Shown here in pieces: positions 1 through 64,000 of a DNA stretch of 64,000 bases. The DNA comes from Perkinsus olseni (lineage: Eukaryota; Perkinsozoa; Perkinsida; Perkinsidae). How positions within the stretch are numbered: position 1 is the stretch's first letter; each line of letters opens with the position of its first letter. The stretch lies in assembly GCA_013115135.1 (NCBI GenBank), contig JABANP010000191.1:27147-91146 (forward strand), written 5' to 3'. The position numbers were made by a program, and so were the translations under genes. Below the pieces are notes generated by a model. It was given only the letters and a program-made list of their open reading frames with translations. It made no database searches and was not told where the DNA came from.

Positions 1-3000
1 GCTGAGCATACAGGAGACATCCCACAGTATTCCAGCACGGCCGCGGTCCCACCCTGGAGGGCATCTTGATGCACTGAAGGGGTGGGGGTCCTCCATGCAA
101 CCACTGCTGACCGCCCCCTCGGGAGTATCGGAGGGAGTGGTACGACCTGCAACGAGGGAGGTAGCGAGTGGCAGAGGGCCTGACCACTGGATGGGCGTAA
201 AGAGCGTTGGACCTGCTCAGACGCCGCCGCCCTTGAATAGATCTCCTCAGCGGTGGAGCTCCTCCTGCTGCTGCTGGCCGTAGTGTCGAGCCGCGAGGAA
301 GTGGTCGATCGATGACTGTTGATGTCCGGCAGGAGTGGGGAGGTGCCCCTGCTGCATTCCATGAGAGGATAAGAATTATCCTCTTCTTCAGTAGTGTCGT
401 GTTGACGGGTGGGGTCCTGTCCAACGGAGGCAGTACAGTGTGCGAGGCGTCGTACCTACGTTTGGCTTCCTTCCAGCTGGCTCGTCCGTTTCCTCTCCAG
501 TCCGATACGGTACAAGCAGGGTTGGGCGGTCAGGGAACTGAGGATGGGCTTGTGAGGGCGGAGAGGGCACCCGAGTAGGATCGCAGTGGCGCCTACTAGA
601 GAGGATATTCCCTCCTCGGCTCGGAGTATATCGGTCAAGTCAACCTCCCCCAACTCCACCGTTGGGTTGTGCAGATAGCGCTCTCCTATGCTGCTGTACC
701 TGATGTCCTCCGGCTTCGAGTTGGTGATAGGGCAGGATACCTTCGCCGTTGACGATAACCTCTGAAGGCTGCCTGGATCCTCACTACTGATGACATGACA
801 GCTGAGAACTCCCTCCGCTGTCGGCAGCCACGATAGACGGACTGTATCTACTACGCCACCACCATCGTTAACAACAACAGCCTGGAGAAAGAAACTTGGC
901 CCAGGAGTTGCGGTGCTGGGCGAAGGAGAAGTCTGCAAGATCGACGGCTGCAGGAGCTTCTTTGTACTTCCTTCAATACTAGCGTCCCTCTAGAGGCGGA
1001 AGCGAGAGGCTTCCTGAGATGACGCCCCTGTCTACCCGGAGTATCCCCAACAGTGCTGCCACGCAATAGCCTCTATCCCTATTGCCCCGCCAACAGGCTT
1101 GGATTCTGAGTGCGGCCAGTCGGCGTATCTGGTCCAGCAGGGTGTCTGCTGCAGTCGGTGAGGGAGTGCAACCTCGGCCCGGCGTTTCCCTGACAGCCCT
1201 TGCGATGACAGTAACTGCTCGGTCCGCGCTACGCCACCAGGAGCTTGGCCTCTCCTCCTGGGCCATCCACAGGCTCCTGAGTAGTAGACCATCGTTCAAC
1301 GCCTCTACACGGCAGGGATCGTCTACTCTCTCCTCTCTCGTCCCGCGGAGTCCTCGACCACCATGGCATCACGGTTCCGCTGGAGGGCTTTAAGGTGGCT
1401 GCAAGGAAGGGCGATACATGACCAGCAAGAGCAGCATCTCACATCCTGTAGGCCCGGGACTCATGCATGGCACGGAGCATCCTTCGACCCTCCACTTCCC
1501 GCTGAGGGCCGAGGGCTGGCTGCGACGCCGTGGGGGTGACCTACTCGGTCCTCCATCCTGTGGGCAGCCGACTGGTCATCCGCGATGGTCATGAGGACCC
1601 TCTCGGCATGCTGCCGTTGGAGCCACGCACGGGCCGCCTGATCGGCTCCCTCCATCGCTCGCCGCTCGTACGACAGCTCTCGCTGCTGGGCCTCCAGGGC
1701 TGAGCAGGCGAGGGTGATGAGTAGGAGTCGGGGAGGAGAGGGACCTGCCTTGCTGGTAGAGCTGCCATTGGCGATACCTCAGGGCAAACGTATCTTCCAG
1801 AGTCAGCCTTCCACGCTCATGCTCCGTAGCTGAGGCCTGTGGGGAGTCACTGGCAGAAAGGTGGTGAAGGAGTGGTACTTGAGCCGCGACCAGAGCGTCC
1901 TCTTGAACCATGCAGGAGAGCTCTCGACGGCGGGCTTGACTCGATGCCCATGCGGATTGCGGCACCTGAAGAAGTGGGCTGCTCGTAGTGGCCAGACATG
2001 GATAACGATAGGAGTACAGATACCTCCTTGGGGAGGGGGGCTACGGCCTCCGTTCCTTGCGAGGGTAGAGCCGGACGCACCACATCAACGACCGTCATGG
2101 GCCGGTCCTCTCTCGAAATAGTTTGAGAGGTGTCCGCCTTCGCCCCAGTGGGACGGCTATCGCTGTAGCAGCTGGACTGGGGAGGGTCTTGAGGGATGAG
2201 GACCCCTGACCAGTGAGCCCTCATGGCCCTGCGGTACGTAGGTGGTGACACCTTCCTCCACATCCAGATCAGCCTCTTCCGTCTCCAGGGCCTGCCCCTT
2301 CTCAGAAGCCATCCTCAATACCTCCCCTATCCTATCTGAAGCCCCTCGATGGTGCAGCTCCCAAACGGCTAGCCCACCTGTCAGCGCCTCCCAGATCTGT
2401 GTTCCATCCAGCAGCCCTCCTAGTGATGCCGGCTCTTCCAGTGTGGTCCCCCCCTCCTCAATGGCAACACCATGGTGGTCGTCGCAGGCAGCCTCCAGGC
2501 CGGCAGCACTCGCACTTGAGGGGAGCTCTTGCCGGTCCTCGGCATCAGAGCTCTCGGCGGAGAGTAGCGCTTCATCCTGCCACCCGCCCCGAAGGCTGTG
2601 CTTAGCATCGGCCCAGCGCTGGGCGGAAGCATCTCTCCGCTCTTGCCAACCCTCTAGCCGAGCACGAGCTGGCTGCTCATAGTCAGACCATAGAGTGGCC
2701 AAGGCCTGGCCTTCCAGCGCTTCCATCTCCCGACATGCCGACACCAGCGGCTCTACAACGCTCAGGTCCTCATGGTCGTGCTCCGGCCAGGCAGCCCTCG
2801 GCGACAGGGCCTGAGGGGCATGAGGGAAGTACACCGGGCCGGCGGCCACTGTGACCAGCGGTCTACCTGCGAGGTGATGCTGTATCACTGCTGCCAATGT
2901 CAATGTCCTCGAGGAGTGCCTCCAAGAGGACAGCATCCCCTCCGCCATCCGCTGCTCTGATGGCCAGGTCGCGATGGCTAGGGTCCATCCGAGAGTCGGT

Positions 3001-3190
3001 GATGGGCCACCATCGCCCGATTCCTGCCCACAGGCCCTCCCATGTCCGACTGTCCAACCAAAAAGCGAAGGTTGCTGATATGATACTTGTGATAAGGCAA
3101 TGATGACGATGATGATACAAGCTAGGCGAAAAAGTAACCTTTCGAGTGGCCACGCTGAGGGAAGGGGAGCCGTAGGCGTCGCTGTTGTTC
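1..3190 (-). CDS. IQ-motif/coiled-coil protein, multi-exon, partial
   Basis: Minus-strand open blocks lie at about 2157-2946, 1461-1965, 979-1299 and 456-938 and appear to be exons of one gene running off the left edge. The 979-1299 block carries a calmodulin-binding IQ consensus (ALRIQACWRGNRDRG), and the block around 1500-1700 is an Ala/Arg/Gln-rich predicted coiled coil. The 2157-2946 block is acidic and Glu/Ala-rich, which is typical of a long rod region. A donor fits just after the IQ block. I do not recognise the family; IQ plus coiled coil is seen in cytoskeletal and ciliary proteins, but that is inference. Exon joins, start and end are unresolved, and two genes are possible. Confidence 0.4.
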
Positions 3191-3199
3191 ATAGTAGTA

Positions 3200-3417
3200 C
3201 ACTATTACAAAAGGGGGACAATCACAAGCGGAGAGAAATGCTGATGAAACTGATGATTATAATGGCTTTAAAAGCTGCAGCAGCAAGAGGAGGAGGGCGG
3301 ATAAGAGTTTATGGACTTCACGAATTGCCGATCTTTTATCGGGTTGAGGCTGATGATGGTGGTGGGAGAATCACCTCTTGTGGGTGGTGGTGGTGGCCGC
3401 CGCAGGGTTAGAGAGCG
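3200..3417. other. GA/GT-rich low-complexity spacer
   Basis: This is the interval between the IQ/coiled-coil gene and the small gene at 3418. It is rich in GATGAT, GAGGAG and GGTGGT simple-sequence runs. No exon with splice signals or a conserved motif was found on either strand. Confidence 0.4.
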
Positions 3418-3714
3418 GTCTTATTAGGATCGACGCCTGTTAATTTCATAAAGGCATTGGGGATCTTGAGTACCGGACTGGGATCTTCAATCGACCCTGA
3501 CAGACGACACACTGGAAGCCGCCGTCGACGTCAAGGCTGCAGCCTTACCGTCCTTAACGGCAAACGACTCGACTATCTTCTCCTCATCTGCTCGACCCTC
3601 TAGCTCCTCGGTAGCGCCTCTAGAAGAGGCAGTGGTCCTATCTGCTGCCGGGGAGGATGGGGGAGGGGGTATGCTGCCGGCCCATGCGGTACTTGGGGTG
3701 TCGTTATCTGACAT
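3418..3714 (-). CDS. Small conserved-looking protein of unknown function
   Basis: Starts with ATG at 3714 and ends at TAA 3418-3420, about 98 codons with no intron. The N-terminal two thirds are low complexity (Ser/Thr/Pro/Ala and acidic), followed by a tidy C-terminal segment reading SIEDPSPVLKIPNAFMKL and a terminal TAL. The open frame breaks at a GGG run (plus 3495-3497): dropping one G joins the N-terminal frame to the C-terminal frame exactly, the same one-base excess seen in other genes here. It lies head-to-tail with the DHHC gene, about 210 bp away. No family is recognised. Confidence 0.5.
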
Positions 3715-3927
3715 GGTTCAACCCAGGATGGTAGTGGTACTGATGGTAGCGAGTAGTACATAGCCACCACCGTCCATGGGCGTCTCCTCGAGTGTCTTAT
3801 CAGTATCATCTGGAGGGTAGTCAGATCCATCACGCAAGCAAGGTAATATCACCGGAGGAAGACTGGAAGGCAGAACCTACGGGATCACGCTTGGGAGGCG
3901 GACGTCCTGCGCCGGTCACGTAGAGAA

Positions 3928-5517
3928 TCACAAGGCAAGAATTTCGTCCCGACTCTCCACTAGGTTTCCCGAAGGCTGAGCCTCCCCTCTAACAATCGAA
4001 GCCTCCCCCGGTGAAATTAGTACCACTGTTCCGCTCCGCCGGTCGAATTTAGACCCTTTCCGTCTAGCCTTGGCAACGCCATACATCATGTTGCCGCCAG
4101 GGCCTCGGTAATAGGGATTATCGATGCACCCGTGCGAGAGGGAGTACACGCCTTTTGATCTGCTCATACCTGAGGAGGGACGCCCTTCGTTGACCCCTAG
4201 TGGAGGGTACACCACTTACGTCGTCTGGGCCGTTAGAACTAGGTACGTGTGGTAGAGGAACAGCCCCACTGTGAACCACATGAACAGGGCACAATACACC
4301 AGCAATACTATAGTCATCGGGCTGGCCTCTACTCCGCCTACAAAGAGTGGGTAGAGGATGAGTATCTTTCATTTTGTATCTTCCATGCTCCTACCTACGA
4401 AGCCTCCGTTGTCGTCAGAGAGGATAACGAGATTGGCTACTGAGAGGCCGAGGCCGAACAACGTCAGAGCCGCAGTGCTAGTTATGAAGGAGTAGAATAT
4501 CCTGCAAGATACGACGTTCGGGCGGGTCCTGGAAGTGGTGAGGAATACTACCGGTAGTTGCCGCCACCGATGCAAGTGCCGACCCATGGGCAATGATGGT
4601 CGAATCTCGTGACGCAAGTATCGCAGGTCCCACAGTGAGTGGCCCTCGGCGGGGGCCGATAAAGGTGGCAAGTATGGCAGTACCTAGGGAGGGAGACTGA
4701 TGGGTGAAGAGAGCTGACCAGTAGAAGGCCTTACTTGAGACGAAAGGGGTGGTTGCTAAGGACGCAGTCTTGGAACCGGGGTGGCGCACGATACCGCTTC
4801 TGAGGGGAAGGGGATGGTAGTGGTAGGAAGAAGGACGAAAAGGTACCTCTCCTGTGGCTGGATCTTGATAGGCCCCATGGGACTCTAGCCGAGGGAGGAT
4901 ACCCGGGTCGGAGTACATGGTCTTGAGTAGGAGGTAAAGGGAGAGCACTTCCACTATTATCAGGACTATGAGCACTCCGACGTTGAAGTCCTACGGAGAG
5001 AGAAGAGCATGACGGGCAGGAGTACAGATGGACGACAAGAGTTGGGGTATTCACAGAGAGGCTCGGTTGCCTATGGGTAGTAGTGGGGCGTCCCTAGTCC
5101 CTACCGGAGCAACGAAGACGTCCAAGAGCACTGACGGTGCCAGAATCGCCAAGAAGCTGCCGTAGCCTTGCTTCCACTCAGGGCTGAAAGGGTCAGGAGT
5201 GTTATGATGGGGATGATGTTGGATATCCCTACCCGCTAAGGCAGCACCCTTTGAACCATATCTTTACGTCACCATAGCATGGCTCAGTGACATAAGATAC
5301 TCTCACATCAGCTGCCTCCTCCCCAGCTCCCATTGGGTCCTTCGTAGAAAACGATGATGCCATTCCTGACAGGCCCCCAAAGACTGTCTGAACCGGGGTA
5401 AGCACTCAGAACGGTACCTGTGTTGTTGTTGGTGGAAGTATTCTGCTGCTGCTGTTGACAGGTCGAGGTCGGCCTTCCCCGGGGCGGTGGCGACGTACCG
5501 TCACCTATTACTGTCAT
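3928..5517 (-). CDS. DHHC-type protein S-acyltransferase (palmitoyltransferase)
   Basis: Multi-pass membrane enzyme that transfers palmitate to protein cysteines. The exon at 4552-4683 encodes the full Cys-rich signature ([11 protein letters not shown], then HCGTCDTCV, then [18 protein letters not shown]); the DHHC codons are at 4590-4601. Exons read 5233-5517, 5055-5183, 4735-4990, 4552-4683, 4395-4501, 4220-4337 and 3928-4169, with introns of 49-64 nt. The 4735-4990 exon has a membrane helix followed by the family DPGILPR motif; the 4395-4501 and 4220-4337 exons carry helices 3 and 4. The last exon opens with the TTxE motif (TTYEQIK), after which the frame jumps by one base at a run of four A (plus TTTT, 4153-4156) into a canonical C-terminus with NPYYRG. 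The join inside the first exon is not resolved. The family is certain; the subtype and substrate are unknown. Confidence 0.9.
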
Positions 5518-6267
5518 GATACAATTGATGATATACTGAGGTTAAATTCTGTAGGACTTAACTCGAGTCAGTCTCGCGACGGCGGTCCTTTAGAATCTTT
5601 TCCGGCGTCAATCAGCTGAAGCAGGTTCGATCCCCGCGCCCGGCACTTCTCCGACACTTATTTTCAACAGCACGATTCTCACGGATGGGGAGATACTCTT
5701 TGAGTCAGCGAGAGTTCCATTCCTGTCAGCGAGAGTTTTCTACGCGGCCCGACCACTGCGAGGGGCACCACGGCGCCATCAGTAGTTTGAGTTTATTCCA
5801 TGGCACCAACACGATCAAAAAAGAAGACAGGAGGCCATAGGAAGGCAGGGAAGGGCAGCAGAGCGGCGTAATACTGGGTTGATAAGGGTTCAACCATTGG
5901 CTTAGTCCAGGCGACCGAAGGACAGCTGCTGTGGTGGTGATGACCATGCTTGTGGTGATGATGGTGAGTTGGATGCTGAGGATTACGCTGAGGAGAAAAG
6001 ACACTTCGACGAGGTTGTCTGGAGTTTTGAAACGTAATAGGAGGGGCCGGACCCTCTGACTTGCCCGTCCTGAGAAAGGGGCAGCATTCTTGTATGGTTT
6101 ACGACTGGTTCGCGACGTTGGTTTGTTGGACTTGTTGTTAGGATGCTTATAAATGATGGTTACGATGCATTTACTTGGTTTATGAACGCTCCATTGGTGA
6201 CTCGTATAATCCCCGCTTTTACTTGAAGAGGGGGTCGAATCTTCTACCATACGGCCGAGTGCAGGTA
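5518..6267. other. Interval without an assignable gene
   Basis: This lies between the divergent DHHC (minus) and CARNMT1 (plus) genes. The minus frame at 5726-6283 is open but has no motif or believable splice structure. It probably contains both promoters and perhaps the unlocated first exon(s) of CARNMT1. A tRNA B-box-like string sits at 5624-5634 but no tRNA folds around it. Confidence 0.4.
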
Positions 6268-8460
6268 CAGTGATGACTTCCAAGTCGAACTACAGACACT
6301 GGAGACCAGCCTGATGTCGCTGAGCTCTGAGGAATTGCAGTTGTAGGCGATCGCTTGGTGTTGTCTACTTTACACTGTGCCCATCATCAGATGGGGTCGC
6401 AATCCTGAAGAGTACATGAAGGAGATCCGGGAGCGTATGGCTGTGAATCAGCGGGTAATGGCTAGCATCATCTGTTGGGTATCAGTAGTATTGACTTCAG
6501 GTGTGCCATTTGTTGTCGGAGGTATCCACGCAGATGTTCAGCGAGAGCAGCCCTAGGACGGCCGCGAGGGCAATAAAACCGCCTAAAGGTCGTATGGGTA
6601 TTCTTATGGGGTCGCAGTACGATTTTTTGTAATTTCGAGTTGCTGCTACAGCGTTTGGCGTGGTGAATTTTTCTGACATTTTTGTGCGGCCTCTCTGGTT
6701 CAAATTTAGTGGTCCCTTATCGTTGGTTGATGAGGCTTAGTCGGGTTGGACTACGTGGCTTAATAAACAGTATTGGGTTAATATATAATATTATTACAGG
6801 GCATCATACATTATAAATATGGGCATAGAATATATTATACACTTAACTTATATATGGGTGTCTATATCCTTGTAATGCTTTTTGATATGTAAGGGGATTA
6901 TTATATAGATTAAAATACAATACGAATGGGTTACTTATTAACGATTATCGTGGATTATCGGGCCTTCAGGACACCAGTCGCAGCCACGGAACATATCCAA
7001 GGTTCGTTCTACCCTTCGCCAGTTCGTGAGGGAATGGTCTGTTGAGGGGGAGGAAGAGAGACGACAATGTTTTGAACCTGTCATTGATGCTCTCAAGAGG
7101 TAGGGATCATTGTTGACCTCAAGATTCCGAACTTGCTTCGACCTAAGATACGTTCCAGCTGGCGGTAGAGTCATCGTGCCGGGTTGTGGTATGGGGAGAA
7201 GCGTGCTTGAGGTGTGCGCGGCTGGATACGAGGCTCTTGGGAAATGAATTCTCGTAAGTGGGTGAGGTCAAGCGGGCACTATGGCACTTGGCAGATTTTT
7301 AGATACCACATGTTGATTGCATCCAAATTTGATGTTGAATGTTGGGCTTGATAAACTCACTATGAAGGTGTTTCCGTATCTCATGAGCTTGGGAGGTCGA
7401 AAGAAGAAAGATGCGCATCTTAGAGGTATCGAGGTAAGCATGGGTATCGGAGAAGGTTCCTTCCTGGTCCACCCATTAGTAGCAGGCGTATCTTAGGTCG
7501 ATCCATGCTCATTACCGATACCACTGTATATGTGTTCCTCGTATAACGATCAGGATGTAGTCCTAGTGTAGTACGGCCCCTCAGGTGCCTGATGTTTCCG
7601 CCTACGATATGGCCTGTAGTAGCGAGTCCGGGTCGATGGGGATGAGTGCTGGGGAGTTTGTGGAGGTAATGGTACATATTCAACTTTTGGGACCTTCGAC
7701 TCGTGCTTGACCAATGCCTCTCCTTCAGACCTTCCGTGGTGAGGAGCACCTTAATGCATGGGATGCCGTAGCGTCTATTTTCTTCATAGACACGGCTAAG
7801 AATGTCGTCCAGTAGGTTGTCATCGGCGAAGGGTAGGGCATTTGGACGGTGGGAGTTGTAGGTACATAAGAGTGCTAGCTCACTGCATCAAGCCCGGCGG
7901 GGTGTTCATTAACATCGGTCCATTGCTATGGCACTTTGCCGAGAACAAGAATGATATCAGTATAGAGCTCAGCTGGCAGGATGTAATTCAGGGGGAGGGT
8001 TGTCCGGGGAGGGACGTTCTACTGCCCATCGTGATGGAGTATGAGAGACAGGGTTTTGGTAGAAGACGTAAACGCCCAGCATCTGTAGCCTATTGGTGGA
8101 TTCGTGAACATCGTTCGTTTAACAGCGTAGCGTATTCACGCGGGTTCGATCCCAGGTACGGCCATTATTAGAAGTTTATTTCGATATAGTGGAAGAGAAG
8201 CGGTTGGACGCCAATTATGCGGCCAACTTGGACAGTCTGTCTGAGGTAGTAGATATTTTCCCGCGCGCCATGAAATTGCCAAGCTCCGACACACTTTGTT
8301 TCAGTCACTATTCCATTGTGTTTTCTACGTGGCTCGGAGGAACAATCGTCCTGTGGAGGGACATTCCAATTCGGTTTATGTGTTGGAAGAAGAGGAAGAG
8401 AAGAGGCGCCGTCAGCAGCTCCACAACAGCAACGGTGGTCGGGCAGTTTCTAAGAGCTAG
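6268..8460 (+). CDS. CARNMT1: Carnosine N-methyltransferase (N2227 family)
   Basis: SAM-dependent methyltransferase of the N2227/CARNMT1 family, which methylates carnosine-type His peptides. Exons: up to 6342, 6391-6478, about 6978-7099, 7148-7253, 7303-7433, 7585-7665, 7729-7811, 7862-8058, 8190-8245, 8305-8460. In order they give IREx(6)NQ; then STLRQFVREWS; then the SAM-binding loop VIVPGCGMGRSVLEV with GNEFS; then VPDVSAYD and FFIDTAKNVV; then CIKPGGVFINIGPLLWHF and SIELSW; and the C-terminal FHCVFYVARR. This is the full family order seen in the human protein. Two single-base excesses break the frame: GGGAAA before TGAATTC at 7239-7244, and AAATTT at 7325-7330. The upstream start is not located. 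One intron (6479-6977) is unusually long and AT-rich. Confidence 0.85.
6770..6930. other. AT-rich block inside a CARNMT1 intron
   Basis: About 160 nt composed largely of TATA, ATTATA and TTAATA runs, in clear contrast with the surrounding balanced sequence. It falls inside the 499-nt intron between the CARNMT1 exons ending at 6478 and beginning near 6978, roughly ten times the usual intron length here. It holds no open frame. Confidence 0.5.
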
Positions 8461-8743
8461 GGCATTCTTGCTCGGCATTGCAGTGTTGAGTTTCGTGGCG
8501 CGCGACGCGGCGGATGGGATTTGGCATGTAGTTAGCCTGGACATATCTCGGTGTACGCTGAGGAGATGACGAGGGCCTCGTCTGGGCGAGGGGGAGTGTC
8601 TCACTGCTACGTTGAGGTTTGCACTAGTACTTGAAGCGTCTAGGCTCTGAACCCCGAGCCCTGAGATGACGGGTCGGGGTTTTACGGTACTAAGTGTCAC
8701 CATGCTGCAGGCGATTATGTCAGTTGATTTTTCTTGTAAGACC

Positions 8744-10665
8744 ATGCTACGTCCGTATTATCAGTTCATCCGCCTGAGCGTCTGTTGTGCTCTACTGGGA
8801 CTTGTTTCTGCTACTGATGCGACAGCTGCTGTGAGCTATCCAGTGCAGCACTGTATTGATGGGGATAAATGTGTTAACAGGGGGTTGTTGAAGATAGAGG
8901 ATGGGAAGGTAGTAGGGGGGGGGGCAAGGGTTCTGGGCAGAGGCTAAGGCTCATGGTGGGGATGCATCCGCACTTGCACGACGTGTACTTTGCGGGTGCT
9001 GAAGTTTCTGTGAGATCCGCGGATGAAGCTATGGTATCTTTATTGCGTTATCAAGCTCAGGCTGGGAACCTTCCCTACTATGAATGGATAGTTTTGAAAT
9101 TGCCTGTGAGGCTTCATTTGGCGGGGGTTGCCAACCTCGACTACATCGTAGTTCGAAATAGGTGAATGCATCCCGTGTGTATCGTATAATTTTGTCTCAC
9201 CGTTTGTGACGGTATTGTGTAATCATACTGTAGCGTGCATATTACTATAGTCCGATAGTCCATTATATATTGTTCACTGCGGGCAGATCGTGAATTTCGG
9301 AGAGGGAGGTGTTAGCGTGTTTCCCCGTGCGTTTTGCTCGGTCAGGGCGTTCAATGACTTTGCTTTTTGTACCTGGTGGGATGTCAGCTGTCAGGTTACG
9401 CTGCAGCAGAACTCGGAGTACTCGAGGAAGTACGGTCCTCTCTTCAGAGATAAGGTCTTGAATAAGGAAAATCTACGTAGTACTTTAGCGGAGCGAAGCA
9501 GGGTTGTCAATCCTCACCTCTAGGCGATGATTCCCTGGTCCAACTGCGAGTCTTGAAAGGAGATGGGGAGTATCTTCAGAGCAGTATCCCTGTTAAGGTA
9601 GTCAGGGTCTGATGAAGGGCCGGTTTGGCGATGACTGTGCAACTCCCGAGTGAGGACTGTCTGCGGACTGAAAGACCTCAGCCGTTTGATGGCAGCGTTT
9701 TAGACGAGCTGTGGTGTGTGTTTTGTGGCGGCACCGCTTCCCTTTGTACTGGTAGCCGAGGCTTGCTGTGTAGGTCTTCCGAGACACTCTGACGGCCCCC
9801 ACAGTGGGAGGGGCATCGGCTCTGGCGGCCAAGTCGGGAAGCCTTACGGAACATATTACACTGCATATGGATGATGAAGGCAACTTGGAGTCAGTTGGAT
9901 ATCGAGTTAGAAAGACTGTAGGAGGCGGTGAATCACCGCCGGTGATGGGCGTCGACCTTTTCGTATCTTGCATGGATAACCTTAAGATTCCCTGATCTTT
10001 TTCAGCTCGGTGCTCCTCTGTTTCAAGCTACTACTGCAGCATTACACTCGATGACCGTCACTAAGGGTCCTGCCATCCCCGTGCCCAAGAGGAGGGTTCA
10101 GAAGACGCGCTTTGGTAAGGCGGTTTGTAAAGGGTGACGCATCGGTGACTATACATGATGGTGCGGGTGAGCACGCCATTGCTGTGGAGCCTTGAGGGAT
10201 TTCGATGTGGACTGGCGCTTCTCGGCGGCATTGCTACCACGTACGGGTGCTCTCCTCGTATAAAGACCGCATCTTTTGAAGCTGTATCGGGCTGTGACGA
10301 CCTCGGTGCTATGTCAGAGGCCAATGGGTCGGGGAATGGCGAGAAGAAGGCCGCAGCCGGGGTGAGTCAGAAGGCGGAGGAGCAGCTCGATGAAGGGGAA
10401 TATGAAGTGGAGGAGGATCCTCAGGCCGAGCAGGGATTCCTGAGGAAATATGTAGGGAAGTTACGCAAGTTACGGTACTCAGCGGAGTTCGTGCGTCATT
10501 TCAGTGGTGGGTTATCCTCATCTTCTTCCTTCTGACCTCAGCCATGGGTCAGGATGAAGGTAGTGCTCGACAGCGACTTCTGGCGGCCCTGCATCGATAG
10601 TTTCAGATCCAAAGCAGGCTGCAGCTGCAGCGGGAGCCGCTAAGGGTGGCAATGGCGGGAAGTAG
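8744..10665 (+). CDS. EMC10: ER membrane protein complex subunit 10
   Basis: Lumenal/single-pass subunit of the EMC insertase. Exons: 8744-8908, 9395-9476, 9524-9597, 9774-9962, 10006-10114, 10317-10451, 10505-10559, 10607-10665. Reading frames join cleanly without any frameshift. The first exon is a signal peptide (hydrophobic core LSVCCALLGLVSA) then YPVQHCIDGDKCVNRGLL, matching the EMC10 N-terminal strand. The exon from 9774 holds LTEHITLHMDDEGN, the family's central signature, and VDLF. The exon at 10317-10451 is an acidic linker ending FLRKY, and the exon from 10505 supplies the membrane helix WWVILIFFLLTSA. The protein ends in a Gly/Ala-rich tail as in animals. The SDR gene starts 89 nt downstream on the same strand. 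The 486-nt first intron contains an open frame with no match. Confidence 0.85.
9487..9502. repeat. Dispersed 14-mer AGCGGAGCGAAGC(A/T), copy 1
   Basis: Located in the 47-nt third intron region of EMC10 (9477-9523). Other copies: 17151-17165, 28237-28250 and, with one change, 34786-34800. Confidence 0.6.
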
Positions 10666-10753
10666 GACCCCTGTATTGTTGAGTTCTCGGCTGTCGGCTG
10701 TCGTTGAGTTGGAGGGTTTGGGCGGCCATTCTGATGTTACTCTCAGCCACTCA

Positions 10754-12504
10754 ATGTTATACTTTGTGATTTGTGTACTGGGCAGCATCGCCCTAGTAGC
10801 ATGCGGCATCCTGCTGCTCATCCAGGCATTGGCCAACCTGATGCGAGGAGTGCTGCATCTGGAGCCAGGAGATGAAGTTGATGTAGATGGGGGTCCAATC
10901 TTCGAGGTTGTTTACTTAGTAACCGGAGTGTGAGGGGGCATGAGATGAGCTCATCATCAGCGCCTCGCGGTATTATGGGCATCTTCCTCGTACTGATGAT
11001 CACAGAAACAGTTGGGGTGTGATGGCATGAGGCTCCGCGTCTTGCTGTTCGGAGCATAGCTCGACTCGCCTCATGTATCGCTCTGCAATACTTGATAAGT
11101 TATCGTGGTTTCACGAATCAGGCGTAGTACCACACTTTTCCCAACAATTCATCTAAGGCTCCATTTCGGTCTACAGGTAGTACTGACCGGAGCGTCTGGC
11201 GGAGTCGGGCAGGCCGTCCTGAAGGAGCTGCTGTCCACTCAGAGTAAGCTGCTCGCCTCTCGCTTCGAGGCAATGCGTCGTTCGAGTAGGCCGGGTCCAT
11301 CCCCGAAGGATTCATGCGTGGGATGCTCGGGCTCATGAGAAGAAGGAAGATTCTGTAGAGTTGATGAGCGCTAACACTAAGATCACTTACCGACAAGTTG
11401 ATGTCACTGATGAGGCTGCCGTGAAGGCAGGAGTCAAGGCGGTGGTTGAGTCGGGGGCCAAGCGGGTAAGTGTCTGGTCGTGTCTCATTGTGATTGGATG
11501 GGCCCCTCCCCCTGCGCTATATACGGCATGATCACCGTCCTGGAAAGCGAACGGGGCTGTTGGTCGACGCGGCATGATAGCGTATCTTTGGTTGATGCTG
11601 GCACTTGATAGAGCGTCTCCACTCAGGTCATAGTCATATGCAATGCTGGAGTGCTCCATGCTGGACTTACCGAGGATATTTCCCATACCAACTTCTTGGC
11701 AACTTTGGATGTGAGCCCGTCATCATCAGGCCCTTGGACGAGTGTCTGCGATGGCTGCTGCTGTCGAGCATCACTGTCATCCCCGTTCAGGTTAATGTAG
11801 CGTCCCATCAGCTGCTCTACTCTCTGTTTTTGCATGAGTCCCTCTCCGAGGCCAATTCGCTAGACCTAGTATCATTCGTTTCCATTTCGAGCGCTATGGC
11901 TTTCTCAGCGAGCGCCTTCCTGTCCGCCTACTGTGCCTCCAAGTACGTTCGACCGCCCGGGTGTCGAGGGCTGAGGGGCGGACGTCTGCTCTTTCAGGGC
12001 AGCGTTGGTGACGTTACATCAGTGCATGAGACTAGAAAATCGCCAGCAGCAGAAGCATCCTGTGCGGCTTTCTGTGGTGTGTCCTTTCCTTGTTAAGGAC
12101 AGCCCGGTAGGTCCCCTTGGAGCGGCAGCACCGGAGGGAATGAAGGCCATTTTGTCTTCAGATGTTCGATGGCGCCTTCGCCCATCCGACTTTACCAGAG
12201 AAACTAGTGTTGTTTTTGTGCCCACCATTGGACTGTAGCTACGTCGCTAAGGCCATTATAAACGAAGCAATCATTAACGGGAAGGAGGTGAGTAGTTGAT
12301 GAGGTGGGCTGTCGAGTAGGCGTTGCTTGGTAGGTCCTATGCCTGCCTCGATGGCCGCTAGCCTTCGCCCTGTTGATGTCGGCCCTGCTCCCTACGGAAG
12401 TCTATGACTGGATAACGGCGATATCCGGGGGTCAGGTTGGTATGGTTGGTGTTATGTCCAAGGCTGAGGTCCACAAGGGGGACGAGAGGAAGAAGGAGGA
12501 CTAG
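10754..12504 (+). CDS. Short-chain dehydrogenase, SDR16C (RDH10/HSD17B11-like)
   Basis: NAD(P)-dependent membrane-anchored oxidoreductase, probably acting on retinoid, steroid or other lipid alcohols at the ER or lipid droplet. Exons after the N-terminal helix: 11177-11243, 11287-11465, 11627-11710, 11791-11942, 11998-12106, 12162-12287, 12334-12504; the join from the first exon (10754 to about 10906) is unresolved. Motifs in order: N-terminal membrane helix; VVLTGASGGVGQ (TGxxxGxG cofactor loop); VDVTDE; CNAGVLHAGL (NAG); SISSAMA (catalytic Ser); YCASK (catalytic Tyr and Lys); SVVCPFLV then MFDGAF; and a hydrophobic C-terminal stretch ending in a charged tail. SVVCPFLV and the downstream MF are the SDR16C pattern. 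No frameshift is needed. The exact substrate cannot be inferred. Confidence 0.8.
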
Positions 12505-12586
12505 AGGGCACTGGAGCCTAGCGAAGAGTGTCTCTGATGATCCGGAGTGTCGAGTTTATTATCGACCTTGTGGCCTTACCTTGGTT

Positions 12587-12630
12587 GCTAAGATGAGGAC
12601 AAGCAAACCGTTGCTTGTCGTCATCTTAGC
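12587..12630. repeat. Inverted repeat / hairpin 1
   Basis: The arms 12587-12606 and 12611-12630 are 20 nt each with one mismatch and a 4-nt loop (ACCG). It lies 83 nt past the SDR stop codon. It could fold in the SDR 3' UTR or act as a cruciform; its role is unknown. Confidence 0.8.
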
Positions 12631-12652
12631 TAAGGGTCACTAAGGTCACTTG

Positions 12653-12687
12653 AAATCAGCGATACGTTAGCAGCGTATCGTTGATTT
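12653..12687. repeat. Inverted repeat / hairpin 2
   Basis: The arms 12653-12666 and 12674-12687 (AAATCAGCGATACG and its complement) pair over 14 bp with one G:T, around a 7-nt loop. It follows hairpin 1 by 22 nt. The sequences of the two hairpins are unrelated, so this is not one duplicated unit. Confidence 0.75.
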
Positions 12688-13310
12688 AGCCCCCTTTCTA
12701 TGGTCCTTATGGAAGTAGGGTTACTCGTCTTTGTCGTCAGTGCGTGCTGTCCCTCTGCGCCACGGGTTGATCATGCAAGATCAACGCCGCCATCGGGTTT
12801 CCCTGAGTCTCTGTTAAAGGCTCCTCGATTTTGTTCTGCAACAAATAGATTGTCCCGGTTTATACTCACGCATCCTCTACACTTCACCAGACCTAAGTTA
12901 GAGTGAGGGCTCTGGGGGCGTACACCGACGAGGCGTTCTGTGCAGGCGTGCGCCTGTCTTGACCCGCAGGCAGTAAGGCGGTGGGTGATAGCCAGGCTTG
13001 ACAGTGCATTGCTCGCCTGAGTTAATTGTCATACAGTCGTTGCATGGTAGCTCTTTCCTCGTAGGTGGTTGCTGCCTGTACTGTGCAAGGTCGAGTGGAT
13101 GCCCTTCGATCGCAGCACGGTGACACGCCTCTGCTGTCTCCTGTCTATCCAGAAGTTAGCTGGCTTCTCTGCACGCAAGCCCGTACACAACCCTGTGGTG
13201 ATGTGAAGTGGCGATGACTAGAGGGCAGGGAGTCTACTGGCGGACTTCAGTTTCTTGTCAGACGCCATGATCAACCTTGGATACTCCTAGGATTTTTTAT
13301 TTGAGACCTC

Positions 13311-15183
13311 ATGTCCATCAATCCAGCACTCACGCTCATCCGCAAGAATCGCTCGTTCCAGGGTGAGTGGGTGAATGGTGAACATCGTCGAGCCCGGAGC
13401 GTCGCGCGCCACGAAATTGTGGGCTGTCAGGCACTACTTATCGCTTCAGTCATCTGTCGAAGTGCCTGGGGAACTTGGAGGCCACCTTCTCAATTTTTAT
13501 ACCCGACAGCGCGACGCCCAACAAAAAGGCAAGTACTTCGGAATAAATGCACCCCGCTAGGATAGAACCTGCGCCTGGTCGGTCACTCTACGTTTGCTGT
13601 AGGTCCCGGTGGTATACTATCTCTCGGGTCTTACATGCTCCGATCTTAACGTCACCGAGAAAGCCGGTGAGGTCTTGAACTCCCATAGGGTGCTTCTTAC
13701 TTTCCACTCAGGCTATCAGCGCGTCGCCTCGGCTCTGGGATTGGCGGTTGCGTGCCCTGATACATCGCCGAGAGGTGGGTCGGGGCTGGACGGTCAATGT
13801 ATTGAAGCGTTGAAGTCGCAAAGCTGCTCTCGTGCACGGTGCCCTCCGTCCTAGCCGGTTGTTAGGTGCTGGCATACCTGGTGAGGAGGACGAGTGGGAC
13901 TTTGGCGTAGGGGCTGGGTATTATGTTGATGCCACGCAGGACCCTTGGAAGAAGAACTACAACATGTAAGGGCCCACCCGCTTCGTTTGGTCAGGGCTGC
14001 CCTGCTTGAGGTACACTTACGTCACCAGTGAGTTCCCTGCGCTGCTGGGAGAGAGTTTTCAGCAGATTGATACGACCAACTGCAGCGTTATGGGCCATAG
14101 TGTTGGCGGTCATGGCTCATTGACGGTTGCGCTGAAGAACCCTGGAAAGTACAAGGTGAGGACTCGGTCGAGTGTAGTTGATGACAGTTCGATGGTTGGG
14201 GAGGGTTTCGATGAATTGCCATTTGTTACCAGGATTTGTACTTTTTTGATTGGCTTTTGTTTTGCCATGTTCCTTTCCCCAAATTTGATAGAGTAAACAT
14301 CTCCTTGGTGCGCTCGAGAGAATTGCCGATGTCGTATAGACCGTTCGAAGATCGTCGTTGGTCCGATGTCCGCAGTAGTAGGCAGCTGTTATTGTCTCAC
14401 TTTCATCAGAGCGCCTCTGCCTTCGCACCCGCATGCAACTTGAGCGAAACGCCATGGTAGGAGGAGAGGAGGCGTTGAGGAATGGCAAGATTGCAAGATT
14501 CCGTCTTCAGGGGATTTAAGGCCTTTGGCCGATTCTTTGGGCATGATGATAAGAGCAAATGGAAGGAGCACGATGCATGCTGCCTGGCTCAGAAATACGC
14601 AGGTCGGCCTTTTCGTACGATCATAGTTTACCTACTGTAGCATTGCTGAGAATCCGCAGTGGACTTTGATGATACCATCTAGGTCGAATGATCTCCGTAG
14701 CATTTGAGCTCCGTAATTCTGGTGGAACTCTTTTGTTCTTCATAATCGTTGATGACTCTCATCGTAGCCTATGATTGGTTCCAGCTCCGAGTCCGTTATA
14801 TCCTGACAGCGGATAGCTTCGCCGCTGCAAAGGTCCTGTGCGGCACCGTGATTTGTGCTGGCTCAGGTCCACGCTGCGGTCGGAGGTAGTCAGTGCTGTC
14901 TCTTTAGGTCCTGCCCTGGACGTGAAAATTGACGTTGGGTTCGAAGATTTCGTCTATGTCAATGCCCCTGTGGACCAGCTCAGATGCCGTCAGTTCCGCG
15001 ACGCTGCTGCTGGCAACCCGAACGTTCACCTAGACTTCAACGAGAGGGTGGGGCGCCTCCCGCGAGGCCTGTCTTTGACTTTGCGTTTCTCGTGTTAGCC
15101 GGGATACGACCACTCCTACTTCTTCGTCGCGACCTTTCATGGAGGACCACTTGAAGTTCCACGCTGAGCATCTCAAGAACTGA
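13311..15183 (+). CDS. ESD: S-formylglutathione hydrolase
   Basis: Cytosolic serine esterase that hydrolyses S-formylglutathione in formaldehyde detoxification. Exons: 13311-13362, 13431-13528, 13603-13666, 13712-13778, 13855-13965, 14011-14155, 14410-14456, 14511-14602, 14908-15047, 15099-15183. Motifs follow the family closely: [38 protein letters not shown]; the nucleophile elbow GHSVGGHGS with [27 protein letters not shown]; then [11 protein letters not shown] with the catalytic His, and a C-terminal helix. Intron 13529-13602 uses a GC donor (AAG/GCAAGT). In the last exon TTT at 15135-15137 must lose one T to read [17 protein letters not shown] to the stop. The gene symbol follows the human orthologue. 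Confidence 0.92.
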
Positions 15184-15339
15184 GTCGGGCGACATGAGTT
15201 TTTTCTGTGGAGATGGTATGATGACTAGTTTCTATGAATGCTATTACTGGATTCTGTGTTTTCTACCCTGGCATGACGATCGTCGGGCGCACGGAAAAGT
15301 TATTTGTGAGAGTGAGGATGATTTTGTGACTGCATCAGC

Positions 15340-16118
15340 ATGGAACCAAGTACCTTGTCTCGATCAACATGGATTACAGTCGGTGTCTTCCTGACGGTAG
15401 CGTTGGTCCTTCTAGGGGTGAGGACAGGCAGGCAACCTCGCTGGTGCTAGTTGAGACTGGGGGTCGTAGATACTGCATGAGGCCGTCATTTTCGAGAGAG
15501 TTGTTGTTGGATCGGATACTGGTGGTGGAAGGGAGACCGTGGCTAGCACGTTCAGTTCGGTGAAGGATTATCGGCAGCTGCCTGTGGAAGTCAGAGATCC
15601 CTATCGCCGCCGGGGAATGGGTATGGTGGAAGGCGAGGTGCCGTGAGTTGAATGGCCACTTTGCTGCAGTCCATTCCGAAAGATAAAAGTCTTCACGGTC
15701 GCGGCGCATAACATGGTCGATCAGATAGCGCAGATACTGAGCGCGCATAAACTGATAGAAAAAGCGTATTTTTACGACTTCGGTGAGCCAGGGTGCCTCC
15801 GCCTTGTCCTCTTTTCGGGCCGTGCAGGTCCTTACTGTGAATTCGCCCAGTTCATCTCCTGCTGGTCGCCCTTCCACGTGAGTTCTCGCTGCTCTGTCCC
15901 CTGTGGTGGACGCGTGTTGCCCCTCAGAACGATGGCCTGGACCCTCCGAGAAGTCCAAAGGAGAAAGCTGTGAGTTGCTCTACTGTACTGCATAGAGGCG
16001 TTGGTGGTTGGGCGTATGGTAGGCCTTGGATGCTGCTGAGAAGCTACCGGGTGCCCGAGGAGGTAAGAAGCATCATGTGACTGAGTTCACAGCGGAGGAG
16101 AAGGTTAAATACTATGAG
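15340..16118 (+). CDS. Membrane-anchored protein of unknown function (5' exons)
   Basis: Exons 15340-15417, 15470-15642, 15670-15782, 15828-15877, 15928-15969 and 16023-16118 join in one frame. The start ATG is followed by a single N-terminal helix (TWITVGVFLTVALVLLG), then a soluble region rich in basic and acidic residues with YFYDFGPYCEF in the middle and FTAEEKVKYYE at the end of the block. Introns are about 45-53 nt, except the apparent 27-nt gap at 15643-15669, which is too short for an intron here and may hide an indel. More exons follow (16200-17660) but their joins are uncertain. No family is recognised. Confidence 0.5.
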
Positions 16119-16199
16119 GTAGAGTGGGATGTTGGTACGCCTTCCTGTCGTGTTCCGTTTGGTGTGGTATGGGACGTACGCTGTGTGGCGTCTTCTGCG

Positions 16200-18170
16200 G
16201 GCGTCTGAAGCTGCGCATTGAGAGGTCGTTGGGAGTCATATGCTGGTGCATTGTCGAATTGGGTTGGGGAATACCTTTGGACTCCGTGTAGAGCATGCAT
16301 GAGGTTAGGATTCGCTACATCTCGGGGCGTTCTGGAGTGTCATCATTCACTTATTCTGTGTATCATAGTGAGTGGTGGAATGGACGTGCTCGAGGTAGAT
16401 ACTGAAGGGTCGTCCCGAGTTCCGCAGTAGCGAAGCGTTCCTGTGCATCTTCCCACCGGGGCCGCTGTGTAGACTCATGCTCGAGATGGAGGGGGGCCTG
16501 CGGACTAGGAAAGAAACTCATCATACTGCCGGGTGAGGGGATCGTACTCAGCTACTGAGGACTGTGCCCTCGGGAGCACTGATGAGGCAATCTCATCCGT
16601 GCAGGGTCAGCGGGGCGTGCATGGTTGCAGCGCCAGCGGACAAAGCTCAGGTTGGCGTTTCGACCAGAACTTCAAACAGCCGAACGACTCATGTAATTGG
16701 AGCAACGATCTACACCGATTATTCGTCGAGAGAAAAGGAGATGGGCTAGCCGCTCTGGGTAGTGGCGACTGCTGTGGCCGCCTCCCCTCTGCAGCCCCTC
16801 CCGTAGGCGCTATATCCCTCTTTGACGTCCATCACATGCACCATTTCATCGGAGTGCCCGTGACTGAGATACCGCTCATTGATACCTGCGTGAACCCCAC
16901 CTGGCTGGCCAGGTCCAATCGTGTGCCGGATGGAGACCGAGCTAGCAAGGACTTGGTGGGGTATGCCTGTTGGTAGCGGGCTGAGGGTACTGGTAGGGGC
17001 CTCAGGTGCTCTATTTCCCGGCCCGCAAGAACTATCCTGATCGCTTCTGACCCCAATAACTATATTTATAAGCGCATCCTCAAGCCAGCAGTAGGAGATA
17101 TATTGATGAAGGTCAGGAAGGTGTAGGGCGGTGAAAAATACGAGATCGTTAGCGGAGCGAAGCAGCTCGTTCAGGCTGTAGGTATCCACGGTTCGAAGTG
17201 GAGGATCTTGTCCGTCATAAGGCTGTCGTCTGGGTACCGTACGCGCCTACCATCTGTGCCCTCGTGGAGCAGTACAGCGCTGGCATCACCATTTTCGTAG
17301 GGGCGCGAGGTGGCAGAGTGGCCTTCACGGAGGGTCAGGTACCATCCCTTACCTACCTCGTGCAGCTGGTCCTCAATGCGACTGATAAGAAGTTCCCTAC
17401 GATGTATCATCCTCTGGTCGACTTCTGCTTCTCTAGCGGGCCTGGCAGGTACGACACTATCACGGGTCGTGAGTGCTATGCTGAGGGGTGGACGGCCAAG
17501 GAGTCGGGTGATCCTTACCCGCCTGGGGACATGTTTGGGGATGAGGGAGCGGCAAGGTAGGTTCGTCCCAGAGGATGGCGGAGTCCAGATGATACTTGCT
17601 CGGGGTTCGTTGACGATTTTTATCGTCATGAACGGCTACAGTCGGTCATGACGAGGGATTGGTTGAAGTAGAGGCGATGGCCATAAAGGGGCTGGTCATT
17701 GTTGGTCGTACTGGTGTGATGGACGGCGCCATAGCAGGTACTGGCTGAACTTCAGCTTCTTCTACACGAGGCCTTTCTTCCGTTACTTCGACTCCCCAGA
17801 GGATCTTAAGGTCAAGTTAGAGACCTTCACGTTGAGCGAGGCCAAGGAGAACTCCAGGAGAATCAGACATTATGTCAGCCACAGTTTAATACCTAGTGCC
17901 GTGGACGGCTGGAAGACACTCCTAGAGCGGCTCGGACCATGACCAACATGGACTTCTCTCCTCAATGGTCGTGTTGCGCTTCTCGGAGGGGCTTTGTTGA
18001 TTCTCTTCATCGTAGCAGTTCAGAATGTCGGAAGAATCTCGGCGTATTTTGGAGTACCAGCCGAACACAGCACTGCCCCAGCTGTCGGTGCAGAGACGGT
18101 GCTGTGATGGCGGGCAGCCATCATTGGGCGAACCAGCCAGGCCTACGGTGAGCTGCTGCAGCTGATAGGT
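16200..18170 (+). other. Unresolved plus-strand exons of one or two genes
   Basis: Several open blocks with plausible GT-AG boundaries lie here, probably continuing the gene at 15340 and then starting another. Notable blocks: 16470-16515 (Glu/Arg-rich), 17270-17560 (an open 290-nt frame containing PTMYHPLVDF and GPGRYDTITGREC), 17740-17940 (YWLNFSFFYTRPFFRYFDSP and a following helix), and 17965-18060 with a membrane segment (VALLGGALLILFIVAVQNVG). I could not assign any of them to a family, and the frame changes between blocks may reflect either introns or single-base indels. Confidence 0.35.
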
Positions 18171-18199
18171 GGCTTAACTGGGTTGTTGCCATAGGGATT

Positions 18200-20081
18200 A
18201 CCGAAGCCGAGCCATCTGTCATCGGGGAGATGCCTTTCCGAGCCTATCAGTACCGGTATTGGCGAGCGAGGAGATTGCGGCCAAACCAGAGTCGCTGTCG
18301 ACACCCTCCTCTATGGTAGTGCTGACGGAGCGTTGGTACGGCAGGTATGGTGTTGGTGTCTCTCAGAAAGCTATGGAGTTCCCCTCCTTTAACACCCCAC
18401 AGTCCGCTGTCAGTAAGTTGGGGATGGGCAGGGGGGGCTGTGGGAGTCGTCGAGTCCTCGTAGGCGCCCTGCCGCTTCATAGACCATTACGAGTTGGGAG
18501 CGGCTGAAATGATGATTATTCCGATTTTCTCGCTGAGTCAAGGAGCTGGAATCCCTCAGCCCGTCGAGGGAGCCTCGTGCGTTTGAAATAGTAGAGGAAG
18601 GCTCCCGCAGGGTGTAGACTGTGCTGCTGGAATGTGAAGAGTGATGCGATGTAAAGTGAACCCGATACTCGAGAATGTATGTATTTTGCAACCAGTAGCC
18701 TCGGAAAGCTCCCGACGATGGGGTCTTCGCACCTAGTACTTGAATTTTATCCCAACCTGGATGTCAACGAAAACTGCCACTACGTATAAGAGTGACAGGG
18801 AGGGAATTCTACCACTGGTAAAATTTATTCGGAGTATTACTGGAACCCTCCTCTGCGCCCTAACATGAGCCTCTTTCGAGTCGGTCTCCGTTCCTATGGA
18901 TTTGTCTGGCTTGAGGGAATGGGCACCATAGGGCGAGAGTCTCCTCCTGGAAGTATCCTCGATCACCTTGACGAGTAGGTACCGCGGCATCAGCAACACC
19001 GAATAGCCCTCCTTGCACCCCACCCGAGGCCAAGAGGCGACGGAAAGTGGTTATGAACGGCCGCAGGATGATGGAGCTGAGAGAAGAGCTTCTCTGATCT
19101 ACCCAGTCCGTGTGTGTATCTCATTATAGTGTTTCATCAATGCTGGCCTCTCTCGTGTTGTGATGGGCGTCTCAGGCTGTCTGCTGCCAGCTTGTTGGTG
19201 ATGGTTGAAGTGGCCGCTTCTACGGTGGGAATGGTGGAGCCTAGCAACTCCGGCAGGCCTAGCTCAGCGAGGAGGGCTCCAAGTCCGTGTCCTCCGGTAT
19301 GTGATGTACCTCGACTCGGCTCTGCACCACACAGGAAAGTAGCGGTAGGGGCGACGGGGCAGTGCTAGGTGAAGCCGTGCTGCTGCTACTGCTGTGTGGT
19401 AGGTGTCGGAGAGGCGATTGCCGCACCGCAGGAGTAATGTTTCGGACTCGGGATTGCCCCGCGTGGTGGTGGAGGTAGTGGTAGGGTCATCCTCGTAGTG
19501 GGACCGGCCCGTGCTCGGTGATTCTCGAATGGGTTATTCGTTCACATTCACGTTCTCGTCGAGTCCCTAATATAGATCTCGCCACATGCTCGACATTTAC
19601 CGTTTTACCGTTCGCTAGCCCTGGGCATGACTTAGTATATCTGCTTACTGAGGCCGCCTTTCCTCCAGGTTCCGTCGTCATCCCCATGCCCCAGTCTAAG
19701 GCTGTCTGCCCTGCCGCCGCTCACTCCTCCAAGGTCCAGAGGGATCGGTAGGAAGAGACGTCGTGAGAGTATCGAGGACAGCAGCAGAGTGCGGGATGAT
19801 TCCAGGGCTAGTAATACCAGCAGCAGCAGCAGCACTGCACCTCCTAGTGGAACTGACGGTGGGATGAGGTATTCTGTCGGACAGGTACGGTGCTTCCACC
19901 GTCGCCTAGAGAATGCAAGAAGGACGAGGACGATGAGAATGAAGGAGAAGGGGATGGGGTGAAGTCACCCGACTCGGTGACTCCGAGGGTAACGAAGCGG
20001 CGAATGGTGAAGTCTGAGGCGGGAGAGGAGAGCGGTAATGAGCAAGAGGAAGAGACTTCAGGAAAGGGCCTGCTCGGGTAG
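18200..20081 (+). CDS. Unidentified protein(s) with basic and Ser-rich C-terminal tails
   Basis: The first supported block (18680-19096) reads LVLEFYPNLDVNENCHYYYW across an intron, then an exon with SLFRVGLRSYGFVWLEGMG, and ends in a basic tail (EAKRRRKVVMNGRR) at a TGA near 19094. A second block at 19680-20081 is Ser-rich with a nuclear-localisation-like GRKRRRES, a run of five AGC serine codons, and a strongly acidic end finishing at TAG near 20081. They may be one or two genes. No domain was recognised; a nuclear location is inference from the basic clusters. Confidence 0.35.
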
Positions 20082-20298
20082 TGTGCCGCGCCCTGTTGAT
20101 TGCGTTGAGGAAATGCAAGATAGCAAGTGGCCTGCTTCTCCACAGGTATATTTCAGCAGTATTTCGATCTCGTAACAGTATGTAATTAATACGCGCACGA
20201 GCCTACGGTTTCACTCCACGTGGAAGTCTCTCGGGTTGCGTTCGGTTGGGGCTGTGACTGGAGCCAGGTTGTGGTTGTTATTGATTGTGTACAGTAGA

Positions 20299-22832
20299 AT
20301 GGCTCGTGAAGCGAAGGTGGAGATAGGGGCGTGCGTGCAGTGCACGGCCCTGCGGCCACCTCGTCCGAGGCACCACTCGCTGCTGAGGGGTGCGGTTGAG
20401 GACAAGATGGTGGTGGCAGTGGGGACTATGTCGATGGACAGGTGGGGAGCGTCGAACTGGGGGTGACCGCTGCACTACTTTATTATGTCCATCAGGGCGA
20501 ACGCTGTTGAGGTCATGGAGTACGATCCTTCGACGGAGCAGCTTGTGAGGTCGGAGAGCATCGAGCACCCCTTCCCTGTAAGTGATTATCATGGCAGTGG
20601 ACTGAGGGATGGTGTTGGGGTCAGGTTGGCAGAATACTCTGGGCGCCGGAGAACGCTGTCAAGCAAGAATCGGAGGATTTTATATCCTGGTAGACGGGGT
20701 AGCGGGGGACGGGGTTGATAAACCGATGGGTGTACTGGCCGAGGTTGGCTTGTGTTTTTTCGCGGAGAATCGCGAGCACCTTGTGGCGCTGTGTTGAGTG
20801 AGGCGCTGCCAAGCACGACTGTAGCATATTGGGCTCGGCTGGTATCTGGGAGGTGTCCTCGATGCATTGCTTCTGGAGGGGAACCTATCCGTGTATGTCA
20901 GCTCGGACCAGCTTCGTTTATGGCGACGAGAAGGTCGAGGGCTGAGCTTCAAACTAGCAGGGATCTTCCGACCAGGTCCAGGATGCTCTGGTGGAGGCGC
21001 GTAAGACCTTGAACTCGTCGAGAAGGCTAGATACCGTCACTCAGGCCGTGCTGTCCTTACTCTGGAGTGGCGTGGAGTGGGGACAGGCTGGCCGCCTGCA
21101 CTCGGTCAGGGCTGCTCATGATTTGGAGCACCACCACGTACGATATACTACGGTGCTCGGACTTCGGTAACGACACCTCCAATCCTATGGTGAGAGGGGA
21201 GCATCCTGGCACAGTAGAGGACGGAGGCGTATTGGTGGACAGTCCCTTGCTTCGATCAGTCTCTATGCGACGTGGCCTTCGTGGCTCCTGATGTGCTGGC
21301 TGTTTGCAACACTAGAGGAGAAGTGCTCCTCGTAGACTTGGCTGAGGAGGATGCTGACGATGCTGCAGTGGTTGTAAGCATCATCGAGGGCTGCGCCGTC
21401 AGGGCGGGATTGCCTTGCTCGGATAGGTTCAGCGGCCTCCTGAGGAGTTCTCGGAGCAGATGACTTGGTAAAGGCGAGAAGGCTCCTTCCTCTGCTTCCA
21501 GTGGGAGCTTCGCGTTCGCTCAGTTTCATGGCTGCTTCCGACCACGGCTGCCTCGGGGTGGTCATGCAGGAGACAGGCGAGGTGGTCTGTTACCGATTTG
21601 AGATGAAGGGGGAGGAAGGAAAACTACGCTACCTGGCGATAAGTGGGCGAAAGCCTCTTCCACGTGCGTGTGGTGCGACTCGTGTCCTCTTCAGTCTACA
21701 CGGAGTCATCTGTGGCGGCGGCGACCCTCGCTTCTAGTGAGGGGTCCACAGGGTAGTAGGGAGGGATGCTCGTACGCTGGCTGATTGAGGAATTTGGCTA
21801 CTGGGAAAGGGCTCGTAGTTTGATTGCGATTTGTTTGTTTTTGTTTGTTGGCGTTGGATAATAATAACGCATGCTGCATAGCTGTGTTTCCGTGAAGAGT
21901 CGCGACTGAGTCGATGACGCTGAGTCGATGACTCGGAGTCGCCGGTAGGGCAGTGGTTGAGGTCGAGCAGACATGGATCGTGATAGTCATAATGATCGTA
22001 GCCTCAAAGTGATCGACACCTTTACGCTCCACCACTGCGTTCGATAATGTGAAGATTTCTCTTTAGTCTGAGCCTCTTCGACGGCTTCTTTTCAGGCCTG
22101 TTCTCTGCACAGCGAACGACAACGGGACTCTATCGCTGTGGAAATGGCCGGAGGAAGGTGACCCTCTTCCACCATGATACCACTCCATCACTTTGTGCTC
22201 AGCTCGTGGTGGCCCCTTCCCTGCTGCCCGTATGCGACCTCTCTACCAATGGTCCTTAAGTCTGTCTAACCAGGAGGGTCTGGTCTCTTCCCTTCAGCTA
22301 TGCTCCAAGGAGCATCTGGCTCCCCCAAGTGGCTGTGGACAGGTGGTACAGTTTTACTTTGCTGTGAAGGTTCACCATAGCATTGGGCGTTTTACTGCAA
22401 GAAGCTCGCCTTATAGGTATCGTCGTCATTGATGAGTCCTCCTCAGGCGTTGGTCGTGAGCACAACGGGCGGCAGAGTTATCCTCACCTTCCTCCCAGAG
22501 GACCTGCCCACCACTTGGGACGACCATGAGCAGCCCCGCCAACCCAGCAAGGCCCCGAGACTGAGCACGACCTCTACCGCCAATGGCCGTACACGTGAGG
22601 CCCTCGTTGATATACGTGCAGTACTGTCTCTCTCAGGTCTCTCTGCGGCATCCAGGGTTTCGGAGACGGGCAGGGTAAGTTGGGTGGTCCTTAACCTGAT
22701 GAGCTATGGATGGTATCAGGAACGTCCGTGGGTCCTCGAGTCTTCCACTATCCGCTCATCGCCGATGTCGGCAGCCGACTGATACTGATAATACCGAAAG
22801 GCACGTTTTCATACCCACGAAGTGGATGTTGA
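20299..22832 (+). CDS. WD40-repeat protein, possibly DCAF7/TTG1-like
   Basis: Multi-exon plus-strand gene starting at ATG 20299. The first exons give VVAVGTMSMDR, then NAVEVMEYDPSTEQLV, then SIEHPFP followed across an intron by RILWAPEN. This order (beta strand, HPFP, then hydrophobic-W-x-P) resembles the start of DCAF7/WDR68-type propellers. Later blades are visible as YVSSDQLRLWRR (about 20893), LAACTRSGLLMIW (about 21090), DVLAVCNTRGEVLLVDL (about 21286) and CTANDNGTLSLWKW (about 22105). The C-terminal exon ends at TGA 22830. Several joins, including one near 21070, are unclear. WD40 is well supported; the DCAF7 assignment is tentative. Confidence 0.6.
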
Positions 22833-22945
22833 TTTCCTTTCAATTCGGGTCGGGGGGACGATGTCTGACGGGGCTGTCGAGGAAGAGGTATCGCCCGTAG
22901 GCCCCTTTGCCTAACCTTAATGGAATTCAATCGTAGGAAGGAAAC

Positions 22946-23938
22946 ATGAGGTTACGGGCGACCGAGGTGAGCCCCGACACGACGCCTCCAAGTACCGGCT
23001 CTCCCCCTCAGGCAATACTTGTTGCAGCAGCTCCTCCTCCTCCCCGAGCGGAGGACTACCCATCGTGGACGGCCATTGCCCTCACCTGGTTGGCTCTCTT
23101 CGCCCTGGGCTTCGGATTTGCGTAAGACAGCTCGATAGCCACACTCCTGCTCGAGAAGATTTGTCTTTGTCGGCACCGCGACTCAATCGTTCTCCTTGTG
23201 ACTGCTCCCGCGTGAAACCGGCACTTCCGGAGTTCTCTTGGGTTCTTGGGCTAGATGTCGCCGCTTCCGTTGTGGTTTCTCTGGAGCTGGGGGAGAGGCC
23301 ATAGTCTCTTCGAATGAGGATGTGCTTGAGGGAGCCCTGTAGGTATCTACTGTTGTGGTATCGGCAGCGCAAGCATGAGAAAGTTGTGGAGAGACGCCAG
23401 AAGATACTCGAGAAGCAGCGCTTAAAACGAGAATCATTGAACGCGCGTAAGTGCTGGTCGGGGCTGTCAGGGCCGAGGGTTTCTCGAAGCGGTTTGTCAT
23501 GCTTGATGTGCTCAGTCTTGGCAGCTGATGGAGGTGAGGAGGCCGCGCCGCGGAGAGAGAGGAAAACGAAGATTGGTCGGACGAGGAGAGACGACGGAGG
23601 TGACCGCAGTCCGGAGAAGGCGCCAAGAGAGGTCAGTGCGAGACTTATAATTCCCCTTCTCTGGCTGCCATCATTAGCCTTGCATTGGCGGATGTGCTTC
23701 ATGGGGGCTTGCTGCTGCAGGTGGTGCCGCGACGTCATGAGCATCATCGTCGTAAAGTGAAGGAACGGACCCGACCTCGTGTGCCTCCTTCCCAGTCACC
23801 CTCGGCCAGCCCTGAGGAGAGGGGTACTGCTGGTAGGTCTCTCCTGGTTCAGGCCTTGATGCTTCTTGTCAGGCCGGTCCCCACCGGAAGGTCAAATTCG
23901 GAAGAGCAAGTTAGGTCACCATGGCTGAGGTATGATCA
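22946..23938 (+). CDS. Single-pass membrane protein resembling selenoprotein S (VIMP)
   Basis: Exons 22946-23121, 23343-23446, 23525-23631, 23721-23832 and 23873-23938. A Pro-rich N-terminus precedes one helix (WTAIALTWLALFALGFGFA), then immediately a charged helix with KHEKVVERRQKILEKQRL and SLNA, matching the post-membrane helix pattern of VIMP (basic, VVxRQxxL, RL, LNA). The tail is basic and Gly/Pro-rich and ends LGHHG before TGA at 23936-23938, which is followed by a GGT codon. Selenoproteins S and K end in a Gly-Gly-Sec-Gly pattern, so this TGA could be Sec, but I found no SECIS element. It may equally be the ordinary stop. Confidence 0.5.
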
Positions 23939-24062
23939 TCATCATGTTGCCATGCTACTAGAGACCACTACCTGTTGTTGCCCGAAGCCTCGCGTTCATC
24001 GGCGGAGCGACGCCGCCATTCGTCGCGAGGGGCTTCCGTGGCGACGCTGGCGTGTCAGTTTC

Positions 24063-24749
24063 ATGCCTGGCATTGTATCTGCTCCTCCTCCCTCTCCTCC
24101 TGCGCCTGCTGTTGTACTATCCGAGATGCCTGCCGGTGACGTCCCGAACAACGCTTCTGCTGCTGAGCTCAGCTGGGGACAGCAAATTAAACGCTGGTTT
24201 AACCTCAACTTCGTCATGCCGGCCAGGAGCCTGGAGAAGCTGGACTTGGGATCGGCCATTCTACTAGGTGAAGCGTTCACAGCGATATGCGACTTAGCCA
24301 TGTCCTCAGGGTTCTGGTTTGGGATTTTCCCCATCCCCGGCACGAGTACGGCGTTACTCGGCGCTTTCCTGGTCATGTTCCGCAGAAGTAGATGGACGAA
24401 ATGGTGTAGGATAACTGCTGAGCTCCCTCGCCCCAGTAGCATCTCAGGTCCCAACGCGCCGCAGTCTACCATAGCCCTTGGCGTCAACTTACTGTGCACT
24501 CCCCTTTGCATCGGACTCATCCCTGTATGGCTGCGGCTCGGTAAGGCCTCAGTCGGTGCTGCGTGTCCTATCCGTTTTCGGTCAGGCGCCCTCGTATCAC
24601 CCCCAAGGTTTGCAGGCTGTGACCCCGACTCTATCGTCAGCGCTATCAAGGCGAGTAACGGCTTCTTGGCGGTCCTTCGAGCCCTTCAAGCCTTCGCCTC
24701 TTGCATGGGGCTCTGCATCATCGTCTACCTTGCGTTCACACGCCAGTAG
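24063..24749 (+). CDS. Multi-pass membrane protein, unidentified
   Basis: The open frame runs from ATG 24063 to TAG 24747-24749. Hydrophobic segments appear at about residues 60-85 (GSAILLGEAFTAICDLA then FWFGIFPIPG), 93-105, 135-158 (GVNLLCTPLCIGLIPVW) and near the C-terminus (FASCMGLCIIVYLAF), suggesting four membrane passes with both ends short. Some internal segments, such as 24390-24440 and 24540-24600, look like in-frame introns, so the true protein is probably shorter. The family was not recognised. Confidence 0.5.
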   Translation: MPGIVSAPPPSPPAPAVVLSEMPAGDVPNNASAAELSWGQQIKRWFNLNFVMPARSLEKLDLGSAILLGEAFTAICDLAMSSGFWFGIFPIPGTSTALLGAFLVMFRRSRWTKWCRITAELPRPSSISGPNAPQSTIALGVNLLCTPLCIGLIPVWLRLGKASVGAACPIRFRSGALVSPPRFAGCDPDSIVSAIKASNGFLAVLRALQAFASCMGLCIIVYLAFTRQ

Positions 24750-24954
24750 TGGCTGTTGTGTGGTGGCTGATGTTAAGGCCACAGGGAAGTGCCAGACTGC
24801 CTGTGCTGAGGCCCGAGTCACGGGAATGAGTATCAGCATCGAGATTTGTCACGACTATAGAATTTTTCAGTGTTATGCATTTTGTATATGTTTTTGATGG
24901 ACCCTGTTGAGTTTTTACGCCCTTCAATCATTCGGATGCGTTCCGTAGTAGCGG

Positions 24955-27496
24955 GTGGGCTTATGCTTCGTCTCCGTGTCCGAGGCCGGCATCGATGGCA
25001 AGGTAGTTGATTTGTTCGCTCCGAGGATGCCAGGTCGAAAGCTGATCGTGAAGGGCCGAGCTGCCCATCCGTCGGTCGTACAGAGACGCCAGGAGCTTGC
25101 TCGGGCCAAGGCCGAGTTCGAGGCTGTGCGGAGTGAGAAGACTCTGGTGAAGATACGCTGGGAACACAAGCCTCAGAAGATGCTCTGGGGTGAGGCGCTG
25201 GCTCACATGTCAAGCGTTGTGAAGTGTCCCTGCTCAGTGTCCTCCAGCTGCTTCAAAGGCCATGTCTTGTCGACGCCAGAGCGACCAGCATTCTACCTCG
25301 GCCCAATGCCTGGCTTCTTCGATGGTGATGTCATGCAAGTGGTGAGGACTCCTAGTAGCGGGGTTGTTGTTGACGGCCCAGTCGTGCTCGTCAGGTCCGG
25401 TCGGTCTCCGCCCATCCAGGGCTTCACCCCACCCTCAGGCCGAACAAGCTCTTGCCGCCGCCGAAGGTCAGAGTGCTGCCGTGTATAGATGAGGGACACA
25501 GGGTACAGTACCCGTTGCTTGCATCGACGGCCGAATCTGAGAGCATCACGTTGAGGAACTCTAAGGAGATGCAAGCGAAGCAAGATTCTCTAAGCGACGA
25601 GTCCTTAGCATACACCTTTCGGCAGAGGCTTCGAGGCATCACCGCCGATGGGCTTGAGGTCCTCGCCGGTCGGATGCAGGACCGGTCGGATCTTCCCCCG
25701 GTTTTGTGGCGGGTGCTCGGCCGCTACGTTGGGCGGCGGTGTGCTGAGCTTCCCCTCTCGACTATACACTGCCTCCTGACCACTGACATGGCGGTGTACT
25801 GCGAGGACTGGCACCTCATCAAGTCTGGCCTGGAGGTGCACCTGAGGGAGTTCGCCCGGTGCCCCGACGGCGAGTTCGGGATGGCCGGTCAATTTGGCGT
25901 TGTTGAAGGTTGTATCCCAATTGCCGCGAAAAGTAGCCGCCGGCCTGGCAGCGCCCCTCGGCAATTTCCTGGCGCGCGCCGTGCCCTTGATGGACAGCAG
26001 AACCCTTGAGGAAGTATGCCGATTTGCTGTTGCCTTTGAGTCGGTATGGTGTAGCCGAGGGTTGGTGGAATGCTGCTGCTGTCAAGATGGCGTCGCTCGG
26101 GCCCCCTGAGGCAGCAGTGTCGAGGATGGAGGGCCTGCTGCAGGCTGCTCAGGTCAGCAGGGCCACGCGCAAGCTACTTGGTGAGGTCCTCAGAGACTCG
26201 ACATCATCGACTGCGCAAGAGGATGCCTCTCTGAGCCCCACGGAGGACCCCAAACCAGTGCTGCTGCAATCCATGTCCGACGCTCAGACGTCTACTCTCA
26301 CGGTACAGGCCAGGGTTCCTGAGGGCTCGGAGGCGTTGGCCAGGGGCGAGAGTCGGAGGGCAGCTCGGTATGATGAAGTGGTCCAATCGAGCATGCCCAA
26401 GTACCCTGTGTATCCCCTCTCGTCCACACCGATACTGTGGCATCTGTCCCCTCCCCACTTCACAAGAGAGGTGTTCAACCTTACTGCCCATAAGGTAACG
26501 TCAGGCTCAGCCTAGGATGCATCATCCGACCCTGGTCCTCCTCAGTTGGCGCTTGTTGTTCGCTCCGCTGCGGCCGACGGTTGTGGCCTTGGCTTTCGGG
26601 AGAGGCATCGAGGCCTGCCGCGAAGGCTCACTGACAGAGCTAGGGCGGAGGACTTTGCGGGAGTCCTGGTATCGGCGGCTCTGTCCCGAGTAGGTAGCGA
26701 CCATCGGCTGGCCTTGGCAGCAGCACTGCGCTTCAGGTCGACCGCTTCTCCCATCGTGATCTGTGCATAGTCATCCAGTCGGTGGGGTCCCTCTATCGTA
26801 CCCGACTAGTATCCGAGGTTGACGCTAGGACAGTACTAGAGCCAGCACTAGCCAGGCTGATGACCAACGAGGCCGTCAAACGGACTCTACCGATTGACCT
26901 GGCCCGAGTGGTATCTGGCGTGAAGTAAGGATCGTGCGGAAGTCTACTGTGATGTGGTCTTATCATCCTCAGATACCTTCCCGCCTCGGATTGGCGGACC
27001 GGTATCATTGCTGGCTTGGAACGCCATACGGTGTTCATCCTTAATCTGCCGTACACAGTTCCCTTGCGAGAGGCCATCCCATCCCGGCGCTCTAGTCTCC
27101 CTGTGTGTTGCCTGGAGTGCCATGCGAGGGAGTGGCAGGGCTCTCAGGCTACTGGCCAACCACTTGCCCAAGCGCAAGGGCGACCTTGGCCCGGCAGAGT
27201 GGGTCCGGTGTGTCCAGGCCCTCAGCTCAGCGAAGGGCGGATGGTCACGCCGGAAACGGAGGCTTGAAAGACGACTGGCACGTGTGCGCTGCTGACCATG
27301 TTTCTGACCAATAGTGGTTTCTGCAGTACCCCAATCGTGTTGAGCGTTCAATGATAGAGAAGCTTCATCCAGCAGTTGCCCCGGTGGATGCTGCTTGGTT
27401 TTGGTCTGCGGCGTGTTGCTCCTCCTGTTTGTCGAAGAGCAAGCCTACGCGTCGTGGCTACTGCGGGGTTCTGCTCGGCCAAGGAAACACCGAGTG
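24955..27496 (+). CDS. Helical-repeat protein, possibly organellar RNA-binding
   Basis: A series of plus-strand exons is rich in Ala/Leu/Arg amphipathic helices: 24955-25260 (QRRQELARAKAEFEAVR), 25440-25900 (SLAYTFRQRLRGITADGLEV and following helices), 25900-26150 (ending SRMEGLLQAAQ), 26760-26930 (EPALARLMTNEAVKR) and 27320-27496. The repeated two-helix layout resembles FASTK/RAP or pentatricopeptide-like organellar RNA-binding proteins of alveolates, but no RAP domain was seen, so this is inference. At 26006-26012 the frame changes by one base (GAGGAAG), again a single-base excess. Start and exon joins are not fixed. Confidence 0.4.
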
Positions 27497-27600
27497 AAAG
27501 GAGAAGACGCAGACGGATGAGGGCTAGTGATGAAGACATGGAGCTGTGAGACCAGAATGACCAGGCAGTTCTCCGATGAGCTCTGGTCGTCGAGTTCAGG

Positions 27601-27908
27601 ATGGACTTCCAGGAGAAGTTGAAGTGGGCGGCGACGGTGGTCGTAGCAACCGTCTTGCCTTTGTACGTGATGTACAAGTCCGCTGCCACCAACCTCCGCC
27701 AAATACGTAGGGCTTCGATCTGCATGAGAATGATGGTTAGTCCAGCTTTGATCAGACGGAGCAGTTGGCTTTGCAAGAGGCTGCGGAGCGGCGAGAGTGG
27801 CTGCGAATGGCGGCAGTGCACGAGAAGGCTGACCAGAAGTACTCTGCCGATCCCGCTGAGAGGGCCAAAGGAGAGGCGCAGCTGGCCAGGCCCGGAGAGA
27901 CGCTATAG
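27601..27908 (+). CDS. Small single-pass membrane protein
   Basis: ATG at 27601 opens MDFQEKLKWAATVVVATVLP, a short N-terminus leading into one membrane helix. After a probable intron from about 27706 to 27759, a charged helix (TEQLALQEAAERREWL) runs to TAG at 27906. Such helix-plus-charged-tail proteins of under 100 residues are typical of small organelle membrane subunits, but no specific family is recognised. The frame across the intron is off by one base in the given sequence. Confidence 0.45.
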
Positions 27909-28030
27909 TTTCTGTGCTGTTAATTTTTGAATATTGATGGCTTTGCGTTAATAGTTGAGTGGTGTTGAGTGGACTGGAGAACTCAGAAGATGCGACAGTG
28001 ATGAAATTAATTGCCGATGTCATGAGGGTC

Positions 28031-28397
28031 TCATCTATCATCCACAGAGAGATCGTTGGAGGAGGTCTGAGTGACGGATGACGAATAAGAACACTAGGAA
28101 GCCTCGCCACCTTGTTGGCTAGCTCCTGGACGTTCCTCTCCAGCTCATCAACGCGATTGGTCATATCATCGATACGTCCGACGATAGTATCGGACATGCT
28201 TTGGAAAGCGGGTTTGCTGATGGTGATGATGTTGACAGCGGAGCGAAGCTGATAGGCGCACCATTTCCTTTGAGGAGATTTGAGACGAAGGCTGTGAGCT
28301 CTTGGTTGGACTGTTCGGCGGTGGCTGATGCCTCCTGCGAGGTTGTGGACGGCCGTTCGGCACCTGATTGATGAACGGGTGGCCCCGAGGACGTCAT
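28031..28397 (-). CDS. HSBP1: Heat shock factor binding protein 1
   Basis: Small trimeric coiled-coil protein that binds heat shock factor trimers. Exon 1 (28262-28397) has a Ser/Thr-rich start then QELTAFVSNLLK. Exon 2 begins at 28216 after a 45-nt intron and encodes FQSMSDTIVGRIDDMTNRV and DELERNVQELANK, very close to the HSBP1 heptad core. A last intron and exon end at TGA 28031-28033. To join the frames as the family requires (LLKEMQTRFQSMSD), one base must be dropped in each of two places: the GG/AAA run at 28263-28268 and the AAA (TTT on the coding strand) at 28205-28207. The intron carries the 14-mer AGCGGAGCGAAGCT. The family is confident; the exact N-terminus is not. Confidence 0.8.
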
Positions 28398-29498
28398 GAG
28401 GGAGAGCACCTCCCTGCTCGGCTGAATAAGGTGTGCTGCTGCTCTTGCCGACCTCAGCCATGAAGGAAAGCAAAGAGAATCTGATAGCACTCAAGCGACC
28501 GTTCTTGGCCTCCAGTCAGGGCTTCGCACGCTCTCCAGCGACCGAAAACTCCGCCACGCACATCTCCTATCATAACATGAGCTTTCACGAGCGATCTCTC
28601 ACTCTGTGCCTGCGTCGTAAGAGTACTGCATAACAGAAGAAAGGTGATTGATTACTGCGTTGCTAACTCAGCCGGGCTAAAGGGTATCGACATCTCGAAA
28701 GATCGATTAAGATTCGACCTATTCTCATTATTTAGAAAATCATCACTTGTAGCAACGCCAACGAGCTATGCGAGAGTGCTTGTCACCGACACGAACAACC
28801 GAACATCCGTAAGGTAAAGATTCTCTCACAGCCGCTGTTGCAGCGTAGTAGACCGTGGACGTCCATTGACGGAGCGTAACGGTTAAATCCACTGCTCTCA
28901 CTCATCCTGGTCTGCTCTGTCAGTACCCCTGCGCGACTGGAGGCGCCAAAGTGTAATAACGGCGACCTCCAGTTATCACACTACGGCGGTTAAACCGCAG
29001 TCAGTGAGCGCTAGTTTTCATCACGAGCGTTTTTCGTTGAGGAACCTCAGACACAGCCAAAGAATTGTTTGATCCGCACCTCTCCCTCTGGGAGGACTCG
29101 GTAAAATACTGTCAATAATTCTCTTGTCATCATAGGGCTTAGACATTCACATGGCGTCAGCTTCAACCGTGTAACTTCACTGATACCTCTGCGGTGGTAA
29201 TAGCAAGATAATGGGTTGATTCATCATCGCCAGCAATTCAATATCACACACTGTCGAGGGAAAATAGCGTGATCGATGCCAAGCGACGGCGCATGATTCA
29301 CGAACATCATATCGCGCTCGACCATGTAATCGATTTTGTCTCGTGTCGCGTCCCCGAGAGAAGCGGATTCTCCAGTGTACCGAAACTCTGCGTAGAACCT
29401 TTATTCCCCCAACCATTGGCACCCGTGAGAGCTAGTGCTTCCCGAATGGTGGCTGACCACTTCGCTGATTGGTGAGGGTTGATTATTAACGTACTCGA
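28398..29498. other. Gene-free interval
   Basis: About 1.1 kb between divergent HSBP1 (minus) and AAMP (plus). No exon, conserved motif, RNA gene or strong repeat was seen on either strand. It probably contains the promoters of both genes. Confidence 0.4.
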
Positions 29499-31818
29499 AT
29501 GTCAATTCCCCCCAGTACTCCCGATAAGGATGCCTCCGATGCCCGACAGGGTGATGAGGAACAGCAGGAGCAGGAGGACATCTACATCAATCCTGATGAC
29601 TGTATAGACCTAGGGGAAGGCGTGGATGACTCGGCTGAGGTACTGCACGACGCGCCGTTTCAATCTTCCCTGCTCTTCCTGCTTGCGGGCAGTTAGTCGT
29701 ATAATAATGCTGCCCATCGTCAACTTTCCGTTGCGGTTATGTGGGGGTGGGCGTGTAGCGAACCGTTACAGATGGACCGGTACCGGAGCTTGACAGAATT
29801 CACTCAGCACTCAAAAAATCTTCCTAGCGCGTTCGCTTCGGTACCGCCCGGGACCCTGCGTAGAACGATGAACGCTGGGGGCATAATGCTTCACCGGGTG
29901 AATCCCACTTTTCGGAGCAGGTGGCCGCGGATGAGAGGGCGGGAGTGGCCGCTGACTTGCTCGAGGCTGCTGATGAGGAAGAGGAACGCGACAACTGTTC
30001 CATCACCTACCCCTTCACCGATGCTGCCTTGTGCCTGGCAGCAAACCCTAAGGACCACACAGTTGTGGCTGTGGTACGTATTGTGACGCCACGGCACCTC
30101 CGATCGGTCTCCTCCAGGGCCTTCAAAATGACACTGCGGAGCTTCTGCGGATAAGGCCGGGTTCAGTGGAACCTCTCCGAATCCTCAGAGGTAGCGTATT
30201 GTCTTGGCCGGTAGCTGTCTGTATGGTCGATCGACAGTGGCTCGGCCATTCCCATCGGCCGAATTGTCGCGTGAGGACGCTGCTCCTCAGGCCACACGGA
30301 CAGTGTAGTGTCAGTGGCATTCAGCTCTGATGGAGAGCTCCTTGCTACTGGTAGTTATGACGGTACCGTTAAGGTCTGGGAGGTAGCCAAGCTGATGGCC
30401 GAAACTGGAGGTACTGCCAGCCGGGCCTACTCTGAGATGCATCTTCCGCGGGTATGTGGTGTCCTCCATTAGATTGTTCCACCCCAATGCTGTCCCTAGA
30501 GGGCCCTGGTGAGGGCGTGGAATGGGTGTCGTGGCATCCCAAGGGGCACGCTGTCTGCGCTGGCAGCCAGGATGGGACGGCCTGGATGTGGTGGGCCGGA
30601 AAGTCTAGTGGGGGCGGCAATGTCATGCAGGTGATAAGGCTAGGTCAGCTTCACGCGCCATAAAAATCGTCGCGTGAAACTGGTCAGGTCTTCGCTGGAG
30701 CCCATGGGGCTGCTGTTAACTGCGGGAGCTTCTCAATAGATGGAAAAGCCGTGGTGACGGCGGGGTTAGATGGAGTAGTGGCGGTGTGGAATCCTAGGAC
30801 TGGTAGTAGCGGGGTGTGGGGATCGAGCCCGGGACCTCATCTGAAGGGCGCCAGGTGCCACTGCTGCGTCCTGCCGTACGAATGAGGAGGAGTTGCAGCG
30901 AAGTCAACGACAGAGGCAGCAAGACGGTGATGTGGATATGGAAGAAGAGGTCCCAGGTGGGAATGATTGCTGGCGATTTGCCTGAGGGACCACGCCTCGT
31001 TTGGTGCTGCAGAAGGCGGAATAGTGTCGATGGCTTTGATGCCACCTGAGGCTGGCAGCAGTCCAGTGGCGGTGGTCGGTACGATCGATGGAGATGTCAA
31101 AGTATGTCATCCGAGCGTCCCTGGTTCAATTCCTGGGAGGGACATTTGGTTATCCCTCTCAGTTGGTGCAGCTGGAGACAGGGAAGCTGTTGGGCCAACT
31201 GCGAGGAACCTCAGACGTCCGTATCGCTGGTCAGTCGGCGGCCACGGACGAGGGGGCATCACCTGAGGATGCCTACAGTGTTGAAGCCTTGGCCTTCAGT
31301 AAGGCCATGTCCCCTGGCACTGCTGCCGCCCAGCCATCGCCTATACTACTAGCAGCTGGGGACCTCAAGGGCAAGCTGCTCATATACGAGGCGTCGAAGC
31401 TGCTGGCCAGAGGGGTACTACCTAGCGTTGCCATGAGAACTTCGTGTCTCGTGTTATGACTGGTGATGGCAGCTCGGCGTCACGTCTCCTTTTCAGTCCG
31501 GTCCTCGGCACCAAGTGACGTTGACTTCTGGTGCCACTAGACTTGCCTGGCATCCCCTCGGCCTTCCCGTAGTGGCTGTGGGACAGACAGATGGTGTAGT
31601 AGAGGTCGTCAATGGGCTCACTGGGGAGGTCCTGTCGAAGTGTCTCGGCCATCAGGAGCAGATACTAGACGTAGTGACGGTGATGGTGGGAGACCTTTCT
31701 GTAGATAGTCGCCCTCCAGGTCCTGTGCGTACCTGGATTTGAAGAGGGATGGTTCCGAGTGATCTCAGCGGGTGATGATAATTGTATCAAGATATTCGAC
31801 CTGCAAGTCATGGCCTAA
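29499..31818 (+). CDS. AAMP: AAMP/SQT1-type WD40 protein
   Basis: Homologue of human AAMP and yeast Sqt1, the uL16 chaperone in 60S ribosome assembly. Exons: 29499-29640, 29921-30073, 30118-30190, 30291-30451, 30502-30630, 30688-30802, 30855-30956, 31013-31101, 31163-31414, 31497-31679, 31720-31818. The acidic N-terminus is followed by eight WD blades: [32 protein letters not shown] with [42 protein letters not shown] with [32 protein letters not shown] and [29 protein letters not shown]; and the last blade [17 protein letters not shown]-like and KLVxxxTGK motifs are characteristic of AAMP. All eleven exons join with no frameshift, which makes this a useful control for the indels seen elsewhere. 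Confidence 0.88.
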
Positions 31819-31972
31819 GTTCATCACCATCGTCATTCACCAACGTCCTTGCCGCTCCCGTTAACTGTTTCTACCACGCCCCCGACGCTGTTGGGTTGGC
31901 GGATGCGTCTTTCACTGTCGTCGAAGCAGCTTTTTGCTTTTCCCATTCGCCTTTGCGACATAACATCATCAA

Positions 31973-32812
31973 ATGGCTTCCCAGGGTCAATCTCGGCTTC
32001 CTCTGTACAGCAACCTGTACGACTGTGCCACCCTATTGGGCAACTGGCAAGAGGAGCGCTATGCGCCTCACCAAAGGGGCAGGTAGACGAGTGGGCCCTC
32101 GGCGGCAAGGCTGACTCGCAAGGCTGCAGGTACGGCCAGGGGTACTTCTCGGAATCGGCTCTGTTGCTGCCTAACCCGAACTCGAGGACTTACGTTACGA
32201 CCAGTAAGCACCTTGCGGAGGAGGGGCTAGACATCAGCAGACGACAGCGCAGTCTCAGGGAGGAGGAGCTCAAGGTGAGATTACGATCGGCCTCGTGCTG
32301 TGGACGGCGTTAGCAAGTACAGTGCCATGCACCATTTTGAGGGTGGTTGTTGTTGTACTAGAGTAGAGTCTGACCGATCGTCTTTGCATCTGAGCTGGTC
32401 CTCCGCAGAGCCTCCTGACGTCAACCCCGGCAAGCGACCTGTTGGGTGGGGCCTGTCGGTATGATTCTGACCTCGCTTCAACGTCTAGGGACTCATTCCG
32501 TGATCCTATGGTGAGGACGATCGAACGATCCAAGAGTGAGAGCCTCCCCATCGTGCTGACTGCATCGTCGTCAGTACAGGTGCACGTACGATAGGGCTGC
32601 AAGGGGAAGAGCTGGAAGCGTACAGGAGGAGGTGGACCAAGGGTAACGTAGGGGAGTGGCTATAGTGATGCGGGAGGAGCCTACCGATGGACTTGGTATC
32701 GCTACATCTCCGCGCTGGTCGAAACAATGAACCAGCCTCGGCAAGCCAGACAGTGGCCGTTTTCTCTCAGACCAGACGGGCTTTCCAATTCAAGCGCTAC
32801 GTCAAAGTGTGA
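31973..32812 (+). CDS. Probable flagellar/axonemal protein (MIP-like), unidentified
   Basis: Exons 31973-32082, 32130-32274, 32409-32510, further unresolved exon(s), and a last exon from about 32771 to TGA 32810-32812. The start reads MASQGQSRLPLYSNLYDCA then TLLGNWQEERYAPHQRG. The second exon has GYFSESALLLPNPNSRTYV and ends in a charged helix. The short Trp/Asn/Glu motif near the N-terminus with basic, proline-spaced loops is typical of microtubule inner proteins of axonemes, and a perkinsid would have flagellated zoospores, but the family assignment is inference. Gene structure confidence is higher than function. Confidence 0.5.
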
Positions 32813-32936
32813 GGGACGATGCCCTCCTCCTCCTCGCCATGTGACTTCCATCATCAATGTGACGATGTCTTCCCTCTAGCGACTTGCGTTGATACCGGGA
32901 TACTGCCTGCTGGAATCCATGGATAGTTGACTTTAC

Positions 32937-35460
32937 ATGCAGCCCTCTATTGCTGCTACTGCCTCGTCCGGTGGTAGCGGTCGCCCTGTACGATGTTCTG
33001 TCTTGGACGATGAGAATGCCGCCGGCGATGAGCTGGCTGCCACTCTACTCGGGGTTGTCAAGGGCCTTCCTGAGGACAGCGTGGCGGAGCTTTTACAGAG
33101 GGCTCGGGAGTTGGTGATAAGGGAACAGTGGAGGGAGTGTGACTACATGAGAGAGCTTCCGGCAGAGGCCATCCACACGGTCGGCCTTTGCCTGGGCTTC
33201 CGCTCCCTCAATGCTATGGCATTGACGTGTCGGTGAGTACCGTCCTGAGGTGACGATGGGGCACTCCCCCTTACCTCAGGCGTCTGCGGCGAGTGCTGGC
33301 TTCGGTCTGGAAGGAGACAGGCCTCCTCCTCTTCGATGGCTTCGCTGTGGACGGCGAAGTCTTCGATGATCCGACTGTTTACACCGGCACGTCGAGGACA
33401 TCACTCGAGTATGCCGTGGACCGCCAAGCCGAGGGCCACCGATTCTGGCCGCTGCGCTGTGGTCAATTCATGAAGGCCATTGCCTTCGAAGAGGTGCTGC
33501 TGCTGTTGCCGCAACGGTTCGACCTTTTCGTCATTCTCATCCGTCTTTCCTTCAGTCCCCCTACTTGGTGCTACGGAATGGCGTGCCATCTTCGGTTCAG
33601 TTGAGGGCGACCGAGGCCATCGACGTCACGGCCGAGGATATTGGAGACGTCCTGGGGGATGCATCGCCGTCGCAGCATGCCGATAGGCTGTCACGCACTG
33701 ACTCCCATCGCCCGGGAGTTGATGAAGGGGAGGGTCGGACGAGGGCAATGGCTCTGGGTTCCTGCTCCTTCACCTGCCCCAGCAAGTTCGAGGTGAGTGG
33801 TATACACTGAGCGCTCGTTTTTGACATGCGAAACGCAAGTGATGAGATTTCCCTATTAGTACGAAGTCTACGAAGTAGTAGCGACAGGTCGGTTAATTCT
33901 TCCCTCCTTCTTCTTCTTGGCTCATAGGGCGCTAGGGCCGCCACGCTGTGAATTCTTCCCTCCAAAATACAGAAACACTTTCGCGTGTAGACACTCCGTA
34001 CTGATGGAGAAATCTCACTTTTGGCGATTCGCGTACCAATAACGAGCGCGCTGCACTCGAGAAGTGCGTGATGACGTGTGCCTTGGTTTAGATACCGACA
34101 ACGCACGAGCGAGGCATCTACTTGGAGTACCTTGTTGACCTTCACTTCAGTCCTACAGCTACCAGAGCAGTCGTTGGGGTAGGTAGCCATACCTAGGCCT
34201 AGGATTCTCGAAAGGTGTGGTAGGTGATCGACGGCAGCCACATGGCGGCACCTACGCCATCATCGAGTATATCTACTGCAGCATCCACCGGGGGTGCTAT
34301 CAGCGTGATGGATTCCAAGTTGATTGATGACAGTACCAACTCTTCCGTGAAAATGGAGACCTTTGACTTCGCCCTCGAGACGGACCCCTCTATGTGGGCG
34401 ATAGCCTTCGGGCCGTTGTCGGCGGTAAGGCCTCACTGCAGCGACGAGAGCGACCCTCTGGCCTGCAGGTGTTGTCCTCCCAAGGCAAGTATTTCGACCA
34501 TTTTGACACATACGCTGTAGGGGATGGGTGGTGACACTGCTCTCGTCGTGTCACCACTGTGTGGATCAGGTTGCCGGCTCTGAGGACTCCTCCGATAATC
34601 GTCTGCTGCTGCGGGATTGTCTTCACTCTGCCCTGCTCGACATCGTCTCGGTCAGAGTTGGAATATACTTTGAGAAGGGCAAAGTGGCGTTCTTCCGTAA
34701 AGTGGAGGCCATCGGCCCTGAAGGGGGTATACTAACGGGCGGCGAGTAAGTTGGGCGAAAAAGTGCAACTCGTGCCTCATTTTCTAGCGGAGCGACGCAG
34801 CAGTGTCCTCCTTCAGTTCTTCATCGTACGATTGTACGGGGCTTCGTCTACCAGTCTCGACCGGAGCAAAGGTTCTTGCGACCAGCTTTGATGTGCTGCA
34901 ACGTCAACGGTGATAATGACTTCGTCCGAGCCGAGCTCACAGCAGTCTGTAGGTCTCGTGGGGTAATTTCGTGGCGCGCGGTCATCATCGCTCTCATCAG
35001 GCAACAAGCCTCCCTATGATCCCCATGACAACGTAGAGGCCCTCGATTACCCTCAGAAATGGGAGCAGTTTGCTTCACGAGGCGAAGCTGAGGAGGAACG
35101 CCTTGCAGAGCAGCAACTTATGGCCGACCTTGAGAGCCTCAATGATGTCAATGAAGTTACTCGCAATGACGCCGTTAGTCCGAGCGTTGTGGATACACCT
35201 CGGTCGCCGAGCAGTGCTGCCCTAGGGGCCGGCCCAAGGTGGCTGTCGCTGTCGAGTGATATTGGTGAGGAGACGTAAGTGCCACTACCGTCACGACTCG
35301 TGCCTGAGCGGCGCAGTGGTCTGCTGATAGGCCTGTCATTGGCCGCAACAACGGTACCATGACGGCTGCATCAAGCTCAAGCATTCGGACGGAGTCCATC
35401 TCTACGGCCTACTTCCTCGACTCTGATTCCATATTTGAAGAAGACTTTGTGGACGCATAA
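32937..35460 (+). CDS. F-box/SPRY-like protein
   Basis: Exons 32937-33232, 33280-33493, 33556-33792, 34224-34424, exon(s) to about 34748, 35001-35274 and a last exon ending at TAA 35458. The second half of exon 1 plus exon 2 reads ELPAEAIHTVGLCLGF, LNAMALTCR, then LRRVLASVWKETGLLL, an F-box-like three-helix pattern. The exon ending near 34748 has VSVRVGIYFEKGKVAFFRK, resembling the strand pair of a SPRY domain (ligand-contact half). The 35001-35274 exon is acidic and hydrophilic. F-box proteins recruit substrates to SCF ubiquitin ligases and FBXO45-type proteins pair F-box with SPRY. Both domain calls are tentative, and the 431-nt intron 33793-34223 could hide a boundary between two genes. 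Confidence 0.45.
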
Positions 35461-36181
35461 GGTAAGGACTTCTTGCTGTTCACCCGGGTTCGATCCCTGC
35501 TGCTTGCATTTAGGTGTACCCGAAACTAAAGAGCACCCCAAGAGAGCAGCAGCTCGACATCCACGCAAGTTGAACTATCGCCAGTAGTTTTCCCTTACCA
35601 TTTAAGTTCTATAGTAAATCTGCCATCACTCGGCAGTAGTCGATTCCGTCGTTGGTGCCTGGCCGTCGTGGCCGTGCTACCCTCATCCGAGCCCTCTTGA
35701 CCCCCTACCAGATGTACCATCGCTTTCATCGTCTCGCAGTTTCTCTCCACAGAGTGATCAGCTTTGTTAGATGCTACTTCGTAAACCCCCTTTCGATGTG
35801 GTAAGCACATTGACGTGAGGGTGTCGCTGCATCGAAGAATGTACAGTTTCTCATATTTTTGCCATACCATCACAATCGTTAACATTTCGGTTTACTACTA
35901 CTATTATCGACAATAAAATAACTATAACCATCAGCAGCAGCTATTGTTTCATCCAACCCTACTACTTGCGTTACCCTCAATAATAACCCATACGGAAGAA
36001 GGAGTATGAGCAGCAGCAGACCAATCGGTTGTGCTTCAGCAGACGCCTAATTGACAAGGGTCGCGGGTAGCCAGCAGCCCCCACAGGCATTCGCTACACC
36101 TGGCCTTGGTGTATCCAGAGGCGCAGGGACGGGGTTATCTCTTATCGAATTCCTTTATCGAGTCATTCGGTTTCACCGTCA
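35461..36181. other. Gene-free interval
   Basis: No gene is recognised. A B-box-like string lies at 35487-35497 without a foldable tRNA. The rest is AT-richer intergenic sequence with no repeats that I could see. Confidence 0.4.
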
Positions 36182-36977
36182 ATGACGCGACGTAGCCGGT
36201 CCAGCTCGGCAGGAGGGTCATCAGTATCCTCTTCGCGTCTTCGGCCCCTCTCCTCCACCCTTCCCCGTATCCACCCAATCACCGGCCAGGGGTACTACCC
36301 TACCGGCGTAGACCACTTCGGGCCCCGCTCGATGGGTCATGCCCCTACGGTAACCTCTGCAGGCTACAGAGAGATGAAGAAGCTGCGGAGGTGAGCAGCC
36401 GACCTATGTGGTATCATACGATCTGTTTTGCGCTCTCTTCGACCTTGGATACTATCACTATCCAATTCTCCCTTCTCTCAGAAACGGAAGCCGCGAATTA
36501 CGAGCAAAACACGGACGCTGATTTTCGGAAGGTAGCCGCCAGCGTCCCGACCTCCGTCGTGACTGTGCGTCGTAGGTTCCGGAGAGCAAACAGCAGCCCC
36601 TTGTGGATCGGCGATCCTGCTGTGTAAGTCTCATAGGCCACCATTAACCAGTCATCGCCTCCCTTCAGGTATGCTGCCATCTACTCTACCAACCCAAGCG
36701 TTAATCCTTTCTTCCCGGGGCCGTTTGAGCCTGGAGGTGCGTGGGGGCTCCTGTCAGAATCTTCGACTCTTGATTTTAATCGTTGACTCCACGGTTCGAG
36801 CTCGGCCTCCTTTCTCTGTTCGTGACGTGACTGCCTTCGCAGGGTACAGCTCTTGGCAGCGTCATACGGCGGGAAAGCAGCGCGGCCCTCGTACTGGTGG
36901 TCGGTGTCGATGCAGCCGTTCACGCCAGGGACCAGGGGAAGTTAAAATATGGAATAACAGTGGTTGTATTAGCGTAA
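36182..36977 (+). CDS. Unidentified protein
   Basis: ATG 36182 starts a Ser/Arg-rich N-terminus (MTRRSRSSSAGGSSVSSSR) followed by HPITGQGYYPTGVDHFGP. Later exons give SSPLWIGDPAV, joined across a splice at about 36668 to YAAIYSTNPSVNPFFPGPF, and a final hydrophobic block (ALVLVVGVDAAVHARDQGKL) ending at TAA 36975-36977. The Ser/Arg start could be a mitochondrial presequence. No family match is recognised. One join (36391-36530) needs a frame shift. Confidence 0.4.
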
Positions 36978-37157
36978 TCTCTGACCAGCGGGGAGCCGGT
37001 TTTCGAGTCATTGCCCTTGGCAGTTGCCGACTCTTCCTGAACTACACTCAGCGGCGGTGTGCCATGAATGATAGTACAATGATGCCATTTACCAGCTACT
37101 CCCGGTGCCGTGTTCATCGGTCTGGTTCTCGACTGGTCATCAGTTTGCTGCTTTCCT

Positions 37158-38265
37158 ATGGCTCCTGTTGGCACGGCGGCTGAGCTTTGGGCGGCGGACC
37201 TCAAGCAGGCCCAGACGACTCTACAGGTGGGCGGCTATTGATTCGGGTTACCTAACTTAGTGCTGTAGGACGTCGTTCGTGAATGTGATGGAACGCTAAG
37301 GGCGGCTGCCACTGGGGGACGGTCACAGGACGGCGTCGGCACGGTACGGAGAGAAACCCTGCTGCTGCCTCGGGCCTTCCTAGGGGTGCTACCGAAATCA
37401 GCTCGACTCCAACCCTATCAGTATACTATTCGCTCGTCTCCAGCTCTCCCGCTTGTTCCGCCCGTACCCTGCCAGGCTATTGCAGTCACTCGAGGCCGCA
37501 TTGCTCAACTGCGGCATTTGCACTCCCACTTGGCAAGGGGTCTGTCCAACCTCTCCACCGAGCCCGAGGCGTGAGTTGTCGATCCCTTTACGAACACCCG
37601 CGGACGAGTGGAAGCTTCGGTTAGGCATGGCTTGACACAGCGAGAGATCTTGCACCGTGCTGAGCTCCTGAGGCAGTTAGAAGAGGACATTCGCCGGGCA
37701 TGGTCCAATTTCCAATCTTCTCTTCACCCCAGGAGGGGGCTCCCTGATCTCGAGAGTGAGCCACCCTGGACTCTCCGTGACAATCGTTGGCTTCAGTCTG
37801 CGAACTTTCGGGGCTCGGTGTTGTATCTAGGTGGATCGACATTGGAAGAAGGAGGATCTCAAGTCGCCACGACCGCGGGCTCAGACGGCAACATGCTGAG
37901 CTCAGAGCGGCTCGTAGCTCAACAGGATGAGCATCTGGACTATCTCAGAGGAAGCGTCAGCAATCTCAAGCACATTGGGACTGCCATCAACTCCGAGATT
38001 GAGGTGTGCCGCTCGCCCGACACCCTCAACCCTTCCGCATCTGTTGAGGTTCACTGCAAACTATTGGATGAAGTCCACGAGGCGACGGACCATGCTCATG
38101 CAAAACAGAAGTCGGGCATGATGCCATGGGCAGCGAACCAGCATTTGTACTAGATACGCCCATTCGATGTTGCAGCACCACATGGAGCACACGTCGACGA
38201 CGTTCCTCTGGGGCATCATAGTCTTCCTATTCTCTGTTCTCATATTTGTCACGGTATATCTCTAG
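37158..38265 (+). CDS. Qc-type SNARE (syntaxin-6/8-like), tail-anchored
   Basis: Vesicle-fusion SNARE. Exons 37158-37226, 37269-37385, a middle region with unclear joins, 37675 to 38003, 38049-38110, 38154-38265. The N-terminal helix (MAPVGTAAELWAADLKQAQ) and following helices precede the SNARE motif SERLVAQQDEHLDYLRGSV, then NLKHIGTAINSEIE, then VHCKLLDEVHEATDHAHAK. The last exon is a C-terminal anchor (WGIIVFLFSVLIFVTVYL) ending two residues before the stop, as in tail-anchored SNAREs. At the position of the ionic zero layer, where Q-SNAREs have Gln, I read His (EIEVHCKLL). The 45-nt stretch 38004-38048 can be read either as an intron or as coding. Confidence 0.75.
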
Positions 38266-38634
38266 TGCCTACATCATGTTCACACGAACTCTACTACTGG
38301 GTATCCAAGTTGAAGCTTACCCGACTGTTACGTTCAAGTCGACTGATCAATGACGAACGGTCCTGTGGGGGTTTCGATTAAGTTGTCGACTCCTCAGCGC
38401 TCGAATGTCAGAGGTTGCGGCACTGGCGGTGGATACACCAGTCACAGCGACTGGTACTGACCATCAGAGCATCTCACTCAGGCTAGGCTGACTGCATTGG
38501 GCGATAGGATATTAGAATGCCAGGTGAGCTGCCCGGATCGAGGGTTCCTGTGAGAATGAGATGATTGTAATTCAAGATGAGCTCGGGCCCGGAGAAAGGT
38601 TACTCATTGCGTCACCAAACAATTAATTGTCGCG

Positions 38635-38639
38635 AAAAA
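38635..38639 (-). terminator. Pol III terminator of tRNA-Lys
   Basis: T5 on the minus strand begins immediately after the discriminator base of the tRNA gene. Confidence 0.8.
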
Positions 38640-38712
38640 CACCCACCGTGGGGCTCGAACCCACGACCACAAGGTTAAGAGCCTTGCGCTCTACCGACTG
38701 AGCTAGACGGGC
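38640..38712 (-). tRNA. tRNA-Lys (CTT anticodon)
   Basis: 73 nt with a full cloverleaf: acceptor arm GCCCGUC with GGUGGGU (three G:U pairs), D-arm GCUCAGUCGGUAGAGC, anticodon stem CAAGG/CCUUG around loop CUCUUAA (anticodon CUU), and T-arm GUGGG/CCCAC with loop UUCGAGC. No intron and no encoded CCA. A run of five T on the transcribed strand (AAAAA on plus, 38635-38639) lies directly at the 3' end and serves as the Pol III terminator. Internal A and B boxes are intact. Confidence 0.95.
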
Positions 38713-38899
38713 TTGTTTTTCAAGTGTAGTGTCGCTATTTTAGACGTCGGATTGCCAGGCACTCGTGTTCGGTAATCATCCACCTGAAGAGAGCCCCACT
38801 ATGCTTTATGGACCGAGATCAAGTTCGCACACTCCCCACCGCAGGCCGGTTGTTCAAGAGAGTCGATACACTAAGAGTGTAGGCACCGGCTGTGCACGC

Positions 38900-39494
38900 A
38901 CTTCCAACGCGCTGCCAGGTTGAGGACATCTTAGCGGAGTTGAGTGATCGTATATCGACTCTCCTTGACCGATCGTCAAACCCTCGGTTACGCGAGTTGG
39001 TGGAAAAGTAAAAATGGTGACGGTCGCCGGTGGGCCTTGAACCCTCATGCTCAGGTACGCTCGGGTATCTCCACATCTGATGCGACTGGCCACTGGGGGC
39101 CCTGCAAGCCTCGAGAACGGGATTCTCAGTCTAGAATCGAAGAAGGCTCATGTCAGCGCATCTTTCCTTATCCTCATTGCCTCGCTCAGTGAGCTCGTGT
39201 AGGTTCTCAACTGCTCGGCTGAATTAGAGGAACTTGGCAAGTCTCTCCGGCTGATCCAGGAGTTGCAGGGAGTGAACCTCTCAGAAACAGACGCGACAGG
39301 GCGTACAGTCGATCGCTCGCGAATCCAGTGACGGGTTATTCTCAGTCGATCTGAGCTCAGCGCAGGCTCAAGCGGAGTTACCAGCATTCATGACACGGCT
39401 CAATAGAGTTATTGCTCGCCAGGAGGCACTAGAGGAAGACGCCCGAGAAATATTACAGGGCATACAGAACCGGGACGCGAGCACCTCTGTGTGA
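38900..39494 (+). CDS. Small coiled-coil protein
   Basis: One exon around 38915-39008 encodes EDILAELSDRISTLLDRSS then LRELVEK before a GT donor; a later block at about 39225-39290 gives GKSLRLIQELQGVNLSE; the last block (39353-39494) is a clear coiled coil (LNRVIARQEALEEDAREIL) ending in TGA at 39492. The layout resembles small dynactin p24/DCTN3-type or kinetochore coiled-coil subunits, but the similarity is too weak to name it. The start was not found. Confidence 0.4.
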
Positions 39495-39739
39495 CTTGGC
39501 AGGTGGGGAGACTCCCATGCATTACTAAGCATATCTAACTAACCAGCCATACTGTCGTCGAGTTTGTTATATCACGCGGATTGTAAATTAAATGGTCGAT
39601 ATCAAATAGTGAAATCTTAAACAGTTTGACTAGTTAATTCAACACAGTGAGTGCGGAAACATAAGATAAATTAGTCTATCGTCGATAACCTCTATCGCGA
39701 TGCCCCTGAAGACACTTTTGCTCAATAATGATCAGACGA

Positions 39740-40692
39740 TCAGAATGAAACACTAGCCAGACCTACCCGTCGATCCCCGCCAGGTGACCGAGCTCGCTGT
39801 TTCTGGAGCGACCGTGACCTGGAGCGACCTCGCCGCCGCCTATGGCGTGACTCAGGGTCGGAGGAATATCCAGACACTGACGAAGAGGAGCTCGAAGATG
39901 ACGGGCTACGGGACCTGATGAACAGAGGGCGCACCTTGCTGATATTGAACAGGGAAGAAGAGACTCTCACCGACTAGGATGACCCGGAATGTCTCGGCTA
40001 TGCTTGGGAGGAGAGCGGCTACCTGAGGACTACCGATAGGCGAAGGAATTTAGATATCGACTCGACAAGGCTTACGGTCTCCAACGCTGCTTGTGCCGCT
40101 GGGAACTGCTGCCTTCCGTGGCGGAGCCTTCTCCACAGGGGGGCTCGGAGGCGTGACGAAAACCACCTTCGAAGTCAAAGAACGTTGGGGGCACCGCAGC
40201 CGATCCGCCCTACCTTCACAACGTTCCCGTCGATCTGCCCTTTGTCTACGTGAAAGAACGCTTCTTCTGCTCCCTTCCCGTGTGGCGAACAGGACGTAAG
40301 CATACCCTTTCGATAGATGGTTCTGAGTTGGAGGAAGTAACCACCGCGATGCTGGCGACGCTGCACTCACTTCCTCGTCGACAGCCAAATGAACGCTCTC
40401 GACGCGGGCATATGTCCCTGAGAATTTACAAATATCTCCCACATATCTCGTACCGCCCTCGCACCAAATATTTCGTTCAAATGCTCCTCATCAACATTAC
40501 GGGTGAGATTGGTGACACGCAGCATCCTAGCTCGGGATGCCGCCAAGGAAGCCTCGCCGGTGTCTGATGAATTGTGCAAATAACCCCTCCCCCTCGCCAA
40601 GCCGTATAACCTTTCTTCCGCTGAGTTCCGTCGCCGCCGGCACTGCTACCATGCCCTTGAGACTTCGCTTGCGTTGAAGCCGCAGTTACCAT
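39740..40692 (-). CDS. RNPS1: RNPS1-like RRM/RS splicing factor
   Basis: Nuclear RNA-binding protein of the exon-junction/ASAP complex. Exons 40611-40692, 40465-40530, 40371-40417, 40214-40322, 40076-40166, 39971-40022, 39740-39914, with introns of 47-80 nt. The RRM shows RNP2 as LRVTNLTRNVDEEHL, then HLSKGYAYVLFATREG (RNP1) and KGQIDGNVVKV, which matches RNPS1 including LTRNV and KGYAYV. A proline-rich linker (VFVTPPSPPVEKAPPRK) and an Arg/Ser tail (RSPSSSSSSSSV then RHRRRRGRSRSRS) follow. Inside exon 4 the GGG at plus 40272-40274 (CCC) must lose one base for the RRM to continue into AEEAFFHVDKGQ. The start ATG at 40692 is supported by the splice to ARMLRV. Confidence 0.85.
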
Positions 40693-41120
40693 AGAGTAAG
40701 GTAAAGCGGCCTGTTTAGACTCACCGATGTCTCCCCCGTCGACAATGAATATGCAACCCTCCTTCTGATGAACGCTACACGGAAGCGTGGTAGGTTGAAA
40801 CTCGTCCCTCGTCTGCAGCAGGGTGGCATCCACACACGAACCAAAGGGAATTAAATGACTTGAGAAATTCAAGAGCAGCACGCCAGAGACCTCGGTTTCG
40901 AAGGCGATAAGCGGAGGACAAGTGAATTGAGGGATGCAATGGTACTGGACCCCGCCGAAGGCCTCAGCAGCGAAGTCTAGAATTATCCACTCGATAAGCT
41001 AATGAGGCAATGCTCCAGCGGATTGGCTGCCAATTATACACAGTTCACAACTATTATAAGAAATGTAGTTATTAGTAAAATTTTCCAGTATTGTACGTTC
41101 GAGTGGTTTTCATTAGTCAA

Positions 41121-42787
41121 TCAGGAAGTGGGTTGAAGCCAGTCGACGATGACTGTAATATCGTCTACTACTTTTCCTCTCTCTTCTCTCATCCACCGCA
41201 GCCAGGCTTCGTGAGCCAGAGCCTCGGCGGCTGCCTGGGCTCGGGTGGGAGGGTACTTATCTGACGTCGGGCATTCACTGAAGTACTGAGAATGATGCTC
41301 ATTACTTATAATATCGACCGCCTCTTGGCTCGATATGAACTCCCATACTCCATCGCTAGCGACAAGTATGAACTTATCAACACCCTCATTAACAGGTCTG
41401 AAAGCTCGAGAGATGAGGGCCTTAGCTCCGCAACGAGGCTTACCGCACGGAGACTTCGGGAACGTGCGAGATGCCAGCGGACACTCCAACGGTATCTCCC
41501 TATAGACCTGGTCATCGCTAGACCGGGGTAATAAGCGGCTGAGTTGAGAGCAATGACACACTGCCGCTCGGACGAATGCCATTCTTACTTTTAACAAATA
41601 CTCGGTAGGGAATGTCACCACCGAGCTTGAGAACCCTGCCACCTTGCGATTCTATTCGCGCTCTTTCCTCGGGTAGCTCGGGTTTGTGGTCTCGAGATAA
41701 ATCAACGGCAACAAGGCGAGTTGGGCCATGACCCTTGTCAGGTGTCTGCAAAGATTGCATCATCCTCTTTCGTGTGCCTATGAGCTTACCCTGATGGTTG
41801 CGAGGACGGCTCTTGAATCACCAACCCAGGCACAGTTGAGGAAGCCATTCCGGCGTACAACAATGGTTGCAGTCGAACCGGAGAATGAACAGTCGAAAGT
41901 TCCTTGTGAGTCCGCAGTTTGCTCACATAAGACTGAGAATGATGCACTGGCAAGCGTCAAGTCTCCCAAACTCTATTACCGTGTGTGCGGATGAATGACG
42001 TCTTGAATGCCTTGGATAAATGGTCTTGAAAATTAGGATCATCGGTGATCAACTGAAAGACCGAGCAACGCTAATCCCATGCAAGATTCGCCTCCGTCCG
42101 AGCTCTCACCTCGGGCAAAGTATCCTGACAAAACTTGGACACAACATGACCGTATGGGCCATGGCCATCGAAGACTGCATACCTAACAAGTGGAGCAGCA
42201 GTCGCGACGCTCTACGAAAATGAGTTCTTGGCACTTGGGTTATAGAGTATTACATTTGCCAATTGTCCTTGATGAAAATTGCAAAATCATCCTGATTAGG
42301 GCTGTCCGGTTTGAGCCCTTTCTTACAGGCATACCCGAGTGTCTTCGGAATCTTTCCTCCCTGTTTGTCGCAGTTCTTATCCTGAAGGACAATAACAGCT
42401 GCACTGAGAACACTGAGGGAGTGCGACCCGGCAATCCGACATTACTACCGCAAATCCTCTTTGGTGAGGCCTTTTGCCTTCCACGGGCCGGCTGGTAATA
42501 GACAACCGCCGAGCAGACCGAAAACTAGATCCACCCCCTGTGACTACTCTACCTACACCATAACAAGTAAGAAAGCCTAAAACACCACAGGCTTCGCTAC
42601 CTTGCTTGCTATCTTCATCGATCTCAGTATCCGAGCTTGAAGCTGCATCAACTACCTCCGCCGAGCCTTGGTTGATAGATAATCGGCGTCTTCGCTTCTC
42701 AGTACGGCCAGGATACGGGTTTTCCACGGGAGAAGACGCATCGACCAGCTCGGTGATGGGATTGCCACGGGAGCAGCATGAACCCAT
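41121..42787 (-). CDS. PP2C-family Ser/Thr phosphatase with N-terminal acylation signal
   Basis: Metal-dependent protein phosphatase (PPM). Exons 42557-42787, 42254-42381, 42110-42182, 41980-42052, 41790-41902, 41589-41745, 41444-41517, 41121-41397. It starts MGSCCS, a textbook N-myristoylation site with adjacent palmitoylatable cysteines, so membrane attachment is expected. Catalytic motifs in order: PNQDDF; AVFDGHGPYGH (metal-binding Asp, Gly); SGSTATIV; CAWVGDSRAVL; SRDHKPELPEERARIE; TMTRSIGDTVG; DKFILVASDGVWEF; and DDITVIVDWL. In exon 41444-41517 the CCC at 41498-41500 (GGG, coding strand) must lose one base to give SIGDTVGVSAGISHVPEV. Similar myristoylated PP2Cs are common in alveolates. 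Confidence 0.88.
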
Positions 42788-43204
42788 GAGCGGAAATGGA
42801 GATCAAGAGCTGTATTAGAACTGCGGGCAATGGTTTCAGCATGCCCAATGGAAATTTTCTATGGCCTGCGAGTGAGATGATTAAAGCTGGGTGGAGGCAT
42901 TGCGCATGTGTTTAACACAAGCAACGCTGTGTTCGACTCGTGAAGTCTAAGTTTGACCCACAAGAAAAAGAACCTACTACGATACTCGAGCCGGGATGAC
43001 AGAGTTCCGCCACCGTGAGAGGGATCCGCATCCGAGTTTGGAACCATACAGACAGATAGTGTCGAAAAGACGAGCCGGGAATGGAACCTCGCCCTACTCA
43101 AAACACAACGCCACGTGTGATCCGGGATTCGCTCTCTAAAACGATCAATATACAAAATTGAGAGAATTCCGCGGAGGGTTGCAACCCCCGTTCACTTAAC
43201 GGGA

Positions 43205-43226
43205 TTTGAGTCTCAATTTGAGACTC
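43205..43226. repeat. Short perfect palindrome
   Basis: GAGTCTCAA-T-TTGAGACTC lies about 155 bp upstream of the 5' LTR. A related AACCTCAATTTGAGG palindrome occurs near 56148. Confidence 0.6.
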
Positions 43227-43379
43227 TCAAACTTTTGAGAAGATGATACCAGCAACGTGAAAATAACACATTCCGAAGTCGACCTTCAGACCTTAGGTGT
43301 GCGCCGCACTGTGCGGATCGAACCACGGTCTACGTCAACATACAACACGCATCAGCGCAGAATCCTCGAAGACGACGCC

Positions 43380-43620
43380 TGTTGTGGGACGAATTGGTCG
43401 TCACTCGCCACAATTCTCAGTCACGCGCCATAAAACCTTCGGCCCGTAATGAGTAGACAATTCCTGTGACCATTGTGATATGGCTCTGGTAGCTCAATGA
43501 CGCTAAGCTGTGCTGAAGCTATAGAGTGCTTCACACGTACTCGTTAACGTAGACGATTCGTGGACGATTCGTAGACTATTCGACGCTTCTTGTATTCGTA
43601 CAAGTGCGTATCAAGGTGCA
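43380..43620 (+). repeat. 5' LTR
   Basis: 241 bp, TG...CA. Matches the 3' LTR with two substitutions next to its TTCGGCCCG copy, plus a 2-nt A-run length difference near the end. It contains direct repeats of ACGATTCGTAG-type sequence (about 43550-43580). The similarity continues as AGGTTTTGG versus AGTTTTTGG just beyond the CA, so the boundary could be a few bases further. Confidence 0.9.
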
Positions 43621-43626
43621 AGGTTT

Positions 43627-43640
43627 TGGTTGCGTTATCT
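43627..43640 (+). other. Putative primer-binding site
   Basis: TGGTTGCGTTATC begins 7 nt after the LTR with the expected TGG. The matching tRNA cannot be identified from this window; it is not the tRNA-Lys at 38640. Confidence 0.35.
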
Positions 43641-43756
43641 TACCCTAGTTGGCCGGTTATTGTTACACGTTGTAGTCTATACAACCCCGTATACCTTGAC
43701 ATCTAATTGGTAGCAGCTCCTTGTTCTACTACTACGTGTATTAATTGGTTATCATA

Positions 43757-44910
43757 ATGGTATCTGGTGATTTTCCTATGATCGAGAAGAATGTGGAAGA
43801 AGTTGCGGAGGCCACCTTCAACCAGTATAAGGAGATGGGAGCCTCGGATGAAGTGGCTCAGATGGCTCGAGATTCGGCCCGAGCTAGTGCTGTATCTCAT
43901 AATAAGGTAGTGAGAGCCCTGAGAGAAGCGGGATTCGATCCTAATTCCGGCGATTCTTCTGGTTCTGTGCCTCGTGTTACTTCCGCTTCGTCGCCTGATC
44001 CTGTTGGTTCTACTGTGATTCAAGTAATGCAGACGCCTATGCCTGAGCGTTACGATGGTGTTACTGACTTCGAGGACTGGTTACGTCGCTATGAGGCCGA
44101 TGCCCGTGGCGCCGGTTGGACTGAGCCTCAAATGGCTGAGCGTCTTGGTAACTATCTTCGTGACGTTTACTTTGACGTGTGGCATCAGCATTGTACTAAG
44201 AAGGACTTTGAGGCGGACCGTTTATCGTTGTTGGCTATGTTCTCTCCGGTTCGGCCCGATGAGATTTTGGCTAAGTTTAATGGTATGGTTTGGGATCGTT
44301 CGACCCGTGTGGTGGCGTTCTTAACCTCTCTCCGCCGTTGTATGAATCACTACAACAAGTCTCTTCCTGCTGAGAGGAAGCTTAGTGCCGAAACTATGGA
44401 CCAGATGATTATGGATAGGTTAATCGTCAACGCCCCGGATGCGGCTAAGTCGGTGCTTCGTCGTCGAGCCCCGAAGACGGTTAAGGAGATTTGTGAGATT
44501 TTTGAGGACTACAAGGAGAAGTTCGGCCCGTCTGCCCAATCTAATCGGCCCGCTGCTGCTGTGCATGCGGAGACTATTACTGGTGGTGATGACGTGAAGG
44601 GTCTCTCTAATGTAGTCCAAGCTATGGTTGGTTCCCTGGGGAAGCTTTTCGAGCAACAAGAACGCAGGCTTGCTGCTGGGAAGTCCCCTAAGAACCAAGA
44701 TAAGGGTCGTAATCGTAGACGTTCTCCTCCGAAGTGCTTCTTTTGTGTACCGATAAGCATTGGTTGAAGGACTGCCCGTACAAGAAGTTCAGCGAGGGTT
44801 GCTTTGTATGTGGTTCCAAGGATCACATGGCTCGTGATTGTCCCAAGCTGGCAGCTCTCCGTGGTTCTATTAATAGTAAGAAGTCGACTGCTGGGTCGGG
44901 AAACTTCTAG
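43757..44910 (+). CDS. Gag (capsid-nucleocapsid) of the LTR element
   Basis: Starts at ATG 43757. The middle is a retrotransposon Gag capsid-like helical domain (ERYDGVTDFEDWLRRYEADA and following). The C-terminus has two CCHC zinc knuckles: CFFC-x4-HWLKDC, and CFVCGSKDHMARDC. The first knuckle is split: frame 2 runs to 44746 and the rest is in frame 1, and adding one G in TGTGTACC (44744-44751) restores the Cx2Cx4Hx4C spacing. Gag ends at TAG 44908-44910, immediately after the frameshift signal into pol. The four motif copies inside gag fall in three different frames. Confidence 0.85.
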
Positions 44911-44938
44911 GGCGCTCGTCTGACAGCCCACGAGCGCC
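44898..44938 (+). promoter_or_regulatory. Canonical -1 ribosomal frameshift signal (gag to pol)
   Basis: Slippery heptamer G-GGA-AAC at 44898-44904 in the gag frame, then a 6-nt spacer that includes the gag TAG, then a perfect 9-bp stem (GGCGCTCGT 44911-44919 with ACGAGCGCC 44930-44938) around a 10-nt loop. The pol frame is open from 44880, overlaps the end of gag and is exactly -1 relative to it. Heptamer, spacing and stem all meet the known requirements; GGGAAAC is used by some retroviruses. Confidence 0.85.
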
Positions 44939-47900
44939 GAAGGTTGAGTTGATCCCTTTTGGGAGAGACAATGGTTTATTTCTCTTTTCCGACTTGACTT
45001 CTAATCAACAACGACTTGGTCCCCTTCGTTGCCTGGTAGATACTGGCTGTTGTTCTACTATGGTGGCTAAAAAGGTATTACCTAAGGGGGTGACTATTCG
45101 GCCCGTTGTTGGTCCTGCTCTTATGACTATTGATAGATCTATTTGTAAGATTGTTGGTGTGGTATCGCTTACGGTAGAGGTTTATGATTGTGATAATGCT
45201 CGTCAAGGCATTCATCCTGGTGAGGATGAGCCAAGGATTCCGTTCCCCGTTTCGGCCCTGGTCGTGGATTCTCTGGCTTATGATGTTATCTTGGGTCACG
45301 ATTTCTTGAACCACTTCGAGCTGGATATTCGATACTCTGAGTCTCCTACAAGGATTGTTGGTCGTTGGCCCCTGATAAGGCCCCTCGTATACCATGGTTT
45401 ACGGAGCACCCGGTTCAAGCGGCTAACTTGACTTCTAAGTTCCAGGTGTATGCTTCTTCGGCCCGTATCCCTGAGTATGGTGGTGAACCTTTGAACGACT
45501 CCTTCGACTTGTCTTGTCCGGAGTATCTTCCAGCTGGTGCCGGTAAGAAGGTGGATGTGGTACCCTTGACGGATGATGAGCTTCGCGAAAAAGGGATTAC
45601 CGGTTATGAAGGGTGGGATGCCTACGCCTATGACTTCTGCGATGCCGAGTCGTGGTGAGTTGGATGCCCCACGACGATGGCCTCCGTCTGGTTTTGAGGA
45701 CGTTGACGACTTGCAAGATGACCCGATTTCGGATCCTTTGAAGTTCGCAGTTCCTGACTTTACTGATGATTCGGTGAAGTTGCCGGACTTCTGCTCTTCG
45801 CCGTCTGAGGAGCAGAGGCCGGTGGCTGAATTGTGTGAGGAGTTTCAAGATTTATTCACTGTTCGGCCCGGTTATTGCGATACTATGGAACATGCTATTA
45901 ATACTGGTTCTCGATCCCCACTGTGCGAACGTGTTCGGCCCGTTCCTCATCGTTGGCGCGAAGAAGTTTCGGCTTTGCTCAAGGAGATGGAGTCCCTGGG
46001 AGTTATTCGTAGGAGTACCTCTCCATGGCGGTTTCCTTGTGTATTCGTTCCAAAGAAGAACGGTAAGGTCCGTATGTGTATTGATTATCGTGGTCTCAAC
46101 AGGCTGTGTGACACGGAGGCTTATCCCTGTTCCTCGGCCTGATGACGTGCAGGAACACTTGAGTTCGGCCCGATATTTTACTACGTTGGATCTGCGCAGT
46201 GGCTATTGGCAAGTCCCGGTTCGGCCCGAAGATCAGCCCAAGACAGCTTTCTGTCCTGGGCCTGGCTTTCCCTTTATACGAATGGCTTAGGATGCCTTTT
46301 GGATTATCTTCGGCCCCTGCTACGTTCCAGAGACTTATGGATTCTATAGTTGGCGACCTTCCCTTCGTAAGATGCTACCTCGATGACTTGCTTATTTTTA
46401 GCTCGTCGTTAGAGGAGCATTTGGCCCATCTGCGACAAGTCTTTGAGGCCCTGAGGAAGTTTGGTTTGACCATAGCGGCTGAGAAGTGCTCGATATGTCA
46501 GTCATCGGTTGACTATCTTGGTCATACATTCGGCCCGGACGGAATGACCCCTGACGTTAAGAAGGTTGAGTCTATTGTTCGCTGGCCGACGCCTACTTCA
46601 CCGACTGAGTTACGGTCTTTCTTGGGATTGGCTAACTATTACCGAGGGTTCTTGCCTGACTATTCGGCCCGTACTCGGCCCTTGTACGACCTCTTGAATG
46701 GGGGAGGTAAGGATAAGCAGACTGACTTGGATGTCTGGACCGATATTCATGAGGTTGCCTTCATGGACGTTAAGGAGAGTTTGGCGCGCTTACCATTACT
46801 GGGTTATCCGGATTTCACTCGGCCCTTCCAACTCATCACCGATGCTAGTGATGTGGCCATTGGTGCGGTATTAGAGCAAGATGGGCACCCGCTTTCCTTC
46901 TTCAGTCAATCCCTGACTAAGACGCAGAGACGATGGCCAGTGTATGAGCGTGAGGCTTATGCTATCTTCCGATCACTTGAGAGGTTTCGCAATATCCTAT
47001 TGGGGTATCCGTTGGAATTGGTGGTCTTTACGGATCACAAGCCTCTTACCTTTATGGAGACTTCGACGACTCCCAAGGTGCAACGGTGGATGCTAAGTCT
47101 CTGTCAGTACTCTTTTACTGTGCAGTATCGGCCCGGTAAGGAGAATGTTGTGGCAGATGCGTTGTCGAGGATTCCTTCGGCCCGTTCGGTTGAATCTCCT
47201 GCGGGAAATGACGATGAAGGGTGACGAAATCTTCGGCCCGGCTGCGGCGGTCTCTGTGGTACCCTTGCCTTCCGTTACTTCTTCGGCCCGTACGACTAAA
47301 GGTGTTCCTCGAGGCAGGGTTCTTATCGTGAGTCCCCTACAGCGAGCCCAGTTGTTACAAGAACAGCGAGTAGAAGGTTCTCATCGTCAAGTTCGGCGAT
47401 TGGCTCCGACGGTGGATTACTCGTCCAACCCCTTGATTGACTTTGATGAAGATGGTCTCTTAGTGAGGAAGGTTCATAGTAATGGAAGGGTTTACTACGT
47501 CCCCGTTGTTCCTCCAAGGCTACGAGATGCGGTGTTATTTGAGACTCACGAGAATCATGGTCATCAAGGTCTCCGTCGAGCGAATCAGTTCCTGCAAGAG
47601 AGGTTCTACTGGAGTGGCATGAGTGAGCACTTGTATGGTCATATTGGTTGCTGTTCGGCCTGTTATCCCGATTCGAGTGACGGGACTCCTGCGACACTGA
47701 GTAGTGAAGCTGATGATGTCTCCGTGCTGCCAGCTATGATGGCTATGCCAGTAAGTTCTTTGCCAAGATCTTCCCCGACATCGAGTTCGGCCCGTTCGGT
47801 AATCTCTGCTAATCTTGTCACCGCTTGTGAGCAGTGGTCTAAGCAAGAGCTTGCCCAGAAACAAGACGAAGACGATGTTTTGGTGATCGTGAAGGCCCGA

Positions 47901-50052
47901 CTACGTGAAGAAGAACCTTTCAGTCGCAGAGACATTCAGAATGTTGACTTTCGGCCCTATCGTCGGTTATGGTCTGTGCTCTTTCCTGGATGAGGAAGGC
48001 TTACTGGTTCGTATGGTCAAGCAGTTGCCCGAGGATGACAAGGCGTATGTTCCGGTGATTCCTACAGCCTTGCGGCATGATGTTCTCTACCGTTTCCATG
48101 ATCGTGGTGGACATTTCGGCCGTAATCATGTGTGGGATCGGATGCGTCGACTTTGCTTTTTGGCCCGGTATGAACCTCGACATTGCAGAGTATGTCTCTC
48201 GTTGTGCCCGTTGCCTGACCAGTAAGGCTAAGCAGAAGGCCCCTGCGTTCTTGGTCCCGTTCCCGGTTGGGAAGCCATGGCACACGGTGGCTATGGACTT
48301 CCTGTATATCGGCCCGTCGGATCAAGGACAGACCAAGCTGTTGGTGTTTGTCGACCACTTCACTCGTTGGGCTGACGCTTATGTAGTTGCTGGTGAGGGT
48401 GCGTCGGACGCCCTCGGCCCGGTTTTACAAGTGTTTTCCCAGTTCGGCCCGCCGTCTAGGATCTTAAGTGACCAAGGCAGTGCATTTGAGAGTAAGGTTT
48501 TCACGGACGCCTTAAGGATTATGGGTGTGGCTAAGGCTCGGTCTACACCTCACCATCCTAACTCTAATGGTCACGTAGAGCGCTTTAATGCAACTATATT
48601 GGGTCTGTTACGTTCCTACACTCCAACGGGTTGGTGACTGGCAAGAGCACCTTCGTGCTGTGCTCTGGCAGTATAATGTGACGCCTCATTCTTCGACTGG
48701 TTTCAGCCCGTACTATTTGATGTATGGTCGGGAGGCTCCGGCTTCTACGTTCCCAAGTTTGGCCCGTTATGCGACGCTCATGTACGACCCGGATGGCTAT
48801 GCTGCTTATTTGGCTCGTGCGAGAGCGAAGATCGCTGATTTGGTAGATGAGTGGGTAACGGCTGGTGGTGCTGCCCAGCGTAAGGTTGCTGAACAACAAC
48901 AAGCACTTCTACGGTATTTTGTAGGGCAGCGTGTTAGGATGAAGATTTTTTACTCTAACACTACCCCCGGTCACAAGCTTCTACCGAAATGGCAGACAGA
49001 TTGGTACGTGGTGAAGTTCCTGCCAGGCGTCCACAACAAGACGGTGGTAGTCCGACACTATCCTGATTTACGAGAGAAGGTTATCTCGACGGATTATCTT
49101 CTGCCTGACCCGGCCCAGCCTGAGCAGATTCCAGCGTGTCTCCGCATTCAACGTGGTCCTCCGCCAGAGCCTGAATCGCCAGCGGTTCCGATGTATCCCT
49201 TCGATGGAGTACCTAGTGTGGCACCCCCGTCGATTACGGTTCCGCCAGCGACATCCGCCGAGGCAGGAGGTTCTTCAGCTGTGGCAGACGATGCGTCGGT
49301 TGCGGCTACTGATGGAGTATCACTGTCCGAAGCTCTTGGAGAAGCCTTCGATCCAGTTGGTATGGCCCCTCCTAATGCTCCTTTGGCCCGTAATGCCCAA
49401 CGACCTCCTGGTAATGTGGCTTATTCGGTGATTATGACGGCACCGCGAGTTCCTCAAGTACAGTCACCAAGTAGTCCCCGATCTGCTGATCAACTTCGGC
49501 CCGAGCCTCCTTCTTCGGCCCGACAGAGTGTGAGGTCAGAAGATTTCCAGGAGCCTGCAGAAGCACCGACCCCGAGACCAGCTCCGCCATCTATTCGATC
49601 TGATGCGAGGGTTTCTAGCCCGGCCCAGTCGTTGTTATCGATGCCTGGATCAGCCCCTGCAAGGATGTCGGTAGTTGCTTCTCCAGAAGAAGCCCGTGGT
49701 TCTGATGAGTCTCGCTTTGATTCACCACTTGGCTCTGTAGAAGGTGCTGACGAGGTGCCCGCTGATAATTCGGCCCGTTCGGTTGGTTTCATTTACACCA
49801 AGAACTCCTCCGTCTTCAGCTGGTAGTCAACGACCTTCAGAGCGATCCGATATTATCGAGGCAGATGTGCCCGATCCTCCTGTACAGGCAGAGGTGCCTG
49901 TGCCTGTTGTTGAAGCTCCTCAGCAAGAGCAGCCTCATGAATCCGGCCCGTTTGCTGGAAGACCATTGCGTACGACCAGAGGTGGACGTACAAGTCGGCC
50001 CCCTAGGAAGTTTTCGCCTAGTCGATATACTTCCCAAGGAGGTTACGAGTAG
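44905..50052 (+). CDS. Pol polyprotein: protease, reverse transcriptase, RNase H, integrase
   Basis: Entered by -1 frameshift. Protease near 45030 (CLVDTGCCST, later VILGHDFL). RT 45860-46560 (KVRMCIDYRGLNRL, LDLRSGYWQV, MPFGLSSAPATFQ, YLDDLL at about 46376). RNase H 46820-47200 (LITDASDVAIGAVLEQDG, YEREAYAIFRSLERF, TDHKPL, ENVVADALSR). Integrase: two HHCC zinc modules (47430-47690 and 47985-48230), then core with AMDFLYIG, LSDQGSAF and NGHVERFN, and a long Pro/Ser-rich C-terminal tail. Single-base frame breaks at about 45360, 45645, 46125, 46255, 47215, 47960, 48157, 48635 and 49800 split it into overlapping frames. Catalytic residues are all present. Confidence 0.9.
47430..47690 (+). other. 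Extra integrase zinc-binding (HHCC) module
   Basis: DEDGLLVRK ... VPPRLRDAVLFETHENHGH ... FYWSGM ... CCSAC has the H-x3-H and C-x2-C of an integrase N-terminal domain, but is followed by a Ser/Thr linker instead of the catalytic core. The module next to the core (47985-48230: DEEGLLVRM, RHDVLYRFHDRGGH, FWPGM, CARC) repeats the same layout. Confidence 0.7.
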
Positions 50053-50646
50053 TTGTTGTGAAAATCCTCCTTCGGCCCTGTCAGGATTTTGCGGGGAGGA
50101 GAATGGGATCATTGTGGTGGACTTGAGGTAGCCCGTCCTTTCAATTTTACTCGTATTGCTTTGTTCGTTGACATGAGGTGTCATGACTGTTCGATGTGAC
50201 GTCCCGTTGTAAGCTAGCTGTTCTCTGTGATACGTATCCGTTAGACTTTCTCTTCGGGCCTGGCAGTTGTGAGCCTCGTCCTGAGAATGGTCTTCTTGTG
50301 ATGACAGGGTTTCTGTCTCCTTGTGCTCGCACGTGCTGATGAAATTTCGATCGAATTGTTATAATTGTGCACTATTAGTTTTAAGCGCTTATCAAGGATC
50401 GTTCCTTTATGATAGGACTCCTGTGCCTGCCTGCGGATGGCACAGTTGAGGCCGTATTAATTACGTAATTCGTTGTTGTCGTGATCTTGATTGTGCGTGA
50501 CGCAATGTTCGTGCACGCACGCGATTGTCTATCCGTTAATTGCCTGCGACCGTTTCTGATCTTAGCGGCGCCAGTATGAAACCGTTTCGGCCCGTAGATG
50601 TCCGGTGTCCGATTCTCGTTGATTACTGTCTTAGGCTTTTGACATA
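50053..50646 (+). other. Spacer between pol and the extra ORF
   Basis: 594 nt without an ORF. It holds a second copy of the polypurine tract (50087-50102), a TTCGGCCCT variant just before it, and one exact TTCGGCCCG at 50586. It could carry the promoter or subgenomic start for the extra ORF; no TATA-like element is obvious. Confidence 0.6.
50087..50102 (+). repeat. Internal copy of the polypurine tract
   Basis: TTTTGCGGGGAGGAGA is identical over 16 nt to the tract abutting the 3' LTR at 53939-53954. Both are preceded by TTCGGC and then AGG. Confidence 0.85.
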
Positions 50647-53600
50647 ATGTCGGCTAACGGTAACCTGCTACGTCTGCAAGAGCTTCTGGAAGTGCCGCCT
50701 GAGAGACGTGGAGAGTCTATGCAGCACTTCCTCGAGATTATTCGTCAAGAAGATCCGCCTACACCCACTTCGGCCCGCCAGTATGGGCACTCCCCGGACG
50801 ACTTTACTGGTGCTGGTATCAACCGTCGTCCTCGGCCCGTTACTGGAGAAGATGGTCGTGTCCGTAAACTTCACGATCGTAATGGCCAGTTGATGACTAT
50901 TGCTCCTAATAGCAGCGCGTCTTACTCTCCCAAGTGGTTTTCGGCCCGTAGTATCAGTGGTGCCCTTCGCGCCCTGGTCTCGTGGGGTTTTCCCTGGGTT
51001 CGTGATGAGGTGTTGGCCGAGGCTTGGGGTGAGCCGTTTCTATGGGACGATGGTTCGGTCGAGCTATGTGCGGTGGCGGCTTTCTACACGAAGGTGATTG
51101 ATGTGCCTTCGTACGAGAGAACCGTTGCTGGTTCGGCCCGGGACGACTTGGCTGTCAAGTGTTATGCCTGCGGTTTCTTCTTGTCGAGAGATTTGGCCTA
51201 TTTTTGCGATGTTTGCACCTGCGTGGTCAAGGTCAATGGTCACAATGCTGGTGATCAGATCTGGAGCCTGCGCAGGCACTTCGCTAGCAACGGGCATCGT
51301 GATAATCAGTGCTCGTTGCCGGGTCGTGCCAATCGTGGACGACTCAGTATGTTCCCATTTTTCTTTATGGATCATGAATGCTTCCGGTCCCTTTCGGCCC
51401 GTCAGTTTATGGATAATCTGCAGAGTGATGGTCTCAACCCGGCGTTGAAGCGGTTTGCTGCGGTGTCGCGAGCGTATCTTCGGCCCGGTATTCACTTTGT
51501 GTATATCCATAGAGGCCTAGGCCGACTGTTCTGCCTCTCTCGTCGTGAGCGGTTTGCACCGTCCAACCATCGCAGTGGTTCGGCCCCGTTCGTGCTGGAA
51601 GAAGGTACTTGTCCTTATGACCGAGTCATCAATAGAGCTCTTCGCCGACTTCGTGAAGATAATTTTGGTATGGTTCGGCCTGATGTGGATGTGGTCATGA
51701 GTGAGGAGTCAGGAGTTGGAGCTTCGCGTGAAGGCGAGTCTGAGTTTTCGGCCCGACCTACTCAAGCGACTGCTATTCCTCCTCCACCACCACTACCAGT
51801 TGGATATCAAGTGACGAGTGCGCCTCCTCCACCACCACCGGTTGGATACTCTGAAGCTCTACGTCGGCCCGAGAATGTGATGATGGCAAGGCCGTTGCTT
51901 CGTCCTGTGCGCTCTCAAGACCGTTCGGCCCGGCCTACGTTTCCGCCTCTTCCTCCGTTGCCGGAAGACCAGGTGCAAGCTGAGGACTTACGACTTCCGA
52001 CTGTTGGTCGTGTACCTCCAACGGGACCTTCGAGATGGCGTGATTGGGAAGGACCTCCTCCCGCTAGTCGCTACGAGCACCGTGATCAAGGACCAGCTGA
52101 TGTTCCAAGACCACTGCCAATGCCACGCTCCTCTTTGGCGACGACTCCCTATGATCGTGGGTATCGCTATGGTCATGGCTCTGCCGTATCCTTGGCCCCA
52201 GCAGAGCCTCGAGTTCAAGAGTTTGACGAGACCCCGGCAGAGGCGCCTTCAAGACCGGTGGAACTTCAGCCCGCTCAGCAAGAACTGGCTGTGGTCCCTA
52301 CTTCCTCTTCGGCCCAAGAAGATGTGACGGAGCTGAGATCGCCGTTTCCTCGTAATGTGGTGCCGATAGAAGAAGGAGCGGTATTGTTGACTTCGGTGGC
52401 AGGACTTGGTGCTGATGGTTTAGTCGTCCCCGATATGTTCCCTGCCCAGGTGGATGTTCATCACATTAGTGGTGTTCTTCAAGTACCAGGCAGTCTGTTG
52501 TTGGCGGCTACGATAACTATCCAGATCCCCACGGATGTCACTACTGGTCTGGCTATCGAAGGAGATTCGGCCCTTGAAGCTTTGGCGGTGTCGCGACCTC
52601 GTGGAGAAGAAGAAGCTCTACAAGATTTGCTGAGTGCGTCTCCTTCGGCCCGTGCTATGGATGATACGGTGAATTGGCGAGAGTTCGACGTTCGATCGTT
52701 GGCCAATACCGAAGCTGAGGTGGATGTCATCAACCAGACTCTGGAATCGCTCCCTATTTCGGAAGACTTGGATGGCTTTGTACCTCCTCTTCGGCCCGGT
52801 AATCTTACCAACTTTGACTGGGATATCGACTCTACTATTCGTCGAGCTGGTATGAGTCACCCTGGATGGACTTCGCCCTGGCCTTTTCGTCCTGGACCAT
52901 ATATGCCGTGGAGAATGGTTGCTTTGAGAAGAGGCCAAGATTCGGCCCGTGGAGATATGACGTATCTGGAACGCCCTCCTTACTTGGTGACTCGTGATCA
53001 AGTACTGAACGGTGATTGGGGTACGTTCTGGAGAGGTTTCGATGCTTCACGTGGTTGTCCTGGCTTTCTTGAGAATGAGTTTGTCGCCTTCAACCACCCT
53101 TTGGTTGCTGGCGTGGTGCCGAGCTTTGATGAAGACTGTTCGGCCCGTCTGCTCTTTCTCAACGAGCTTGGTGAGGGTCCTACGCGTGGTCATAGTACTC
53201 GCGAAGAAGCTTGGCCCGCGGATCCGGTGATCCCCTGTGCGCATGCCATCCTGCGTTGGCTACATTCGGCCCAACTTGGAGCAATGGCGGTGACTATTCA
53301 TTGTTCCGGAGGTTCGGCCCAAGGAGTCATTCGCTCGGAGGCGAGTGTGCTGTTTTGCTGCGAGTATCATCTGGAAGACTCGTTGGTTTCGGTTATGCGA
53401 TTGAGTCGAGAACGCCCACTTATGCCTAACAGCTACGTGTTTTCGGCCCGTTCTAACCGCGCCTTCGACTGTGGTCTCTTGGATGATCAAGGCCGCCCTT
53501 CCGGCCTGGATAGGCCCGAATCGCTCGTCGACATGTTGTACAAGTACGAGTCGGTGCGAGCTCGTGATGGTCATCCGCTGCCAAGGACTCCGTTGACACC

Positions 53601-53823
53601 GTTCCCTGAGCCTTTTGATCTTCGGCCCCGTGATCGTGTTTCGGCTCCTGCTACTGGTGTTAATCGCCCCCGTCGTCCGGAGCGCTATTCTCTGAACTAC
53701 GGTTGGTCTCGTGTCGCCGGTAATTTTGAGGAGTTAGCTCGGCCCGTTCTAGATCGCTGGTCTAGAATTCGAGGGTTCGGCCCGAGAAACGACGAAGGCC
53801 AGGCTCGCCATGGACAAGATTGA
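50647..53823 (+). CDS. Extra retrotransposon ORF of 1058 codons, unknown function
   Basis: Single intact frame in the env position. Residues 1-90: helical start then Arg-rich. Residues 95-220: a Cys/His-rich region (GALRALVSWGFPWVRDEVL, VKCYACGFFLSRD, FCDVCTC, WSLRRHFASNGHRDNQC) that looks zinc-binding and only loosely recalls a BIR fold; spacing does not fit BIR exactly. Residues 380-560 are Pro-rich with two PPPPP runs. Residues 640-1058: a predicted globular region (WTSPWPFRPGPYMPWRMV, FLENEFVAFNHPLVAGVV, LFCCEYHLEDSLVSVMRLS). No signal peptide or membrane helix is seen, so it is not an ordinary envelope protein. Unlike gag-pol it needs no frame repair. About half of all motif copies lie here. 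Confidence 0.85.
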   Translation: MSANGNLLRLQELLEVPPERRGESMQHFLEIIRQEDPPTPTSARQYGHSPDDFTGAGINRRPRPVTGEDGRVRKLHDRNGQLMTIAPNSSASYSPKWFSARSISGALRALVSWGFPWVRDEVLAEAWGEPFLWDDGSVELCAVAAFYTKVIDVPSYERTVAGSARDDLAVKCYACGFFLSRDLAYFCDVCTCVVKVNGHNAGDQIWSLRRHFASNGHRDNQCSLPGRANRGRLSMFPFFFMDHECFRSLSARQFMDNLQSDGLNPALKRFAAVSRAYLRPGIHFVYIHRGLGRLFCLSRRERFAPSNHRSGSAPFVLEEGTCPYDRVINRALRRLREDNFGMVRPDVDVVMSEESGVGASREGESEFSARPTQATAIPPPPPLPVGYQVTSAPPPPPPVGYSEALRRPENVMMARPLLRPVRSQDRSARPTFPPLPPLPEDQVQAEDLRLPTVGRVPPTGPSRWRDWEGPPPASRYEHRDQGPADVPRPLPMPRSSLATTPYDRGYRYGHGSAVSLAPAEPRVQEFDETPAEAPSRPVELQPAQQELAVVPTSSSAQEDVTELRSPFPRNVVPIEEGAVLLTSVAGLGADGLVVPDMFPAQVDVHHISGVLQVPGSLLLAATITIQIPTDVTTGLAIEGDSALEALAVSRPRGEEEALQDLLSASPSARAMDDTVNWREFDVRSLANTEAEVDVINQTLESLPISEDLDGFVPPLRPGNLTNFDWDIDSTIRRAGMSHPGWTSPWPFRPGPYMPWRMVALRRGQDSARGDMTYLERPPYLVTRDQVLNGDWGTFWRGFDASRGCPGFLENEFVAFNHPLVAGVVPSFDEDCSARLLFLNELGEGPTRGHSTREEAWPADPVIPCAHAILRWLHSAQLGAMAVTIHCSGGSAQGVIRSEASVLFCCEYHLEDSLVSVMRLSRERPLMPNSYVFSARSNRAFDCGLLDDQGRPSGLDRPESLVDMLYKYESVRARDGHPLPRTPLTPFPEPFDLRPRDRVSAPATGVNRPRRPERYSLNYGWSRVAGNFEELARPVLDRWSRIRGFGPRNDEGQARHGQD

Positions 53824-53938
53824 TGGACTGTGAAGGTGGATTCGGCCCGGTCGGCCGCATTTATGATGATCTGATAATGAAGATGAGACTTATTTTAATT
53901 GAGACTTTGATTTTTGCATCTCTCATTCGGCGCTTAGG

Positions 53939-53954
53939 TTTTGCGGGGAGGAGA
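53939..53954 (+). promoter_or_regulatory. 3' polypurine tract
   Basis: TTTTGCGGGGAGGAGA ends exactly one base before the TG of the 3' LTR (53955), the standard primer position for plus-strand DNA synthesis. Confidence 0.9.
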
Positions 53955-54197
53955 TGTTGTGGGACGAATTGGTCGTCACTCGCCACAATTCTCAGTCACG
54001 CGCCATAAAACCTTCGGCCCGAGATGAGTAGACAATTCCTGTGACCATTGTGATATGGCTCTGGTAGCTCAATGACGCTAAGCTGTGCTGAAGCTATAGA
54101 GTGCTTCACACGTACTCGTTAACGTAGACGATTCGTGGACGATTCGTAGACTATTCGACGCTTCTTGTATTCGTACAAAAGTGCGTATCAAGGTGCA
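53955..54197 (+). repeat. 3' LTR
   Basis: 243 bp, TG...CA, about 98% identical to the 5' LTR, with its own TTCGGCCCG copy at 54012. The sequence after it shows no duplicate of the 5' flank. Confidence 0.9.
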
Positions 54198-54647
54198 AGT
54201 TTTTGGCTGGCGGTAGATCGACGCTAGCGAAATTCACCGAGCAGAGGTTCAATCCCTGGTGAAGAGATCGGGTACGCGTACCAATGAGTGATGCGAATAA
54301 GTGGTGCGAGCTAGGCTAGCATAAGTTAGTGAACCTGCCGTGACATTTAGTATTGGTCATTGGGGCAGAGCCCCATAAGATGATTTGCGCTCAACCCTAC
54401 CACTCCCTGGATGCGGAGGTAGGCCACAGAAATCCAGCCATCCACAGATTGTAGATGTGGAGGGGCTAGCTTTCAGTGACCTACTGGATAACCGGCTGCT
54501 GCGGTCTTCTCCAGCAGCTGTCTTCCTTCCTCCGAGTTGCCGCCGCCGTGAGAGAACAACGGCATCTTCTTAATTACAGACTGCCACCACACCTAAAGTG
54601 TGGCTAATCCAGTGGGACGTCTTGCTGTGCAGCAGCAGTGACGTCCA
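54198..54647. other. Interval without recognised features
   Basis: About 450 nt between the LTR and the foldback element. One open plus frame (54385-54573) has no motif. No repeat was seen. Confidence 0.4.
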
Positions 54648-54947
54648 GGGGCCTATTTCACAAGAAATCCTAACCGGTTAGGATTTAGGACGTCTTTAAA
54701 AATAGGATCCTAACCTTAGGACGTCCTTAAAAAGAGTCAAGCGGCTTCACATGAAAATCCTTAAAGGACAGTAGGATCCTAATTCTAAAGACGTCCTTAT
54801 CTCAGGATAAATCCTCAATGTTAAGATCCTAATGTCCTACCCTTATGACCTAAGCTTAGGAATCGGTCCATGTGAAAGCCATAAGGCCTAAAAAGGCGTC
54901 CTAACCTCTTAGGATCCTAAGGAAAATCGTCCTATGAAATAGGCCCC
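54648..54947. mobile_element. 300-bp foldback/MITE-like element
   Basis: Perfect 13-bp terminal inverted repeats GGGGCCTATTTCA / TGAAATAGGCCCC. Inside, TCCTAA, AGGATCCTAA and GGACGTC motifs recur in both orientations, and CTTCACATG near 54752 faces CATGTGAAAG near 54872, so the whole unit can fold back on itself. No ORF. A related GCCTATTTCACAA occurs at about 57502. No clear target-site duplication. Confidence 0.7.
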
Positions 54948-55059
54948 AGATGATCCATGATAGCCTCCATAAGACGGTTAAAGGCCTTTCAGCGCTTCAG
55001 GTCCGTCACGACCTTGTAGAGATGGGTGGGTATTCCCCCGGCTACCCCCTTCCGCGCAG

Positions 55060-55570
55060 GTGTCAATGACACCGTGTCAAGAACAGACACGACTGCAGAT
55101 AGCGGCGGAAATCCCTAATCGGGGCACCGCAGCCACACTCCGGGGAGATAGCTAGGTCGCAGCGGAAACGAGTCCATGCGCAGGGGTCATAGCCCGACCG
55201 AACACCACAGCACTGGCCGCCGGAGTAACTTCCCTGCGGATCCAGAACGATGCCGGGGAGACACAAAAGAAGATCTCCTTAATGGCGGTTCCCGACTTGG
55301 CTCGCTCATCAGACCACCAGAAACGGGTGGCGATGCGCATCTGCTCCTTCAAGTATCGAGTGAGGGTTCGACCACTGGCGCATCCCTCAGCATTCACCTC
55401 CGAGAGGCTTCCGCCTTGGGCCGCCAGCTGGTCGGCCACCTCATTGCCCTCGACTTCGGAGTGCCCTGGGACCCAGTGCGACCGTACTATCTCGGTGAGT
55501 CCTCGAAGTAGGATGGCAATCTGCCTTGTCTTCTCCCATTTCTGGGTTCTGGATCGACTTGCCAACTTGT
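55060..55570 (-). pseudogene. LINE (non-LTR) RNase H and 3' end remnant
   Basis: The minus frame 55152-55565 reads SHWVPGHSEVEGNEVADQLA, the RNase H C-terminal signature of non-LTR elements, followed by a helical region. Beyond a frame change toward 55070 come spaced cysteines and a His typical of the zinc-knuckle that follows. No reverse transcriptase is present, so it is a 3' fragment. Confidence 0.7.
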
Positions 55571-55639
55571 CCTCAAAACTGCTTGAAGAAGAAGATGAAG
55601 AAAACTCCGTGAAGATCTCCGTGATGAGGTCCTCATCAT

Positions 55640-56140
55640 GAGGAGGTATTTCTCCTTCTATCTTGCCACTTGCTCACTAATTACGAGTACGATGCGGCCG
55701 AGGAACTTCTCCATGCAAGGAGTTCCGTGACAGAGGATGCTGTTCACGTAGTTACCCTACTGAGATAGCACTCGGAGCACAATCAGTGTAAGTGGGTCGT
55801 TGAAGGTTACGCCGCAGGATTTAGTTACCTAATAAACACCATCCGATGACACAGTATTGAAAACATTCTCTCCAACGTTCGTTATAATTGGTTGACACGT
55901 ATGTTCCAGGAACGCGGCAACTGCCGAGGCTTCGACGTGGGCGGTCTCATGAAATGCCGGTCGGCCCCTCGGACGCTTTGACTCTCTACTAACAGCGGCG
56001 GATTCAGGTAATCCCCAAGCCTGAGGCCAACAAGGGACTCTTGTAGTCGCTTTTCGTGTGAGGCCCAAATTATGTTCATCAATCGTCGACTGGCCTGTTA
56101 GTGCTCCTACAAGTACTGTGCAAGTCCCTCACGCGGGCAT
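55640..56140. other. Interval with an unassigned minus-strand open block
   Basis: An open minus frame near 55882-56082 (ASHEKRLQESLVGLRLGDYL) has protein-like composition but no start or splice support. It may be part of the neighbouring transposon remnant. Confidence 0.25.
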
Positions 56141-56164
56141 TCCCAACCTCAATTTGAGGTCCTT

Positions 56165-56207
56165 GGGCCTCACTCAGTTTTGAGATCCTCAAAACTGAGT
56201 GAGGCCC
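56165..56207. repeat. Perfect 20-bp inverted repeat
   Basis: The arms GGGCCTCACTCAGTTTTGAG (56165-56184) and its exact complement (56188-56207) flank a 3-nt centre. A smaller CCTCAATTTGAGG palindrome lies just before it. Confidence 0.9.
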
Positions 56208-57096
56208 GCAATCTCCTCGCGTATGCGTGCTGCACGCAGCGTGCAGCCTACTGAGCAGGACATAGTCGCCTGCTGCAAGGCAGCAAATCGTGACATATTG
56301 TAACTAATGGTGCACGCACAGAAATTCACAGTCTCCCGCGATTGATGGTGACTACCCGAGCCAAGCTAGTACGATCCATGCAATTACAATCAGCTCAACC
56401 ACTAGGGCAATCACTAGCTCAATCACTCTCCACTAGCGAGCAGACTCTCGTGTCACCGGCTCGTCGTCAACACATTAACGATGCCAGCTGTTCATTGGCA
56501 TTGGTCAACGACCCTGATACATGCGAGCGTCCCCTGGGGCGGCATGAGTGATTGAAGAGAACTTTTTCTCTTGCCCCAATGGTGAGCATGTGGACGTGTT
56601 GTCCTCTCGCTACGATAGTCGATAGTGGGAAACCCGTAAAACAGCTGTCTGTCTCTCAGCCTTCTGAAGAATGCGGCATTCTGAATGCCCACATAATATG
56701 TATCGGTCAACACCCACGTTGAAAATCGGAGGATTTCGTTCACCTATCCACGTGTGTGGTGCGTGTTAACTTCTCCGTACAGATTCTACGGCGAGCATGA
56801 AGTTCTTTGTTAGCAACAATCCTTTAAAAGGCGAGCGGTCTCCGATAAGCTAGCTTCGCTGCGTACTCGCGTATCACGATTAGCTGTAGAAGGACTAGCG
56901 AATGATTCATTTTTGAATCGCCGAGTTTTTTGTCGGACGATGGAAGAAACTTCTAGGCTTCTGAGTTTGCTTCTGAAAGCACGGATTGACTATCAGATGT
57001 CAGCTTTATGAATGGCGATTCGACGTCAATTGTTGCAGAACACTCGCTTCGACCCTGGTCGGTGAGCGTTGGTATACCGCTGCCAATGGTCACCTC

Positions 57097-57310
57097 CCTA
57101 ATGGTATACAATTGTTAGGCGTAGCACGTCCCCAATGGTATACTATGGTCATGCTGGCCCGCCCCTCCCTAATGGTATACTATTGTTACGCTTCCCGGCA
57201 CCCCCCTAATGGTATGCTATTGTTACGCTTCCCGGCACCCCCCTAATGGTACACTATTGTTTTGCAGCAACACCTGGTGCTGCCCAGCAGCACCTCCCTA
57301 ATGGTTGTTA
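57097..57310. repeat. Minisatellite, unit about 36 bp
   Basis: CCCTAATGGTATAC-type units start at about 57097, 57131, 57167, 57205, 57241 and 57296. The two central units (57167-57241) are nearly identical and share ATTGTTACGCTTCCCGGCAC; outer units are diverged. Confidence 0.8.
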
Positions 57311-57801
57311 CGTTTTGCTTCCTCGTTGAGATGCAGTAGTCTGTTATCATTACCACGAAGTCTCTTTGAATGAGATCTAAAGTTACTGTTCAGATCTGAC
57401 AATTCATGGCTGCCAGCCATTGGCTGTAGAACGCTTCTTACGGTTGAGTGTTGCCTCGAAACTTTTGGGACGAAAGGCTGGAATGTGGGAGCTGAGAGCC
57501 TATTTCACAATCACTGATGCGGTGGCGCCGCCATCATGGCGGCGGAGCTGATGCCCAGGGCGAGGATGCGAGTCAGATCAGGCTTGCCGTGCCTTCCACA
57601 GTCCATTCCCTGTTATGAAAAGAAGCTCATGCTGAGCGTGCCTACCATTCAGAATGGTCCAATGTTTTCATGGACTAAGTCCATTGGGCTTTCTGGAAGC
57701 TGTAATAATCTGAGTTCAACTGATTCGTTTGACAGTCAAACTTTGACTGCGTACATGAGATACAGGAGAGTATCCTTTTTTGGTTTATTACCACCCCATT
57801 G

Positions 57802-59619
57802 ATGTCCACCCGTTCGGCCTTCTTCGCGGCTATCTTGAGCGTAGCTGCCGGCCAGAGAGACATTTTGAGTATCCAGCAGCAGAGGTTACCTTTCCAGAAT
57901 GGAACCTTGCGCGATGTCTTCATCTCTCCTTCAGGTAGGGCCGCCATTGAGAACCATACTGATATCTATAACTTTGAGTCAAAGTCTTTGACCCTCAGGC
58001 ACGTTAAAGCATATTCAAACGATCCGAATCCAGGACGCGGTGGGGCCCCGCTCACAATTCGATGAGATCAGGTCGATAATTGTGAAATCGGACGGCTCTC
58101 AACTTCTCGCCATCAACGATGATGCGTGAGTCTTCTACTGATGGGACGGTGGATTTCGATAGTGGACGCCAACGTTTGGGTTTGACTCATTCTCAGATTA
58201 TTCTTCACCGTGCGCCTGGAGAAGACTCTCGGTGATGAGTTCGATGTGTCCGAAGCAGTGATATACCCGATGCGTGATCCTGATGGAGAGAGCATACCGT
58301 TTTTAGGAGACTCCGATACCGATTTGGATGGTGAGTGATGACACAGTGCTACTAGCAGTCGTCATTTCTCTGATGATCGATATACAGTTTATGATTTTTC
58401 GAACAGCTTGTCACCCGAACTGTTCAATGCTTAGTCTGATCCCAGATAGCAACCGCTACTCGACTGGAGTATGCTTCAGGTAATCCCCGAGGTTTAACCA
58501 TCGCCGGCGCTTATCCGGGCGAAGGAAGAGGAGAGCTCATTGTTAGCTTCGAGACGAGAAGGACCTTGCTCAAGTATGAGGCGGTCATTCGCTCATAGGC
58601 CGAAACTTTCGGCCCGAAAGGCAAAAATGAGTGTGTTCACGCCGTGAACTTCACGGCGAGCTTGCTGATGATTTTCAGGTACCCTGTCGGAGTCCGTTCA
58701 CGTACGAGTGTTGAGATCGACATATCTGAGCTGCTTGACGAATGCGACGTCGGGCCGCAAGCTATAACCAAAATGCGTAAGTGGGCAAGTGAATACCGCC
58801 TGGACTGAATGCGCAACCGTAGGTCCAAATCGACTCTTCCCTGGATACCTCCTCATGATCTGCGACGAGCCTACGAACAGCGATCCCAATGTCTACCCCG
58901 CCTTTGCATATGATGAGGGTGTTCCCACCCGTTTCTCGGTGGAGGTAGCCTGATTTCCCGTCTCGCATATCGACGACGCAGTATTGGATGCCCGATGCAC
59001 TACTTACGCTTCTCGCAACCGCGGGGATTAATCGCTCGAGCTTTCTGTTCTCATACAGTCTGATGGCGACTTCTTTCCTGTCGACATGGCGGGGTTGAGT
59101 AATGGAGATGTCATGATACTCTTCAGAGGGTGAGTCGCTCGGTTTCTTCGCCGCACCAATGACCCGCTTGCCTTTCGATCAGGCCGGACGACACTGAGAT
59201 GAGGATCGGCTTTGTCCCATCGAGAGACCTCACCCTGGCTATGCGTCGAGGCGACACAGTGGTACCACAAATCATACTTGAAGCGGCCGAAAGCGACGGG
59301 TGCGTGAGCTGTAGTCAGCTGGCGAGACTTCTAGTAGACGAAGTCGCGAAGTAGCTGATGACTCATCAGCTCCTTTGCGACTTCGTCTAGGTCTACTCAT
59401 CAGTGATGAGACTGTAGTTCGCCATACCTCTCGTTGCCGCTGTGGTTCATATCTTGGATTGTCGCAATGGAAAGCTGTTCTGTTAGGTTCAATATCGGCA
59501 GACAATCAGGATTGGCAATCCGCGAGGATCCAGACAATCGGGTTTTCGTCTATACCACGAGTGAAAGCCGCTCTGGTGGGCGTCCAACCCTACTTACGGC
59601 TTTCGAGTGGATAGCATGA
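57802..59619 (+). CDS. Secreted beta-rich protein of unknown function
   Basis: ATG 57802 opens a signal peptide (MSTRSAFFAAILSVAAGQRD). Exons follow with repeated short beta-strand patterns: 57802-about 58127, 58198-58331, 58442-58598, 58680-58772, about 58822-58952, 59040-59130, 59184-59299 and a last exon ending at TGA 59617. Recurrent elements are hydrophobic-x-hydrophobic strands followed by Asp/Asn-Gly turns (IIVKSDGSQLLAINDDA, LSVLIQSDGDFFPVDMAG, MRIGFVPSRDLTLAM). A GGGG at about 58045 must lose one G to keep the frame into the second half of exon 1. No family is recognised; the composition suggests an extracellular or surface protein. Confidence 0.5.
59335..59389. repeat. Long intronic hairpin
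   Basis: TAGACGAAGTCGC pairs with GCGACTTCGTCTA (13 bp outer stem) and AGCTGATGA with TCATCAGCT (9 bp inner stem), separated by a small internal loop. It falls in the last intron of the secreted-protein gene. Confidence 0.75.
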
Positions 59620-61037
59620 AGTCGCCTTTGTTGGTAACCTCATGAGCCTCTCAACTCTTCATTCATCTGCTTTGTGGCATGCATGATAGCGTTACGGTAT
59701 TTTGTACTAGCCGTTCTTCGAAGGCTTATAGGAACATGCCCTGTAATGCACTGATGGAATCGAGCTTTCAAGCAGTGTGTAGCTGTTCGACTCTCCTCAT
59801 CCTTTTGTCGCGTACATACCCCTCAGGCTTCTTTGACTCTTACTTCATTGCTAACGCTCTGCGTCCTTAACTTACCATCGCTCTGGAAAAGCCAGATTGC
59901 AGGAAGGAATATAAGTTGAGTTCGGGCCAGTCGCTTTGCGGTCGACGTGTCAATCGTCGATGGTCGACGGCAATACTTTGCACAGACAGTGGGCAATGGG
60001 GAGGAAGGCGTGGCGGGTAAACTCCGCTGACACCGCGTAGAGCCTCGAAGTAATCAACTCAATATGGATAAGTCGTGATGTTTCTATCATTTTTTGGCCC
60101 AACGATGAGGTACCTAGGGCCTCTCTTAGGAGAATGACGGCGTCATTATGACGCCATCCGGTGCCGAACCTCCGCCGACTCGGCGGCGCCGAGTGACGCC
60201 TGACTCTGAGTGCTAACTGCTCGAGCATTGCACTAAGAGGGATCTATCACGGGTTCCGTCTCAAAGGCCGCCGATTGCCGCTATGTCGCAAGGAGCGCTG
60301 GAAGCCTTATAAATCTGGATTTCTTCACTCCTTCGCAGCTTCATTTACATGCCAAACTGGACAATCAAGCGCCAAAGCCCTTGCCGTTCGCCTCTTGGCA
60401 TTCGACCTGTAATGTTTATCTCGCTGATCCTATCTTGCTCCGACAGGAAGCTACGCTGAAGTTACCCTCTAAGTGTCAATATTACAGTACTCTAACGGAG
60501 TTCAATGCTACGATGATCTATAGTCATAGATGATATACACCGCTATTATGATCATATTGCATGACTAGGGTGCACGTCGACGTGGGCCCGTCCTGGTGTT
60601 CGTGTGGTTCCATCATGGGGAACTTCCACACAGTAGCTCTTGTGTTTCGGCCGCCTCGTGAACCCGGTTCTTCTCCAATGCAGCTCCTCGAGTTCTACAC
60701 TTCCCCTGGCCTCTGTCGTCATCGGGAGACGATTTGCCCAGCCTGACGAGGTCATACGAGAAGCCGCAATTGACGTAAGCACAACTCTGATTGAGCGGCT
60801 ATGTGATGAGATTGTGTTAACGTCTACTTGTGTATTCTGTCTCCAGTATCTTAGCGCAAGCTAGTACTGGTCTGAGTTACTGTTCTTTCAATTGTACGGT
60901 TAAGTTAAGTCTTCAACAATTCTGTGTGGGTTGAGTTGTAGTGGTATCACCAACGTTCACTACAAATTGGTACTGGAACCGAGAGTCTTCTCTTAGTGCA
61001 GATATTGTAACTCCGTGAACGTTCCCTTTGAAGAATA
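59620..61037. other. Gene-free interval
   Basis: 1.4 kb with no assignable exon. It has a perfect palindrome GGCGTCAT-T-ATGACGCC at 60139-60155 followed by smaller GC-rich inverted repeats to about 60200. Confidence 0.4.
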
Positions 61038-61199
61038 ATGTCGATTGCGCTTCCTGAGTTAGAAGGTTTGATTAATGGTGTTCGTGAAATTTTATCAGCT
61101 CAACAGCAACTCGCTACTACTCGTTCCCAATCCGTTGGTGTTAACCTTACTGACAGTCTGCAGCTTCCCTCTAGTAGTGAGAGGGATTGCTCACCCGAC
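61038..61199 (+). CDS. Short ORF cut off by a hairpin cluster
   Basis: ATG 61038 to TAG 61197-61199, 53 codons: LPELEGLINGVREILSAQQQ and a Ser-rich end. The stop codon is made by the first hairpin arm, so the ORF looks like the start of a longer, possibly Gag-like, coiled-coil protein interrupted by the inverted-repeat sequence. No match is recognised. Confidence 0.35.
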
Positions 61200-61353
61200 T
61201 AGTAGTAACTCATTACTAGTCGGGTGAGCAAGGCCCGACTTAAGGCCTAGGCAAATTAGGCAACTGCCTAGGGGCCCCCGCAGGAGGCCTTCTGCGGGGG
61301 GCCCCGCCGCGAGGGTGCTCGTACAATTCGTTCGAGCGAGATTCTCGCGGCGG
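61187..61353. repeat. Cluster of four hairpins
   Basis: Hairpin A: perfect 18-bp arms 61187-61204 and 61214-61231. B: CCTAGGCA 61246-61253 with TGCCTAGG 61265-61272. C: GGGGCCCCCGCAG 61271-61283 with CTGCGGGGGGCCCC 61292-61305 (one bulge). D: CCGCCGCGAG 61304-61313 with CTCGCGGCGG 61344-61353. The arms of B, C and D touch or overlap. Confidence 0.85.
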
Positions 61354-61355
61354 TG

Positions 61356-61552
61356 GCTGGCTCAGCTATACTAGCTGTGATAGCTCGCCTCTGGGTTTTT
61401 GCTTGGTTGCAATTTCGAGCCATCTGTCAGTCCACCCAAAGAAGCCTGCAGCGGAAGTACTCCTCTGGTGCTCAAAAGCGCAAGATCCGTGAGTTGCGAG
61501 AGGAGAGAGTGTTGGCCGAGTCGGCCAAACAAAGGAAGCTCACAAATGCTTA
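61356..61552 (+). other. Open block after the hairpin cluster
   Basis: Reads AVIARLWVFAWLQFRAICQS (hydrophobic) followed by a strongly basic helix (AQKRKIRELREERVL) to TAA at 61550. It may be the downstream part of whatever the cluster interrupts, or an unrelated small membrane protein. No start signal or family support. Confidence 0.25.
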
Positions 61553-61970
61553 ATTCTGCCGTGCTCGCCCTTCTGGGAACTCCGTTGGATCCTCCGTACA
61601 TGAGGATGAGCACCGTGACGAAGATGTCGCAGACAGCCTTGGCACGCCGTGGCAGCCGTCGGCTGCCGTCAGCGACAGCGGTGCGAGTGAGGCATCCGAT
61701 GTTTGCCAAGCTCAACATGATAGTACAGACAAGCCGCACGAATCTGCTGATGCACAGGAGCCCCGAGGTGAGTACGCTGCTATCACGATGGATAGCTCGA
61801 CCTGGCCGGACTTCATCAACAACCCTGTGGAGACATCCACTGTGTTAAAGCTTTATGATATTTTAGCTGTGTAAGCTGTGCTAGACGCTCCTCGGATGTG
61901 AGAATAAGTCAAGTTATAACCATTGTTTGTCATTATCGATATCTACATTCTCTATAAGTGCTTTGGTTTA

Positions 61971-62840
61971 TGAATTCGCAGAGTAAGAATGGAACTGAGA
62001 CGACGGGACGTGTAGTAAACCCCGACAAACCCCATCGAGACGTTATTGTCAGTGACAATTTGTCACAAAAGTGGGCACGCCTGAGTTTGAAGTTTCGATG
62101 ACGGGAGACTGGCCCGCCGTCAACGGCCGGAAGTTTTCGCCTAAGCTACTTTTGCCATCGGATGGTCACCGCAGAATATGGATGGTACCCAACAGTTACT
62201 GTTGAACAGTACCACAAAATCGATCGTCTGTTTCCCGTGTGAGTTGTTTAGGCAGGGAAGCTTCGCATTGAGGCAATGTGGCTTGAGGGATTGGAAGAAT
62301 GCTCACGCTCTGCTCGTTGAAGACGAAAGAGCTGGTGTGCATAAGCAAAGTATGGTTGACTGGCGCGTGGCCTTGAAGAACATAACGCATGGGCCAGGGG
62401 TCTCACGAGAAGGCAATTCTACGTGAGGTGGAGAGATGGAGAGATATCCTCAGGCGTCTTTTCCACACCACACGATTCCTCTGCGCTCGAGGTCTAGCCC
62501 TGAGGGGCAATTCTCACAAGCTGGGTGATCCGGGAAATGGTAATTGGCTTGGGGTACTAGAAGTTGTAACTGAGTATGACGATCTGCTCCGGGAGCATCT
62601 CCGCGGGAAGGCTTAGCAGCGCAGGATGAGGACAGGAAGCTAGAGGTCTCATACCTCTCTCCATCAGTACAGACAGAACTCATCGCGGTCCTGGCGTCAA
62701 GGGCTCGATCAGTCATCCGAGAGGAGAGGACCGCGGCGAAATTTTATTCGGTGATATGTGATAGTACGCCGGATGGGTCCTTACTACTAGTAAGGTCCGT
62801 CCTGTGTGTCCGGGTGTATTACGATTCGTACACCGAAAAC
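61971..62840 (+). pseudogene. hAT-type transposase remnant (TTF zinc finger plus DUF4371)
   Basis: Reading across several frames: a TTF/ZMYM-like zinc finger (HRRIWMVPNSYC, IVCFPCELFRQGSF, LRDWKNAHALL, HKQSM); then ILRRLFHTTRFLCARGLALR, NGNWLGVLEVVTEYDDLLRE; then SYLSPSVQTELIAVL and SVICDSTPD. This is the N-terminal half of hAT transposases with DUF4371. The catalytic and dimerisation regions are missing: coding sequence stops where the CGTACAC repeats begin (about 62826). Frame breaks and truncation indicate a dead copy. Confidence 0.7.
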
Positions 62841-63050
62841 TAGTACACTATCACTTCGTACACGGCTCGTACACTGAATACTAGTTCACTCATTGGATTC
62901 ATACATCGTCATTTCGTACACTTGAGACTCGTATACATATAAAACTCGTACATGTAGTGGGTCGTACACATAAAGTTCGTACACGTGAATCTCATACACT
63001 GGCAACTCGTACTGTACGAGTCGTACACGAGCACGACTCGTACACTATGC
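62826..63050. repeat. Degenerate CGTACAC tandem tract
   Basis: At least ten copies of TCGTACAC or close variants (CATACAC, CGTATAC), spaced about 15-25 nt, with ATTTCGTACAC and ACTCGTACAC as the common longer forms and a CTCGTACTGTACGAG palindrome near 63009. No ORF. Confidence 0.75.
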
Positions 63051-63315
63051 TTGCTGAGTCGCATTTTTGGGCCGCGCGCCGGGTGCAATGACGGAGCGAA
63101 GGAAGTTATATTGTCTATAGGGAGCGAACTGTTCGCGCCACCCTGTGAGAAAAAGTTTATTAGTGTGAGTGGTATGGTGGTTATGGTAGCGGATTCTCGA
63201 TCGGAAGACCGCGAGTTTGATCCTATGTGGAGGGAGTCCCTTACTAGGAAGTAAATACACTATTTAAAATAGTGTAGTACCAAGGGGCGGGAGAGCGCCG
63301 GAGCAGCTCCGCGAC

Positions 63316-63624
63316 TTGCCTATAAAATTTTCGCGGAGTTTACGAAATGGCGGTGTACGACTTAAAACTGAGGGTGTTTACGAAATGAGAGTGTATGAAA
63401 TGCCGGTATACGAGTTGAAAGTGTATCCCGATGGTATGTTCCTCGATGATGCTCCCGTTAGCCCCTTCGACGTGAGCTTCCCGTCAGCTCCCTTCGAGCC
63501 ACTCCCCTTCCGCGAGAGTCAGTTTCCATCATCATATTCCGAGGAGAAGCTCTCTTGTTCGGATGTTTCATACAATAACCTTGAAACTTTTAACGCCGAT
63601 CACCAGCGGCCCGAAAGTCCATGA
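63316..63624 (+). CDS. Small protein with VYEM-type repeats
   Basis: A 102-codon frame; the first certain Met codons are internal. Residues 20-38 contain VYEMRVYEMPVYELKVY, encoded by tandem GTGTACGAAATG-like units (63345-63430), which are the reverse complement of the CATTTCGTACAC units in the tract upstream. The rest is acidic with Pro/Phe/Ser and ends PESP. No family is recognised. Confidence 0.4.
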   Translation: MPIKFSRSLRNGGVRLKTEGVYEMRVYEMPVYELKVYPDGMFLDDAPVSPFDVSFPSAPFEPLPFRESQFPSSYSEEKLSCSDVSYNNLETFNADHQRPESP

Positions 63625-64000
63625 GTAACGACGAATGCATGCAACTCCCCATCGCATACAATTTTTGTCACCTTCATTGCCCGGAGCGGCAAATTGTATG
63701 CATCAACACGTATGCACATACGTCACGTATGATACGTGCTTTCAGGTCCTGAATTCTAGGAATTTAGATGCACTGAGACATATGTACACTTTACACAGCG
63801 CGTGTAAGCCCATGGGTATATGAACATACAAACATTTGAACGTATAGAAAACCCACATCGCACCTTGTGATTCTTCACAGAGGTGGTCAGTTTTTGGTCG
63901 TATTTCGCCGTCTCGGCTTCCAGGTTCTTGGGAGTCCTGACGATGAATACTACTCGACGAGGCGAACTAAGTGTTGGTTTGTTAGAGTGAGAATGGTCAC
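63625..64000. other. Right edge, no recognised feature
   Basis: Contains short ACGTATG/CATACGT alternations near 63700-63740. No exon or repeat was identified with confidence. Confidence 0.35.

What the first reader, a model, noticed from the sequence alone, without database searches (positions are those of the whole stretch)
43380..54197. Frame-independent 9-mer TTCGGCCCG repeated about 36 times through one retrotransposon
Counting by eye, exact TTCGGCCCG occurs about 36 times in 10.8 kb, where chance predicts well under one. All copies are on the sense strand; I saw no reverse complement inside the element, and only one exact copy elsewhere (58608, in a local palindrome). In coding DNA it is read as Ser-Ala-Arg (19), as Arg-Pro (8) and as Phe-Gly-Pro (5); four copies are noncoding (both LTRs, the spacer at 50586, after the last stop at 53841). 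One-off variants (TTCGGCCCT, ATCGGCCCG, CTCGGCCCG) are also common. Because frame and coding status do not matter, selection or a mutational process acts on the nucleic acid itself. Strand bias points to RNA: a packaging or nuclear-export signal bound by Gag, the extra ORF product or a host RNA-binding protein, or a small-RNA/modification site. A dispersal process copying the 9-mer is the alternative.
Basis: partly seen in the sequence, partly recalled or inferred. Interest (0 to 1): 0.88.

Follow-up and report, generated by a model that had tools for sequence, protein, structure and literature searches.

The report
Private RNA passwords in parasite retrotransposons
In the clam parasite Perkinsus olseni, related retrotransposons each repeat their own short word many times along the sense strand, blind to reading frame, and this word is likely a password by which each element's own Gag protein would pick out and package its own RNA.

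Summary
In detail: 36 exact TTCGGCCCG on the sense strand of one Ty3-type element, 0 antisense, 1 elsewhere in the window. Codon-preserving shuffles do not reproduce it. In relatives about 70% identical, 64 of 90 word instances are unchanged against 6.5% of background 9-mers; in ORF X third codon positions are 0.90 identical inside words and 0.49 outside.

The larger result: related lineages in the same genome carry different words: TGTCCCG, AGGCCTT, GGCCAG, GGYCGG, CYGACCG, more weakly CGGCCTT, and tentatively KGTACG. Each is enriched in its own lineage, mainly on the sense strand. Words run through coding and noncoding sequence and are spaced more evenly than chance in five of seven lineages tested. 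No word is kept between lineages (0 of 26); between sisters E and F, 4 of 19 sites carry the partner's word instead.

Two lineages with words lack a detectable extra ORF. Gag with two zinc knuckles is present in all eight lineages read. Best explanation: a lineage-private RNA identity tag read by the element's own nucleocapsid for selective packaging. Binding is untested.

The parts
43380..43634 (+). 5' LTR with one word copy at 43438
   Evidence: 224 + 31 nt direct repeats at 99% and 94%; word position
43745..44948 (+). gag region (frames broken in this copy); word copies at 43873, 44250, 44522
   Evidence: ORF 43745-44767; zinc knuckles by eye in the translations; words
44735..44775 (+). Gag zinc knuckle 1 region, interrupted by a change of frame in this copy
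   Evidence: three-frame translation; uninterrupted in relatives L007 and L009
44800..44841 (+). Gag zinc knuckle 2, CX2CX4HX4C (CFVCGSKDHMARDC)
   Evidence: three-frame translation
44949..49826 (+). pol region (protease, RT, RNase H, integrase) in several broken frames; 16 exact word copies at 45097, 45457, 45862, 45934, 46164, 46220, 46529, 46663, 47176, 47232, 47282, 47786, 48443, 49495, 49514, 49769
   Evidence: Pfam RVT_1, RT_RNaseH, Integrase_H2C2, rve (protease weak); region counts
49827..50646 (+). spacer with one word copy at 50586
50647..53823 (+). ORF X, 1058 aa, intact, no Pfam match; 13 word copies at 50769, 50940, 51132, 51393, 51479, 51747, 51924, 52644, 52790, 52941, 53139, 53442, 53776
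   Evidence: relatives at 28-98% in the genome
51205..51297 (+). invariant Cys-x2-Cys ... His-x5-His set in ORF X (C187, C190, H211, H217), resembling a C2H2 zinc finger
   Evidence: invariant columns of a 9-sequence alignment; the zinc-finger label is by eye
53824..53954 (+). 3' noncoding stretch with word copy at 53841
53955..54209 (+). 3' LTR with word copy at 54013

Best explanation
Lineages in this group of Ty3-type retrotransposons each repeat their own 6-9-base word along the sense strand in any reading frame, and the word is likely the tag by which the element's own Gag nucleocapsid, with its two zinc knuckles, recognises and packages its own RNA. Shown by the calls: the words, their sense-strand bias, frame independence, conservation within lineage A, replacement between lineages, and even spacing in most lineages tested. 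Inferred: that the RNA rather than the DNA is read, because orientation follows the transcript and words lie in coding, spacer and LTR sequence alike. In this model many evenly spread weak sites give Gag enough binding to coat and select the full-length RNA, and a change in knuckle specificity is followed by rewriting of dozens of sites, some in place, so sister elements stop packaging one another. Elements without their own gag-pol, such as the LTR-ORF X-LTR copy on contig C92, would keep the word to be packaged in trans.
For: 36 sense, 0 antisense. Own-word counts exceed every codon-preserving shuffle in each ORF tested of lineages A, B, D, E, F and H and in C pol, for example A ORF X 13 vs maximum 3, B C719 13 vs 5, C pol 9 vs 4, D pol 23 vs 6, E pol 38 vs 13, F pol 20 vs 10, H pol 15 vs 7. 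D pol and both E ORFs use the three frames evenly: 9/6/8, 13/14/11, 8/8/8. In the word-by-element matrix each word is high in its own lineage and mostly on the sense strand. 64 of 90 instances are unchanged at about 70% identity against 6.5% of 30,193 background 9-mers; by copy 14 of 21 in C469, 11 of 20 in C863, 1 of 4 in C388, 2 of 3 in C361, 2 of 2 in C240, 2 of 2 in C386. Identity is 0.87-0.92 at every word position against 0.45-0.88 in the flanks; ORF X third codon positions are 0.90 inside and 0.49 outside. No word is kept between lineages: 0 of 6, 0 of 19, 0 of 1; at 4 of 19 E words the aligned F base string is the F word, and at 4 of 17 F words the E string is the E word. Spacing CV is below the random mean in 8 of 8 arrays; fraction of 5000 random draws at or below observed: E 0.0000, B 0.0096 and 0.0042, H 0.0046, F 0.0092, D 0.039, G 0.067, A 0.083; C not tested. 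Twin knuckles in all 10 gag copies read; the residue after the knuckle-1 histidine is W in the three A copies and A, Y, M, L, S, R, W in B, C, D, E, F, G, H. F and H have words but no ORF X match.
Against: No binding or packaging data exist here. The words were chosen in the same sequences in which they were tested; in the word-blind form of the shuffle test (commonest 7-mer against the commonest 7-mer of any shuffle) B C511 pol (7 vs 11), F pol (7 vs 9) and D ORF X (7 vs 7) do not exceed the shuffles, and C pol does so narrowly (9 vs 8). Predicted single-strandedness of the words is no higher than that of same-composition words in five of six lineages (E p 0.037). Lineage C is weak: its word is absent from the C533 ORF X, whose locus shows no significant word. 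G was found post hoc and its best word ranks 14th. H has 7 and D has 3 antisense copies that do not overlap sense copies. The even spacing is not significant in A and G. Lineage H shares W after the knuckle-1 histidine with A although their words differ, and knuckle 2 also has variable positions. The link between knuckle and word is descriptive, not a test. VANC motifs, which are read as DNA, also lie in one orientation (PMC5735166, passages), so strand bias alone does not prove an RNA reader.
Confidence: 0.5

Rival explanations
1. The words are read on the RNA by another protein, either ORF X (which has an invariant C2H2-like set), Pol, or a lineage-chosen host RNA-binding protein, for nuclear export, stability or translation rather than packaging.
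For: Sense-strand bias and frame independence fit any RNA reader. ORF X carries invariant C187, C190, H211 and H217. The C92 copy keeps ORF X and 16 words but lacks gag-pol.
Against: ORF X is not detected in the stretches read of lineages F and H, which have words. A single host protein does not explain different words in one genome.
Confidence: 0.22
2. A DNA-level anti-silencing system like VANC in Arabidopsis VANDAL transposons: an element protein binds the words in chromatin and removes silencing.
For: VANC motifs are short, enriched in one family, dense, in one orientation, and other families have other motifs (PMC5735166, passages read).
Against: VANC motifs lie mainly in noncoding regions as tandem repeats (abstract of PMC10398659). 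Here 32 of 36 window words lie in the gag, pol or ORF X regions and words are spaced, not clustered. D words contain the palindrome AGGCCT, yet 32 of 40 have no antisense copy over them.
Confidence: 0.14
3. A mutational or copying process (biased conversion during reverse transcription, or insertion of the 9-mer) spreads the word without selection.
For: The word appears in any frame and in noncoding DNA. Near-matches are common. In a C341 relative about 85% identical, 6 of 11 instances (3 of 8 one way, 3 of 3 the other, overlapping loci) are unchanged against 34% of background, too few to show constraint.
Against: Word sites hold gaps in 3 of 90 cases against 10.7% of background. Conservation stops at the word edges. 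Even spacing.
Confidence: 0.06
4. A codon-usage, peptide-repeat, composition or assembly artefact.
For: Ser-Ala-Arg is the commonest reading in lineage A (10 of 13 in ORF X).
Against: Codon-preserving shuffles and three frames used evenly in D pol and E; noncoding copies; six 8-kb blocks of the window outside the element show no such word except tandem or local arrays in one (flanks again); the same word in other contigs at 65-98% identity.
Confidence: 0.03

Closest known systems
VANC / VANDAL sequence-specific anti-silencing (Arabidopsis; PMC5735166 passages, PMC10398659 abstract)
   Same: Short motifs enriched in one transposon family, in one orientation, multiplied within the element, differing between families.
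   Different: DNA-binding protein, noncoding tandem arrays. Here a retrotransposon, words dispersed through coding sequence, spaced, conserved across all codon positions.
Multiple dispersed packaging signals of RNA viruses (PMC6281560, passages read)
   Same: Many sites sharing a recognition motif, spread over the genomic RNA for the coat protein.
   Different: Those are described as secondary-structure elements. Here linear 6-9-mers with no detected structural context, and different words in coexisting related elements.
Retroviral psi read by nucleocapsid zinc knuckles (PMC7599994, passages read)
   Same: Zinc knuckles recognise exposed guanosines in short sequences, with several sites per RNA.
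   Different: The passages I read describe sites in the packaging signal / 5' leader. Here the words run from LTR to LTR.
Ty1 Gag-RNA recognition (PMC8396678, abstract)
   Same: An LTR retrotransposon Gag that selects its own RNA.
   Different: Ty1 Gag binds different RNAs with similar affinity and prefers a psi-containing Ty1 RNA in competition; no dispersed word is mentioned in the abstract.
DNA uptake sequences of Haemophilus and Neisseria (recalled, no call)
   Same: A 9-12-base word multiplied across a genome, differing between lineages, acting as self-recognition.
   Different: Bacterial chromosomal DNA for transformation, on both strands.

Membership tests
Ty3/gypsy LTR retrotransposon | LTRs flanking protease, RT, RNase H and integrase in the Ty3 order | tested here: met
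   LTR repeats; RVT_1, RT_RNaseH, Integrase_H2C2 and rve in that order, also in single frames of relatives F, H, E, D; protease only weak and below the curated cut-off (E 0.0095)
VANC-type anti-silencing system | Motifs mainly in noncoding tandem repeats | tested here: not met
   In the window 32 of 36 words lie in the gag, pol or ORF X regions; gaps under 30 nt are rarer than random in all 8 arrays tested
VANC-type anti-silencing system | Encoded double-stranded-DNA-binding VANC protein that removes silent marks | not testable with these tools
   No chromatin or binding data; ORF X has no Pfam match and I did not compare it with VANC sequences
Dispersed RNA packaging signals | Recurrent recognition motif over the whole genomic RNA, sense strand | tested here: met
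Dispersed RNA packaging signals | Motif presented in stem-loops | tested here: not met
   No consistent difference in predicted accessibility from same-composition words, six lineages; conserved stems around words were not examined
Dispersed RNA packaging signals | Binding by the capsid or Gag protein | not testable with these tools
   Candidate reader only: twin zinc knuckles in the eight lineages read
Localised retroviral psi | Site confined to the 5' leader | tested here: not met
   0 of 36 words in the leader 43635-43744; words throughout

The most novel reading that the evidence does not exclude
Sister retrotransposons living in one nucleus each write a private, frame-blind RNA password across their whole genome, read by their own Gag zinc knuckles. 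The password and the knuckles co-diverge, giving a self/non-self code for RNA packaging and a natural lookup table of zinc-knuckle specificity.
Probability: 0.45. Interest if true: 0.95.

Novelty: categorically new. Interest (0 to 1): 0.88.

Why it matters
How a retroelement's Gag picks its own RNA out of a cell full of other RNAs is still poorly understood; for Ty1, in vitro affinity only partly explains it (PMC8396678 abstract). Here the sequence itself offers an answer that can be tested: six firm lineages (A, B, D, E, F, H), a weaker one (C) and a tentative one (G), each with a different word and a different nucleocapsid. If the words are packaging tags, this is a natural code for zinc-knuckle RNA recognition, a way for related selfish elements to exclude one another, and a clear case of RNA-level selection rewriting protein-coding sequence at dozens of places. 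Nine paper searches listed nothing describing it; I saw titles and abstract openings of the papers listed, and that library lacks most subscription journals.

Tried and rejected
ACTCGTACA near the C35 LTRs looked like another private word but is a local array outside the element; a similar cluster lies at 62826-63038 of the window; dropped. The C35 element (L055) and the outgroup C23 (3 kb only, L063) show no word. RNA accessibility gave no consistent signal. AlphaFold models of two ORF X regions were poor (mean pLDDT 39 and 33), so no fold search was run. A scan of viral contigs found no relative. Two protein searches, in which only the candidates sharing most words were scored, found only P. 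olseni proteins: 1 hit for ORF X and 2 for the E pol start. Conservation tests inside B and C could not be made: B C719 and C511 are 97.6% identical, B against C633 gave no alignment in my identity range, and C copies gave none. Host small-RNA or modification sites and a single host RNA-binding protein were set aside because words differ between lineages of one genome; neither was tested directly. Insertion of the 9-mer as a unit was rejected on gap counts. In the spacing test 2 of 51 F words lying beyond the apparent end of that element were left out; no H word was. G was kept as tentative: its word was chosen after looking; its copy C598 (98% identical, so not independent) has it 10 times sense and once antisense in 2.5 kb.
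Full report
WHAT IS THERE. The window lies on contig C103 of a 61.5-Mb genome. The one protein hit to its ORF X is Perkinsus olseni FOZ60_003795 (97%), on a contig of the same length (95,294) as C92 of this genome. The element at 43380-54209 is a Ty3-type LTR retrotransposon: LTRs, a gag and pol region whose frames are broken in this copy, and an intact 1058-aa extra ORF (ORF X) without a Pfam match. Exact TTCGGCCCG occurs 36 times on the sense strand of this element, 0 times on the other strand, and once elsewhere in the window. Up to one mismatch: 62 sense and 1 antisense inside, 7 and 4 outside. By region the 36 exact copies fall: 5' LTR 1, leader 0, gag 3, pol 16, spacer 1, ORF X 13, 3' noncoding 1, 3' LTR 1.

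IS IT MORE THAN CHANCE. The Markov expectation is 0.21. With codons shuffled among synonymous positions, so that protein and codon usage stay fixed, ORF X gives a mean of 0.59 and at most 3 copies in 300 shuffles against 13 observed. Genome-wide, 617 copies occur against 373 of the reversed pattern.

CONSERVATION. Copies of lineage A on other contigs (C469, C863, C388, C361, C240, C386) are 65-79% identical in DNA over the aligned stretches. Of 90 word instances, counted in both directions, 64 are identical in the partner, against 6.5% of 30,193 background 9-mers; 3 of 90 hold gaps against 10.7%. The window side of this rests on 22 of the 36 window sites (the other 14 fell outside these alignments); 16 of the 22 are kept in at least one relative: 14 of 21 in C469, 11 of 20 in C863, 1 of 4 in C388, 2 of 3 in C361, 2 of 2 in C240 and 2 of 2 in C386. 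Identity is 0.87-0.92 at each of the nine positions and 0.45-0.88 at the flanking positions; in ORF X third codon positions are 0.90 identical inside words (n 81) and 0.49 outside (n 2064). So the word is constrained whatever codon position its bases occupy, while sites are also gained and lost. In a C341 relative about 85% identical, 6 of 11 instances are unchanged (3 of 8 one way, 3 of 3 the other, from overlapping loci) against 34% of background, too few to judge.

THE WORD IS ONE OF A SET. ORF X and RT searches of the genome found related lineages. Enumerating words of 6 to 10 bases in each (6 to 9) gave different leading words. Counts over the stretches read, sense/antisense: B (C511) TGTCCCG 22/2; C (C533) CGGCCTT 13/1; D (C224) AGGCCTT 40/11, of which 3 antisense copies do not overlap a sense copy (AGGCCT is a palindrome); E (C632) GGCCAG 65/6 (0 non-overlapping); F (C13) GGYCGG 51/3 (0 non-overlapping); H (C636) CYGACCG 34/7. 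In G (C422) no word passed the first screen; a later look gave KGTACG 27/2, 21 in pol against at most 13 of 500 shuffles, which I hold as tentative. TTCGGCCCG is found 36, 27 and 24 times in three A copies and 0 or 1 times in each other element examined. Outside the element, six 8-kb blocks of the window show no such word except tandem or local arrays in one. Own-word counts beat every codon shuffle in all tested ORFs of A, B, D, E, F and H and in C pol; the C ORF X has no copy. In the stricter word-blind comparison B C511 pol, F pol and D ORF X do not stand out and C pol does so narrowly. D pol and both E ORFs use the three frames evenly. By eye the words align loosely around G-N-C-C, or G-T-A-C in G. 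In the RT tree E and F are sisters (97/99) and G and H group (90/100); the rest is unresolved.

TURNOVER. Between lineages no word is kept at an aligned site: A-B 0 of 6, E-F 0 of 19, C-D 0 of 1, and identity inside the words is no higher than in their flanks. Between the sisters E and F some sites have switched in place: at 4 of 19 E words F has its own word, and at 4 of 17 F words E has its own; from word density alone about 0.1 of 19 would be expected (51 words in 8 kb; my estimate). A change of word therefore seems to mean that dozens of sites are lost and regained, some by rewriting in place.

SPACING. Gaps between words vary less than the random mean in all eight arrays examined (B counted as two, C not tested); five are below 0.01, D is 0.039, and A (0.083) and G (0.067) are not significant. 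Words closer than 30 nt are rarer than random in all eight. Words continue through the 3' noncoding parts of F and H; in F they stop at 6444 apart from two stray copies.

WHO READS IT. A shared host factor is unlikely because several words coexist in one genome. ORF X is unlikely to be the general reader: profiles of its two conserved regions find it in A, D, E and G but not in F or H at E below 0.1 in the stretches read, although F and H have words. Every gag region read (10 copies, 8 lineages) ends in two zinc knuckles, CX2CX3HX4C and CX2CX4HX4C, joined by eight residues. Leaving out the window copy, whose first knuckle is broken by a frame change, 9 rows were compared: the residue after the knuckle-1 histidine has 7 states and two further knuckle-1 positions have 8 and 7. 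In knuckle 2 the matching stretch (L/M/I-A/S-R) has 3, 2 and 1 states, although four other positions have 5 or 6. In lineage A that knuckle-1 residue is W in all three copies; H also has W. This is the pattern expected if knuckle 1 sets the word, but it is description, not proof. Retroviral zinc knuckles bind exposed guanosines in short sequences, including a single-stranded RNA UGUGCCCUUCU in HIV-1 (PMC7599994, passages read).

MODEL. Words spread along the RNA likely give Gag many weak sites, so that mainly RNAs of its own lineage would be coated and packaged. The C92 copy, LTR-ORF X-LTR without gag-pol but with 16 words, would be packaged in trans. Shown: words, strand, frames, conservation in A, turnover, spacing. 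Inferred: RNA as target, Gag as reader, packaging as outcome.

COMPARISON. The nearest relative in logic is VANC anti-silencing in Arabidopsis, with different motifs for different families, but those lie mainly in noncoding tandem repeats and are read as DNA (PMC5735166, passages; PMC10398659, abstract). Dispersed packaging signals of RNA viruses share the whole-RNA layout but are described as secondary-structure elements (PMC6281560, passages); I saw no structural context. It misses a tested feature of each, so I file it under neither. It works most like dispersed packaging signals.

LIMITS.

Noticed in passing
L006:2825-7260 (contig C92): A short element LTR-ORF X-LTR without gag-pol, about 97% identical to the window element, with an intact 1058-aa ORF X and 16 words: probably non-autonomous.
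   Followed up: partly
window:50647-53823: ORF X is an orphan protein family found downstream of pol in several Ty3 lineages of this genome (28-98% identity), with an invariant C2H2-like set and no Pfam match.
   Followed up: partly
window:43380-54209: The two LTRs are 99% identical over 224 nt although gag and pol are frame-broken, so the copy either inserted recently with help in trans or carries assembly errors.
   Followed up: no
window:62826-63038; L052:3060-3262: A TCGTACAC / ACTCGTACA-type local array of short repeats occurs both near the window's right end and next to an LTR on contig C35.
   Followed up: partly
window:57091-57261: 37-bp tandem repeat, 4.7 copies, 81% matches.
   Followed up: no
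window:55152-55565 (- strand): An ORF that by eye reads like the RNase H of a non-LTR element (HWVPGHSEVEGNEVAD).
   Followed up: no
L055 (contig C35:281200-290200): Element with LTRs 75% identical to those of the window but different inner ORFs (471 and 468 aa) and no word.
   Followed up: partly
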